DNA of 41,930 bases, taken from assembly GCA_937899725.1 (NCBI GenBank), contig CALCCA010000107.1:1-41930 (forward strand). Direction: 5' to 3'. This DNA comes from an uncultured Halomicronema sp. GTDB lineage: Bacteria > Cyanobacteriota > Cyanobacteriia > Phormidesmidales > Phormidesmidaceae. A model generated the notes under the pieces. The model was not told the DNA's origin. It did not search any database and saw only the letters and a program-made list of their open reading frames with translations. Below, one piece after another: positions 1 through 41,930 of this stretch. A program made the position numbers and the translations under genes. Positions within the stretch are counted from its first letter, which is position 1. Each line of letters starts with the position of its first letter.

Positions 1-35
1 CAGCTTATCGGACGCCGCTACAATATGGCAAGAAA

Positions 36-56
36 CTTAGTTTCCAGAGTACTAAG
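36..56 (-). terminator. Weak hairpin downstream of the coiled-coil gene
   Basis: A 6-bp inverted repeat (CTTAGT / ACTAAG) with a 9-nt loop lies just after the stop codon of the first minus-strand gene. On that strand it is followed by TTTCTT rather than a clean T-run. It may be a weak intrinsic terminator, but the short stem makes chance plausible. Confidence 0.25.
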
Positions 57-58
57 CG

Positions 59-748
59 CTATGGAGCTTCTGCGTCTGGGGTCTCGGCTTCACCATTGGA
101 GATATCTGACTGATTGATTAACTGATCTTGCAGCTCATTCGTTTCTTGCAAGCGATCGGCGGCATCCCTTTGCTCGGCTTGAACGTTTTGTTGTAAGGTG
201 CCGATCGCCTGCTCTGCCGTATCAAGTTGACTCGTGGCTGAATTCAAGGTTTCATTCACCACGGCGACATCAGCGTTTTGATTTTTAAGATTTTCCAACT
301 CTTGCCGCACCGTTTGCAGACGGGTTCGAGCCACCCCCAAATCTTGATTGGCCTGCTCCAGCTTTTGCTGGGTTTCGGCATAGGAGGTCTGAACGTCTTG
401 CAGACTATTGTTAACCTCTTGAATGGTGAGCGTTAGCTGAATCTCTTCTTCTAAGTTGTCCTTTTGAGATTGGAGAACTTCCACTTCAGCGGCGGGCTTC
501 ACCACATTCTCGACATAGAACCACAGCACAGGCACCCCAATTAAGACCGTCGCCAAGCCTTGAAAGCAGGCCTTGGTCAGTTGAGAGAAAAAAGAGGACT
601 CCTGATACCATTTGGTATCGATTTTGTCCCGCATCAAGGCTTCTTGGGCTCGGATACGAGCAATCTCAGCCTTAAGCTTTTCTTGCTCTAGTAGCTTTAG
701 ACGTGCTTCTAAAGGAGCTTTAGTTTCTGGATTGGGGCGCTCACTCAT
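59..748 (-). CDS. Hypothetical membrane-anchored coiled-coil protein
   Basis: This is a 229-residue protein of unknown function. Residues about 10-45 are charged and helical. A single hydrophobic segment at about 61-79 looks like a membrane anchor. Residues about 90-210 are rich in Gln, Glu, Leu and Asn with heptad-like spacing, which predicts a long coiled coil. The C-terminal tail is acidic. There is no cleavable signal peptide and no catalytic motif. The shape (short N-terminal part, one transmembrane helix, long coiled coil) suits a structural or scaffolding protein, but that is inference only. It is transcribed alone; the next minus-strand gene ends over 300 bp upstream of its start. Confidence 0.7.
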   Translation of the reverse strand: MSERPNPETKAPLEARLKLLEQEKLKAEIARIRAQEALMRDKIDTKWYQESSFFSQLTKACFQGLATVLIGVPVLWFYVENVVKPAAEVEVLQSQKDNLEEEIQLTLTIQEVNNSLQDVQTSYAETQQKLEQANQDLGVARTRLQTVRQELENLKNQNADVAVVNETLNSATSQLDTAEQAIGTLQQNVQAEQRDAADRLQETNELQDQLINQSDISNGEAETPDAEAP

Positions 749-1081
749 GCCATGTCGCTCTGAACTGGACTCATAAAAAATAACTGCTGCAGCCGTCAGT
801 AATTTTAATTGAACAGCATAATTTTAGGCTGCATGGCGAGGGCACGGGCGATCGCCACAACCCTGTCGAGTGATCGCTCTAATGCCCCAAAGTGCAGAGG
901 CGGCACAATGCCCAGCTATAATAATCCGCGCGTTTCCAGTCTGTATAGGTGATCGCCGGTCTAGTCCGTTCCTGGGCTGGATTATGTTTTCTCGGCGGCT
1001 GTGAGACCAGGCTTAGGCCGAACTCATGCCCCTTTTGCGGATTGCTTTACGCTCAACGCCAGTAATTCATCAGAGTTTAGA
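749..1081. other. Intergenic region upstream of the coiled-coil gene
   Basis: About 330 bp without a credible reading frame. It contains HIP1-related GCGATCGC-type sites and AT-rich stretches near 790-830 that could hold the promoter of the minus-strand coiled-coil gene. I see no tRNA, no strong hairpin and no repeat. Confidence 0.5.
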
Positions 1082-1993
1082 TTACTGCGCTAACCACTGC
1101 TGCATGGCGTCAGCCACCGGCACCGCCTGCTCCAGATGAGGCACATGGCCGCAGTTATCGATCCACGTTAGCTGCGCCTGAGGAATTAGCGCGGCAAACT
1201 TAGCCGCGTCTTTGGTGCCCACAATTTTGTCCTGGCGTCCCCATAAAATCAGCGTCGGACAGCTGAGGTCGCCCAGTCGGTTGGCCAACGCCGTGTAGCC
1301 GCCACCTTTGGTGAACGCAATCAGTGCCTCTGACCAATGGGGGAAAGCGAGATGTAAGGAGGCACAGACCTCAGCATCCGGCGTCACCCACGACTTATCG
1401 GCATAGGCCTGCAGGCTAATCCGTCGCCGCACGCCCGGATTTTTGAGAAACGCCGTTGCCCACCGATCTAACGGGGGAAACATCAATCGTCCCATCGCGG
1501 GGCCAGCAGCAAGTCCAGCACTGTCGAGTAGCACCAGGCGGCTAACGGCCTCTGGATAGGCTAGGGCAAACTCGATCGCCGCTGCTCCCCCCATCGAAGC
1601 GCCTACCAACACCACCGGCTGATTGATCGCCTGTTGCCAAAAGCGATAGAGATGCTGCTTGATGTCGTCGGGCGTGATGGTTGTCGTCAGAGGGCGATCG
1701 CCAAAGCCGAAGCCCAGCAGGTCAATCGCCCAGGTTTCGCGAAAGTCAGCCAAGAGCGGCACCAAACGGCGAAATTCCAACAGGGAGCTATCAAAGCCGT
1801 GCAGCAATAGCAGCGGGGGCTGCCCCTGACCCTGCCGTACGTAGGTGGTGGCCAACGGGCGATCGCTCAGCGGCGTTGAGACCGCCACCGACTCAATCTG
1901 CTGGGCTAGGTGGATAGACGTCGGCTCCGTCAGCTGCTGTACCGCCTCGGGCAAAAACTCCGGGAAGGTGGCTAAAGAAGGGTGGGCACTCAT
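1082..1993 (-). CDS. Alpha/beta-fold hydrolase
   Basis: A 303-residue alpha/beta hydrolase with all catalytic elements visible: the oxyanion HGF at about 65-67, the nucleophile elbow GASMGG with Ser133, the acid Asp255 in WGRQD, and His283 in CGHVPH. A lid region lies between about 160 and 225. The substrate cannot be read from sequence; esterase, lactonase or C-C hydrolase activity are all possible. The ATG overlaps the stop codon of the upstream ictB-like gene in an ATGA arrangement, so the two are very probably cotranscribed and translationally coupled. No signal peptide is seen, so a cytosolic enzyme is expected. Confidence 0.85.
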   Translation of the reverse strand: MSAHPSLATFPEFLPEAVQQLTEPTSIHLAQQIESVAVSTPLSDRPLATTYVRQGQGQPPLLLLHGFDSSLLEFRRLVPLLADFRETWAIDLLGFGFGDRPLTTTITPDDIKQHLYRFWQQAINQPVVLVGASMGGAAAIEFALAYPEAVSRLVLLDSAGLAAGPAMGRLMFPPLDRWATAFLKNPGVRRRISLQAYADKSWVTPDAEVCASLHLAFPHWSEALIAFTKGGGYTALANRLGDLSCPTLILWGRQDKIVGTKDAAKFAALIPQAQLTWIDNCGHVPHLEQAVPVADAMQQWLAQ

Positions 1994-3417
1994 AATTCAG
2001 GAGAAAGCCGCTTGGGTTTGCTGCTGTAATAGCTGGCCACCAAGGCCAACATCATCCACCAAAGGGTACTGACCTGGGGCCGATACCAAATCGTATCGAC
2101 CAGGCCATGCACCAACATCCCAGCCATGGTGGCCAGGGCTGCAATCAGCCAATAGGCCTGCCCCGACTGCACTTCTCGCAACTGCTGCAAGAGACGCCAG
2201 CCCTGGCCCAGGGTCACTGACAATAACCAAAAGAACACCGTCAGCCCAATCAGACCGGCCTCAACGGCAATCTCTAAAAAGACCGAATAGGCGCTCAGGG
2301 CGGTGTAGTTGGGCTTTTGATAGAGGGGATAAATCTGGTTAAAGGCATCGTTGCCGGGGCCAATGCCCAAGACCGGTCGCGCCTTGATCATGTCCACCAC
2401 CGCCAGCCATACGTTGATGCGAAAGTTGTTGCTGCTGTCATCTCGTCCGGCAAAGATGCTCATGACGCGATCGCGCAGCGGTGCCAGCGCCGCCACCGAC
2501 AGCACCAAAAAAGCTGCCGAGCCGCCTAACAGCAGTGGGATGGCCCACCGCCGCCAAAAATCATTAAAGCGAATGCTCCAAAACTGCACTAGCAAGACGG
2601 CCAGCGTAAACCCACCGGCCACAAAGCCTAACCACCCGCCCCGACTAAAGGTCAGCACCAAACAGGCCGTATTCACCAGCAGCGACAGGGCCGCTAATAC
2701 TTTGGGAGTCCACCGCGGCCAGGCAAATACCGCAGCCCCACTCAACATCACCGCCGGAATCAAATAGCCCGCCAGCAAGTTCGGATTGCCCAAATAGCTA
2801 TACACGCGAGTCGTGCCCGCCAGGTTAGAGGACGGGTCAACCCAGGTCGCCAAGGCATCAGCACCAAAAAACCACTGCCGCAGGCCAAACACCGAAACGA
2901 CCAAAGCAGTGAGCAGATACACCGTGATCAGACTTGTGCGCAAGGGCGGCCGCCGCAGCACTCGCGCCAGCAACAGAAACAGCAAGACGTTGAGCGTTAG
3001 CTTGATCAACCCGGCGGTCGCGGCCCCCCGCACGGGCGACACCGCCGTCGCCAGCAGCATCACCCCCCAATAGCTGATGACCATGAGGTGCATCGGGGTC
3101 AACCCTTCCCCCGCCTCATCAGACACCGTCAGCAGCAGCCAAAAGGCACTACAGGCCAACAGCAAGATGCCAATCAACGTGGTCGAAACATAGGGCGCTA
3201 AGGCGAATAGAATCGCGGCCACGCTCAGGGCGATCGCATCTCCCCACTGCAGCAGCCAGCTGCCTTGTCGCCACGAGCGCGCAAAGGCTAACAGCCGGTG
3301 CAGGAGGCTAACCTCGCGCCACTGGTGCAACGCAAAGCGATTGAGGGTCAGGGTTTGCCAAGCATTACTCAACATAGTGCAGTGTGCTATCCCAGCATTA
3401 CTAGAGGCTGTCATCAT
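1990..3417 (-). CDS. ictB: IctB-family polytopic membrane protein (O-antigen ligase superfamily)
   Basis: A 475-residue, strongly hydrophobic protein with about ten membrane segments. It matches what I remember of Synechococcus IctB along its whole length, including the N-terminal WQTL-Q-W pattern, the SRVYSYLGNPNLLAGYL-like segment, a TFSRGGWLGF stretch, and GRDDSSNNFRINVWLAV followed by GIGPGN near the C-terminal third. IctB was first described as a bicarbonate-accumulation protein. The fold belongs to the O-antigen ligase/polymerase (Wzy_C) superfamily, so transport is unproven and a glycan-ligase role is a real alternative. The start is uncertain: ATG at 3417 gives the longest form, while ATG at 3375 fits the IctB N-terminus better. 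Its stop overlaps the hydrolase start. Confidence 0.85.
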   Translation of the reverse strand: MMTASSNAGIAHCTMLSNAWQTLTLNRFALHQWREVSLLHRLLAFARSWRQGSWLLQWGDAIALSVAAILFALAPYVSTTLIGILLLACSAFWLLLTVSDEAGEGLTPMHLMVISYWGVMLLATAVSPVRGAATAGLIKLTLNVLLFLLLARVLRRPPLRTSLITVYLLTALVVSVFGLRQWFFGADALATWVDPSSNLAGTTRVYSYLGNPNLLAGYLIPAVMLSGAAVFAWPRWTPKVLAALSLLVNTACLVLTFSRGGWLGFVAGGFTLAVLLVQFWSIRFNDFWRRWAIPLLLGGSAAFLVLSVAALAPLRDRVMSIFAGRDDSSNNFRINVWLAVVDMIKARPVLGIGPGNDAFNQIYPLYQKPNYTALSAYSVFLEIAVEAGLIGLTVFFWLLSVTLGQGWRLLQQLREVQSGQAYWLIAALATMAGMLVHGLVDTIWYRPQVSTLWWMMLALVASYYSSKPKRLSPEL

Positions 3418-3581
3418 TTAGCGGCTGAGTCCTGATGCTGAAAGCGGTTCAGCCTCTAGCCAGGTTTACGAAATGGGCGCGGTAATGTCCATAACGTAAG
3501 GCTTTCGAGTTTGATTGATGACGCGCCCTAGGGTTTATTCTGCACTATTCCGACCTGTTCGCGAGCCCTCTGACCGGAATC

Positions 3582-4484
3582 TCAGCTAAAGGTAAACCCC
3601 GCCTCCTGCCAAGACAGCAGCGCCGACTCATCCGGCAAGTCCTGCAGGTCGGTATGGGTCATGTCACAGCGGGGTTGGCCCAGTTCCGCCAGGCAGAGAT
3701 TAGTGTATAGACGAGCAATCACCTGTCGGCCCTCTTCTGTGGCCGCAAGGTACCGCATACTTTCTTTGACATAGGGATAAACCACCTGCCAAAAGAAATA
3801 GGGGTAAGCGGTCTGCAAATCCTTCGGGGTCGCATAGCCCAGTACTCGATTCATCCCCACTTCTTCAAACTCTTGAAACAGCGCGGGTAGCTTCTGCAGA
3901 TAGAACGGATCACTGAGTTGCCCCAACAAATCGGCGGCTCGACATAACCCGCCGTAGCTCAGTTTGTCTTGATAAGCCGCCCCGTGGGGAATGGGAAAGC
4001 GCGTCATTTCGATCGCCGTTTGTAAGCTTTTAAGATCGATTTGCGGCGGCAATGCCAAAGTTGCCACATAGGCTTTGCTCCGATCAACATGGCAATCTTG
4101 CAGCGCCGCACCGGTGGCCGTCGGCGAAATTTTGACCCAGCCACTGCGACCATCAAAATAACAGTAGAGATCGCAATTATCTCGTCCTAGAATGCCTTTA
4201 ACGTAGCCAATATCATGGCAGAACAGCGACAGCATAAACTGCAGCCAATCAATCGGTGAAACCGTACCTTCATGATGCTGCTTACCAGCTAAAATCGCTT
4301 GCCCCACCTTGACGACCTGCCAGCTGTGGTCGAGGGTATGGTAAGGGGCGTCACCTTTCACAATGGCCTCAATCACTGGATTGACCAGCTCCATCAGCAC
4401 ATGATCGTAGCGGGGGCCAAACGGGCCAAATAGGGTCTGGTAACGATCTCTCAGCCAAACCAATTTAGCGTCAAAGTTGAGCAT
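3582..4484 (-). CDS. HD-domain metal-dependent phosphohydrolase-like protein
   Basis: A 300-residue protein with a metal-dependent HD-domain core: a His in YHTLDHS at about 49-53 and the HD pair in LFCHDIGY at residues 90-91, then a helical C-terminal half. It resembles the cyanobacterial group annotated as Npun_R2479-family HD proteins; that is recall, not a search. HD proteins hydrolyse phosphomonoesters or phosphodiesters of nucleotides, but the substrate is unknown here. It is monocistronic, with about 165 bp before ictB and nearly 600 bp of upstream non-coding DNA. Confidence 0.8.
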   Translation of the reverse strand: MLNFDAKLVWLRDRYQTLFGPFGPRYDHVLMELVNPVIEAIVKGDAPYHTLDHSWQVVKVGQAILAGKQHHEGTVSPIDWLQFMLSLFCHDIGYVKGILGRDNCDLYCYFDGRSGWVKISPTATGAALQDCHVDRSKAYVATLALPPQIDLKSLQTAIEMTRFPIPHGAAYQDKLSYGGLCRAADLLGQLSDPFYLQKLPALFQEFEEVGMNRVLGYATPKDLQTAYPYFFWQVVYPYVKESMRYLAATEEGRQVIARLYTNLCLAELGQPRCDMTHTDLQDLPDESALLSWQEAGFTFS

Positions 4485-5068
4485 ATCTTTTAATCTCTAG
4501 GGGGTCGATGTTGTAAAAACAAAGACTCTAGCTAGCCGATTACGGAGAGAGAGCACAAATCTTTTCGAGCCTGGCCACCTCAATCAGCCTAGGCATTCGA
4601 TCAATTTACGGACGGTTTTTGAGGGAAATCCAAAACAAACTATTAGAACAGGGATAGTTATGGAAACGTCTTGGATGTATTTAATCTAACCAATAAAATT
4701 TTGGGGAGACAGATATGAATCAGCTTTCCCTGTGATTTAAATCAAACAAAAGGTGAATTCTTTGCGGAAACTTCTCCCCACAAGAAGTAGAGGCCTTAAA
4801 AAACGAAAAACCCAGCGATCGCACCATCGCCAAAATCGACTAATACCAGTTCTACGAATTACAGCTACACAGACAAGTCGGCTTTCTCCCTCGGGGAGAC
4901 GCGATGCGAACGACTCCGCTCAGCCGACGTTCCTTGAGCGGAATCGAAAGGAAGATCTGTAGCCCAGTTTCAGAGAATTGGCATAAACAAACGCTGACTT
5001 TACCTGCCTAAGCGACCAAACCAGTATTACAGTTCTTTTCAAGTGAACAAGAATCGTTGCTCAGGGAG
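4485..5068. other. Gene-poor intergenic region with structured repeat
   Basis: About 580 bp between the HD-domain gene and the J-domain gene. It holds a small perfect hairpin at 4770-4788 (ACTTCT / AGAAGT with a C-rich 7-nt loop), a GGGGAGA around 4704-4710 that could pair with TCTCCCC near 4773-4779, and the nested inverted repeat at 4877-4928. A plus-strand open frame from 4753 to 4962 runs through these structures, is basic and of low complexity, and is not called. A small RNA is conceivable but I recognise no known cyanobacterial RNA family. Confidence 0.4.
4877..4928. repeat. Nested inverted repeat, candidate dispersed element
   Basis: A perfect 7-bp outer pair (GTCGGCT at 4877-4883 and AGCCGAC at 4922-4928) encloses an inner hairpin CTCCC-TCG-GGGAG at 4886-4898 and a GACGCGATGCGAACGACTCC segment. 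The wording is like short interspersed repeats I remember from Nostoc and other filamentous cyanobacteria (GGGAGACGC...GCGAACG...CGCTCAG). Only one copy is in this window, so its repeat nature is inferred from resemblance. Confidence 0.45.
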
Positions 5069-5785
5069 TTAAGAAGAAGTCGAAGATGCGGCTCGGCTCT
5101 GCATCACGGCATGTTCCATCCGTTTAAAGTCACGATTAACCTCTTGCCACAGCATCTTGTTGTGTGGGTCGAGGCGCAGCGCTTTTTTCAGAGCGCGGCG
5201 GGCTTTTTCGTAATGGCCATGGCGGATCAAATAGCGACCCCAGCGTTGATAGGCGATCGCCTGCCACTGTCTGACTTCGAGATCATCGGTTAGGCGCTGC
5301 GCTAGGCCATCAACCAGTGCGATCGCCCGCGGAAACCGCTGCGCTTGAAATAGCAGCTGCAGCTGATTAAAGCCTCTCTGCTTGAGGATCTGATCCTCCG
5401 CAGAGAGGTCAGGGTTAACTTGCACCGTCACGCGGCTTGCTGCCGGGCGAGTAACGGTCACTTTGGGGCGCGTTGAGACGGTTGAGGTGACCGTAGTGGT
5501 GCTTTCGGCGGCAGCGACGGGCGTCGGCATGGCGGCCGAGAGCGCTTGATAGGCCTGGGTAATGCGGATGAATTTATCTTCGGCTTCGCGATCGCCCGGA
5601 TTCATATCAGGATGATAGCGGCGAGCCAATCGCCGATAAGACGCCTTGACCTCTTCAAAGCTGGCATTAGAGCGCAATCCCAACACCCTGAGTTCATCCA
5701 TCAGTTGCTTACGCACCTTGTCTACCGCCTCCCATGACTCACGCGATTTGGAACCCCCAACCCTCAAAACGCCAGGTGGGGTCAA
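5069..5785 (-). CDS. J-domain protein with TPR-like C-terminus
   Basis: A DnaJ-domain (J) protein of up to 238 residues. The J-domain spans about 31-85 in the longest form, with the HPD tripeptide at 58-60 that stimulates DnaK ATPase. A Thr/Val-rich linker follows at about 90-120. The C-terminal 110 residues hold two helical hairpins with the TPR-like signature A-Y-W-G-Y-A-A-L-P. No Gly/Phe region or zinc finger is present, so this is a class III J-protein that probably recruits DnaK to a specific client. The start is unsettled: TTG at 5785 is the longest, GTG at 5719 and ATG at 5701 lie closer to the J-domain. ATG 5701 is my preference by family length, though its ribosome site is weak. Confidence 0.8.
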
Positions 5786-6089
5786 ACCGCTAACGAAGAA
5801 TGAATGGTGTAAGTCTATCTTTTAATTTCAAAAATGGTGCGATCGCGCCGCTAAATCTTGCGTCTACGCACCATCATCGACTCCTTCGACTACCACCACT
5901 AGCTTTTTTACCGTAAAACAAAGACCCAAAGTCCATTGACTTCGGGTCTTGATGTCAATATTCAGGATGGTCGGCCGAACAGAGTTCCCTTGGCCTTGGA
6001 GCCTAGAAGCAAGCATCGGACGACTTCTGCCTCTGGGCTCTCTAGTTTCTCGCCCCTTCGGTATAAGTGGCAATAACCCGGAGTGAACA
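5786..6089. other. Intergenic region between clpP and the J-domain gene
   Basis: About 300 bp downstream of the clp operon and upstream of the J-domain gene. It contains the intrinsic terminator at 5921-5950. The remaining open frame on the minus strand (5864-6133) runs through that terminator and overlaps clpP, so it is not called. A promoter for the J-domain gene is presumed near 5800-5850, but I see no convincing -35/-10 pair. Confidence 0.5.
5921..5950 (-). terminator. Intrinsic terminator of the clp operon
   Basis: AAGACCC at 5921-5927 pairs with GGGTCTT at 5944-5950, and the stem continues with AAGT / ACTT after one mismatch, closing on a 6-nt loop. That makes a 12-position stem. On the minus strand it is followed by TGTTTT. 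It lies about 140 bp after the clpP stop codon, where a terminator for the three-gene operon is expected. Confidence 0.6.
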
Positions 6090-6710
6090 CTAAGTTGTGG
6101 CGGCTGCCACGGCTTCTTGAGTCCGTTCCTCAATCACCCGATCAATCAAGCCATATTCCATCGCCGCTTGAGCTGACATGAAATTATCGCGATCGGTATC
6201 GCGCTCAATCTCTTCCAGAGTTTTGCCCGTGTGCTTCGCCAACATCTGATTCAGTGTGTGCTTGATCCGCACCACCTCTTTCGCCTCAATTTCAATGTCG
6301 GTGGCCTGCCCGCGAGCGCCCCCCAGAGGCTGGTGAATCATGATGCGGGCATGGGGCAGCGCTAGCCGCTTACCCGGTGACCCCGCCGCGAGCAAAAAGG
6401 CGCCCATAGAAGCCGCCAAGCCGACGCAAATGGTGATCACTTCAGACTTGATGTGCTGAATGGTGTCGTAAATCGCCATGCCCGCCGTCACCGAGCCGCC
6501 GGGGGAATTGATATAGAGATAAATTGGCTTGCTGTTGTCATCAGAATCGAGATAGAGCAGGTAGGCCACGATCGCATTAGCGATATTGTCATTCACCTCT
6601 TCCGACAAAAAGATAATGCGCTCCCGAAACAGCCGTTCGTAAATGTTGATCCATTGCTCATAGGGACTGCCCGGCATGCGATAGGCAACGCTTGGAACAC
6701 CAATAGGCAT
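6090..6710 (-). CDS. clpP: ATP-dependent Clp protease proteolytic subunit, active type
   Basis: A 206-residue ClpP with the full serine-protease triad: Ser101 in the GLAASMG elbow, His126 in MIHQP, and Asp175 in the DTDRD motif. It is the catalytic subunit of a Clp core that degrades proteins fed by a Clp ATPase. It is the third and last gene of the operon, downstream of two triad-less paralogues. In cyanobacteria the partner gene of clpR is clpP3, and by position this is probably ClpP3, but the numbering needs a phylogeny. The ATG has a good AGGAGAG ribosome site. The N-terminal MPIGVPSV motif is typical, with no long propeptide. Confidence 0.93.
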
Positions 6711-6785
6711 GATAAAACTCTCCTGAAAGACGTGACTTGAAGTAAAAGAACTTGGAAACTGACGCGAGCAGCAGACAATAGCGGT

Positions 6786-7421
6786 TTAATTTGAGTCCAG
6801 CACCCGGTCGATGAGTCCATAGGCTTGCGCCTCATGCGGCGTCATATAAAAGGTGCGATCCATATCCTGAGTTAGCTTTTCGATCGTCTGCCCCGTGTTG
6901 CGAGACAGCACCCCTAAAATGAGCTGCCGTTTGGCCAGCACCTCTTCCGCATTGACTTGAATATCCGTAGCCTGTCCCTGAGTGGCCACTTTAGGCTGCA
7001 CCAGGGTAATCATGGCGTTGGGTAAGCTCACGCGTTTGCCCGGAGCCCCCGACGACAGCAATACCGTCGCCACCCCAATCGACTGCCCCATACAAATCGT
7101 CGTGATCTCCGATTTGATATGCTGCATCGTATCTAAAATCGCCAGCGCTGCCGTAATACCCGACATGCCCGAAAAGGCATCCGCCATTCCCGCCGTGACG
7201 GGATCGCCCATTGAGTTGATATAGAGGTTGATCGGCTTGCCCTGATCTTCAGAGTCCAGGTACAGCAGGGCTGAAATCACCGAGTTCGCCAACCCCATCG
7301 TGACGGGCTGATTGAGAAAGATAATGCGTTCCTGACTCAGGCGAGTGTAGATATTGATCCACTGCCAAGACTGACCGCCCGGCACCTGATAGGGAACGCG
7401 CAAAATTCCATCGACAGACAT
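6786..7421 (-). CDS. ClpP/ClpR-like subunit lacking all three catalytic residues
   Basis: A 211-residue member of the ClpP family. Aligned by eye to the neighbouring active ClpP, the nucleophile Ser is Gly116 (CMGQSIG), the His is Val141 (MITLVQP) and the Asp is Thr190 (DMDRT). All three are lost. There is also an insertion of about 14 residues after VTAGM (residues about 80-93), longer than the 9-residue insertion of the neighbouring ClpR. Its N-terminus and body look more like ClpP3 than like canonical ClpR, suggesting a separate origin of inactivity. It sits 8 bp after clpR and about 75 bp before clpP. It probably forms part of a mixed heptameric ring as a structural or adaptor-binding subunit. 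Confidence 0.85.
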   Translation of the reverse strand: MSVDGILRVPYQVPGGQSWQWINIYTRLSQERIIFLNQPVTMGLANSVISALLYLDSEDQGKPINLYINSMGDPVTAGMADAFSGMSGITAALAILDTMQHIKSEITTICMGQSIGVATVLLSSGAPGKRVSLPNAMITLVQPKVATQGQATDIQVNAEEVLAKRQLILGVLSRNTGQTIEKLTQDMDRTFYMTPHEAQAYGLIDRVLDSN

Positions 7422-7429
7422 AGCTACTC

Positions 7430-8125
7430 TTAAGCCATTGCAGGCATTGCTTTGGGCAGGTCTTTGGTACTCTCGAGCACCCGATCAATCAGGCCATATT
7501 CCTTGGCCTGTGCCGGAGTGAGATAGAAGGTGCGATCGGTATCTTTGGCGATTTTTTCCGCCGGTTGCTGGGTCGTGCGCGACAAAATGTCGAGCATTGC
7601 CGCTTTGTTATCCAAGACTTCTTGGGCTCGAATCTGAATGTCCGTTGCTTGGCCGCGGCCCATGCCAATCCGTGGTTGATTCAGCACGATGGTGGCATTG
7701 GGGAGGCTGGCCCGAAAGCCCGGTGTACCCGCCGACAAAATCATGGCTGCCGTACCCATAGCCTGACCAATACAGATCGTATGCACCGGTGGTTTAACGT
7801 AGCCGATGGTGTCGCAGATGGCGAAGGCTTCAGTATCTTGGCCGATCGCATCGCCGGTATACCAAGAGGTGCCGGTGGAGTTGATGTAGAAGTAAATCGG
7901 CTTATCGGGGTCGTCAAACTGTAAGAACAGCAGCTGAGCGATAATCAATTTGGTGACATCGACACCCAGTTGGCGCTTGTACTCATCTGCCGAGACTAGC
8001 GGTAGCCCTAAGTAGATGATGCGTTCCTTCAAAAGCAACGACGGCAGGTCAGGGGGCGGAGTGCGATAGTAAGCACCACCGCCACCGCCATAGGGAGCTT
8101 GCACAGCACGAATTGTTGAACTCAT
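7430..8125 (-). CDS. clpR: ClpR, non-catalytic Clp core subunit
   Basis: From the ATG at 8125 this is 231 residues long. It carries the ClpR-type N-terminus (AVQAPYG, then RTPPPDLPSLLLKERI) and a 9-residue insertion around STGTSWYTGDAIG. The triad is replaced by Gly124, Asn149 and Thr199. In Synechococcus, ClpR and ClpP3 form a mixed core that works with a ClpC-type ATPase; this is established for the family. The frame is open to an ATG at 8164, adding 13 residues, but the family's N-terminus fits 8125. Neither start has a clear ribosome site. It is first in the operon and divergent from the vWA gene. Confidence 0.88.
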   Translation of the reverse strand: MSSTIRAVQAPYGGGGGAYYRTPPPDLPSLLLKERIIYLGLPLVSADEYKRQLGVDVTKLIIAQLLFLQFDDPDKPIYFYINSTGTSWYTGDAIGQDTEAFAICDTIGYVKPPVHTICIGQAMGTAAMILSAGTPGFRASLPNATIVLNQPRIGMGRGQATDIQIRAQEVLDNKAAMLDILSRTTQQPAEKIAKDTDRTFYLTPAQAKEYGLIDRVLESTKDLPKAMPAMA

Positions 8126-8243
8126 AAACGAATGTAATAACTTAGGCTTCGCAGTTCCTAACATAGTAACGTGTGTGTGAATTCTGTCAGGGGGCGAGAT
8201 ATCCCTACTTCATTGTCCAGTCAATCGTTTCGGAGTTTGCCCG

Positions 8244-9482
8244 ATGGGTATAGCCTTACACTGCGCGCTCAGCGATCCCTATCTAGATAGTCAACAAACG
8301 GCGAGTCAGCGGCAGCTGGCGATTTCGATTCAGGCGATGGTAGGTGAAGAGGATGGTCATGCACCGCTTAACCTTGGGCTCATCTTGGATCACAGCGGCT
8401 CCATGCAGGGGCCGCCGCTAACGACGGTGAAAGAAGCGGCAGGCCGTTTGGTTGATCAGCTCTCTGAGGCTGATTTGCTGTCAATTGTGGTGTTTGATCA
8501 CCGCGCCAAAGTCCTGCTGCCGCTACAGCCCGTGAGCGATCGCGACACCCTCAAGCGCAAAATTGATACCCTCAAACCCAGCGGTGGTACGGCGATTGAT
8601 GAGGGCCTGAAGCTCGGCATCGACGAGTCAGCCCAGGGCAAGCAGGGTAAAGTTTCTCAGATATTTTTGCTGACCGATGGCGAAAACGAACATGGGGATA
8701 ACCAGCGCTGTCTGAAGCTGGCTCAGGTGGCCGCCGACTACACTCTTACCCTCAACACCTTGGGCTTTGGCGACCACTGGAACCAAGATATCCTAGAGCA
8801 GATTGCTGATGCGGGTGGTGGCACGCTGTCTTATATCGAGCAGCCCGACGCCGCTGTCGCCGAATTCAACCGTTTACTGACCCGCGCCCAGTCTGTCTTT
8901 TTTACCAATGCCTATTTGCATCTCACGCTGCTGCCCGGCGTTCGTTTAGCCGAACTTAAACCGGTGGCCCAGGTCGCCCCAGAAACTGTCGAGCTGCCGT
9001 TTTCGCAAGCCGGGCAAGAAATTGTGATCCGCCTCGGAGACTTGATGACCGACAGCCCCCGGATCGTGCTGACGAATCTCTACATTGGGGCACAAGGAGA
9101 AGGCAGCTTTGCCATCGTTAGCGCTTACATTCGTTATGATGCGCCCACGACCGACCAAACAGACTTACAGTCCGATGTGGTCAGCGTCACCGCTACAGCT
9201 CAGCCTACCTACCAACCCACGCCCGATGAGCAAGTGCAAAAGCATGTGCTCACTCTGGCCAAATATCGACAAACGCAAATCGCTGAGCAAAAGTTAGCCA
9301 GTGGCGATCGCCAAGGTGCTGCCACCCTATTGCAATCAGCCGCCCAGACAGCCCTGCAAATGGGTGATGAAGCGGCTGCCACGGTCTTGCAGACCAATGC
9401 GACCCAGCTCCAGGCGGGCAAAGATCTCTCCGAGCGCGATCGCAAACGCACGCGGATCGTGTCTAAGACTCAGCTACAGTAA
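8244..9482 (+). CDS. von Willebrand factor A (vWA) domain protein
   Basis: A 412-residue protein with a vWA domain at about 40-210. The metal-dependent MIDAS site is complete: DHSGS at 49-53, Thr116 in GGTAID, and Asp145 in LLTDGENEHGD. A beta-rich region follows at about 220-310 and a helical Gln/Ala-rich segment from about 325. There is no signal peptide or membrane segment, so it is probably cytosolic. Its ligand is unknown. The ATG follows a CGGAG ribosome site. The stop lies only 6 bp before the next gene, so it forms an operon with the enolase-superfamily and DUF1611 genes. No MoxR ATPase, the common vWA partner, is present here. Confidence 0.88.
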   Translation: MGIALHCALSDPYLDSQQTASQRQLAISIQAMVGEEDGHAPLNLGLILDHSGSMQGPPLTTVKEAAGRLVDQLSEADLLSIVVFDHRAKVLLPLQPVSDRDTLKRKIDTLKPSGGTAIDEGLKLGIDESAQGKQGKVSQIFLLTDGENEHGDNQRCLKLAQVAADYTLTLNTLGFGDHWNQDILEQIADAGGGTLSYIEQPDAAVAEFNRLLTRAQSVFFTNAYLHLTLLPGVRLAELKPVAQVAPETVELPFSQAGQEIVIRLGDLMTDSPRIVLTNLYIGAQGEGSFAIVSAYIRYDAPTTDQTDLQSDVVSVTATAQPTYQPTPDEQVQKHVLTLAKYRQTQIAEQKLASGDRQGAATLLQSAAQTALQMGDEAAATVLQTNATQLQAGKDLSERDRKRTRIVSKTQLQ

Positions 9483-9488
9483 GGCCCT

Positions 9489-10544
9489 ATGCAAATTTCG
9501 ATCACACCGTTCACGGTACATAAGCGGGTAGCCCTTACGATTAGCCGCGGCACCCATGCTCAATCCACCAATCTCTGGGTTCGTCTCGCCGCTGACGGTA
9601 TCGAAGGCTGGGGCGAAGCCACGGCATTCTCAGTTGGCACCTACACCCAAACGGTTACCCAGCTTCAGCAAGAACTGGCAGATTTAGCGCCCGTGCTGTC
9701 CGAATTTCATCCTTTAGAACGACAGCGGTTGGCCCCGCATTTAGCGGCACTGAGCTCAGCGGCCCGTGCGGCGATCGATGTGGCTCTGCACGACTGGCTC
9801 GGCAAGCATGTCGGCTTACCTCTGTGGCAGCTCTGGGGGTTAGACCGACAGCAAATTGGCCCCACGGCTGTCACTATCGGCATCAGCGCTCCCGAATCAG
9901 CGGTGCAGCGATTACACCAGTGGCAAACCCAATTGCCCGATGTGCGATCGATCAAGATTAAACTGGGCAGTCCTCAGGGAATGCCAGCGGACCAGGCCAT
10001 GATGACAGCGCTCCTCTCAGCGATCCCAACGGGCACGAAAGTGAGCATTGATGCAAATGGCGGATGGGATTTAGAAACGGCGATCGCGATGGCTGACTGG
10101 TTGGCTGATCGCGGTATCGCTTACCTCGAGCAGCCCCTACCCGTCACCCTGGATGGAACGTTGGCAAAATTGTCGGCGCGATCGCCCTTACCCATTTTTG
10201 TGGATGAAAGCTGCTTTACGGCGCAAGACGTGGCCCGGTTTGCCGGTCAAGTGCAGGGCATTAACATCAAGCTGATGAAAGCCGGTGGCCTGACCGAAGC
10301 GCGACGCATGATCCACACCGCGCGGGCTTGTGGCTTAGATGTCATGTTTGGCTGCTACTCCGACAGCGCCATTGCCAATACTGCCCTAGCCCACCTAGCG
10401 CCCCTGGCTGATCATCTGGATTTAGATAGTCATTTGAACCTGACCGACGACCCGTTTCAGGGCAGTAAGATGCAGGCAGGTCGTCTGTTGCCCAACCACA
10501 CCCCCGGTTTAGGATTAACTCACCATGCCCTATCTCACGGCTGA
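9489..10544 (+). CDS. Enolase-superfamily epimerase/racemase (dipeptide epimerase or DgcA-like)
   Basis: A 351-residue enolase-superfamily enzyme of the muconate-lactonizing subgroup. The catalytic lysine pair is KIK at 156-158, the metal ligands are Asp188, Glu214 and Asp239, and the opposing Lys is Lys261. Spacing matches L-Ala-D/L-Glu epimerases, and an Asp-Leu-Asp at 311-313 matches the motif that binds the dipeptide amine. This supports epimerisation of a Glu-containing dipeptide in murein recycling. However, the next gene is DUF1611, and that pair (DgcA-DgcN) has been described as N-acetyl-D-glutamate racemase plus D-Glu N-acetyltransferase. Both roles remain open. It overlaps the next gene by 20 bp. 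Confidence 0.85.
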   Translation: MQISITPFTVHKRVALTISRGTHAQSTNLWVRLAADGIEGWGEATAFSVGTYTQTVTQLQQELADLAPVLSEFHPLERQRLAPHLAALSSAARAAIDVALHDWLGKHVGLPLWQLWGLDRQQIGPTAVTIGISAPESAVQRLHQWQTQLPDVRSIKIKLGSPQGMPADQAMMTALLSAIPTGTKVSIDANGGWDLETAIAMADWLADRGIAYLEQPLPVTLDGTLAKLSARSPLPIFVDESCFTAQDVARFAGQVQGINIKLMKAGGLTEARRMIHTARACGLDVMFGCYSDSAIANTALAHLAPLADHLDLDSHLNLTDDPFQGSKMQAGRLLPNHTPGLGLTHHALSHG

Positions 10545-11571
10545 CCAGCGCATTGCCCTCTTAATGCATGAAGGGACTGATAATCCTGGCGGTAAAACCG
10601 GACTGGCCATTCTCCGCTATAGCCCTCTCAACATTGTGGCGGTGGTTGACCAGTGCCATGCCGGGAAATCAATTCGAGCCGTGACGGGCATTGAGCGCGA
10701 TGTCCCCATTGTGGCATCAGTGGCCGAGGCCATGACATACGCTCCGACCGTCCTCACCATTGGCATCGCTCCCTCGGGGGGCATACTGCCCCGCCCGTGG
10801 TACGAAGAAGTCAAGCAAGCCCTCAAGGCGGGTCTCAGCGTGGTCAATGGTCTGCATACCGCGATGGCCACTAATCCTGACATATCGGCTCAAATACAAC
10901 CTTCCCAATGGATTTGGGATGTCCGCCAAGAACCTACAGGATTACCGATTGGCAGTGCTGCGGCGCGATCTCTACCCTGTCGCCGCGTGCTACCGGTAGG
11001 CACAGACATGGCAATCGGCAAAATGTCCACCAACCTAGAATTGTGCCGCCTCGCTCATCAGCAGGGCCTGCGAGCTAAAGTCATTGCGACTGGACAAACT
11101 AACTTAATGCTGGGGGATGATGGCATTCCCCTCGATACCATTCGAGTTGATTTTGCCGCCGGAGCGGTGGAACAGCAATTGATGCGCTACGGCCACGATC
11201 ACGATATTCTCTTCATTGAAGGGCAAGGGTCACTGCTACATCCCGGTTCAACAGCCACTTTACCGCTCCTGCGAGGGAGTCAACCCACCCATTTGATCCT
11301 GGTGCATCGAGCCGGACAAATTCACGTGCGCAATCATCCCACGATCAAAATTCCACCTCTACCAGAAGTCATTACCCTTTACGAAGCAGTTGCTTCAACA
11401 GGCGGCTGCTTTACTCCAGCTAGAGTCATGGGCATCGCTCTCAATACTCGCGATCTTGACGCAACGTCTGCACAACAAGCCATCAAAACTACAATTCAAC
11501 AAACTGGCCTACCTACCACTGATGTCATCCGGTTCGGCGCAGAACCGCTCATGCAGGCAATTCTCAAGTGA
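10525..11571 (+). CDS. DUF1611 family P-loop protein (DgcN-like)
   Basis: A 348-residue DUF1611 protein. The N-terminal half is a Rossmann-like domain. The C-terminal half carries a P-loop variant, VGTDMAIGKMST at 158-169, typical of the family. DUF1611 members have been described as DgcN, an N-acetyltransferase acting on D-glutamate with the racemase DgcA. The gene starts inside the enolase-superfamily gene (20-bp overlap) with an AGGA ribosome site, so the two proteins are made together. The gene is convergent with infA and lies where rpmJ would be expected in many cyanobacteria. Function is inferred from family and context; the exact substrate is not established. Confidence 0.83.
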   Translation: MPYLTADQRIALLMHEGTDNPGGKTGLAILRYSPLNIVAVVDQCHAGKSIRAVTGIERDVPIVASVAEAMTYAPTVLTIGIAPSGGILPRPWYEEVKQALKAGLSVVNGLHTAMATNPDISAQIQPSQWIWDVRQEPTGLPIGSAAARSLPCRRVLPVGTDMAIGKMSTNLELCRLAHQQGLRAKVIATGQTNLMLGDDGIPLDTIRVDFAAGAVEQQLMRYGHDHDILFIEGQGSLLHPGSTATLPLLRGSQPTHLILVHRAGQIHVRNHPTIKIPPLPEVITLYEAVASTGGCFTPARVMGIALNTRDLDATSAQQAIKTTIQQTGLPTTDVIRFGAEPLMQAILK

Positions 11572-11585
11572 TTGGTAGCCAATCA
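11569..11585. terminator. Perfect hairpin between convergent dgcN-like gene and infA
   Basis: TGATTGG at 11569-11575 pairs perfectly with CCAATCA at 11579-11585 around a TAG loop. It begins in the stop codon of the DUF1611 gene and lies 18 bp from the end of infA, so it could stop or protect transcripts from both sides. There is no T-run on either strand, so classic intrinsic termination is doubtful. Confidence 0.4.
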
Positions 11586-11602
11586 ACGAAGCCCTCAACT
11601 GC

Positions 11603-11827
11603 CTACTTCTTGCGGAGACGGTAGGTAATGCGACCCTTGCTCAGATCGTAGGGAGTTAGCTCAACCTTCACGCGATCGCCGGGCAAGATTTTGATATAGT
11701 TGCGCCGAATTTTACCTGAAATGTGGGCCAAAACATTGAAGCCATTATCCAGATCAACTCGGAACATCGCATTGGGTAAGGACTCTGTAACAGTACCTTC
11801 CATCTCAATCAAATCTTGTTTAGACAA
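11603..11827 (-). CDS. infA: Translation initiation factor IF-1
   Basis: A 74-residue IF-1 with the complete S1-like OB fold ([17 protein letters not shown], then [19 protein letters not shown]-type strands, ending YRLRKK). IF-1 binds the A site of the 30S subunit during initiation. The start codon is TTG at 11827, five bases after a perfect AGGAGG; no ATG or GTG fits the family N-terminus. It is the last gene of this ribosomal cluster. In Synechocystis the order continues infA-rpmJ-rpsM; here the cluster stops. Confidence 0.95.
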
Positions 11828-11942
11828 GCGAACCTCCTAAAAACAGAGAAAAAACATTCCCAGGTCAGGGAACGTCACAAATTCTTATAGATAAATCGTC
11901 ATTAGCGTAGCAAATTTAGCAGAAAAATAGGCTACTGCAGAA

Positions 11943-12509
11943 TCATATTTCGACAACCTTGAGCAAATCTTCGGCCACTTTCTCAATAGGCTGGTTGCTG
12001 TTTACTGATACCAACTTTTGCCGATTACGGTAGAAATCAATCAGCGGTTCAGTGTTTTTGCGATAAACATCTAGGCGGTTACGGATAGTATCTTCTGTAT
12101 CGTCTGAGCGGCCTTCCACGAGCCCACGCTGAATTAAACGAGAAAGAACTACTTCATCGTGTGCTTCAAGATTGACCACACAATCTAACGGCTGCTCAAT
12201 TTCCTGTAGCAACTCGTCCAAAAAGGTTGCCTGCTCAACATTTCGAGGAAACCCGTCTAAGATCCAACCCTGTTCAGTATCTTCAACAGCTAGGCGTTCG
12301 CGCACCAATCCCAACGTCAGCTCGTCCGGTACCAACTCACCAGAGTTCAAATAAGACTGAGCTTTTTTGCCTAACTCCGTCTGCTGAGCGACCGCAGCTC
12401 TGAAAATATCTCCCGTAGAAATATGAGGAACATCACAAGAGTGAGACAGCTGCTTGGCTTGAGTCCCCTTACCGGCACCCGGCGGGCCTAGAAAAATTAA
12501 TCGTGTCAC
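11943..12509 (-). CDS. adk: Adenylate kinase
   Basis: A 188-residue adenylate kinase (AMP + ATP to 2 ADP). The P-loop GPPGAGKGT is at 8-16, the AMP-binding STGDIFR segment follows, then DGFPRN and the short LID (RLIQRGLVEGRSDD) without a zinc-binding Cys cluster. The short LID is usual for cyanobacterial enzymes. The start codon is GTG, sharing its G with the TAG stop of secY, so it is translationally coupled. The secY-adk-infA order is conserved in cyanobacteria. Confidence 0.95.
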   Translation of the reverse strand: MTRLIFLGPPGAGKGTQAKQLSHSCDVPHISTGDIFRAAVAQQTELGKKAQSYLNSGELVPDELTLGLVRERLAVEDTEQGWILDGFPRNVEQATFLDELLQEIEQPLDCVVNLEAHDEVVLSRLIQRGLVEGRSDDTEDTIRNRLDVYRKNTEPLIDFYRNRQKLVSVNSNQPIEKVAEDLLKVVEI

Positions 12510-13822
12510 TACTGCTTCACCATCCCTTCGTAACGCTGGGAAATCACATAGGTTTGGATTTGCTTGGCGGTGTCGATCGCCACGCCCACCAGAATGAGGA
12601 GCGAAGTTGCTCCTAGGCCGCGGAAAGTCTGTACCCGCGTCGCGCTTTCAACTGCACTAGGAATTACCGCTACTAAACCCAAAAAGATAGCGCCCAAAAA
12701 GGTCAACCGATTCAATACTCTACCGAGATAGTCAGTTGTCGCTTTACCTGGGCGAATGCCCGGAATACTCGCACCCATTTTCTTTAAGTTACGAGACATA
12801 TCTTCGGGGTTAACGACCAAAGATGCATAAAAGTAACTAAAGAACAAGATGAGCATGAGATAAAGCCCCACATACAAAGCCGAAGTAGGGTTCAGGTAAT
12901 TGCTCACAAATCTGACGAACGTCGGATTATTGACGTATTGAGTTAACGAAAGCGGCAGCACCAGCACTGCTGAAGCAAAAATGATCGGCATCACCCCGCC
13001 TTGGTTCAGGCGCAGGGGAAGATAATTACTTTGTTCTAAATACAACTTACGGCCCACTTGCCGACGAGCCGAAATAATTGGGATGCGTCGAGTGCCTTCT
13101 TGCACAAAAACGATGCCGACAATCATGGCCAAGAAAACCAGCAGCAGAACAATGACGCCACCGACTAGGTTACGATCGCCGCTCTGAGCCAGCTCAACCG
13201 TTTGATTCAGCGATCGCGGCAGAGTGGAAACAATGTTCAAGAAAATCAGCAGCGAAGCGCCATTTCCTAAACCGCGCTCTGTGATCAGCTCACCCACCCA
13301 CATCACAAACATAGAACCAGTCGTTAGAGCGACGACGGTTTGAAAAATGAAGAGAATGCCCGGCTGTTGAGCAAACGGCGCCAGTAAGAAAAGTGACAAG
13401 AGCGTACTCTGCAGGATGGCCCACCCCAAAGCCACGTAGCGAGTGATTTGAGAAACGCGCCGACGTCCAGCTTCCCCTTCATTCTTCTGCAAATCCTCTA
13501 GAGAAGGAATTGCCGCCGTCAAGAGCTGCATAATGATCGAGGCATTAATGAATGGCAAGATCCCGAGCGCAAAAATCCCGAGTGCCGATAGTCCACCCCC
13601 GACAAAGATGTCGATAAATCCGACAAACCCCCCTAAGCTGCCGCTCCGAATGGCAGTGCCAAAGGCCTCTCTGTCAATACCAGGAACCGGAATAAAGATA
13701 CCCAACCGCACCAAGACAAGCAGGCCAAGGGTCAGCAGCAGCCGACTCCGTAAGCCAGCAGCCTGCGCCATTTGCATAAAAGTTTCCTGGGCACTAGGAT
13801 TCTTGCCGCGGCTAACAACCAT
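12509..13822 (-). CDS. secY: Preprotein translocase channel subunit SecY
   Basis: A 437-residue SecY with ten predicted membrane helices. Recognisable are the plug/TM2 region (GALGIFALGILPFINASIIMQ type), EGEAGRRRVSQITRY in the first cytosolic loop, and the C-terminal GMVKQ tail. It forms the protein-conducting channel with SecE and SecG in plasma and thylakoid membranes. It lies between rplO and adk as in other cyanobacteria. The 96-bp gap upstream holds an imperfect stem followed by T6, described separately. Confidence 0.96.
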   Translation of the reverse strand: MVVSRGKNPSAQETFMQMAQAAGLRSRLLLTLGLLVLVRLGIFIPVPGIDREAFGTAIRSGSLGGFVGFIDIFVGGGLSALGIFALGILPFINASIIMQLLTAAIPSLEDLQKNEGEAGRRRVSQITRYVALGWAILQSTLLSLFLLAPFAQQPGILFIFQTVVALTTGSMFVMWVGELITERGLGNGASLLIFLNIVSTLPRSLNQTVELAQSGDRNLVGGVIVLLLVFLAMIVGIVFVQEGTRRIPIISARRQVGRKLYLEQSNYLPLRLNQGGVMPIIFASAVLVLPLSLTQYVNNPTFVRFVSNYLNPTSALYVGLYLMLILFFSYFYASLVVNPEDMSRNLKKMGASIPGIRPGKATTDYLGRVLNRLTFLGAIFLGLVAVIPSAVESATRVQTFRGLGATSLLILVGVAIDTAKQIQTYVISQRYEGMVKQ

Positions 13823-13918
13823 GTCTCAAAATACCTCTGCAGCATCAGCGAAAAAATAGCAGGATGAACAACGCATCAACACAACCCTGCAATTGTGATC
13901 ATAGCGACTGAAGAGCCC

Positions 13919-14365
13919 TTAAGGAAGCAATTCGCAAGTGCCACCCGCCGCTTCGATTTTCTCACGGGCCGAGCGTGTGAAGGCAGTTGCCTTTACAGTC
14001 AGCGCTTTGGTTAATTCACCATCACCTAAAAGCTTGAGCGGGCCGTCGTCTGTCGTGACAATTCCAGCCGTTAACAAAGACGCTAGTGTCACCTCAGAAT
14101 TGGCATCTAAAGCATCTAGAGCACTGACATTAATAATGGTGTAAACCTTGCGGTTGACCACCGGAAAATGCTTTAGCTTCGGCACCCGACGGTACAGAGG
14201 CAGTTGCCCACCTTCAAATCCTGGACGAGTACCCCGACCAGAACGAGACTTTTGGCCTCGCATGCCAAACCCGCAGCTAGCCCCTTGACCCGCTGCAATC
14301 CCTCGGCCCACTCGCCGCCGCCGCCGCTTAGAACCCGCTTGGGGCTGAGCATCATTAATTCTCAT
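13919..14365 (-). CDS. rplO: 50S ribosomal protein L15
   Basis: A 148-residue L15 with the Gly/Arg-rich N-terminal extension ([27 protein letters not shown]) that threads into 23S rRNA and a globular C-terminal half ending CELLP. Usual length. It directly follows rpsE; the L30 gene (rpmD) found between them in E. coli is absent, as normal in cyanobacteria. Confidence 0.96.
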
Positions 14366-14413
14366 GGATGGCTCCTAACAACTACCTTGCAACAATCATT
14401 TCCCCAGGAAAAT

Positions 14414-14941
14414 TTAGGCGTAAAGCTTCTCAATGGGGATACCACGCTCTTCGGCCACTTCGGCCAGCGTCCGCAGCGAGGCCAAAGCGTCAGCGGCAGC
14501 ACGGGCATTATTAAGGGGGTTATTAGACCCCAGTTGCTTAGCTAAAACGTTACGAACTCCAGCCAGCTCCAGTACAGTTCTCACGGCGCCACCCGCAATT
14601 ACGCCAGTACCCGGAGCTGCCGGTCGCATAAACACTTTGGCTCCGCCCCCGAAGCCAGTAGCCTGCTGAGGTAAAGAGTAGGAACGAGTCAGGGGCACAT
14701 CCACAAGATGCTTTTTACCGTCAGCAACCCCTTTCTTAACCGCACCGATCACATCTCCGGCCTTACCCACGCCGACGCCAACTTGGCCTTTCTCATTGCC
14801 AATTACGACAATGGCACGGAAGCTCAGCTTCTTGCCCCCTTTGACGACTTTGGTTACCCGGCGAATCTGAACGACACGCTCCTGCCACTCAGATTCTTTC
14901 TCTTTGCTTCGTGCGTTTTTCCGACGATTATTACTTGCCAT
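14414..14941 (-). CDS. rpsE: 30S ribosomal protein S5
   Basis: A 175-residue S5. The double-stranded RNA-binding-like N-terminal domain includes [16 protein letters not shown] and [14 protein letters not shown]; the C-terminal domain includes [18 protein letters not shown] and ends GIPIEKLYA. It takes part in decoding accuracy at the mRNA entrance. An extra basic N-terminal tail of about 25 residues is usual for cyanobacteria. Confidence 0.96.
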
Positions 14942-14988
14942 CTTTTCCTAACCCCAGCATCCAAGATAAAACTCAAAAATAAACGGCA

Positions 14989-15348
14989 TTAGAAGGACAA
15001 ACCGCCCTTGCGAGCGGCGTCTGCCAGGGCCGCGACGCGACCATGGTAAAGCTTACCACCACGGTCAAAAATGACCTGATTGATGCCCTGCTCACGTGCT
15101 CGCTCAGCTAAGAGCTGACCAACTATGGCGGCTCCTTCCTGAGTCGCTGATTTGCCTCCTGCCTGTGCAGCGGCTTCAACCGTAGACGCGGCAACCAAGG
15201 TATGATGTGCGGTGTCATCAATAATTTGCGCATAAATATGCTGATTGGAACGAAAAACCGCTAGCCGAGGTCTCTCCAAAGTTCCGGATACGCGCCGTCG
15301 AATACGCGCATGGCGACGACGGGTGAGTTCTTTACGACTTGCCTTCAT
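14989..15348 (-). CDS. rplR: 50S ribosomal protein L18
   Basis: A 119-residue L18 that binds 5S rRNA. It has the basic N-terminus ([15 protein letters not shown]), the [20 protein letters not shown] core and the family ending [20 protein letters not shown]. Only 3 bp separate its start from the end of rplF, so translation is probably coupled. Confidence 0.96.
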
Positions 15349-15351
15349 GGT

Positions 15352-15891
15352 TTATTTCTTCCCTGCTTTACCAGCCTTACGCCGAACATACTCGCCTGCA
15401 TAGCGCACCCCTTTGCCTTTATAAGGCTCCGGGGGGCGAGCGGCTCGAATCTTGGCAGCCATGTTGCCAACAATCTCTTTATCAATGCCACTAACGACGA
15501 CATTAGTGTTGTTCTCAACCGCAAACTGAATGCCTTCTGGCGGTTCGAAAATCACTGGGTGGCTATACCCTAAACTCATGTTGAGGTTCTTGCCCTGAAT
15601 CTGAGCGCGATAGCCCACGCCCTGAATTTCTAGGCGCTTTTGATAACCGTTAGAGACGCCCTCAATCATGTTGGCGACTAAGGTTCGACACAAGCCATGA
15701 CGCTCTCGTGATTTCCGTGAACTATCTTGGGGCTGAACAACGACAGTATCGCTTTCTTGTGAAATCACAACGCCCTCTGGAAAAACCCTAGAAAGCTCCC
15801 CCTTAGGACCTTTGACAGTAACGGCTTTACCATCAACAGTAACTGCCACTTTCGCAGGCACCGGTACCGGTCTCTTACCAATTCGGGACAT
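15352..15891 (-). CDS. rplF: 50S ribosomal protein L6
   Basis: A 179-residue L6 with its two duplicated alpha/beta domains. The N-terminus is [15 protein letters not shown] and the C-terminal signature [11 protein letters not shown] is present. It binds 23S rRNA near the sarcin-ricin loop. The start has a GGAGG ribosome site. Order rpsH-rplF-rplR is standard. Confidence 0.96.
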
Positions 15892-15948
15892 GACTAAACC
15901 TCCTCCCTAACAATCGCCAACATCAGGTTGTCAAACCTTGCACTATCA

Positions 15949-16350
15949 CTACCAGACATAGCAGAGCACTTCGCCTCCAATGCCCTGTTGTCGCGCGTCG
16001 CGGTCGGTCATGATACCGCTAGAGGTTGAGATGATCGCAATGCCAATCCCGCCCAAGACCCGAGGCAACTCTTTGCGATTAGAGTAGACTCGCAAACCAG
16101 GACGACTAACGCGCTTCAAATTTTTGATGATGGGATCTCGGGTTTTACCGCGATATTTAAGTTTGATCACAAGTTTGCGCTGCACACCTTCACCCTCAAG
16201 GTCGAAGCTCTCAATGAACCCTTCCTCTTGCAAAACGTGAGCAATACTTCGCGTCATCCTTGTGGAGGGGATATCCACAGTTTGATGACGCGCGAGATTC
16301 GCGTTTCGAATCCGCGTCAGCATATCTGCGATTGTGTCGTTAGCCGCCAT
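15949..16350 (-). CDS. rpsH: 30S ribosomal protein S8
   Basis: A 133-residue S8 with the N-terminal [13 protein letters not shown] motif and the C-terminal [18 protein letters not shown] signature ending CYVW. It binds helix 21 of 16S rRNA. In E. coli S8 also represses its own operon at the rplE start; a hairpin upstream of rplE here (16937-16960) is therefore of interest. Confidence 0.96.
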
Positions 16351-16371
16351 AGTCCTCTCCAGTGATTAAAC

Positions 16372-16917
16372 CTAATTCTCGCGGAAGGGCATGCCCAATT
16401 CCTTGAGGAGGGCGCGTCCTTCTTCATCAGTGCTGGCTGAAGTCACGATAGTGACATCCATGCCACGGATCTGGTCGATCTTGTCGTACTCGATCTCGGG
16501 GAAAATTAGCTGCTCACGCAACCCGAGCGTGTAGTTTCCCCGACCATCGAAACTTTTACCGCTAACCCCTCGAAAATCGCGGATGCGAGGTAGCGTCAGG
16601 TTAATTAGCCGGTTCAGAAAGGCGTACATGCGCTCTGAGCGCAGGGTAACCATCGCTCCAACTGGCATACCCTGCCGGATTTTGAAGCCTGCGATCGCCT
16701 TCTTTGCTCTAGTGACCACTGGCCGTTGACCGGTAATGGTCGCTAGCTCTGCTACCGAAGCTTCAAGCGCTTTCGCATTCTGCGAAGCTTCTCCCAGGCC
16801 ACGATTAATCGTGACTTTGACCAACTTCGGCACTTGATGGATATTGCCATACTCAAACTGTTCCATCAGTTTGGGGATGACCTTATCGGTGTAAAACGTT
16901 TTTAGCTGTTCAGCCAT
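16372..16917 (-). CDS. rplE: 50S ribosomal protein L5
   Basis: A 181-residue L5 that binds 5S rRNA and the central protuberance. Recognisable are [35 protein letters not shown] and [16 protein letters not shown]. It is followed directly by rpsH; rpsN, which lies between them in many bacteria, is absent as usual in cyanobacteria. The upstream gap to rplX is 95 bp, the longest in this part of the cluster, and contains a perfect hairpin. Confidence 0.96.
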
Positions 16918-16936
16918 GTTTTAAATGTCCTCTCAT

Positions 16937-16960
16937 GTTTCCTGGGCTTGGTCAGGAAAC
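16937..16960 (-). promoter_or_regulatory. Perfect hairpin in the rplX-rplE leader
   Basis: GTTTCCTG at 16937-16944 pairs perfectly with CAGGAAAC at 16953-16960 over an 8-nt loop. On the coding (minus) strand the hairpin ends about 20 nt upstream of the rplE start and is not followed by a T-run. It could be a ribosomal-protein binding site, an RNase processing site or an mRNA stabiliser. Its position parallels the S8 regulatory site of the E. coli spc operon, but the S8-binding core bases were not identified. Confidence 0.45.
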
Positions 16961-17012
16961 GGTGTAAAACAGTAAGTTCGAACTCATACCTAAGCAATGC
17001 AGAGGCGTAAAA

Positions 17013-17360
17013 CTAGTCAATAATTTCACCCGTTTTCTTCAGCACTCGTACCTTTTTTCCCTCGTCAGTGAAGGTGTAACCCATCCGGCTAGCCACCTTT
17101 TGCTTTTCGGAGTAAAGCATCACGTTAGAGCTATGAACCGGCGCTTCTTCGGTAACAATTTGCCCCGATTCACCATCTTGTTGAGGCTTGACGTGACGGG
17201 TGCGAATATTAACGCCTTTGACCAACACCTGGCTTGAGCGAGGCATCACCTTCAGGACTTCTCCAACCTTGCCTTTATCTTTACCAGCAATGACTTGAAC
17301 CGTATCGCCCGACTTAACATGCAGCCGCGCTTTTGTATCAGCTTTTTTCTTTTGAGGCAT
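17013..17360 (-). CDS. rplX: 50S ribosomal protein L24
   Basis: A 115-residue L24 with a KOW motif ([21 protein letters not shown]) and the [18 protein letters not shown] stretch. It initiates 50S assembly. I chose ATG at 17360, seven bases after a GGAGG site and overlapping the rplN TGA by one base; the codon before it is GTG (17363), which would give a 4-base overlap. The C-terminal extension ([11 protein letters not shown]) is typical of cyanobacteria. Confidence 0.95.
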
Positions 17361-17725
17361 CACAACACCTCCGGTGCGAGTGAAACGATTTTGGTGAAAC
17401 TCTTGTCCCGTAGCTCACGAGCCACCGGGCCAAACACGCGAGTTCCTCTGGGATTGCCATCCTGATTGATAATGACTGCAGCATTATCGTCGAAACGAAT
17501 ACTCATGCCGCTATTACGTCGAAGAGACTTGCGAGTTCGCACGATCACTGCTCGCACGACATCAGATTTCTTCACTGCCATATTGGGAATGGCATCTTTA
17601 ACGACCGCAACAACCACATCTCCTACTCCAGCGTAGGTTCGGTTGCCACCCAGCACTCGAATACACATGAGCTTACGAGCACCGCTGTTATCGGCCACAT
17701 TTAAATAAGTTTCTTGCTGAATCAC
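17360..17725 (-). CDS. rplN: 50S ribosomal protein L14
   Basis: A 121-residue L14. It begins [18 protein letters not shown] and has the central [13 protein letters not shown] and [23 protein letters not shown] motifs. Usual length. It forms a bridge to the 30S subunit. Its stop codon overlaps the rplX start, so the two are coupled. Confidence 0.97.
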
Positions 17726-17738
17726 GGGACGCCTCCTG

Positions 17739-17990
17739 TTAGACCTGCGCGGTTCGATTCAAAACGTCAGCCACAGCCCATCGCTTGGTTTTACTCAACG
17801 GGCGGGTCTCACGAATGCGGACACGATCGCCAACCTTGCATTCGTTCTCTTCATCGTGAACTTTGTACCGCTTAGTGCGAACCATAATCTTGCCGTACTT
17901 AGGATGAGGTACTCGGTTCTCTACCGCCACCACAACCGTCTTTTGCATCTTGTCGCTAACAACAAGGCCAATTCTTTCCTTAACTGCCAT
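17739..17990 (-). CDS. rpsQ: 30S ribosomal protein S17
   Basis: An 83-residue S17 with the OB-fold sequence [15 protein letters not shown] and the signature [20 protein letters not shown]. It binds the 5' domain of 16S rRNA. It lies 12 bp after rpmC and 13 bp before rplN. Confidence 0.96.
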
Positions 17991-18002
17991 TCTCTTTCCT
18001 CT

Positions 18003-18272
18003 CTATTCCTCTTCGACGGCACTGGTCACTACGGCCTGAGTCGCCATCGCTTCAGGTTCTGATTGAGTGGCCGCAAGCTGCCGCTCCCTAAGCACAGTCA
18101 TTAGCTGAGCTAAACGATGTCTTTCATGCTTAAACTCATGCAGACCTGTCTCCAACTGGCGAGTCGCCTGCTTAAAGCGCAAATCGAACAGTTTCCGCTT
18201 GGTGTCCACGATGGCCTTTTCTAAAGCCGGGTCGTCCAGTTCGCGAGCTTCTTTTACCTTCGGCAATGCCAT
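18003..18272 (-). CDS. rpmC: 50S ribosomal protein L29
   Basis: An 89-residue L29. The core two-helix region (KRKLFDLRFKQATRQLE, then FKHERHRLAQLMTVLRER) is standard; an acidic C-terminal tail of about 20 residues makes it longer than E. coli L29. It sits at the peptide exit tunnel. Its start follows the rplP stop by 2 bp. Confidence 0.95.
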   Translation of the reverse strand: MALPKVKEARELDDPALEKAIVDTKRKLFDLRFKQATRQLETGLHEFKHERHRLAQLMTVLRERQLAATQSEPEAMATQAVVTSAVEEE

Positions 18273-18274
18273 GA

Positions 18275-18694
18275 TTAGGAATCCTCCTGCTGACGAGCGA
18301 TCACTTTAGTCTTGAACGGCAACTTAAATGACGCTAACCGCATTGCTTCACGGGCCACGTCCTCTGGTACACCCGCAATTTCGAAGATAATCCGACCCGG
18401 CTTGACAACAGCCACCCAAAACTCAGGATTACCTTTACCAGATCCCATCCGGGTTTCTGCCGGACGCATGGTAACAGGCTTATCGGGGAAAACGCGAATC
18501 CAAATCTTGCCGCCCCGACGAACATAACGAGTCATCGCTCGACGAGCCGCCTCAATTTGGCGGGAAGTCAACCATGAAGGCTCAATAGCCTGGATCGCAT
18601 ATTCGCCGAAATTAATTTTGTTCCCCCGTTGGGCCATGCCTCTCATGCGGCCCCGGTGCTGCTTACGGAATTTAGTTCGTCTAGGACTCAACAT
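18275..18694 (-). CDS. rplP: 50S ribosomal protein L16
   Basis: A 139-residue L16 with the N-terminal [17 protein letters not shown] motif and the signature [17 protein letters not shown] followed by [19 protein letters not shown]. It helps position tRNA in the A site. Usual length and position between rpsC and rpmC. Confidence 0.97.
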
Positions 18695-18765
18695 GGCTCA
18701 AATCTTGCCTACGAATCAATGAAAAAAATATCTCAGTCCCCATCAGTGGGACACAAGAGAAACGT

Positions 18766-19500
18766 CTAAGACTCATTAGAACGATCTTCAAATTGCTGGC
18801 GTCGACGCTGTTGACGCCGACGTGGCTGGGCCGCATCACCGGCAGGGCGCTGATCTTCTTGTCCAGGAATAATCTCGCCGCGGAAAATCCAGACCTTGAT
18901 ACCCAAAACACCATAGGTAGTTTGAGCAGTGCGATAGGCGTAGTCCACATCAGCTCTCAAAGTATGCAATGGAACCCGCCCTTCTCGTGTCCACTCAGTA
19001 CGGGCAATCTCAGCGCCGTTCAAACGTCCACTTACCTGGATTTTGATCCCTTCGACTCCCGCCCGCTGGGCTCGCTGGAGCGCCTGACGAACCACCCGCC
19101 GAAACGCCACCCGCCGTTCTAACTGCTGGACGATGTACTCACCCACCAAAGGCGCATCCGCATCAACCCGAGTGACTTCAACGACATTGATGCGGATCTG
19201 CCGACTAGAATCATTGAGAGCTTTTTGCAAACCGACTCTGAGGGCCTCGATACCGCTGCCACCTCGACCGACAACAACACCAGGACGAGCAGTTCGAACT
19301 TCTAAGTCGATCTGATCGGCTTTGCGCTCAATGCGAATATCAGAAATACCTGCATTACTCAGATTCTTCTCGATATACTCGCGGATGATGTAGTCCTCTT
19401 TGAGGAGTTGGGGATAGCGATTGCTATCAGCAAACCACCGTGAACGGTGCTCTTGCACAATTCCCAAACGAAAACCCGTTGGATGTATTTTCTGTCCCAC
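18766..19500 (-). CDS. rpsC: 30S ribosomal protein S3
   Basis: S3 of 244 residues from a GTG start at 19500, where the conserved N-terminus [13 protein letters not shown] begins; a GAGGGA ribosome site precedes it. The frame is open to 19542, but those 14 residues are not part of the family. The KH domain contains [14 protein letters not shown], and the C-terminal domain [22 protein letters not shown]-type motif is clear. The tail is a Gln/Arg-rich extension (about residues 215-244) common in cyanobacteria. S3 lines the mRNA entry channel. Confidence 0.95.
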
Positions 19501-19553
19501 TCGAAATCCCTCAGATAAAAGCTGTAACGGTGAACGACCCAATTGACTCGAAC

Positions 19554-19907
19554 TTACTCACTAGGAGCAACGCCAATCGTAATGTGACAAGTGGGCTTAC
19601 GAATTTGATAGGCCCGCCCCTGCGCTCGCGGTCGAAATCGCCGCAAAGTTGGTCCTGCATCGGCAAATGCTTCACTAATCACAAGTGAAGCCGGATCCAG
19701 GCCGTTGTTGTTTTCAGCGTTAGCCACCGCTGAGCGGAGCACCTTGAGTACTGGATCACACGCTCGATAGGGCATGAACTCAAGAATAATCAACGCCTCG
19801 CGATAGGACAGCCCTCGAATTTGATCGAGCACTCGCCGCACCTTATGAGGTGACATTCGAATGTAGCGGGCAACCGCTTTAACCTGCTCAGTAGTATCAA
19901 CAGCCAT
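19554..19907 (-). CDS. rplV: 50S ribosomal protein L22
   Basis: A 117-residue L22 with [21 protein letters not shown] at the N-terminus and the tunnel-lining loop ending [19 protein letters not shown]. It lines the exit tunnel near the macrolide site. The N-terminal MAVDTTEQ extension is typical of cyanobacteria. Confidence 0.96.
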
Positions 19908-19927
19908 TAGACTCTCCGACTCCGAAA

Positions 19928-20206
19928 TTATCGACGCGCTTTCTTATCACTCTTGGCATGTCCCCGGAAGGTCCGAGTGGGGGCAAACTCTCCCAGCTTG
20001 TGACCCACCATCTGTTCAGTCACAAAAACCGGTACGTGCTGACGGCCATTGTGCACGGCAATGGTGTGGCCAATCATCTGGGGAATGATGGTCGAGGCTC
20101 TCGACCATGTCTTAATTACCTGCTTATCTCCCTTAGCATTCAGGGTCTCGACTTTGCGCATCAGGTGATCAGCGACAAAAGGCCCTTTTTTTAATGAACG
20201 CGACAT
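19928..20206 (-). CDS. rpsS: 30S ribosomal protein S19
   Basis: A 92-residue S19: N-terminus [15 protein letters not shown], core [22 protein letters not shown], and the signature [16 protein letters not shown]. It binds the 3' major domain of 16S rRNA with S13. Usual length; 20 bp before rplV. Confidence 0.97.
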
Positions 20207-20283
20207 AACTGTTAAAACCTCGCACTTCTCTCAAACTTGCAAAACTCAGTGCTAGACCTAAGCCCAATTGGTCAATTGAATCC

Positions 20284-21147
20284 CTAGGTATTACGACCGC
20301 CTCGTCCCCGCTTCGAAGTACGCCGCCGCCGCCGCACAATCAGAGAACTACTAGCTTTTTTCTTCTTACGTGTCTTGAGACCCAACGCTGGCTTGCCCCA
20401 AGGCGTAACAGGGCCGCTGCGACCAATCGGCGCCCGTCCTTCCCCTCCACCATGAGGGTGATCGACAGGGTTCATAACACTCCCTCGAACCTCTGGTCGG
20501 CGGCCCAGCCAGCGCTTGCGCCCGGCCTTCCCCAACGTAATATTGCGGGCATCGACGTGCCCTACCTGACCCAGGGTGGCATAGCATTCTCGTCGAACCA
20601 TACGCACCTCTGTAGAGGGCAGCTTGAGCGTAACGTAACCACCATCTTTAGCGACGACCTGAGCTGAGGTGCCAGCGGCACGAACAATCTGCCCACCCTT
20701 ACCAGGCTGCAGCTCAACATTATGGACTTCACTACCCAAAGGAATCTTGTGCAGCGGCAGAGCATTGCCGATTTCTAACGGCGAGTCAGGGCCAGAAACC
20801 ACCGTGGCTCCCACCGCCAAAGAAGCCGGGTGCAAGATGTAACGCTTCTCACCATCCTGATAGTGCAGCAGAGCGATCCGAGCATTTCGATTCGGGTCGT
20901 ACTCGATTGTCGCTACTTTGGCTGGAACATTGACCTTGTTGCGGTAGAAATCGATGATGCGATAGAGCCGCTTATGACCACCGCCGCGATGACGACACGT
21001 AATGACGCCACGATTGTTACGTCCCTTCGGACGATGAACCGACACGGTCAAGGATTTTTCGGGTTTAGAACGGGTGACCTCGGAAAACTCCGAAACCGTC
21101 CGCTCACGGGTACCAGGGGTAAAAGGTCGGTAGGAACGAATGCCCAT
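20284..21147 (-). CDS. rplB: 50S ribosomal protein L2
   Basis: A 287-residue L2. It begins [19 protein letters not shown] as in other cyanobacteria and includes [18 protein letters not shown], and the peptidyl-transferase-associated signature [19 protein letters not shown] with the conserved His. The C-terminus is strongly basic (KRGRGGRNT). Essential for subunit association and peptidyl transfer. Confidence 0.97.
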
Positions 21148-21197
21148 TGCTCAAATCACTCAATAAACTGTTTCTAAACAAGGAAGCAAGATGCTTC

Positions 21198-21503
21198 CTA
21201 AACGTCTGGAAATAGGGGAATACTGTCGCCTTCTGCGAGGGTAACAACGGCGCGCTTGTAGTGAGGGCGAAACCCTTCAAATCGACCGACGCGGCGCTTC
21301 TTACGTGGCAAGTTGGCAGTGCTAATACCGACTACCTTGACGTCAAACAGCTCTTCGATCGCCGCCTTGATTTCTGGCTTATTGGCCTTAGGAGCGACTT
21401 CAAAGGTGTACTGATTGTTTTCAAGCAGCAATGTGGCCTTCTCAGTGATCAAAGGACGTCGGATCAAATCCGCTAATGTCCCCTGCTTAAATGCCTTAGT
21501 CAC
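21198..21503 (-). CDS. rplW: 50S ribosomal protein L23
   Basis: L23 of 101 residues from a GTG start at 21503. The sequence [17 protein letters not shown] is the family signature, and the protein ends with [19 protein letters not shown] is six bases after a perfect AGGAGG and overlaps the rplD stop by eight bases (GTGACTAA), so it is coupled. The frame continues upstream to 21527 but that would lie within rplD. L23 docks SRP and trigger factor at the exit tunnel. Confidence 0.95.
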
Positions 21504-22128
21504 CGTAAACCTCCTGGATTTTCTCAACTGCTGCTGCCGTCAGGATCACGCGATCAGCATTTAGCAAATCGAACATGTTCAAATTAGTCGCAGAGATGAT
21601 TTTGACGCGACTGATATTTCGCAGTGAAAGCACCACGTTTTCCGGCTGCTCAGCCAGAATGAACAGTACTTTTTCATCTGGTGACACCCCCCAGCGCTTC
21701 ATCGCTGCCACCATTTCACTGGTCTTAGGTCGAGGTAACTGATCTGCAAATTCTTGAACGACGACCGCTTCTGGGAAGCGACTCTGAAAGGCTGTTCTGA
21801 GCGCTAAGCGACGTTCCTTGCGGTTCATCTTGACGCTAAAGTCTCTGGGTTTCGGGCCAAAAATGACGCCGCCCCCTTTCCACAGCGGAGAACGACTAGA
21901 ACCGGCTCGGGCTCGTCCCGTGCCCTTCTGACGCCAAGGCTTTTTGCCGCCCCCTCGGACCTCTGACCGGGTCTTGCTTGCCAAGGTACCCTGGCGAGCA
22001 TTGTTCATCTGACGGACTAAAGCCCGGTGAACAATGTGGGAAGCAGTTTCAGGCTTTGCCACTTTGAGATCAATGGCAGCTTTACCAGCTGCTTGACCCT
22101 GCCAATCTTGAACAACGCACTCAACCAT
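21496..22128 (-). CDS. rplD: 50S ribosomal protein L4
   Basis: A 210-residue L4. The long basic loop that enters the exit tunnel ([24 protein letters not shown] type, about residues 55-80) is present, followed by [14 protein letters not shown]. In enterobacteria L4 also controls its operon; no such attenuator was seen here. The last codons contain the ribosome site and start of rplW. Confidence 0.96.
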
Positions 22129-22192
22129 AGCTCTTAAATCTCTAACTCACGTCCCCGGATAATTTTCGCCTTTCGCCCAGTCCGCCAACCGA

Positions 22193-22825
22193 TCAGCCAA
22201 CAACGTTGGCCGGCGAAATACTCAGTAGCATGCCAGGTTTGCCAGGGATCGCTCCCTTAATGACCAGTAGATTGTTGTCAGCATCTACGCGAACCACTTG
22301 GAGTTTTCGAGTGGTCACACGCTTGCCGCCCAAACGACCGGCCATTTTCTTGCCGGGATACACTCGACCCGGCGTCGTACCGGGGCCAATCGATCCTGGC
22401 AAGCGATGGTTTTTGGAACCATGAGACATCGGCCCCCGACTAAAGTTATGGCGCTTTTGGTTGCCAGCAAAGCCTCGGCCAATGCTAGTGCCTGTGACAT
22501 CGACCAACTGGCCCGACTCAAACTGGTCAGCAGTAATGTTTTGACCGGCTTCAAACGCATTGGTCTCCGCGACTCGATATTCTTGTAGGTGGCGGACAGG
22601 CGTTGCTCCTGATTTCGCTAAATGCCCCAACTGAGGTTTCGTCAAAGCTTTCTCAGTCACACTGCCATAACCAATTTGTACGGCGGTGTAGCCATCCGTT
22701 TGCGCAGTCTTCACTTGAGTGATGACGCAGGGGCCAGCCTCAATGACAGTGACGGGAATGGCGTTTCCCTCGTCATCAAAAATTTGGGTCATTCCCAACT
22801 TGGTTCCAAGAATCCCAACCGACAC
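22193..22825 (-). CDS. rplC: 50S ribosomal protein L3
   Basis: A 210-residue L3: [26 protein letters not shown] at the start, the loop with [20 protein letters not shown] near residue 130-150, and [21 protein letters not shown]. The start codon is GTG (22825) with GGAG about ten bases upstream. It opens the cluster; rpsJ, first gene of the E. coli S10 operon, is elsewhere as usual in cyanobacteria. A promoter lies 45-73 bp upstream. Confidence 0.96.
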
Positions 22826-23242
22826 TGTTACCCGTCTCCGTTGCTACACGTTACTGATAGAGCGAACAATCTATACCGTAGAGACTGCACACGCTCAAAA
22901 AGTTTGAAGCCGAAGGCCACAAACCAAGGGGGCTGCTCATGCAAAGAACAACTCCCCAAAATACGCCTTTGAAAAGCGCTTGCCGCACCACATTTAAATC
23001 CGCTCAAGCAAATCGCTGAGCGATGGCGCTTACGGGCAAGAATTTAGCCGAAGAGGCAATTCAGAAATTGTCGCTACAGACTTAGAGCAAGTTGTCCAGT
23101 TTCCGCTTCAGCGACAGTTACTCATCATACACATCCTGATTGAATATGTCTACAAAAAGTTTTGAAAGATACTGTTTTTCAGTCAAGCGCGACGGTCAGG
23201 GCAGTCGAGTCCTTTCCCGAGTCTGGAATTGGGTTCCCGATC
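22826..23242. other. Upstream region of the ribosomal-protein cluster
   Basis: About 415 bp between the 3' end of the kinase-like gene and rplC. It contains the promoter at 22870-22898. The rest holds no convincing gene; a plus-strand frame at 23140-23358 runs into the kinase gene and is not called. No clear terminator for the kinase gene was found. Confidence 0.5.
22870..22898 (-). promoter_or_regulatory. Promoter of the ribosomal-protein cluster
   Basis: On the minus strand TTGAGC (22898-22893) and TATAGA (22875-22870) are separated by exactly 17 bp. Each hexamer matches sigma-70 consensus at four of six positions. Transcription would start near 22863 and leave a leader of about 37 nt before the rplC GTG. 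It is the only such pair I saw in the upstream gap. Confidence 0.5.
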
Positions 23243-24664
23243 TCATTGAGACCGGCTGTAAAGCGGTAGTCGAATTTCAAATTCGATGCCCGCATCAGCG
23301 TAATAGGTGGGATCGTGGGGCGTCCGCGATCGCACCCAGAACTGGCCACCATGTTTAGCCGTAATGATGCGATAGCTTACTGCCAAATCCGTTTCTCGTT
23401 CGAGGCGCTGTTGCACAGTAAAAGAGTCGAGAATATCTTGATGGGTCAGCCTCGGTAGGCTGGGACCATTGTCAGCAATTTTGATCGAAACCCATCGCTG
23501 GCTACTGGCGTCAGCCTCTATTCCATCATCGAGTTGAGTTGTCAAGGTGATTTTTGGTGCCAGCGTCGCCGTGATTGGAGTTGTGGCGTCAGCCGATTTG
23601 AGTTCAGCATCTACGGCCTGACGAGCCGCTGAACTCAATAGGTTGTCAATGCAATGGGTCAACACATTCATCAAAACCTGACCGAGTTGACCCGAGAAGC
23701 ACGGCACGGGCGGCAGGGATGTATAGTGCCGAACCACCTCAATCTGAGTGGTTAAGCGGCTCTTGAGTAATAAAACAATGCCATTCATCAGGCTGTGCAC
23801 ATCGGCCGGTTTGGGATACACCTCATCGATGTGACAAAAATTTTGCAGACTGCTGGCTAACTGCTTAAGCCTTTCTGCGCCGCTCTTAACACTGTTGAGG
23901 GTATTGGGCAAATCAGCTTGCAAAAACTCCAGCTCAATTTCTTCTTTTAAGTCGGTGAGTGTGGAGGGCTGTGCCTGAGCGGGTAACAATTGCTCATAGG
24001 CGGCGATCAAGGCTAATAGCTGCTGGCAGTAGTGATCAACGTGAATCAGGTTGCCCCCAACAAAGCCGAGCGGATCCAAAATTTCATGGGAAACGCCGTC
24101 GACGAGTCGGCCCAGAGCCGCCATTTTTTGGCTCTGTAAGATCGCGGCTTGGGTGCGTTCATAGCGCACTTGAGTTTCGATACCGCGTATTTGCCAGTGG
24201 GCTTTATTGAGATCGTGACTATTGAGTAAGCGATCGCCCGCTGCCGTTTTGACGAGTAGGGGCTCCCCCTGTAACGCCGTGGGTCGCCGTAGCGCGGCGG
24301 GTGCCGCTGTTAATACTGGCGTGTCGGCCGCAAATATTAAAGGCTCGATCCGGGCATAGCTGTAAAGCACCGATAGGGGTTCTGATAGAAACAGCTCACA
24401 GCCTCGCGGGCGCAATAAGTAGTCTGACAATCGATAGCGCGAGAGCACACCGACCACAGTCTGCTCATCCATCAATAAGAGACCCGGCAGCTCAGGGGAT
24501 TGGTTGAACAGCTCAGCTGCTCGGCGTCCTGAGGTCTTGATGTCGAGATGAGCATCGTAGAGGGGTAACGCTTGTAAGGTCGAATCGATGCCCAAAGCCC
24601 CTAGGGTAGAGTTTGGTTTGCTCACGCTGAAAGCAGCTGCTAAAGGGAGGGAATCGAACATCAA
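23243..24664 (-). CDS. Sensor histidine kinase-like protein with degenerate ATP-binding domain
   Basis: A 473-residue soluble protein. Residues about 20-125 look like the CBS-like input domain found in signalling proteins (LLLMDEQTVVGVLSR, then LLRPRGCELFLSEPL). A HisKA-like helix carries His193 in MAALGRLVDGVSHEILDP, close to the large cyanobacterial family with AHEINNPVNFI. The ATPase domain is odd: in the N box the expected second Asn is His337 (MNVLTHCIDNL), the G1 box is DNGPSLP (398-404) instead of DNGPGIP, and the Gly-rich G2 lid is ERETDLAVSY. It may have lost kinase activity and act as a phosphatase, phosphotransfer partner or pseudokinase. No response regulator is adjacent. Confidence 0.78.
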   Translation of the reverse strand: MMFDSLPLAAAFSVSKPNSTLGALGIDSTLQALPLYDAHLDIKTSGRRAAELFNQSPELPGLLLMDEQTVVGVLSRYRLSDYLLRPRGCELFLSEPLSVLYSYARIEPLIFAADTPVLTAAPAALRRPTALQGEPLLVKTAAGDRLLNSHDLNKAHWQIRGIETQVRYERTQAAILQSQKMAALGRLVDGVSHEILDPLGFVGGNLIHVDHYCQQLLALIAAYEQLLPAQAQPSTLTDLKEEIELEFLQADLPNTLNSVKSGAERLKQLASSLQNFCHIDEVYPKPADVHSLMNGIVLLLKSRLTTQIEVVRHYTSLPPVPCFSGQLGQVLMNVLTHCIDNLLSSAARQAVDAELKSADATTPITATLAPKITLTTQLDDGIEADASSQRWVSIKIADNGPSLPRLTHQDILDSFTVQQRLERETDLAVSYRIITAKHGGQFWVRSRTPHDPTYYADAGIEFEIRLPLYSRSQ

Positions 24665-24870
24665 CTAAACAGGTAAAGAGCTTGACCGCAACAAATGCGT
24701 CTTCAGTATGCCCGCTCAAACGTGATAGGCGCGATCGCTGCTAGGTCAGCCGCGTGAACAGACAAAGTCTAAAGATATGCTCTCGCAGTGGGCAAATGTA
24801 CCTTTAAACAACAGTCTATGGCCTCAACAGTTCCTATGATAAGCGGGAAGCAACGGGCATCAAAATCCCT

Positions 24871-26298
24871 ATGAAGCCGCTTTTGCACCATACCAAGATC
24901 GTGGCGACCATCGGCCCCGCCAGCAGTTCTCGCGACACCCTACTCAAGATGGTAAAGGCGGGTATGAATGTGGCCCGACTCAATTTTTCCCACGGGAGTT
25001 ACGAAGACCACACCCGCATGATTCAGCTGCTGCGGGCGGTGTCCTCAGAGCTCAATACGCCCATCACTTTGCTACAAGACTTGCAGGGGCCAAAGATCCG
25101 GGTGGGACAGCTGGCCGACGGAGCGATGGAACTGGTGGATGGCGAGACGATCACCTTGGTGCCCTTGGGCGCCGCAGCTAATCAGACAGACGGGGTCGAA
25201 ATTGACTATCCGTATCTGGCTGATGAAGCACAGCCGGGCATGATGGTGCTATTAGACGACGGCCTGCTAGAACTCAAAATTGAAACCGTAGAGCCTCCCA
25301 AAGTCATCTGCCGCATTGTGCAAGGGGGACTGCTCAAAAGCCGTAAAGGCGTTAACCTCCCCGATCTCAGCCTAAAGCTCCCGTCGATGACGGACAAAGA
25401 TAAGCAGGATTTGCGATTTGGCGTTTCCCAAGGCGTTGATTGGGTGTCATTGAGTTTTGTGCGGCAGGGAGCCGATATTGTGGCCCTCAAACAGTTGCTC
25501 AAAGCGGAAGGTGCCCCTGAAACCCCAGTCATTGCCAAGATTGAAAAACCTCAGGCGATCGCCAACCTGGACGACATTTTAGAAGCCACCGATGGCGTCA
25601 TGGTGGCGCGCGGCGACTTAGGTGTAGAAATGAAGGCAGAGAAAGTGCCGCTGTTGCAAAAGCGGATTATTAAGGCCTGTAATTTGCGCAGCATTCCTGT
25701 GATTACCGCCACGCAAATGTTGGAAAGCATGATTGAACATGCCCGACCGACAAGGGCTGAGGCCAGTGATGTTGCCAACGCGATTATTGACGGCACGGAT
25801 GCAGTGATGCTGTCAGGCGAATCCGCCGTGGGCAAGTTTCCGGTACGCGCGGTCGAGATGTTGGCTCGCATTGCCACCGATGTCGAAGCCGATCTGAGCT
25901 TTGTCAATGAGCCCCCTGAGTCAAACGACGTCACTCACGCGCTCAGCGAAGCCCTCAATGTCATTGACCAAGTGTTGGATCTGCAGTGCATTGTGGCCTA
26001 CACCGAATCAGGTTACTCAGCCCTGATTGCGGCGGGTGAGCGCCCCAGCGTCCCGGTAGTGGCCTTCACCCCCGACCGCGATGTCTACCATCGGCTGAAT
26101 TTAGTCTGGGGCGTCAAACCCATCTTGATCAGCTCATCGGCCAGCACCTTTGAAGACATGACCCAGCTAGCGGAGACAGCGCTGCTCGATGGCCAGATGG
26201 CCCAAGTCGGCGATCAGGTGCTCGTGATGGGCGGAATTCCCGCAAATCATGCGCAAGGTACCAACTTTTTGAAGATCCAAACGATTGGTCGGGGATAA
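24871..26298 (+). CDS. pyk: Pyruvate kinase
   Basis: A 475-residue pyruvate kinase (PEP + ADP to pyruvate + ATP), the last step of glycolysis. It has [11 protein letters not shown] at the N-terminus, [10 protein letters not shown] with the phosphate-binding residues, the catalytic-Lys signature [16 protein letters not shown] at about 220, and [12 protein letters not shown]. The B domain is at about 70-170. It is the short form, without the C-terminal PEP-utiliser-like domain of longer cyanobacterial isozymes. It is divergent from the kinase-like gene and 47 bp upstream of ndh, probably in one operon. Confidence 0.95.
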
Positions 26299-26345
26299 TA
26301 AGCCTGCGTTACCTAACTTGATAATCTCACCGCTAGCTAACTTTC

Positions 26346-27698
26346 ATGGTTGAAACTGCACCCGCTAAACTTCCGGCATCCGCTGCGTCTAAAACTGGCC
26401 ATTCTCACCGCGTCATCATTGTCGGTGGCGGTTTCGGCGGGCTTTATGCCGCCCAATCTTTAGGTCAAGCACCGGTCGAAGTGACTCTAATCGATCGCCG
26501 CAATTTTCATCTGTTTCAACCGCTGCTGTATCAAGTGGCGACCGGTGGTCTCTCACCCGGTGATATTGCTTCACCCCTCCGGTCAGTGCTCAATCGCCAA
26601 AAAAACACGCAGGTTTTGCTGGGCGAGGTGACCGAGTTAGACCCTGACGCGCAGCAACTCACTCTCAAAGATGGCGATGTCGTGCCCTATGACAGCCTGA
26701 TTTTGGCCACCGGCAGCGCTCACCATTACTTTGGCAATGACCACTGGGAAGCGATCGCTCCCAGCATTAAGACCATCGAAGATGCCCTCGAAGTGCGTCG
26801 CCGCATTTTTCTAGCTTTTGAAAAAGCGGAGTTAGAACCTGACCCGGAAATTCAGGCAGCCCTCTTAACCTTTGTCATCGTCGGGGCTGGCCCCACTGGG
26901 GTCGAAATGGCTGGGGCGATCGCCGATTTGGCTTACCACACCCTGAGAAAGGACTTTCGCAGTATTGACCCGAGGCAGACCAAAATCATTTTGGTAGAAG
27001 GCATGGATCGCGTGCTGCCCCCCTTTGCGCCCTCCCTATCGGCAAAAGCGGCTCAGGATTTGCAGCAGCTGGGCATTGAGGTGCGTACCCAGACCTTTAT
27101 GACTTCGTTAGAGGGTGAGCAGGTCACCTTTAAGAGTGGCGACACCGAGGAAACCATTCGCGCGCATACCGTTTTGTGGGCGGCGGGCGTGCGGGCCTCT
27201 TCCCTCAGTAAGGTGGTGTGCGCCAAGACTAACGCCCCCAGCGATCGCGCGGGCCGCATTATGGTAGAGCCCGACTTCAGCGTGCCGAGCTACCCTAACA
27301 TCTATGTGATTGGCGATTTGGCCCATTACGCTCACCAAGACGACAAGCCCTTGCCGGGGGTCGCTCCAGTTGCCATGCAGGGAGGCAAATACGTCGCCCG
27401 GTTGATTAGCGATCGCCTGCGCGACAAACCGACTCCGGCCTTTCACTACACCGACAGCGGTAGCCTCGCCATTATTGGCCGCAGCTCTGCCGTGGTAGAT
27501 CTGAACTGGACGAAGCTGACTGGCTTCCCCGCCTGGGTGGTTTGGGCCCTGGTGCATGTCATGTTCCTCATCGAATTTGATAATAAGGTCATCGTCATGA
27601 CTCAGTGGATGTGGAATTTTTTCACGCGCAACCAGGGTGCTCGACTGATTACGGGACGAGACGTGATCAAAAGCGACTCGGCCTTTATGAAGCAATAG
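26346..27698 (+). CDS. ndh: Type II NADH dehydrogenase (NDH-2)
   Basis: A 450-residue FAD-dependent NAD(P)H:quinone oxidoreductase. The N-terminal FAD site is VIIVGGGFGGLYAAQSL (about 23-39), the NAD(P)H site is FVIVGAGPTGVEMAGAIADLA (about 177-197), and a second FAD motif is NIYVIGDLAH. The ANFHLFQPLLYQVATGGLSP-type segment is diagnostic of NDH-2. The C-terminal 60 residues include a hydrophobic or amphipathic stretch (WVVWALVHVMFLIEF) for membrane contact. It oxidises NADH without pumping protons. The placement after pyk suggests linked control of glycolytic redox, which is inference. Confidence 0.92.
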   Translation: MVETAPAKLPASAASKTGHSHRVIIVGGGFGGLYAAQSLGQAPVEVTLIDRRNFHLFQPLLYQVATGGLSPGDIASPLRSVLNRQKNTQVLLGEVTELDPDAQQLTLKDGDVVPYDSLILATGSAHHYFGNDHWEAIAPSIKTIEDALEVRRRIFLAFEKAELEPDPEIQAALLTFVIVGAGPTGVEMAGAIADLAYHTLRKDFRSIDPRQTKIILVEGMDRVLPPFAPSLSAKAAQDLQQLGIEVRTQTFMTSLEGEQVTFKSGDTEETIRAHTVLWAAGVRASSLSKVVCAKTNAPSDRAGRIMVEPDFSVPSYPNIYVIGDLAHYAHQDDKPLPGVAPVAMQGGKYVARLISDRLRDKPTPAFHYTDSGSLAIIGRSSAVVDLNWTKLTGFPAWVVWALVHVMFLIEFDNKVIVMTQWMWNFFTRNQGARLITGRDVIKSDSAFMKQ

Positions 27699-27752
27699 GC
27701 GATCGCCAGCCCCTGACCGTAATCAGGCCGAGACTCATTTTCCCGATTGGGG

Positions 27753-27772
27753 GACTTTCAGGGCAGAAAGTC
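27753..27772 (+). terminator. Hairpin downstream of ndh
   Basis: GACTTTC at 27753-27759 pairs perfectly with GAAAGTC at 27766-27772 over a 6-nt loop, followed by TTCTACTC. It lies about 55 bp after the ndh stop. The tail is only moderately T-rich, so it is a weak intrinsic terminator. Confidence 0.4.
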
Positions 27773-27906
27773 TTCTACTCTATGTAAGGTGTCTGATCGT
27801 GCAGCAGGCGGCATCCCGTTTACGAGTGTAGTTACCTGCTCTCGAGTGCAGTCCTCGGTTGCGACTGACCTGACCTTGTCTCTTTTCTAAAGAACGCTCC
27901 GCTATC

Positions 27907-28722
27907 TTGTTTTATTCCTCGGCCAATCTGCAGTATTTACTCATTAACGGGGCGATCGGTGTCGGCATTGCGGCTGACGCTGTCATTGCCACCATCGGCA
28001 GATTCAAACGATTTGAAACCATCCGAGATGCCTTGACCTGGGCGGCCGCGATCGGCTTCACCCATACAGTGTTTCCGATGATTGGGCTGATTGGGCTTTG
28101 GTATGCTGCTAGCTCCTTTCCCTCACTCAAGGCGGGCATTTATGGGGCGGGTTTTGTCGTGATGGTGTGGTTTATCAATGATGTCGTGCGCGACATTGCC
28201 GGGTTAGACAATGACGCGGATGCCGACGACGATGACGACGCCAACGACGACTTTTTCTACCGGTTCTTATCACAGCATTCGCGCTTTTGGGCGGCTGTCT
28301 GGGCCGTTTCGATCGATGCGCTGGTGACCGGGCCGGGCAAAACTGCCGCCACGGCGCAGTGGAGTCAAGCTCAAGTTTTAGGTAGCTTTCCGCTGGTGGG
28401 GTTCGTGGTGTTTGGCCTGGTGATGTTGAGTGCCTGGCCAGCCATTCTCCTGCGCCGCTACTGGCAAGCCAAAAAGTTTGACAACGCTGTTGGTTTGGCT
28501 CGGTTTACCGCGATCGGGTCGTGGGTCGAACTGAGCATCTTTATGTATTTCGCCTATTTGGCCATATCAGAGATGGTGCTGGCTCTCGGGGTGCAGCCGG
28601 TTACGAGCGAATTTTTGATTGCCGGCATCTTGGCGATGGTGACGATCGCGCTGCTGCTCATAACTTTGGGCCAACGCGTCTGGCAAACGCAATTGCAAGA
28701 AGCTCAAGACTTACTGCTTTGA
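27907..28722 (+). CDS. Polytopic membrane protein, possibly MntP/LysE-like
   Basis: A 271-residue protein with about six to seven membrane segments. Two halves look like an internal repeat: GIAADAVIATIG in the first segment and VSIDALVTGPGK near residue 140, each followed by a hydrophobic helix pair. That spacing, with an Asp in each first helix, recalls the MntP-type manganese efflux fold, but identity is too low for a firm call. Between the halves is a very acidic loop with about ten Asp in 16 residues (about 101-116), plausible for divalent metal binding. The start codon is TTG at 27907; no ATG lies near and the ribosome site is weak. Confidence 0.65.
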   Translation: MFYSSANLQYLLINGAIGVGIAADAVIATIGRFKRFETIRDALTWAAAIGFTHTVFPMIGLIGLWYAASSFPSLKAGIYGAGFVVMVWFINDVVRDIAGLDNDADADDDDDANDDFFYRFLSQHSRFWAAVWAVSIDALVTGPGKTAATAQWSQAQVLGSFPLVGFVVFGLVMLSAWPAILLRRYWQAKKFDNAVGLARFTAIGSWVELSIFMYFAYLAISEMVLALGVQPVTSEFLIAGILAMVTIALLLITLGQRVWQTQLQEAQDLLL

Positions 28723-28756
28723 GGCCATTCCTGGCCGCTACCAAGTGTCGCTCTGT

Positions 28757-29491
28757 TTACGGACGCTCAGTTTGCCAGGCGGGATGATTTAACAACGCGT
28801 CCATCACTCGGACGCCTCGGAGCTGATTGGTGAGGGGTAAATGGCCTGCCGGAGCTTGCAGATTCCAAATGAATTCACCCGGATAGCGAGCCCAAGTGTT
28901 GTCGTCTTTCCAGGCAATTTTGGGCCACAGCTTTTCCCAATTTTTGCCAACGCCGAGCCAAATTTCTCGCTGTTTAGAAAAGCCAAAGTTCCCAGCGGAA
29001 TAGGTGAGCCACAGCCGATCTAAAGTCTGCAAATCAACGACGGGAAAGATGTTGATCTCAGTGAAATAGAGCCATTTACGTTTGACGGCATTAGCCCCCG
29101 CGAGCTCGCACATCTTTTGTAGGGTGAGGCGATCAGCCTGTTCAAAGGCTTGAGCCATGAGGGCGGTCTGAATGTCGGTGTAGTCAACGGCGCAGGTAGC
29201 CGGTAGCGGCACCAGGCCCTGGGCGAAATGAGTGTGGAGAAAAGCGCTGACGTCCGGATCAGAGACTGGGTGCAGCAATTGCAGTGATCGCCCCGCTACC
29301 CACGCAGCGGCCGGTTGGTCCTTAATCTCAAGCAGATAGTCCATCATGATCTGATATCCGGCGGCACCTGCCTCTATGAGCTGGGGCAAGATGGCGAGCT
29401 GCTGCCTCAACGAAGCCTCTCGCAGTTGGCTTTTCAGCGATTCCAACAGTTCTAAAGAAGAGGGCGAATTGTCAGCGATAGAACTGCTCAT
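28757..29491 (-). CDS. gun4: GUN4 tetrapyrrole-binding protein
   Basis: A 244-residue GUN4 protein. Residues 1-90 form the helical bundle found in cyanobacterial Gun4, and about 100-240 are the GUN4 core, with FTEINIFPVVDLQTLDRLW, FSKQREIWLG and a segment ending LNHPAW. Gun4 binds protoporphyrin IX and Mg-protoporphyrin and stimulates magnesium chelatase, the first committed step of chlorophyll synthesis. Both parts and the length agree with genuine Gun4 (about 233 residues in Synechocystis) rather than the kinase-fused GUN4-domain proteins. It is monocistronic and divergent from icd. Confidence 0.92.
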   Translation of the reverse strand: MSSSIADNSPSSLELLESLKSQLREASLRQQLAILPQLIEAGAAGYQIMMDYLLEIKDQPAAAWVAGRSLQLLHPVSDPDVSAFLHTHFAQGLVPLPATCAVDYTDIQTALMAQAFEQADRLTLQKMCELAGANAVKRKWLYFTEINIFPVVDLQTLDRLWLTYSAGNFGFSKQREIWLGVGKNWEKLWPKIAWKDDNTWARYPGEFIWNLQAPAGHLPLTNQLRGVRVMDALLNHPAWQTERP

Positions 29492-30000
29492 GTTTGGTAA
29501 CTAAAATTCCCTACCCAAAGAATAACGTGCCGAAGCGGTGCCTGGGCAGGCAATGAGGGACTCTGTGCTCTATCCTGATCCTACAACTCAACCGTCGACT
29601 AAACCAAATCCATCGGTAAATCGGGCGTTGAGCGAGCCCGATTCTGAGCATCAGTTCGACCGCATCAGCGCTATGGCTAATCGGGAATGGTGGACTGGCG
29701 GTTTCCTGTCTCTGTAGAGGCATCGGATTTTTAGCCCGATACAGCACGGCCCGATGACAATGGTGAAACCCGCTCATGGCGGCAATGGGCGATCGCTACA
29801 GGCTGAGCCGGGTAAAACTATTCTCATAGCTGGAGAGAAACTGCTGGCCTATAATCTCCATGGTCGCTAGGTCAAGCGAAAAATCTATGACCCCAGGGAA
29901 GCACGGACACTTTTCCGTATTCGTCAGCACTGACAGATTTCGACGGCGGCTCACAATGTAAAGTGGACAACGTGTAACCCCTCATCCTTTTAGCCTAGCT
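29492..30000. other. Divergent gun4-icd intergenic region
   Basis: About 510 bp between gun4 (minus) and icd (plus). It contains a TATAAT at 29850-29855 in the icd direction. A minus-strand frame at 29511-29777 has no recognisable features and is not called. No tRNA or repeat was found. Confidence 0.5.
29850..29855 (+). promoter_or_regulatory. Perfect -10 element upstream of icd
   Basis: TATAAT lies 146 bp upstream of the icd start with no -35 hexamer 16-18 bp before it. Cyanobacterial icd is known to be activated by NtcA, whose sites (GTA-N8-TAC) replace the -35. The best upstream match, GTA at 29812-29814 with CTC eight bases later, is too degenerate to call. Confidence 0.35.
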
Positions 30001-31428
30001 ATGTACGAACGCATTACCCCCCCGACCGTTGGCGAAAAGATTACCTTCGCGGCGGGCGAGCCGGTGGTTCCTGATATGCCCATCATTCCTTTCATTCGGG
30101 GTGATGGTACCGGCGTTGATATTTGGCCAGCCGCGCAAAAAGTCTTTGATGCTGCCGTTGCCGCTGCCTACGGCGATCGCCGTCGCATTGTCTGGTTCAA
30201 GGTGTATGCAGGCGACGAAGCCTGCGAGCAGTACGGCCAGTACCAATATCTGCCGGAAGACACCCTGCAGGCTATCCGCGATTTTGGCATAGCGATCAAA
30301 GGGCCACTCACGACTCCCATTGGTGGCGGGATCCGTTCGTTGAACGTGGCGCTGAGGCAGATTAATGACTTGTATGCCTGTGTGCGCCCCTGCAAATATT
30401 ATTTGGGCACACCTTCACCTCACAAAAGCCCCGAAAAGCTCGACGTTATCGTCTATCGCGAGAACACCGAAGATATCTACCTGGGTATTGAGTGGAAGCA
30501 GGGTAACGAAATTGGCGATCGCCTCATCAAGCTACTGAATGAGGAATTGATTCCCGCCACGCCCGAACATGGCAATAAAAAAATTCGTCTTGATTCCGGC
30601 ATCGGCATTAAGCCCATCAGCAAATCGGGTACCCAGCGTTTGGTGCGCCGCGCCATCAAGCACGCCTTGCGCTTGCCCCCCGAAAAGCAGCAGGTGACCC
30701 TGGTGCACAAGGGCAACATTATGAAATATACCGAGGGCGCCTTTCGCGACTGGGGATATGAGCTAGCAACTTTGGAGTTTCGCGATGAGTGCGTGACGGA
30801 GCGGGAATCTTGGGTGCTCAGCAACAAAGAGGCCAACCCCGACATCTCGGTGGAAGACAACGCGCGCAAGATTGAGCCAGGCTACGACGCCCTGACGGCA
30901 GACAAGCAGGCGGAAGCCCAGCAGGAAGTTGAAGCGATTTTAGCGGCCATTTGGGCAACCCACGGCAGTGGCCAGTGGAAAGACAAGATTATGGTGAACG
31001 ATCGCATTGCCGATAGTATTTTTCAGCAAATTCAAACGCGCCCCGATGAGTATTCCATCCTGGCGACGATGAATCTGAATGGCGACTATCTATCGGATGC
31101 GGCGGCGGCGATCGTCGGCGGTCTGGGCATGGGGCCAGGCGCCAACATTGGCGATACCTGCGCGATCTTTGAGGCCACCCACGGTACTGCTCCCAAACAT
31201 GCGGGTCTTGATCGCATCAACCCTGGCTCGGTCATCTTATCGGGGGTGATGATGCTGGAATATATGGGTTGGCAAGAAGCTGCTGACCTGATCAAAACGG
31301 GGCTGGGGGCGGCGATCTCTAACCGCGAGGTCACCTATGACCTGGCTCGCATGATGGAGCCTAAGGTCGAGCCGCCGCTGAAGTGTTCTAAGTTTGCTCA
31401 GGCAATTATTGATCACTTTCACGATTAA
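30001..31428 (+). CDS. icd: NADP-dependent isocitrate dehydrogenase
   Basis: A 475-residue isocitrate dehydrogenase (isocitrate + NADP+ to 2-oxoglutarate + CO2 + NADPH). Recognisable are [14 protein letters not shown], the substrate loop [19 protein letters not shown] with the phosphorylatable-type Ser, [14 protein letters not shown], and the metal-site signature [20 protein letters not shown]. It is longer than the 416-residue E. coli enzyme because of an insertion around residues 290-330, as in other cyanobacteria. It supplies 2-oxoglutarate for nitrogen assimilation. A strong hairpin follows immediately. Confidence 0.96.
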
Positions 31429-31431
31429 GCA

Positions 31432-31459
31432 GGTGCTCAAAAACAGCTTCTTGAGCACC
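31432..31459 (+). terminator. Hairpin terminator downstream of icd
   Basis: GGTGCTCAA at 31432-31440 pairs perfectly with TTGAGCACC at 31451-31459 (9 bp, 10-nt loop), four bases after the icd stop. The following sequence is AGGGTTTAACC, with little T-run. The position and stem support a transcript 3' end, possibly Rho-independent but weak. Confidence 0.5.
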
Positions 31460-31720
31460 AGGGTTTAACCCCGCTGAAAGCTTGTCGTAAACATCGGTTG
31501 CCGAGAGCAGGGGTTTAGGCGAAAAGTCCTGAACTCAGGGATGTTTACCGATTGTTCAGGGCGAGCCTGGCCCACAAGAGAAATGAGGTCTGCTAATTGA
31601 CTGGTTTTGAGCATGATTTCGCCCCAAAATTAAATTGCCTCAACCCCAAAACCGGTAATTAGCTTCTAACATAGCGATTGTAGAAAGACTCGTTACGTTT
31701 CTCTGTAGGAATGAGGCTTC

Positions 31721-32785
31721 ATGAATCGATTTGTTCGGTGGTTGGCGGTATTGACTGGGCTGGGCATGGTGAGTCTTGGGGCCGCAGGCTGTATTCCCGG
31801 TATTCCCAAAAGCTCAGATAACACCGACGACGAGGCCTTTGAATTTCGATATGTAGACGGTGACGAAGACAGCGAAAACTATTTACTACAACTGCGCATC
31901 AACGGCCCGATTCTCAATACGCCTTCGAACGGCGGTTTTTTTGGCCTCGATTCGGGTGTGACCTATGCCTACCAGCTACAGAGCCTGCTAGAAGAAGTGG
32001 CCGAGGACGATCGCATTGAGGGCCTATTTCTCCGAGTTTCCACACCGGGCGGGACGGTGGTCGGGTCCAATGTCATTTATGAAGCCTTAGTCGACTACAA
32101 AGAAACGACAGACAATCCCATCTATGTCTACATCGAAGGGATCTCGGCTTCGGGGGGCGTTTGGTCGATGGTGGCCGCCGACAAGATTTTTGCCGCTCCC
32201 GGTAGCATCATCGGCAGCATCGGTGTCATTGGCCCAACGCTGGTCTTTTTCAACAATCCGGTCGCGCTGGATGGCGGTTTGCTTGGGGGTGGCGTCACTA
32301 CCCAAGACGGCATTCAACAGTTTGTGGTGTCCGCGGGTAAGGGCAAAGACCTGGGCAACCCCTTTCGTCAGCCGACTGAAGAAGAACTCTCGATCCTACA
32401 AACCAACATCAACAACGAATACGATAACTTTGTCACCCACATCGCCAGCACCCGCGATATCTCAGAACAAACGCTGCGCAATGAGATGGGGGCTTATATT
32501 TTTGGCACTGATCTGGCTCAGCAATACAATTTAATTGACGAAACGAGTGGCCGCCCCGAAGCGATCGCGGCATTAGCTGACGCCTTAGAACTGGAAGACG
32601 ATTATCAGCTCGTGCAAATTGGGTTTGATCAGCCTAGCCTGCTAGAAGTTTTATTGGGTCAAACGCCGCTGGAATTTAGCTATGAGCAGCAACAGGAGCT
32701 CATTCAAACCGATTTGTGTGCCCTCACCAACTATAATTTCTTAGCCTATTACGGCGATTTGTCGTCTCTGTGTCCGCAGCCTTAA
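31721..32785 (+). CDS. S49-family signal peptide peptidase-like protease (SppA-like), possible lipoprotein
   Basis: A 354-residue protease of family S49. The nucleophile is Ser144 in EGISASGGVW and the candidate general-base Lys is Lys209 in GKGKDLGNPFR, which match the Ser-Lys dyad of short SppA enzymes. The N-terminus MNRFVRWLAVLTGLG...GAAGC resembles a lipoprotein signal with Cys24 as the lipidation site, although Ala at -3 is not ideal. A membrane-anchored helix is the alternative. An acidic linker follows at 31-52. S49 enzymes degrade cleaved signal peptides; cyanobacterial members also act on thylakoid proteins. GAGG lies at the right distance from the ATG. Confidence 0.85.
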   Translation: MNRFVRWLAVLTGLGMVSLGAAGCIPGIPKSSDNTDDEAFEFRYVDGDEDSENYLLQLRINGPILNTPSNGGFFGLDSGVTYAYQLQSLLEEVAEDDRIEGLFLRVSTPGGTVVGSNVIYEALVDYKETTDNPIYVYIEGISASGGVWSMVAADKIFAAPGSIIGSIGVIGPTLVFFNNPVALDGGLLGGGVTTQDGIQQFVVSAGKGKDLGNPFRQPTEEELSILQTNINNEYDNFVTHIASTRDISEQTLRNEMGAYIFGTDLAQQYNLIDETSGRPEAIAALADALELEDDYQLVQIGFDQPSLLEVLLGQTPLEFSYEQQQELIQTDLCALTNYNFLAYYGDLSSLCPQP

Positions 32786-32973
32786 AGCTCTCTAACCCAA
32801 GCGTTGATGATTGGTGATGTGCTCTCATGCACCATCAGTTCCGTGCATTGTTTGCGCATCAGTCGAGATCACAAGGAGAGCTTGCCGTCCCCTGGTCTCC
32901 GACAAGATGGTCAGAGCTTTGCAGCCGCAGGGCTGCCGGGTTGAATTTTCTTGCTACACTATCACCAACACTC

Positions 32974-32993
32974 ATTTCAATCCATATTGATAT
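32974..32993. promoter_or_regulatory. Candidate ArsR operator upstream of arsR
   Basis: The inverted repeat ATTTCAA-N6-TTGATAT (six of seven arm positions pair) ends five bases before the arsR ATG. A TCAA-N6-TTGA core is present. It also overlaps a perfect 10-bp palindrome TTGATATCAA at 32987-32996. The same core recurs over the acr3 promoter. Autoregulation by ArsR is inferred. Confidence 0.55.
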
Positions 32994-32997
32994 CAAG

Positions 32998-33330
32998 ATG
33001 CAAAAAGCTCTGGACACTACCGTCTTTGATGTCGTTTCAGTCTTAAAGGCTCTGGCGGAGCCGCTGCGGGTTGAGGTGATTGAACTATTGAAAGAGCAAG
33101 AGTTGTGTGTCTGTGACCTGTGCGATCGCCTCAATGTCTCGCAGTCAAAGCTATCGTTTCATCTCAAAACTCTCAAAAATGCCGGCATCGTACGCTCTCG
33201 GCAACAGGGTAAGTGGATTTACTATCGGCTGAATCTATCTCAGCTAGTGGAGTTAGAACAGTACCTCGCTGAGTTTCGCCGCTATAGCCCGCAGCTGCCG
33301 ACTCGGGTCTGTGAAGCCAGCGAGCTGTGA
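32998..33330 (+). CDS. arsR: Arsenic-responsive repressor ArsR
   Basis: A 110-residue winged-helix repressor of the ArsR/SmtB family. The metal-binding helix contains LCVCDLC with Cys37, Cys39 and Cys42, the type I As(III)/Sb(III) site of E. coli ArsR. The recognition helix is VSQSKLSFHLKTLKNAG and the wing is VRSRQQGKWIYYRL. I placed the start at ATG 32998 by family length; the frame is open to 32827 but that extension is not conserved-looking. It is the only regulator of the arsenic locus and has a matching operator next to its own start. Confidence 0.92.
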   Translation: MQKALDTTVFDVVSVLKALAEPLRVEVIELLKEQELCVCDLCDRLNVSQSKLSFHLKTLKNAGIVRSRQQGKWIYYRLNLSQLVELEQYLAEFRRYSPQLPTRVCEASEL

Positions 33331-33820
33331 AACTTGGCCGCGTCTAACGTCCTTCTTACTCGTGTTTTCGAGCCGTACACTGTCGCTTCGCCGACTCTTT
33401 TTGTGCGTATCCATTAATCCCAATTCGTGATGAGCGGACTCTCGATATCGTCTGCGCCATGCCGAGGCAACTCATGCACAGAGGACAGACTGGTCGTTTG
33501 GCGGCAGAGCATCGACATGGCCTCGCGACCGATCGCCTCGTCTTGATTGACAGAACTTTAATGAATCAATTATGGTTGAAATGAATTGAGGTCGGCAACC
33601 ATGTTGGGCTCTGTTGAGTGGGTGCCAAGTCATTGATTTGGCCTGCTGCGATTGGTTTACGCAGTTCTTAAAGCCGATTTCATGCGTTCTTAAGCACTGT
33701 GTGGCAACAGTTGAGATTGAACCGACCGATCATCTGGCGACCGTTCTCCCGCCGCTCTTTTGCTCATTTCTGCTGGCTTATGGCTTCTCGCTTCACCGTA
33801 CCCTCACCCTTAGGAAGACT
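33331..33820. other. arsR-acr3 intergenic region with promoter and long leader
   Basis: About 490 bp. The acr3 promoter and operator lie at 33547-33579. Downstream of it is a leader of about 235 nt before the acr3 ATG. A short frame begins at ATG 33601 and ends after 11 codons. The acr3 frame is open back to TTG 33614, but those 69 residues do not resemble Acr3. Between 33331 and 33546 I see nothing recognisable. Confidence 0.5.
33547..33579 (+). promoter_or_regulatory. acr3 promoter with overlapping ArsR-type operator
   Basis: A perfect -35 TTGACA (33547-33552) and a -10 TATGGT (33571-33576) are 18 bp apart. The inverted repeat TCAA-N6-TTGA at 33566-33579 covers the -10 element; its right side TTGAAAT is the exact complement of the left arm ATTTCAA found in front of arsR. 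ArsR bound here would block RNA polymerase. Binding is inferred from the shared pattern. Confidence 0.6.
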
Positions 33821-34972
33821 ATGTCATCTGGTTCCAATACCCGTGCTGAATCGTTTCAGGCGGGCGGACAGCTAAGCTTTTTTGAAAGGTATCTGACCGT
33901 TTGGGTCGCTCTGTGCATCGTGGGCGGCATCCTGCTGGGCCGATTGTTTCCGGGCGTTGCCGTTGCGCTGGATGCGATGAGCCTCTATCAGATTTCAATT
34001 CCTATCGCAGTCTGCCTGTTTTTCATGATGTATCCCATCATGGTGAAAATTGACTTTTCCCAAGCGAAGCGGGCTGCACAGGCCCCGAAGCCAGTCATGC
34101 TCACGCTCGTGGTGAACTGGTTAATTAAGCCCTTTACGATGGTGGCGTTTTCCCAATTTTTTCTGGGCTGGCTATTTCGCCCTTTGTTATCCGGTACGGA
34201 GATGATTCGCGGCACCGAAGTGGCGCTGGCTGACTCGTATATTGCGGGCACCATTCTGCTGGGGATTGCCCCCTGCACGGCGATGGTCTTGATGTGGGGC
34301 TACCTGTCCTTTAGCAACCAGGGACACACGTTGGTGATGGTGGCGATCAACTCGCTAGCCATGCTGTTTCTCTATGCGCCGCTGGGGCGTTGGCTGCTGG
34401 CCGCGAACAACCTGGCCGTGCCCTGGGAGACGATTGTGCTATCGGTACTGGTATATGTGGGCCTACCGCTGCTGGCGGGCGCAATTTCGCGAACGTGGAT
34501 TTTGCGCCACAAGGGCCGCGCTTGGTTCAACGACGTATTTTTGAAGTATCTCAGCCCGATTTCGATCGCCGCCCTGTTGACCACGCTGGTGCTGTTGTTT
34601 GCCTTCAAAGGCGATCTGATTGTGCGCAGTCCGCTACATATTCTGCTGATTGCGGTGCCGCTGTTGCTTCAGACCAATTTCATTTTCCTCATCACCTATG
34701 TGGCAGCTCAAAAAATGGGGATGTTTTACGAAGACTCGGCTCCAGCGGCATTGATTGGGGCGAGTAATCACTTTGAGGTGGCGATCGCCACGGCAGTTAC
34801 CCTGTTTGGCCTCAACTCGGGCGCGGCCTTAGCCACTGTGGTCGGGGTGCTAATTGAAGTGCCGCTGATGCTGATGCTGGTAGAGGTCTGCAAAAAGACA
34901 GCGTTTTGGTTCCCCCGTGAGCCCGAAAAAGCAACGTTGCCCGATCCTCGTTGTGCTCGTCCCCTCGGGTAA
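33821..34972 (+). CDS. acr3: Arsenite efflux transporter Acr3
   Basis: A 383-residue Acr3-family arsenite permease with about ten membrane helices. The As(III)-binding Cys152 is in [13 protein letters not shown] and the conserved Glu319 is in [14 protein letters not shown]; both are needed for transport in the family. The start is ATG 33821 with an AGGAAG ribosome site. The protein exports As(III), produced here by the ArsC downstream, from the cytosol. The stop is five bases before the methyltransferase-ArsC frame, so the two are cotranscribed. Confidence 0.93.
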
Positions 34973-34977
34973 GCCCG

Positions 34978-36021
34978 ATGGAAACCCTGGTGCAGCAGCA
35001 GTACGATCGCCTCGCTCCGATTTACGATCAGCGCTGGCAGTTCTACATCACAAATACCCTGTCGTTTTTAATCGGGTGGGCCGGGATTGCCCCTGAGGAT
35101 AAGGTTCTGGATGTCGCTTGTGGCACCGGTGAGCTAGAACGCCGACTCACGGCCCAGCATCCTCAGCAAACCATCGTCGGCGTGGATCTTTCGGCGCAGA
35201 TGCTGGCGATCGCACAGCCAAAATGTGCTGATTATCCCCACGTCAGCTTTCAGCCAGCGTCGGCCTCAGCGTTGCCCTGGCAGCAACCGCAGTTTGATGT
35301 GGTGGTCTGCGCTAACGCCTTTCACTACTTTGATGCGCCTGATGCGGTTTTAGGAGAAATGCAGCGGGTGCTGCAGGCCAACGGTCGGGTGCTCCTGTTA
35401 GATTGGTGCCGCGATTTTATGGTCTGTCGATTGTGTGACTGGGGGCTGGGCTGGTTTGATCCGGCGCACAAGCGCTGTTACACCGAGGCCGAACTGCACA
35501 AATTGTTGGTCACAGCAGGGTACAGCATCCAGCGATCGCAGCGAGTTCGCTTTGGCTTGATTTGGGGCTTGATGGCTGTCGAAGCCGTCATTGATGACAG
35601 CAAGAACAAAACTATTACCCGGAGAAATTGCATGAAACGAGTTATGTTTGTCTGCAAGAAAAACTCTTCGCGCTCTCAAATGGCGGAAGGCTTTGCCAAG
35701 ACTTTAGGGGCTGGCAAGATTACCGTCACCAGTTCTGGTTTAGAAGCCAGTCAGGTGCGGCCCGAGGCGATCGCCACCATGAAAGACATTGGCATCGATA
35801 TTAGCGACCAGACCTCCAATGCCCTCAGTGAATTCAATCCAGAAGATTTTGATGCCGTGATTTCGCTCTGTGGCTGTGGCGTCAACCTGCCCCCCGAGTG
35901 GCTCACTCGCGAACACTTTGATGACTGGCAGTTAGACGACCCAGCAGAACAGCCAGCAATCTTTCCTCGGGTACGGGACGAGGTGAAGGAGCGAGTAGAG
36001 ACGCTAATCAACCAACTCTAG
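34978..36021 (+). CDS. Fused SAM methyltransferase - arsenate reductase (ArsC)
   Basis: A single open frame of 347 residues. Residues 1-205 are a class I SAM-dependent methyltransferase with motif I VLDVACGTG at 43-51, GVDLS and VVVCANAFHYF. From Met219 a complete ArsC of 129 residues follows. It has Cys226 in the CKKNSSR phosphatase-like loop, and the Cys pair of SLCGCG at ArsC positions 80 and 82, matching the thioredoxin/glutaredoxin-linked arsenate reductase of Synechocystis. The linker is about 14 residues with no stop. A CGGAGA site sits at the right distance before the ArsC ATG (35632), so free ArsC could also be made. ATG 34978 is chosen; the frame is open to TTG 34951. The methyltransferase substrate is unknown; methylation of As(III) is a hypothesis. 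Confidence 0.85.
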   Translation: METLVQQQYDRLAPIYDQRWQFYITNTLSFLIGWAGIAPEDKVLDVACGTGELERRLTAQHPQQTIVGVDLSAQMLAIAQPKCADYPHVSFQPASASALPWQQPQFDVVVCANAFHYFDAPDAVLGEMQRVLQANGRVLLLDWCRDFMVCRLCDWGLGWFDPAHKRCYTEAELHKLLVTAGYSIQRSQRVRFGLIWGLMAVEAVIDDSKNKTITRRNCMKRVMFVCKKNSSRSQMAEGFAKTLGAGKITVTSSGLEASQVRPEAIATMKDIGIDISDQTSNALSEFNPEDFDAVISLCGCGVNLPPEWLTREHFDDWQLDDPAEQPAIFPRVRDEVKERVETLINQL

Positions 36022-36094
36022 TCGGTAGAAGCCGAGTCGACTGCGGCATGAGTTGCCAGTCCTGATTTCGGGCGGGGGCAAATCATACGGAGAG

Positions 36095-36755
36095 TCAGTA
36101 CAGCCACTCTTCCAAGCCATTGAGCAGCAATTCGAGGCCAAACTCAAAGTCATGGAGCCCGTCATAACGCCCCGCCCTGACGTGATGGGTGAGCTGATTG
36201 AGGTAGGGGTATTGCTTTGGGGGAATCATCGCCACATAGTCCCTAGCAACAGTGGCATATTCCGCCGCTTCAAAGGGAAAGTTCAACGCTTGTAAGGTAA
36301 AGCCATAAATGTGGCTGTCGATCGCATTCCACACACGATCGGCCTGCTCAAAGGAAAAGCCTGCTTCGACCAAACAGCCCAAGGTGGCATCTACATAGCG
36401 CAAGGTAGCTGGCCCCACATTCACCCGCGATACGATCGCCAACGTCGCCCAAGGATGACGCAACAGCATGGTATGCGCCGCGATCGCCCGTTGCCGCATA
36501 GCAGCTTTCCAGTCAGCCTCGGGTAGGGTAGCGCGATCTCACCCACCACCAAATCGACCAAGCCAGCCAAAATATCTTCTTTATTGGCCACGTGGTTATA
36601 CAACGACATCGCCTTGACCCCTAACTTTTGGGCTAGCTGCCGCATCGACAAGGCTTCGAGTCCCGCTTCACCACCAGCTGCAGCGCCGTTTGCAATATTC
36701 GCTCCCGACTCAGCGGCACTTGAGGGATGGGTTCTGAAGGCGGGGTCTGAGCCAT
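36095..36755 (-). pseudogene. TetR/AcrR-family regulator broken by two frameshifts
   Basis: Three fragments in different frames join into a typical TetR protein. The first runs from ATG 36755 (LSRERILQTALQLV). After about 36670 a base is missing and the frame changes to EAGLEALSMRQLAQKLGVK and the HTH SLYNHVANKED. After about 36521 another base is missing and the frame changes to EADWKAAMRQRAIAAHTMLL and the ligand-binding domain, ending at 36095. Each break is restored by adding one base. The reconstructed protein would be about 219 residues. It is divergent from the MDR gene at 36904, which it presumably regulated. Sequencing error cannot be excluded. Confidence 0.8.
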
Positions 36756-36828
36756 CTCAATCTTTCTTCATCAGTGGACAAGGCCGAAGCCAAGGGTTTG
36801 CACGATCGCGCTGCTCTTCATCTTGACA

Positions 36829-36845
36829 AACTTACGACGTAAGTT
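36829..36845. promoter_or_regulatory. Perfect 17-bp palindrome, candidate TetR operator
   Basis: AACTTACGACGTAAGTT has 8-bp arms around a central A. It follows directly after TTGACA (36823-36828), a consensus -35 in the direction of the MDR gene, and lies between that gene and the divergent TetR-like gene. No good -10 was found at 16-18 bp. Size and symmetry are typical of TetR-family operators. Confidence 0.6.
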
Positions 36846-36903
36846 GAGGTGATAAAAGGTTTAACTGTTTTTCTATTAACCTTGTCGCCATTGGAGAAGT
36901 GTT

Positions 36904-37923
36904 ATGCAAGCGATGAGTCCTCACCCGGCAGCGCCAGAGGTTGCCACAATGAACGCGATCGTTCAAACCGCATACGGTTCACCCGATGTGTTGCAGCTCA
37001 AGGGCATCGAGCGCCCCGTGCCGCAAGCCTATGAAGTATTGATCAAAGTTAAGGCCTCCTCGGTTCACGCTGGAGTTTGGCATCTGATGCGGGGAACGCC
37101 ATTCCTGATTCGTCTCGTCTTTGGGGGTTGGCTCAAGCCGAAGATGCCAATTCTCGGCAATGATGTGGCTGGCCGAATCGAGGCTGTGGGTCAGGATGTG
37201 ACTGAGTTTCAGCCGGGGGATGAGGTGTTTGGCGATCTCTCTGAATGCGGTTTTGGCGCGTTTGCCGAATACGTTTGTGCGCCCGCCACGGCACTGGTGC
37301 TAAAGCCCCAGCCCCTGACCTTCGCGGCAGCGGCTACTGTGCCCACCTCAGCCCTCGCCGCACTGCAGGCCCTGCGCGATGTGGGCCAGCTACAGTCGGG
37401 ACAACAGGTCTTGATCAATGGGGCCGCCGGGGGTGTCGGCTCCTTTGCGATCCAGATTGCGAAGGCGCTGGGCGCTGAGGTGACGGGGGTTTGCCGCACC
37501 GACAAAGTGGCCATGGTGCGATCGCTCGGGGCCGATCAGGTGATTGACTACACCCAAACCGACGCTACCCAGATGGGACAACGGTACGACCTGATTATTG
37601 ATGCTGCCGCCTATCGCTCAGTATTCGACTGGCTGCCGACGTTGACGCCTCGGGGCACCTATGTGCTGGTCGGCGGTGCGACGCCACGATTTTTTCAGGC
37701 GATGCTGCTCGGGCCGATGATTACCCAGATCACCGGCAAACCAGTGAAGTGTCTGACTGCAGCAGTCCAGCAGAATGATTTGAGGGTTCTCAAGGACCTG
37801 GTTGAAACGGGCAAGATTGTCCCCTATGTCGATCGCGCCTATTCTTTGGCGGAAGTTCCGACAGCGATCCGTTACCTTGAGGAACGACAAGTGCAGGGCA
37901 AAGTGGCTATTCAGATCGACTAG
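36904..37923 (+). CDS. NAD(P)-dependent medium-chain (quinone oxidoreductase-like) dehydrogenase
   Basis: A 339-residue member of the medium-chain dehydrogenase/reductase superfamily. The GroES-like N-terminal domain contains NDVAGRIEAVGQDVTEFQPGD; the Rossmann motif is INGAAGGVGSFAIQIAK near residues 178-194. There are no structural zinc Cys clusters, so it is closer to quinone oxidoreductase or enoyl reductase types than to classic alcohol dehydrogenases. The ATG follows GGAGAAG. The core begins at about residue 16 (NAIVQTAYGSPDV), so the first 15 residues may be an extension. Its presumed regulator, divergent, is a pseudogene. Confidence 0.85.
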   Translation: MQAMSPHPAAPEVATMNAIVQTAYGSPDVLQLKGIERPVPQAYEVLIKVKASSVHAGVWHLMRGTPFLIRLVFGGWLKPKMPILGNDVAGRIEAVGQDVTEFQPGDEVFGDLSECGFGAFAEYVCAPATALVLKPQPLTFAAAATVPTSALAALQALRDVGQLQSGQQVLINGAAGGVGSFAIQIAKALGAEVTGVCRTDKVAMVRSLGADQVIDYTQTDATQMGQRYDLIIDAAAYRSVFDWLPTLTPRGTYVLVGGATPRFFQAMLLGPMITQITGKPVKCLTAAVQQNDLRVLKDLVETGKIVPYVDRAYSLAEVPTAIRYLEERQVQGKVAIQID

Positions 37924-38005
37924 CCGTCTTTCCAGTTGGGATAGAAATGAGTTTGAGGTTGTATGCCCCGGCCAACTTTAGTCGTGGGGCAGCAAAAGTA
38001 ACCGC

Positions 38006-38512
38006 GTGAGCATTGCGATATCAGCCGTTTGCGCCGAGAACGAAGCACAGTTTCTGGCCGCTGTTACCCGCAGCCGCAGCCTGTTTAAGGACTGGGTTGC
38101 ACCTCCATCCACGCCTGAGCAATTTGCTGAGCATCTCACCAAGTACTCGGCAGACAACAATTTCAGCTATTTAGCCAGAATGAATGACGGCTCGCTCATT
38201 GGGTGCATCAACGTTGACGAGATTGTGCGCGGAGCCTTTCAATCAGCTTTCCTCGGCTATTATGCGTTTTCGCCCAACCATGGTCAGGGGCTCATGAAAC
38301 CAGCAATGGCTTTGGTTATTGCTCTGGCTTTCGGCAAACTCGAACTGCATCGGTTAGAAGCCAACATTCAGCCGGGTAACATCGCATCCATTGCTTTGGT
38401 CAAATCGCTTGGCTTCAGGCGAGAAGGCTATTCTCCTCGCTATCTCAAAATCGCCGGCACCTGGCAGGATCATGAGCACTATGCTATTACAGCCGAAGAA
38501 TGGTTGGCGTGA
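38006..38512 (+). CDS. GNAT-family N-acetyltransferase (RimJ/RimL-like)
   Basis: A 168-residue acetyltransferase. The acetyl-CoA loop is in the NHGQGLMKPAM region (about 92-102), the core strand is ELHRLEANIQPGNIASIALVKSLGFRREG (about 113-141), characteristic of the RimJ/RimL group. The substrate (protein N-terminus, aminoglycoside or amino acid) is unknown. The start is GTG 38006. Its 3' end overlaps the next methyltransferase gene by 13 bp. Confidence 0.85.
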   Translation: MSIAISAVCAENEAQFLAAVTRSRSLFKDWVAPPSTPEQFAEHLTKYSADNNFSYLARMNDGSLIGCINVDEIVRGAFQSAFLGYYAFSPNHGQGLMKPAMALVIALAFGKLELHRLEANIQPGNIASIALVKSLGFRREGYSPRYLKIAGTWQDHEHYAITAEEWLA

Positions 38513-39195
38513 TTGCAATGCTCATGAAACGTTTGCAGGCTTATGTGGCCAAACAGTTAGGTCATCCCTCTGGTGGGGTTGGACGGTTGCTGCTGCGAGT
38601 CCTCAATCGAGGAAATGCCACGATGAATCAGCTAGCATTGACGATGCTAGCAGTGCAGCCGCAACAGCATATCTTGGAAATCGGCTTTGGCGGTGGGGAC
38701 CTGATGCAGCGCCTGCGGCAAACGGAGCGATCGCTGCACATCACGGGGATTGATCCCGCACCGGCTTCCCTGGCCGTCGGGCAAAACCGCTTTAAATCAG
38801 CGATCGCCAGCGGTCAGCTCAGCCTGTATGCGGCCGCTGCTGAAGCAATCCCCTTGCCTGACCAGACCGTTGACGCGATCGTCACCGTCAACACGGTGTA
38901 CTTTTGGTCGGCGGTTGAGACTGTTTTGGCAGAATGTCATCGCTGCTTGAAGCCAGACGGCAAGCTCGCGATCGCCTACGCCGCCAAAGCCTTTCTCGAA
39001 GCGCAGGGCCTCACGCAATATGGGTTCCGAGCCTATGACGTCGCTGAGCTGGAAACGGCCCTGCGGACTGCTGGATTTCGAGAAATCCAGACCCGATCGG
39101 ATGAGAGCGCGAGTAACGGACAATTTTTCTGTACCTGTGGCCTTGCGGCACCCGCCACGAATCGCGATGATTGCTCCTCACAATTACCGGGGTAA
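38500..39195 (+). CDS. Class I SAM-dependent methyltransferase
   Basis: A protein of up to 231 residues. SAM motif I is ILEIGFGGGDLM (about 58-69), with GIDPAP as motif II and AIVTVNTVYFW as motif IV. It resembles small-molecule (UbiE-like) methyltransferases. The substrate is unknown. The start is ATG 38500, inside the GNAT gene; ATG 38518 or 38524 are alternatives and would abolish the overlap. Both genes are probably cotranscribed. Confidence 0.82.
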   Translation: MVGVIAMLMKRLQAYVAKQLGHPSGGVGRLLLRVLNRGNATMNQLALTMLAVQPQQHILEIGFGGGDLMQRLRQTERSLHITGIDPAPASLAVGQNRFKSAIASGQLSLYAAAAEAIPLPDQTVDAIVTVNTVYFWSAVETVLAECHRCLKPDGKLAIAYAAKAFLEAQGLTQYGFRAYDVAELETALRTAGFREIQTRSDESASNGQFFCTCGLAAPATNRDDCSSQLPG

Positions 39196-39281
39196 AATTG
39201 TGGGCGCGATTCATCGGCTGTCGACATCACACGAGAGCCTGTTTGCCACTTCTCCAAACAGGCTAGCGAAGGACCCCTCAT

Positions 39282-39683
39282 ATGCTCATCAACGAAAACG
39301 CTAATGCGGCTCTGCAACAGCCTTGGTCATCCATTTATGCCAAATTTTTGGCGTTGGTGCTGCTTTACGGGGCCACGGTTCATATTGGCAACATCGCTGG
39401 GCTGACGGGCACTCCTTGGCTCTCGCCCCCCCTACTGTGGCGGAGTTTGGATATTACTCTCCTGATCTTTGATGTCGTGACGGCAGTGGGTTTGTGGCAA
39501 GGGCGAGGCTGGGCGATCTGGTCAGTCTTTGGGGGCATCGCGCTGCTACAGGTGGTGCCCTACACGCTGCTGCGATCGCAGTTCATCCTTAAGCCTGAAG
39601 ATGCTCAAACCTTGAATGGGCTATTGGGCACTGAGGGGATGCTCCTGGCTATTTTTGCCCTGTTGCTATGGCTCAAAAAATAA
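39282..39683 (+). CDS. Small hypothetical membrane protein
   Basis: A 133-residue protein with four predicted membrane segments (about 20-40, 50-70, 75-95 and 112-131). I do not recognise the family. No metal-binding or catalytic motif is visible. AAGGA lies eight bases before the ATG. It lies 86 bp after the methyltransferase gene and is convergent with the saccharopine-dehydrogenase-like gene. Confidence 0.7.
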   Translation: MLINENANAALQQPWSSIYAKFLALVLLYGATVHIGNIAGLTGTPWLSPPLLWRSLDITLLIFDVVTAVGLWQGRGWAIWSVFGGIALLQVVPYTLLRSQFILKPEDAQTLNGLLGTEGMLLAIFALLLWLKK

Positions 39684-39738
39684 ACAACCCTCGAAAACCA
39701 GTTTTATCTGCCGAATATCCTGGCACGTCGGACGATGC

Positions 39739-40860
39739 TCACGTCTCCTCAGCGGCTGCTACTGTCAGCTCTGTTTGAATCTGTAGTTGTCGGGACGCGA
39801 GTAATCTGATGAACTGATCCGTCGACAAGATTTGCTCAACCGCATGGACGCCGGGGCGTTCTAGCTGCCCGGTAAGCACGAGTTGCGCCAGACTACCGGT
39901 ACCGGCCCCGACCGCCCGCGTGGTACTGGGGTGCTGAAAGTAGCCGATATGGTGAGCCGCTTGACCCGACCTGTGCCCTCTGACATCACACCGCATCGCC
40001 ACGCCAGTGCCGCTGAAGCGATCGCTAATACCAGTCATGAAATGACTGACTCGGGCCAAAAACTCCACAGTTTTGGAGCTGCGCAGCACCCTAGTCGGCA
40101 AGCCGTGAGCCATCGCCCAAGTTGCCTGGTTATAAAAGTCAGGCACCACCCCAAACTTCGTCACCACGCTGTCTAGGGCAAACGTCTCCGACAGCGTGAT
40201 CGCCTCGGGCATGTCGTACCAATAAACTGCAGCCTGACCATAGGGCGACGGAAAGGTCAGACGTTCGCGTTCAGTATAGGGTTTGACCCACTGCCAGCGA
40301 CCCTGCAACCATGCTTTAAAGGCATGCTGTAAGCCAATAAACGTGGTGCGCATAACGGTAACACCCGCCCCCCCCGAGCCGCCTACTACGTAGCTCAACT
40401 GTACTGAGTCAGCCTGATCCAGTGCTTCAATGCCCTGACGCGCCAGGCTGTTAGAAATGCCGGGAAAGACCCCCGTATTGATCACAGCGGTGACGCCAGC
40501 GGCGGCGGCTTGGGATCTGAGCGCCAAAGCTTTTTGCGTAAAGGTCCGTTCGTCGCTGACGTCGAGGTAGCTCACGCCCTGTTGAATGCAGGCTTGCAAC
40601 ACTCGCCCATCACGATAATGAAAAGGGCCAGCCGTATGCACGACCAGATCGGTAGCGGCGATCGCCTCAAAAATCTCCTCTGGATTGGCCAAGTCGAGCG
40701 ATTGAAACTGCACATGAGGCCCCAATTGCTGGCGAGCCGCTGTGCCTGATTGAGCGCTGCGTCCGGTAACCGTAACGGTGGCCTTAGTATGGGCCAAAAT
40801 ATCCTGGGCGATCTGGCGGCCAATTCTGCCGCAGCCGCCGATTATGAGCACTCGTTTCAT
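39739..40860 (-). CDS. Saccharopine dehydrogenase NADP-binding-like protein
   Basis: A protein of 373 residues from ATG 40860. It begins RVLIIGGCGRIGRQIAQDI, a Rossmann NAD(P) motif, followed by TDLVVHTAGPFHYRDG and YLDVSDE, typical of saccharopine dehydrogenase-like reductases. No specific lysine-pathway partner is nearby, so the substrate is unknown; homologues are also annotated as trans-acting enoyl reductases or homospermidine-synthase-like. An upstream GTG at 40884 would add eight residues, but the ATG fits the Rossmann start and follows AGGGG. Confidence 0.82.
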   Translation of the reverse strand: MKRVLIIGGCGRIGRQIAQDILAHTKATVTVTGRSAQSGTAARQQLGPHVQFQSLDLANPEEIFEAIAATDLVVHTAGPFHYRDGRVLQACIQQGVSYLDVSDERTFTQKALALRSQAAAAGVTAVINTGVFPGISNSLARQGIEALDQADSVQLSYVVGGSGGAGVTVMRTTFIGLQHAFKAWLQGRWQWVKPYTERERLTFPSPYGQAAVYWYDMPEAITLSETFALDSVVTKFGVVPDFYNQATWAMAHGLPTRVLRSSKTVEFLARVSHFMTGISDRFSGTGVAMRCDVRGHRSGQAAHHIGYFQHPSTTRAVGAGTGSLAQLVLTGQLERPGVHAVEQILSTDQFIRLLASRQLQIQTELTVAAAEET

Positions 40861-41285
40861 CGCCGCCCCTGATCTTGGTAACACCTTGAGATCTGCCCCT
40901 CAGGCTATCGATCCCACCCTCTCATATCGCCTCCGTTTTGCTGGTTCGTTAGCCAGAGCAGGTTGAGAAAGAGAGGAGCGATCGTGCACTCGAGATGAAT
41001 TCTCTATCCGCAATCGCATCATTACCGTTCGCCAAAATGCCGCACTGTCTTCACTACATCAGCCACTATAGATTTGACTGACAACCCCGACATCCTTTCA
41101 GATCACGGGTAATAAAAACGCCGATAAGGTGAGTCAAACTCATCCTATCGGCGCTAAATAGGTCGGCTCACACAGCTCAAAACAAGATTCTGATATGCAG
41201 GGATCAGGATAGCTGCTTTCTTTTATTCAGAGACGGGGCAGAAACCCTTAATTCAGATATTGGGTAGCTGCTCCAGCAGGTCCAA
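40861..41285. other. Intergenic region between the reductase and the Calx-beta gene
   Basis: About 425 bp holding a strong minus-strand terminator at 41119-41153. The part nearer 40880-41050 should carry the reductase promoter, though no clear hexamers were found. No gene or repeat is called. Confidence 0.5.
41111..41153 (-). terminator. Strong intrinsic terminator of the Calx-beta gene
   Basis: A 15-position stem (41119-41133 with 41139-41153, two mismatches) starts CGCCGATA / TATCGGCG and closes on a 5-nt loop. On the minus strand it is followed at once by TTTTTATT (41118-41111). It is about 130 bp downstream of the Calx-beta stop and is the best terminator in the window. Confidence 0.8.
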
Positions 41286-41930
41286 TTAGATCGAACCAAC
41301 CGGGACTAACTGGAGGAAGTCGAGGCGAGCGTGCTCATCAGCATCCTCAAAGGCATTCACCGTGAGGACATCCCCCTGAGAGAGCGTCACGCCAAAGGAG
41401 ACCGTTTCAGTAATAAAGGTCTGGGCATTAGCAGCATTGCTCCCCAAACTCTGATCCAACAGCAGCTCTCCGACCTGAGTGTCATTGACAAAAATGGTGA
41501 ACGCAGCTGTGCCGTCGTTTTCGTCATAGGTACCCAGAATAATGTCATAGTCAGAAGTGCCGGTGAGCTCATCGAGGTTAAAGACGGCACTGCCGCTTTC
41601 CCCGCTGGCTCCCTTGACAAAGCTAAGCACCTGCGATCCAGAAGCTCCACCAATGCTTTCTACCCCGCCGATATAATCTCCCAACAAGGTGTCGGCAGCC
41701 TCTGCCTCAAAAGTGACGGTCTCAGGGATGATCTCATCATCAATAATGGTTACCGTCGCTTCATTCACGACCCCCAACACCACATCAGCATCCCCGGAGG
41801 TAATGGCATCGAGCGTGACGACCACGGTCTCGTCGCCTTCACCCTCACTATCCTCTAGTACCGGTACGGCAATGGCTGCAGTGGTTTGACCGGCGATAAT
41901 CGTCACTGTGCCACTTAACGCGCTGTAGTC
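41286..41930 (-). CDS. Calx-beta domain protein, C-terminal part (5' end outside window)
   Basis: The frame is open to the window edge (214 codons seen), so the gene continues beyond 41930. Residues nearest the edge (GTVTIIAGQTTAAI, then EDSEGEGDETVVVTLD) form a Calx-beta repeat, a calcium-binding beta-sandwich of extracellular adhesins. The last 140 residues form a different beta-sandwich that begins TFEAEAADTLLGDYIGG and ends LDFLQLVPVGSI, similar to CBM6-like carbohydrate-binding modules. This points to a large secreted cell-surface protein. Its strand and the terminator downstream agree. Confidence 0.8.
   Translation of the reverse strand, partial: DYSALSGTVTIIAGQTTAAIAVPVLEDSEGEGDETVVVTLDAITSGDADVVLGVVNEATVTIIDDEIIPETVTFEAEAADTLLGDYIGGVESIGGASGSQVLSFVKGASGESGSAVFNLDELTGTSDYDIILGTYDENDGTAAFTIFVNDTQVGELLLDQSLGSNAANAQTFITETVSFGVTLSQGDVLTVNAFEDADEHARLDFLQLVPVGSI

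Follow-up and report, generated by a model that had tools for sequence, protein, structure and literature searches.

We analysed a window of 41,930 nucleotides (contig CALCCA010000107.1 of assembly GCA_937899725.1, from an uncultured Halomicronema sp.) and found on its forward strand an arsenic-resistance locus in which a methyltransferase and an arsenate reductase share one reading frame. The locus consists of the following features:

32998..33330, + strand: arsR-type repressor gene (ArsR/SmtB family); NF033788, 99.9 bits against a cut-off of 55
33821..34972, + strand: acr3 arsenite exporter gene; TIGR00832, 413.5 bits against a cut-off of 282.8
34978..35592, + strand: class I SAM methyltransferase domain, UbiE-like; residues 1–205, with Cys144, Cys150, Cys153 and Cys167
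35592..35597, + strand: TGA TGA pair in the reading frame shifted one base upstream from the open one, where the methyltransferases of relatives end
35593..35631, + strand: junction of 13 codons without a stop; the tails after the domain differ between relatives
35621..35626, + strand: ribosome site of arsC, GGAGAA, with a GGAG-to-ATG spacing of 7
35632..36021, + strand: arsC, glutathione/glutaredoxin-type arsenate reductase (TIGR02689), 129 amino acids, stop included

Translation of the stretch from 34978 to 36021 (+) gave a single stop-free frame of 347 codons, or 347 amino acids, made up of the methyltransferase (residues 1–205), 13 junction residues and ArsC (residues 219–347). The frame is open from a partner protein into ArsC, the property by which ArsC fusions are defined; the mechanically called ORF begins further upstream, at a TTG at 34951. 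A DNA search of the genome found the fused stretch once. The first-pass annotation had described one frame running from a methyltransferase into a complete ArsC with Cys8, Cys80 and Cys82, and both translation and profile scores agree with it. It had also placed a ribosome site at the ArsC ATG and the fusion five bases after acr3, and both details hold, as GGAGAA at 35621–35626 precedes the ATG at 35632, and acr3 ends at 34972 with the methyltransferase ATG at 34978.

The ArsC part passed the NCBIfam TIGR02689 cut-off of 157.6 bits both alone (206.7) and within the whole frame (203.6). Its cysteines are at exactly 8, 80 and 82 and its CX5R loop reads CKKNSSR; it aligns to PDB entries 2l17 and 2l19, which we take to be Synechocystis ArsC. 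By these features the protein is a complete arsenate reductase of the glutathione/glutaredoxin type, predicted to reduce arsenate. It shares the full-length match, the three cysteines and the loop with Synechocystis-type ArsC (TIGR02689), and differs from it in carrying an N-terminal methyltransferase extension. With acr3 and arsC on the same strand behind an arsR-type gene, the locus has the arrangement of a cyanobacterial ars operon. Both halves of the fusion showed low dN/dS (0.045/1.592 for ArsC against L091 and 0.163/1.144 for the methyltransferase against L089), with dS near or above 1 in each and partly saturated.

The same genes stand apart in relatives. Leptolyngbya sp. SIOISBB (G005; L091/L002), of the same genus as the window genome, has arsR, acr3, methyltransferase and arsC in this order; there the methyltransferase is closed by a TAA, CAGGAGACAAACG comes next, and the arsC ATG after it lies in a different frame. 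The arsR copy upstream of acr3 in L002 is 70% identical to that of the window, and the window's acr3 is 92% identical to the L002/L091 copy and 87% to the copy in L093. L093 belongs to a second relative (G007) with acr3, methyltransferase and arsC, where the methyltransferase and arsC already share a frame and TAA and TAG stand between them. Within the fetched stretches, arsC was missing beside acr3 and the methyltransferase in two genomes (G004 and G001), and acr3 was missing beside arsC and the methyltransferase in one (G012); the ars loci of four (G003, G008, G018 and G022) had acr3 and arsC with the methyltransferase absent.

Beyond these relatives, a close ArsC was present in 87 of 386 genomes sampled across the phylum. 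About 334 codons are needed for a frame that holds both proteins. The longest ArsC frames in this sample had 366 (the window's), 285 and 210 codons, and no other frame among the 87 ArsC-bearing genomes reached 334; those other than the longer ones inspected individually (below) had at most 185 codons and are too short for the methyltransferase. Among the 63 genomes of the family sample, the sole other single match through both domains was G007, its two stops counted. Of 959 records in the plasmid collection, one contained a match spanning at least 80% of the query, and it was not among the 20 matches listed. The first-pass annotation had proposed searching other cyanobacteria for the same fusion; no other of the 87 genomes had it, G005 and G007 keep two genes, and the architecture was not found in a second species among the relatives, the family sample or the phylum sample. 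The fusion is known to us from one genome only.

Several candidates for a second case were examined and rejected. In L002, a single tblastn line over residues 1–347 resolved into two matches in different frames. In the Bacteroidales loci L010, L012 and L017, the two genes occupy separate frames in reverse order, arsC first; here (L010 5001–5983, L012 5001–5995, L017 1864–2807) a distant methyltransferase of 24–27% identity follows arsC by about 150–250 bases in another frame. The long ArsC frame of G043 in the sample of relatives, 546 codons, proved to be Acr3-ArsC: in this cyanobacterial locus of the same class (L164, G043:C10:106000-112000), Acr3 and ArsC lie in one frame, and the ArsC part starts without an ATG, at LPRLIFVCRKNS, so that a true Acr3-ArsC fusion is likely. 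The 285-codon frame of G340 is ArsC with a C-terminal addition; about 145 residues follow ArsC in frame (L165, G340:C220:60000-65000) and contain an HCxxGxxR motif, which we take to be phosphatase-like. Among the other longer ArsC frames, the upstream open stretches of G530 and G020 are low-complexity or repetitive, those of G003 and G022 have no recognisable domain, and in G281 the frame of ArsC itself has just 138 codons.

How easily could such a frame arise? Once a stop is lost, reading on into arsC without meeting another is not unusual: an open frame of at least 142 codons, which is room for 13 extra codons, was present at 39 of the 86 other ArsC genes, although this figure is rough in that the extra codons may lie at either end of ArsC. 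One frame in three is the right one for read-through into arsC. The TGA TGA pair at 35592–35597 stands in the neighbouring frame where the proteins of relatives end. A single-base change, biological or technical, would leave such a trace, and the pair may possibly be the mark of such a change or of an error. Were it an error in sequence or assembly, the true genome would have a stop after the methyltransferase and two separate genes, and one missing or extra base would suffice. The assembly is a draft of 216 contigs and the fusion occurs in this genome only, which both fit an error. However, the tail that follows the domain is of freely varying length among relatives, which means that no single ancestral stop is known, and the junction has only short runs (four A and three C) and no long homopolymer. 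On balance we consider an error unlikely.

The arsC gene appears to have kept its own start of translation. GGAG stands ahead of arsC in nine of the ten relatives inspected, at a spacing of 6–12 (the exception is L112). No clear ribosome site precedes the methyltransferase start, and translation of the methyltransferase may therefore rely on coupling to acr3. Since the ArsC of the fusion was the only TIGR02689 match in the genome, losing free ArsC would be costly; given this and the retained ribosome site, free ArsC is probably made. We expect free ArsC plus some methyltransferase-ArsC fusion as the products of the locus. The first-pass proposal of a recent fusion or of dual products fits both the same gene order with a stop in G005 and G007 and the GGAG before arsC in the relatives.

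We then turn to the methyltransferase. Residues 1–205 exceed the cut-offs of Pfam methyltransferase models, and AlphaFold2, run on 58 family members, returned a generic class I fold (pLDDT 94.6, pTM 0.90). The best VIA-align match was 6f5z (Z 25.0, rmsd 2.0, 202 aligned residues), and no ArsM structure was among the 50 matches listed in each fold search. The score of 35.4 bits against a cut-off of 263 for the canonical ArsM model NF008823 rules the protein out as canonical ArsM; the same model gave 21 matches in the whole genome, none above its cut-off. UbiE/MenG models failed as well (NF001244, 82.7 against 216; TIGR01934, 80.6 against 158.35). A profile search of the window genome found neither a TIGR04282 match nor an ArsM above the NF008823 cut-off, despite the presence of ArsS, which scored 407.9 bits with TIGR04167, above its cut-off (L234, G000:C165:1195-2127).

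Several cysteines are conserved in the family. Cys48, within the SAM motif, is present in all 61 family rows. In the main clade, Cys144 was found in 52/53 rows, Cys150 in 53/53 and Cys167 in 52/53; the sister clade has Cys144 in 8/8, Cys150 in 6/8 and Cys167 in 0/8. The AlphaFold2 model places strand 5 at 132–144, and Cys144, Cys150, Cys153 and Cys167 are found at its end or beyond it. Class I methyltransferases usually hold their substrate in the region after strand 5. In two genomes (L095 in G028 and L097 in G287), the methyltransferase ORF is about 110 codons longer upstream, at 325–326 codons.

Known arsenic methyltransferases offer partial parallels. ArsM, whether the cyanobacterial NsArsM alr3095, as far as the accessible text of PMC5258700 describes it, or the bacterial enzymes of NF008823, is likewise a SAM methyltransferase in an arsenic setting; the window's methyltransferase differs in falling below the NF008823 cut-off and in its protein ends (the history of ArsM is outlined in the available part of PMC5552862). 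It was rejected as NsArsM because the NsArsM ends MATYLET.. and ..HYNGGGCC are unlike those of the family, a comparison of ends only, translated from primers printed in PMC5258700. No NsArsM-like ORF was found in the fetched loci searched. TtArsM of Thermus thermophilus is another divergent SAM methyltransferase with an unusual cysteine set, able to methylate arsenite according to the part of PMC8649762 at hand, and is set apart by its description there as a 29 kDa protein with an N-terminal domain and two proposed histidine ligands.

We examined what surrounds the methyltransferase across the class. The family matched at E ≤ 1e-40 in 65 of 388 genomes sampled in the class, at 70 places. The neighbourhood set comprised 62 loci, namely 61 of these places plus L003, with one place each left out from G229, G332, G189, G227, G264, G128, G182, G340 and G316. 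One locus (L103, G135), in which the methyltransferase frame stops after 34 codons, was kept in the neighbour count and taken out of the tree. Neighbours scoring above NCBIfam cut-offs, in runs of one representative protein of each, were ArsJ, ArsH, ArsI/CadI, TIGR04282, TIGR04283, ArsS (TIGR04167, L146) and a heavy-metal P-type ATPase. Those below cut-off or assigned by resemblance were a MerR-like regulator, here with a precorrin-8X methylmutase domain, a permease, and RND adaptors and pumps. Overall, the family recurs beside acr3, arsC, arsH, arsJ and arsI, arsenosugar genes, P1B-ATPases and RND pumps.

At least one of 14 metal markers was present at 37 of the 62 test loci and at none of 40 control loci of other class I methyltransferases (Fisher P 1.9e-11), a comparison that favours the test set, as the markers were drawn from it, and in which many loci are related. 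The control loci were hand-picked, only 20 of the 40 being in genomes that also gave a test locus, and the median stretch length was 11 kb in both sets alike. Arsenic-linked markers alone gave 17/62 against 0/40. No metal marker was found in 25 of the 62 test loci, eight of which make up the sister clade (8/8). On the tree, the seven acr3/arsC-linked rows correspond to four label changes, gains and losses not being distinguished, of which at least three are forced by well-supported branches; the ars link has therefore been made or broken several times. The first-pass annotation had tied the methyltransferase to arsenic export by position, and that tie is now better supported, as members of the family are found repeatedly in ars and other metal loci.

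Some neighbourhoods have a character of their own. At L146 (G270:C6:94000-105000), L121, L135, L139, L142, L143, L147 and L149 the family adjoins arsenosugar glycosyltransferases of the TIGR04282 and/or TIGR04283 type. An FAD oxidoreductase related to MerA occurs at L147 (by NCBIfam) and L149 (by resemblance), and ArsS at L146. At L092, L131 and L138, PhnM-type genes take the place of metal genes beside the family; two proteins of L092, PhnM and a phosphonate HD oxygenase, score above NCBIfam cut-offs.

Plasmids gave a second view of the neighbourhood, independent of the marker choice used for the 62 loci since their genes were already annotated. The family occurs on 17 plasmid records, all from cyanobacterial genera, 13 of them typed conjugative or mobilizable. 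In 13 of the 14 regions viewed (H29, H30 and H32 lie outside this count), at least one nearby gene was annotated as metal, cation efflux or RND efflux; the exception was Nostoc sp. NIES-3756, a partial protein match. Among the 13, Tolypothrix PCC 7712 is included only for its RND genes and Chroococcidiopsis CCNUC1 only for a single regulator. The neighbours included P-type ATPases, CzcA-type pumps, metal-responsive regulators and cupredoxins, with merF in Stanieria. Such metal or efflux genes were absent from four stretches elsewhere on four of these plasmids. On the Stanieria cyanosphaera plasmid pSTA7437.03 (L220, NC_019750.1 31099-43707), the methyltransferase overlaps a CopZ-like gene by five bases, and this gene stands behind merF, a metal-responsive regulator and a small thioredoxin-family gene. 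On four other plasmids the methyltransferase directly adjoins a metal-responsive regulator or a thioredoxin gene.

The methyltransferase might still have nothing to do with metals and be a general UbiE-like enzyme that travels with mobile islands as a passenger. Its generic class I fold and UbiE-like scores would suit such a role, as would the spread of the family over 17 plasmid records, 13 of them conjugative or mobilizable, and the phosphonate genes beside some members. A passenger of this kind does not account well for the metal neighbours, which the 40 other class I methyltransferase loci lack, or for an ars link that changed at least three times on the tree. Cys167 also follows the metal setting, being all but constant in the main clade and missing from the sister clade, whose eight loci have no metal marker. 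We therefore hold a role unrelated to metals to be rather improbable, on a par with an error in the sequence.

We favour, as the probable account, an arsR/acr3-methyltransferase-arsC locus in which the methyltransferase, a member of a cyanobacterial family tied to metal(loid) resistance, recently lost its stop in one lineage, and which yields free ArsC and some fusion. With roles taken from their families, ArsR would sense arsenic, ArsC would reduce arsenate with glutathione/glutaredoxin, and Acr3 would export the arsenite. Ribosomes starting at the arsC site would make free ArsC, and those reading on from the methyltransferase would make some fusion, which is probably tolerated because the N-terminal partner does not block ArsC. 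The methyltransferase itself would act on toxic metal(loid) species, perhaps arsenite or thiol adducts. From neighbourhood and cysteines, we infer that it would most likely transfer methyl groups to a metal(loid) or its thiol adduct, with the conserved cysteines holding this substrate. Since the loci vary in the type of metal concerned, the substrate need not be the same for all of them; the arsenic, heavy-metal and copper-type neighbours may point either to a shared thiol-bound substrate or to broad specificity.

Fusions of ArsC are known as a kind. The text available from PMC6205960 names Acr3-ArsC (Mycobacterium tuberculosis), ArsR-ArsC, AqpS-ArsC and ArsN-ArsC, and mentions that small ArsC proteins have been regarded as seemingly 'predestined' for fusion. 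In these, as in the window, ArsC is joined in frame to another arsenic-resistance protein; the window's case differs in that the partner is a methyltransferase, that it is seen in one genome and that arsC keeps its own start signals. ArsRM of Brevundimonas sp. M20, an ArsR-methyltransferase fusion for which the accessible part of PMC10190100 gives measured arsenite methylation, likewise places a SAM methyltransferase on an arsenic-resistance protein, through an 11-residue linker compared with 13 residues in the window. Its partner is a regulator rather than a reductase, and methylation was measured for it whereas the window's fusion is known from sequence. The portion of the cyanobacterial review PMC4284471 available to us lists PstS, Gap3, an MFS transporter and a glyoxalase as extra ars neighbours, and does not name the window's methyltransferase among them. 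The first-pass annotation did not recall the fusion as a described architecture. This stands for the pairing, as no methyltransferase-ArsC fusion was named in the open-licence literature searched, mostly titles and abstract openings; it does not stand for ArsC fusions as a kind, which are described (PMC6205960, as excerpted), and the present one belongs to one genome and may be an error.

A selected bifunctional enzyme, in which the tethered methyltransferase would take over arsenite made by the ArsC half and methylate it before it leaves, could draw on the continuous frame, the retained ArsC active-site residues and intact SAM motif, a 13-residue junction modelled partly as helix by AlphaFold2 at lower confidence, the recurrence of the family in ars loci, and the described fusions of ArsC and of methyltransferases to other ars partners (PMC6205960 and PMC10190100, in the parts available), but the fusion occurs in no other genome searched, arsC retains its ribosome site and the methyltransferase is not canonical ArsM, and we judge such an enzyme very unlikely. 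The wider proposal of a new cyanobacterial metal(loid) methyltransferase family, distinct from ArsM, with the cysteine trio 144/150/167, here forming a tethered reductase-methylase that passes arsenite directly, is as a whole an equally long shot.

The metal link of the methyltransferase family is a better result and lead than the fusion. If the fusion is real, it would add a new partner to the known series of ArsC fusions and place reduction and methylation in one chain. In many Cyanobacteria, metal(loid)-resistance islands on chromosomes and plasmids are marked by the methyltransferase family, to which the libraries used give no specific name. Since the methyltransferase is small and its gene context clear, the question of its substrate is directly testable, and the answer would tell whether, in addition to ArsM, cyanobacteria possess another route by which metal(loid)s are methylated.
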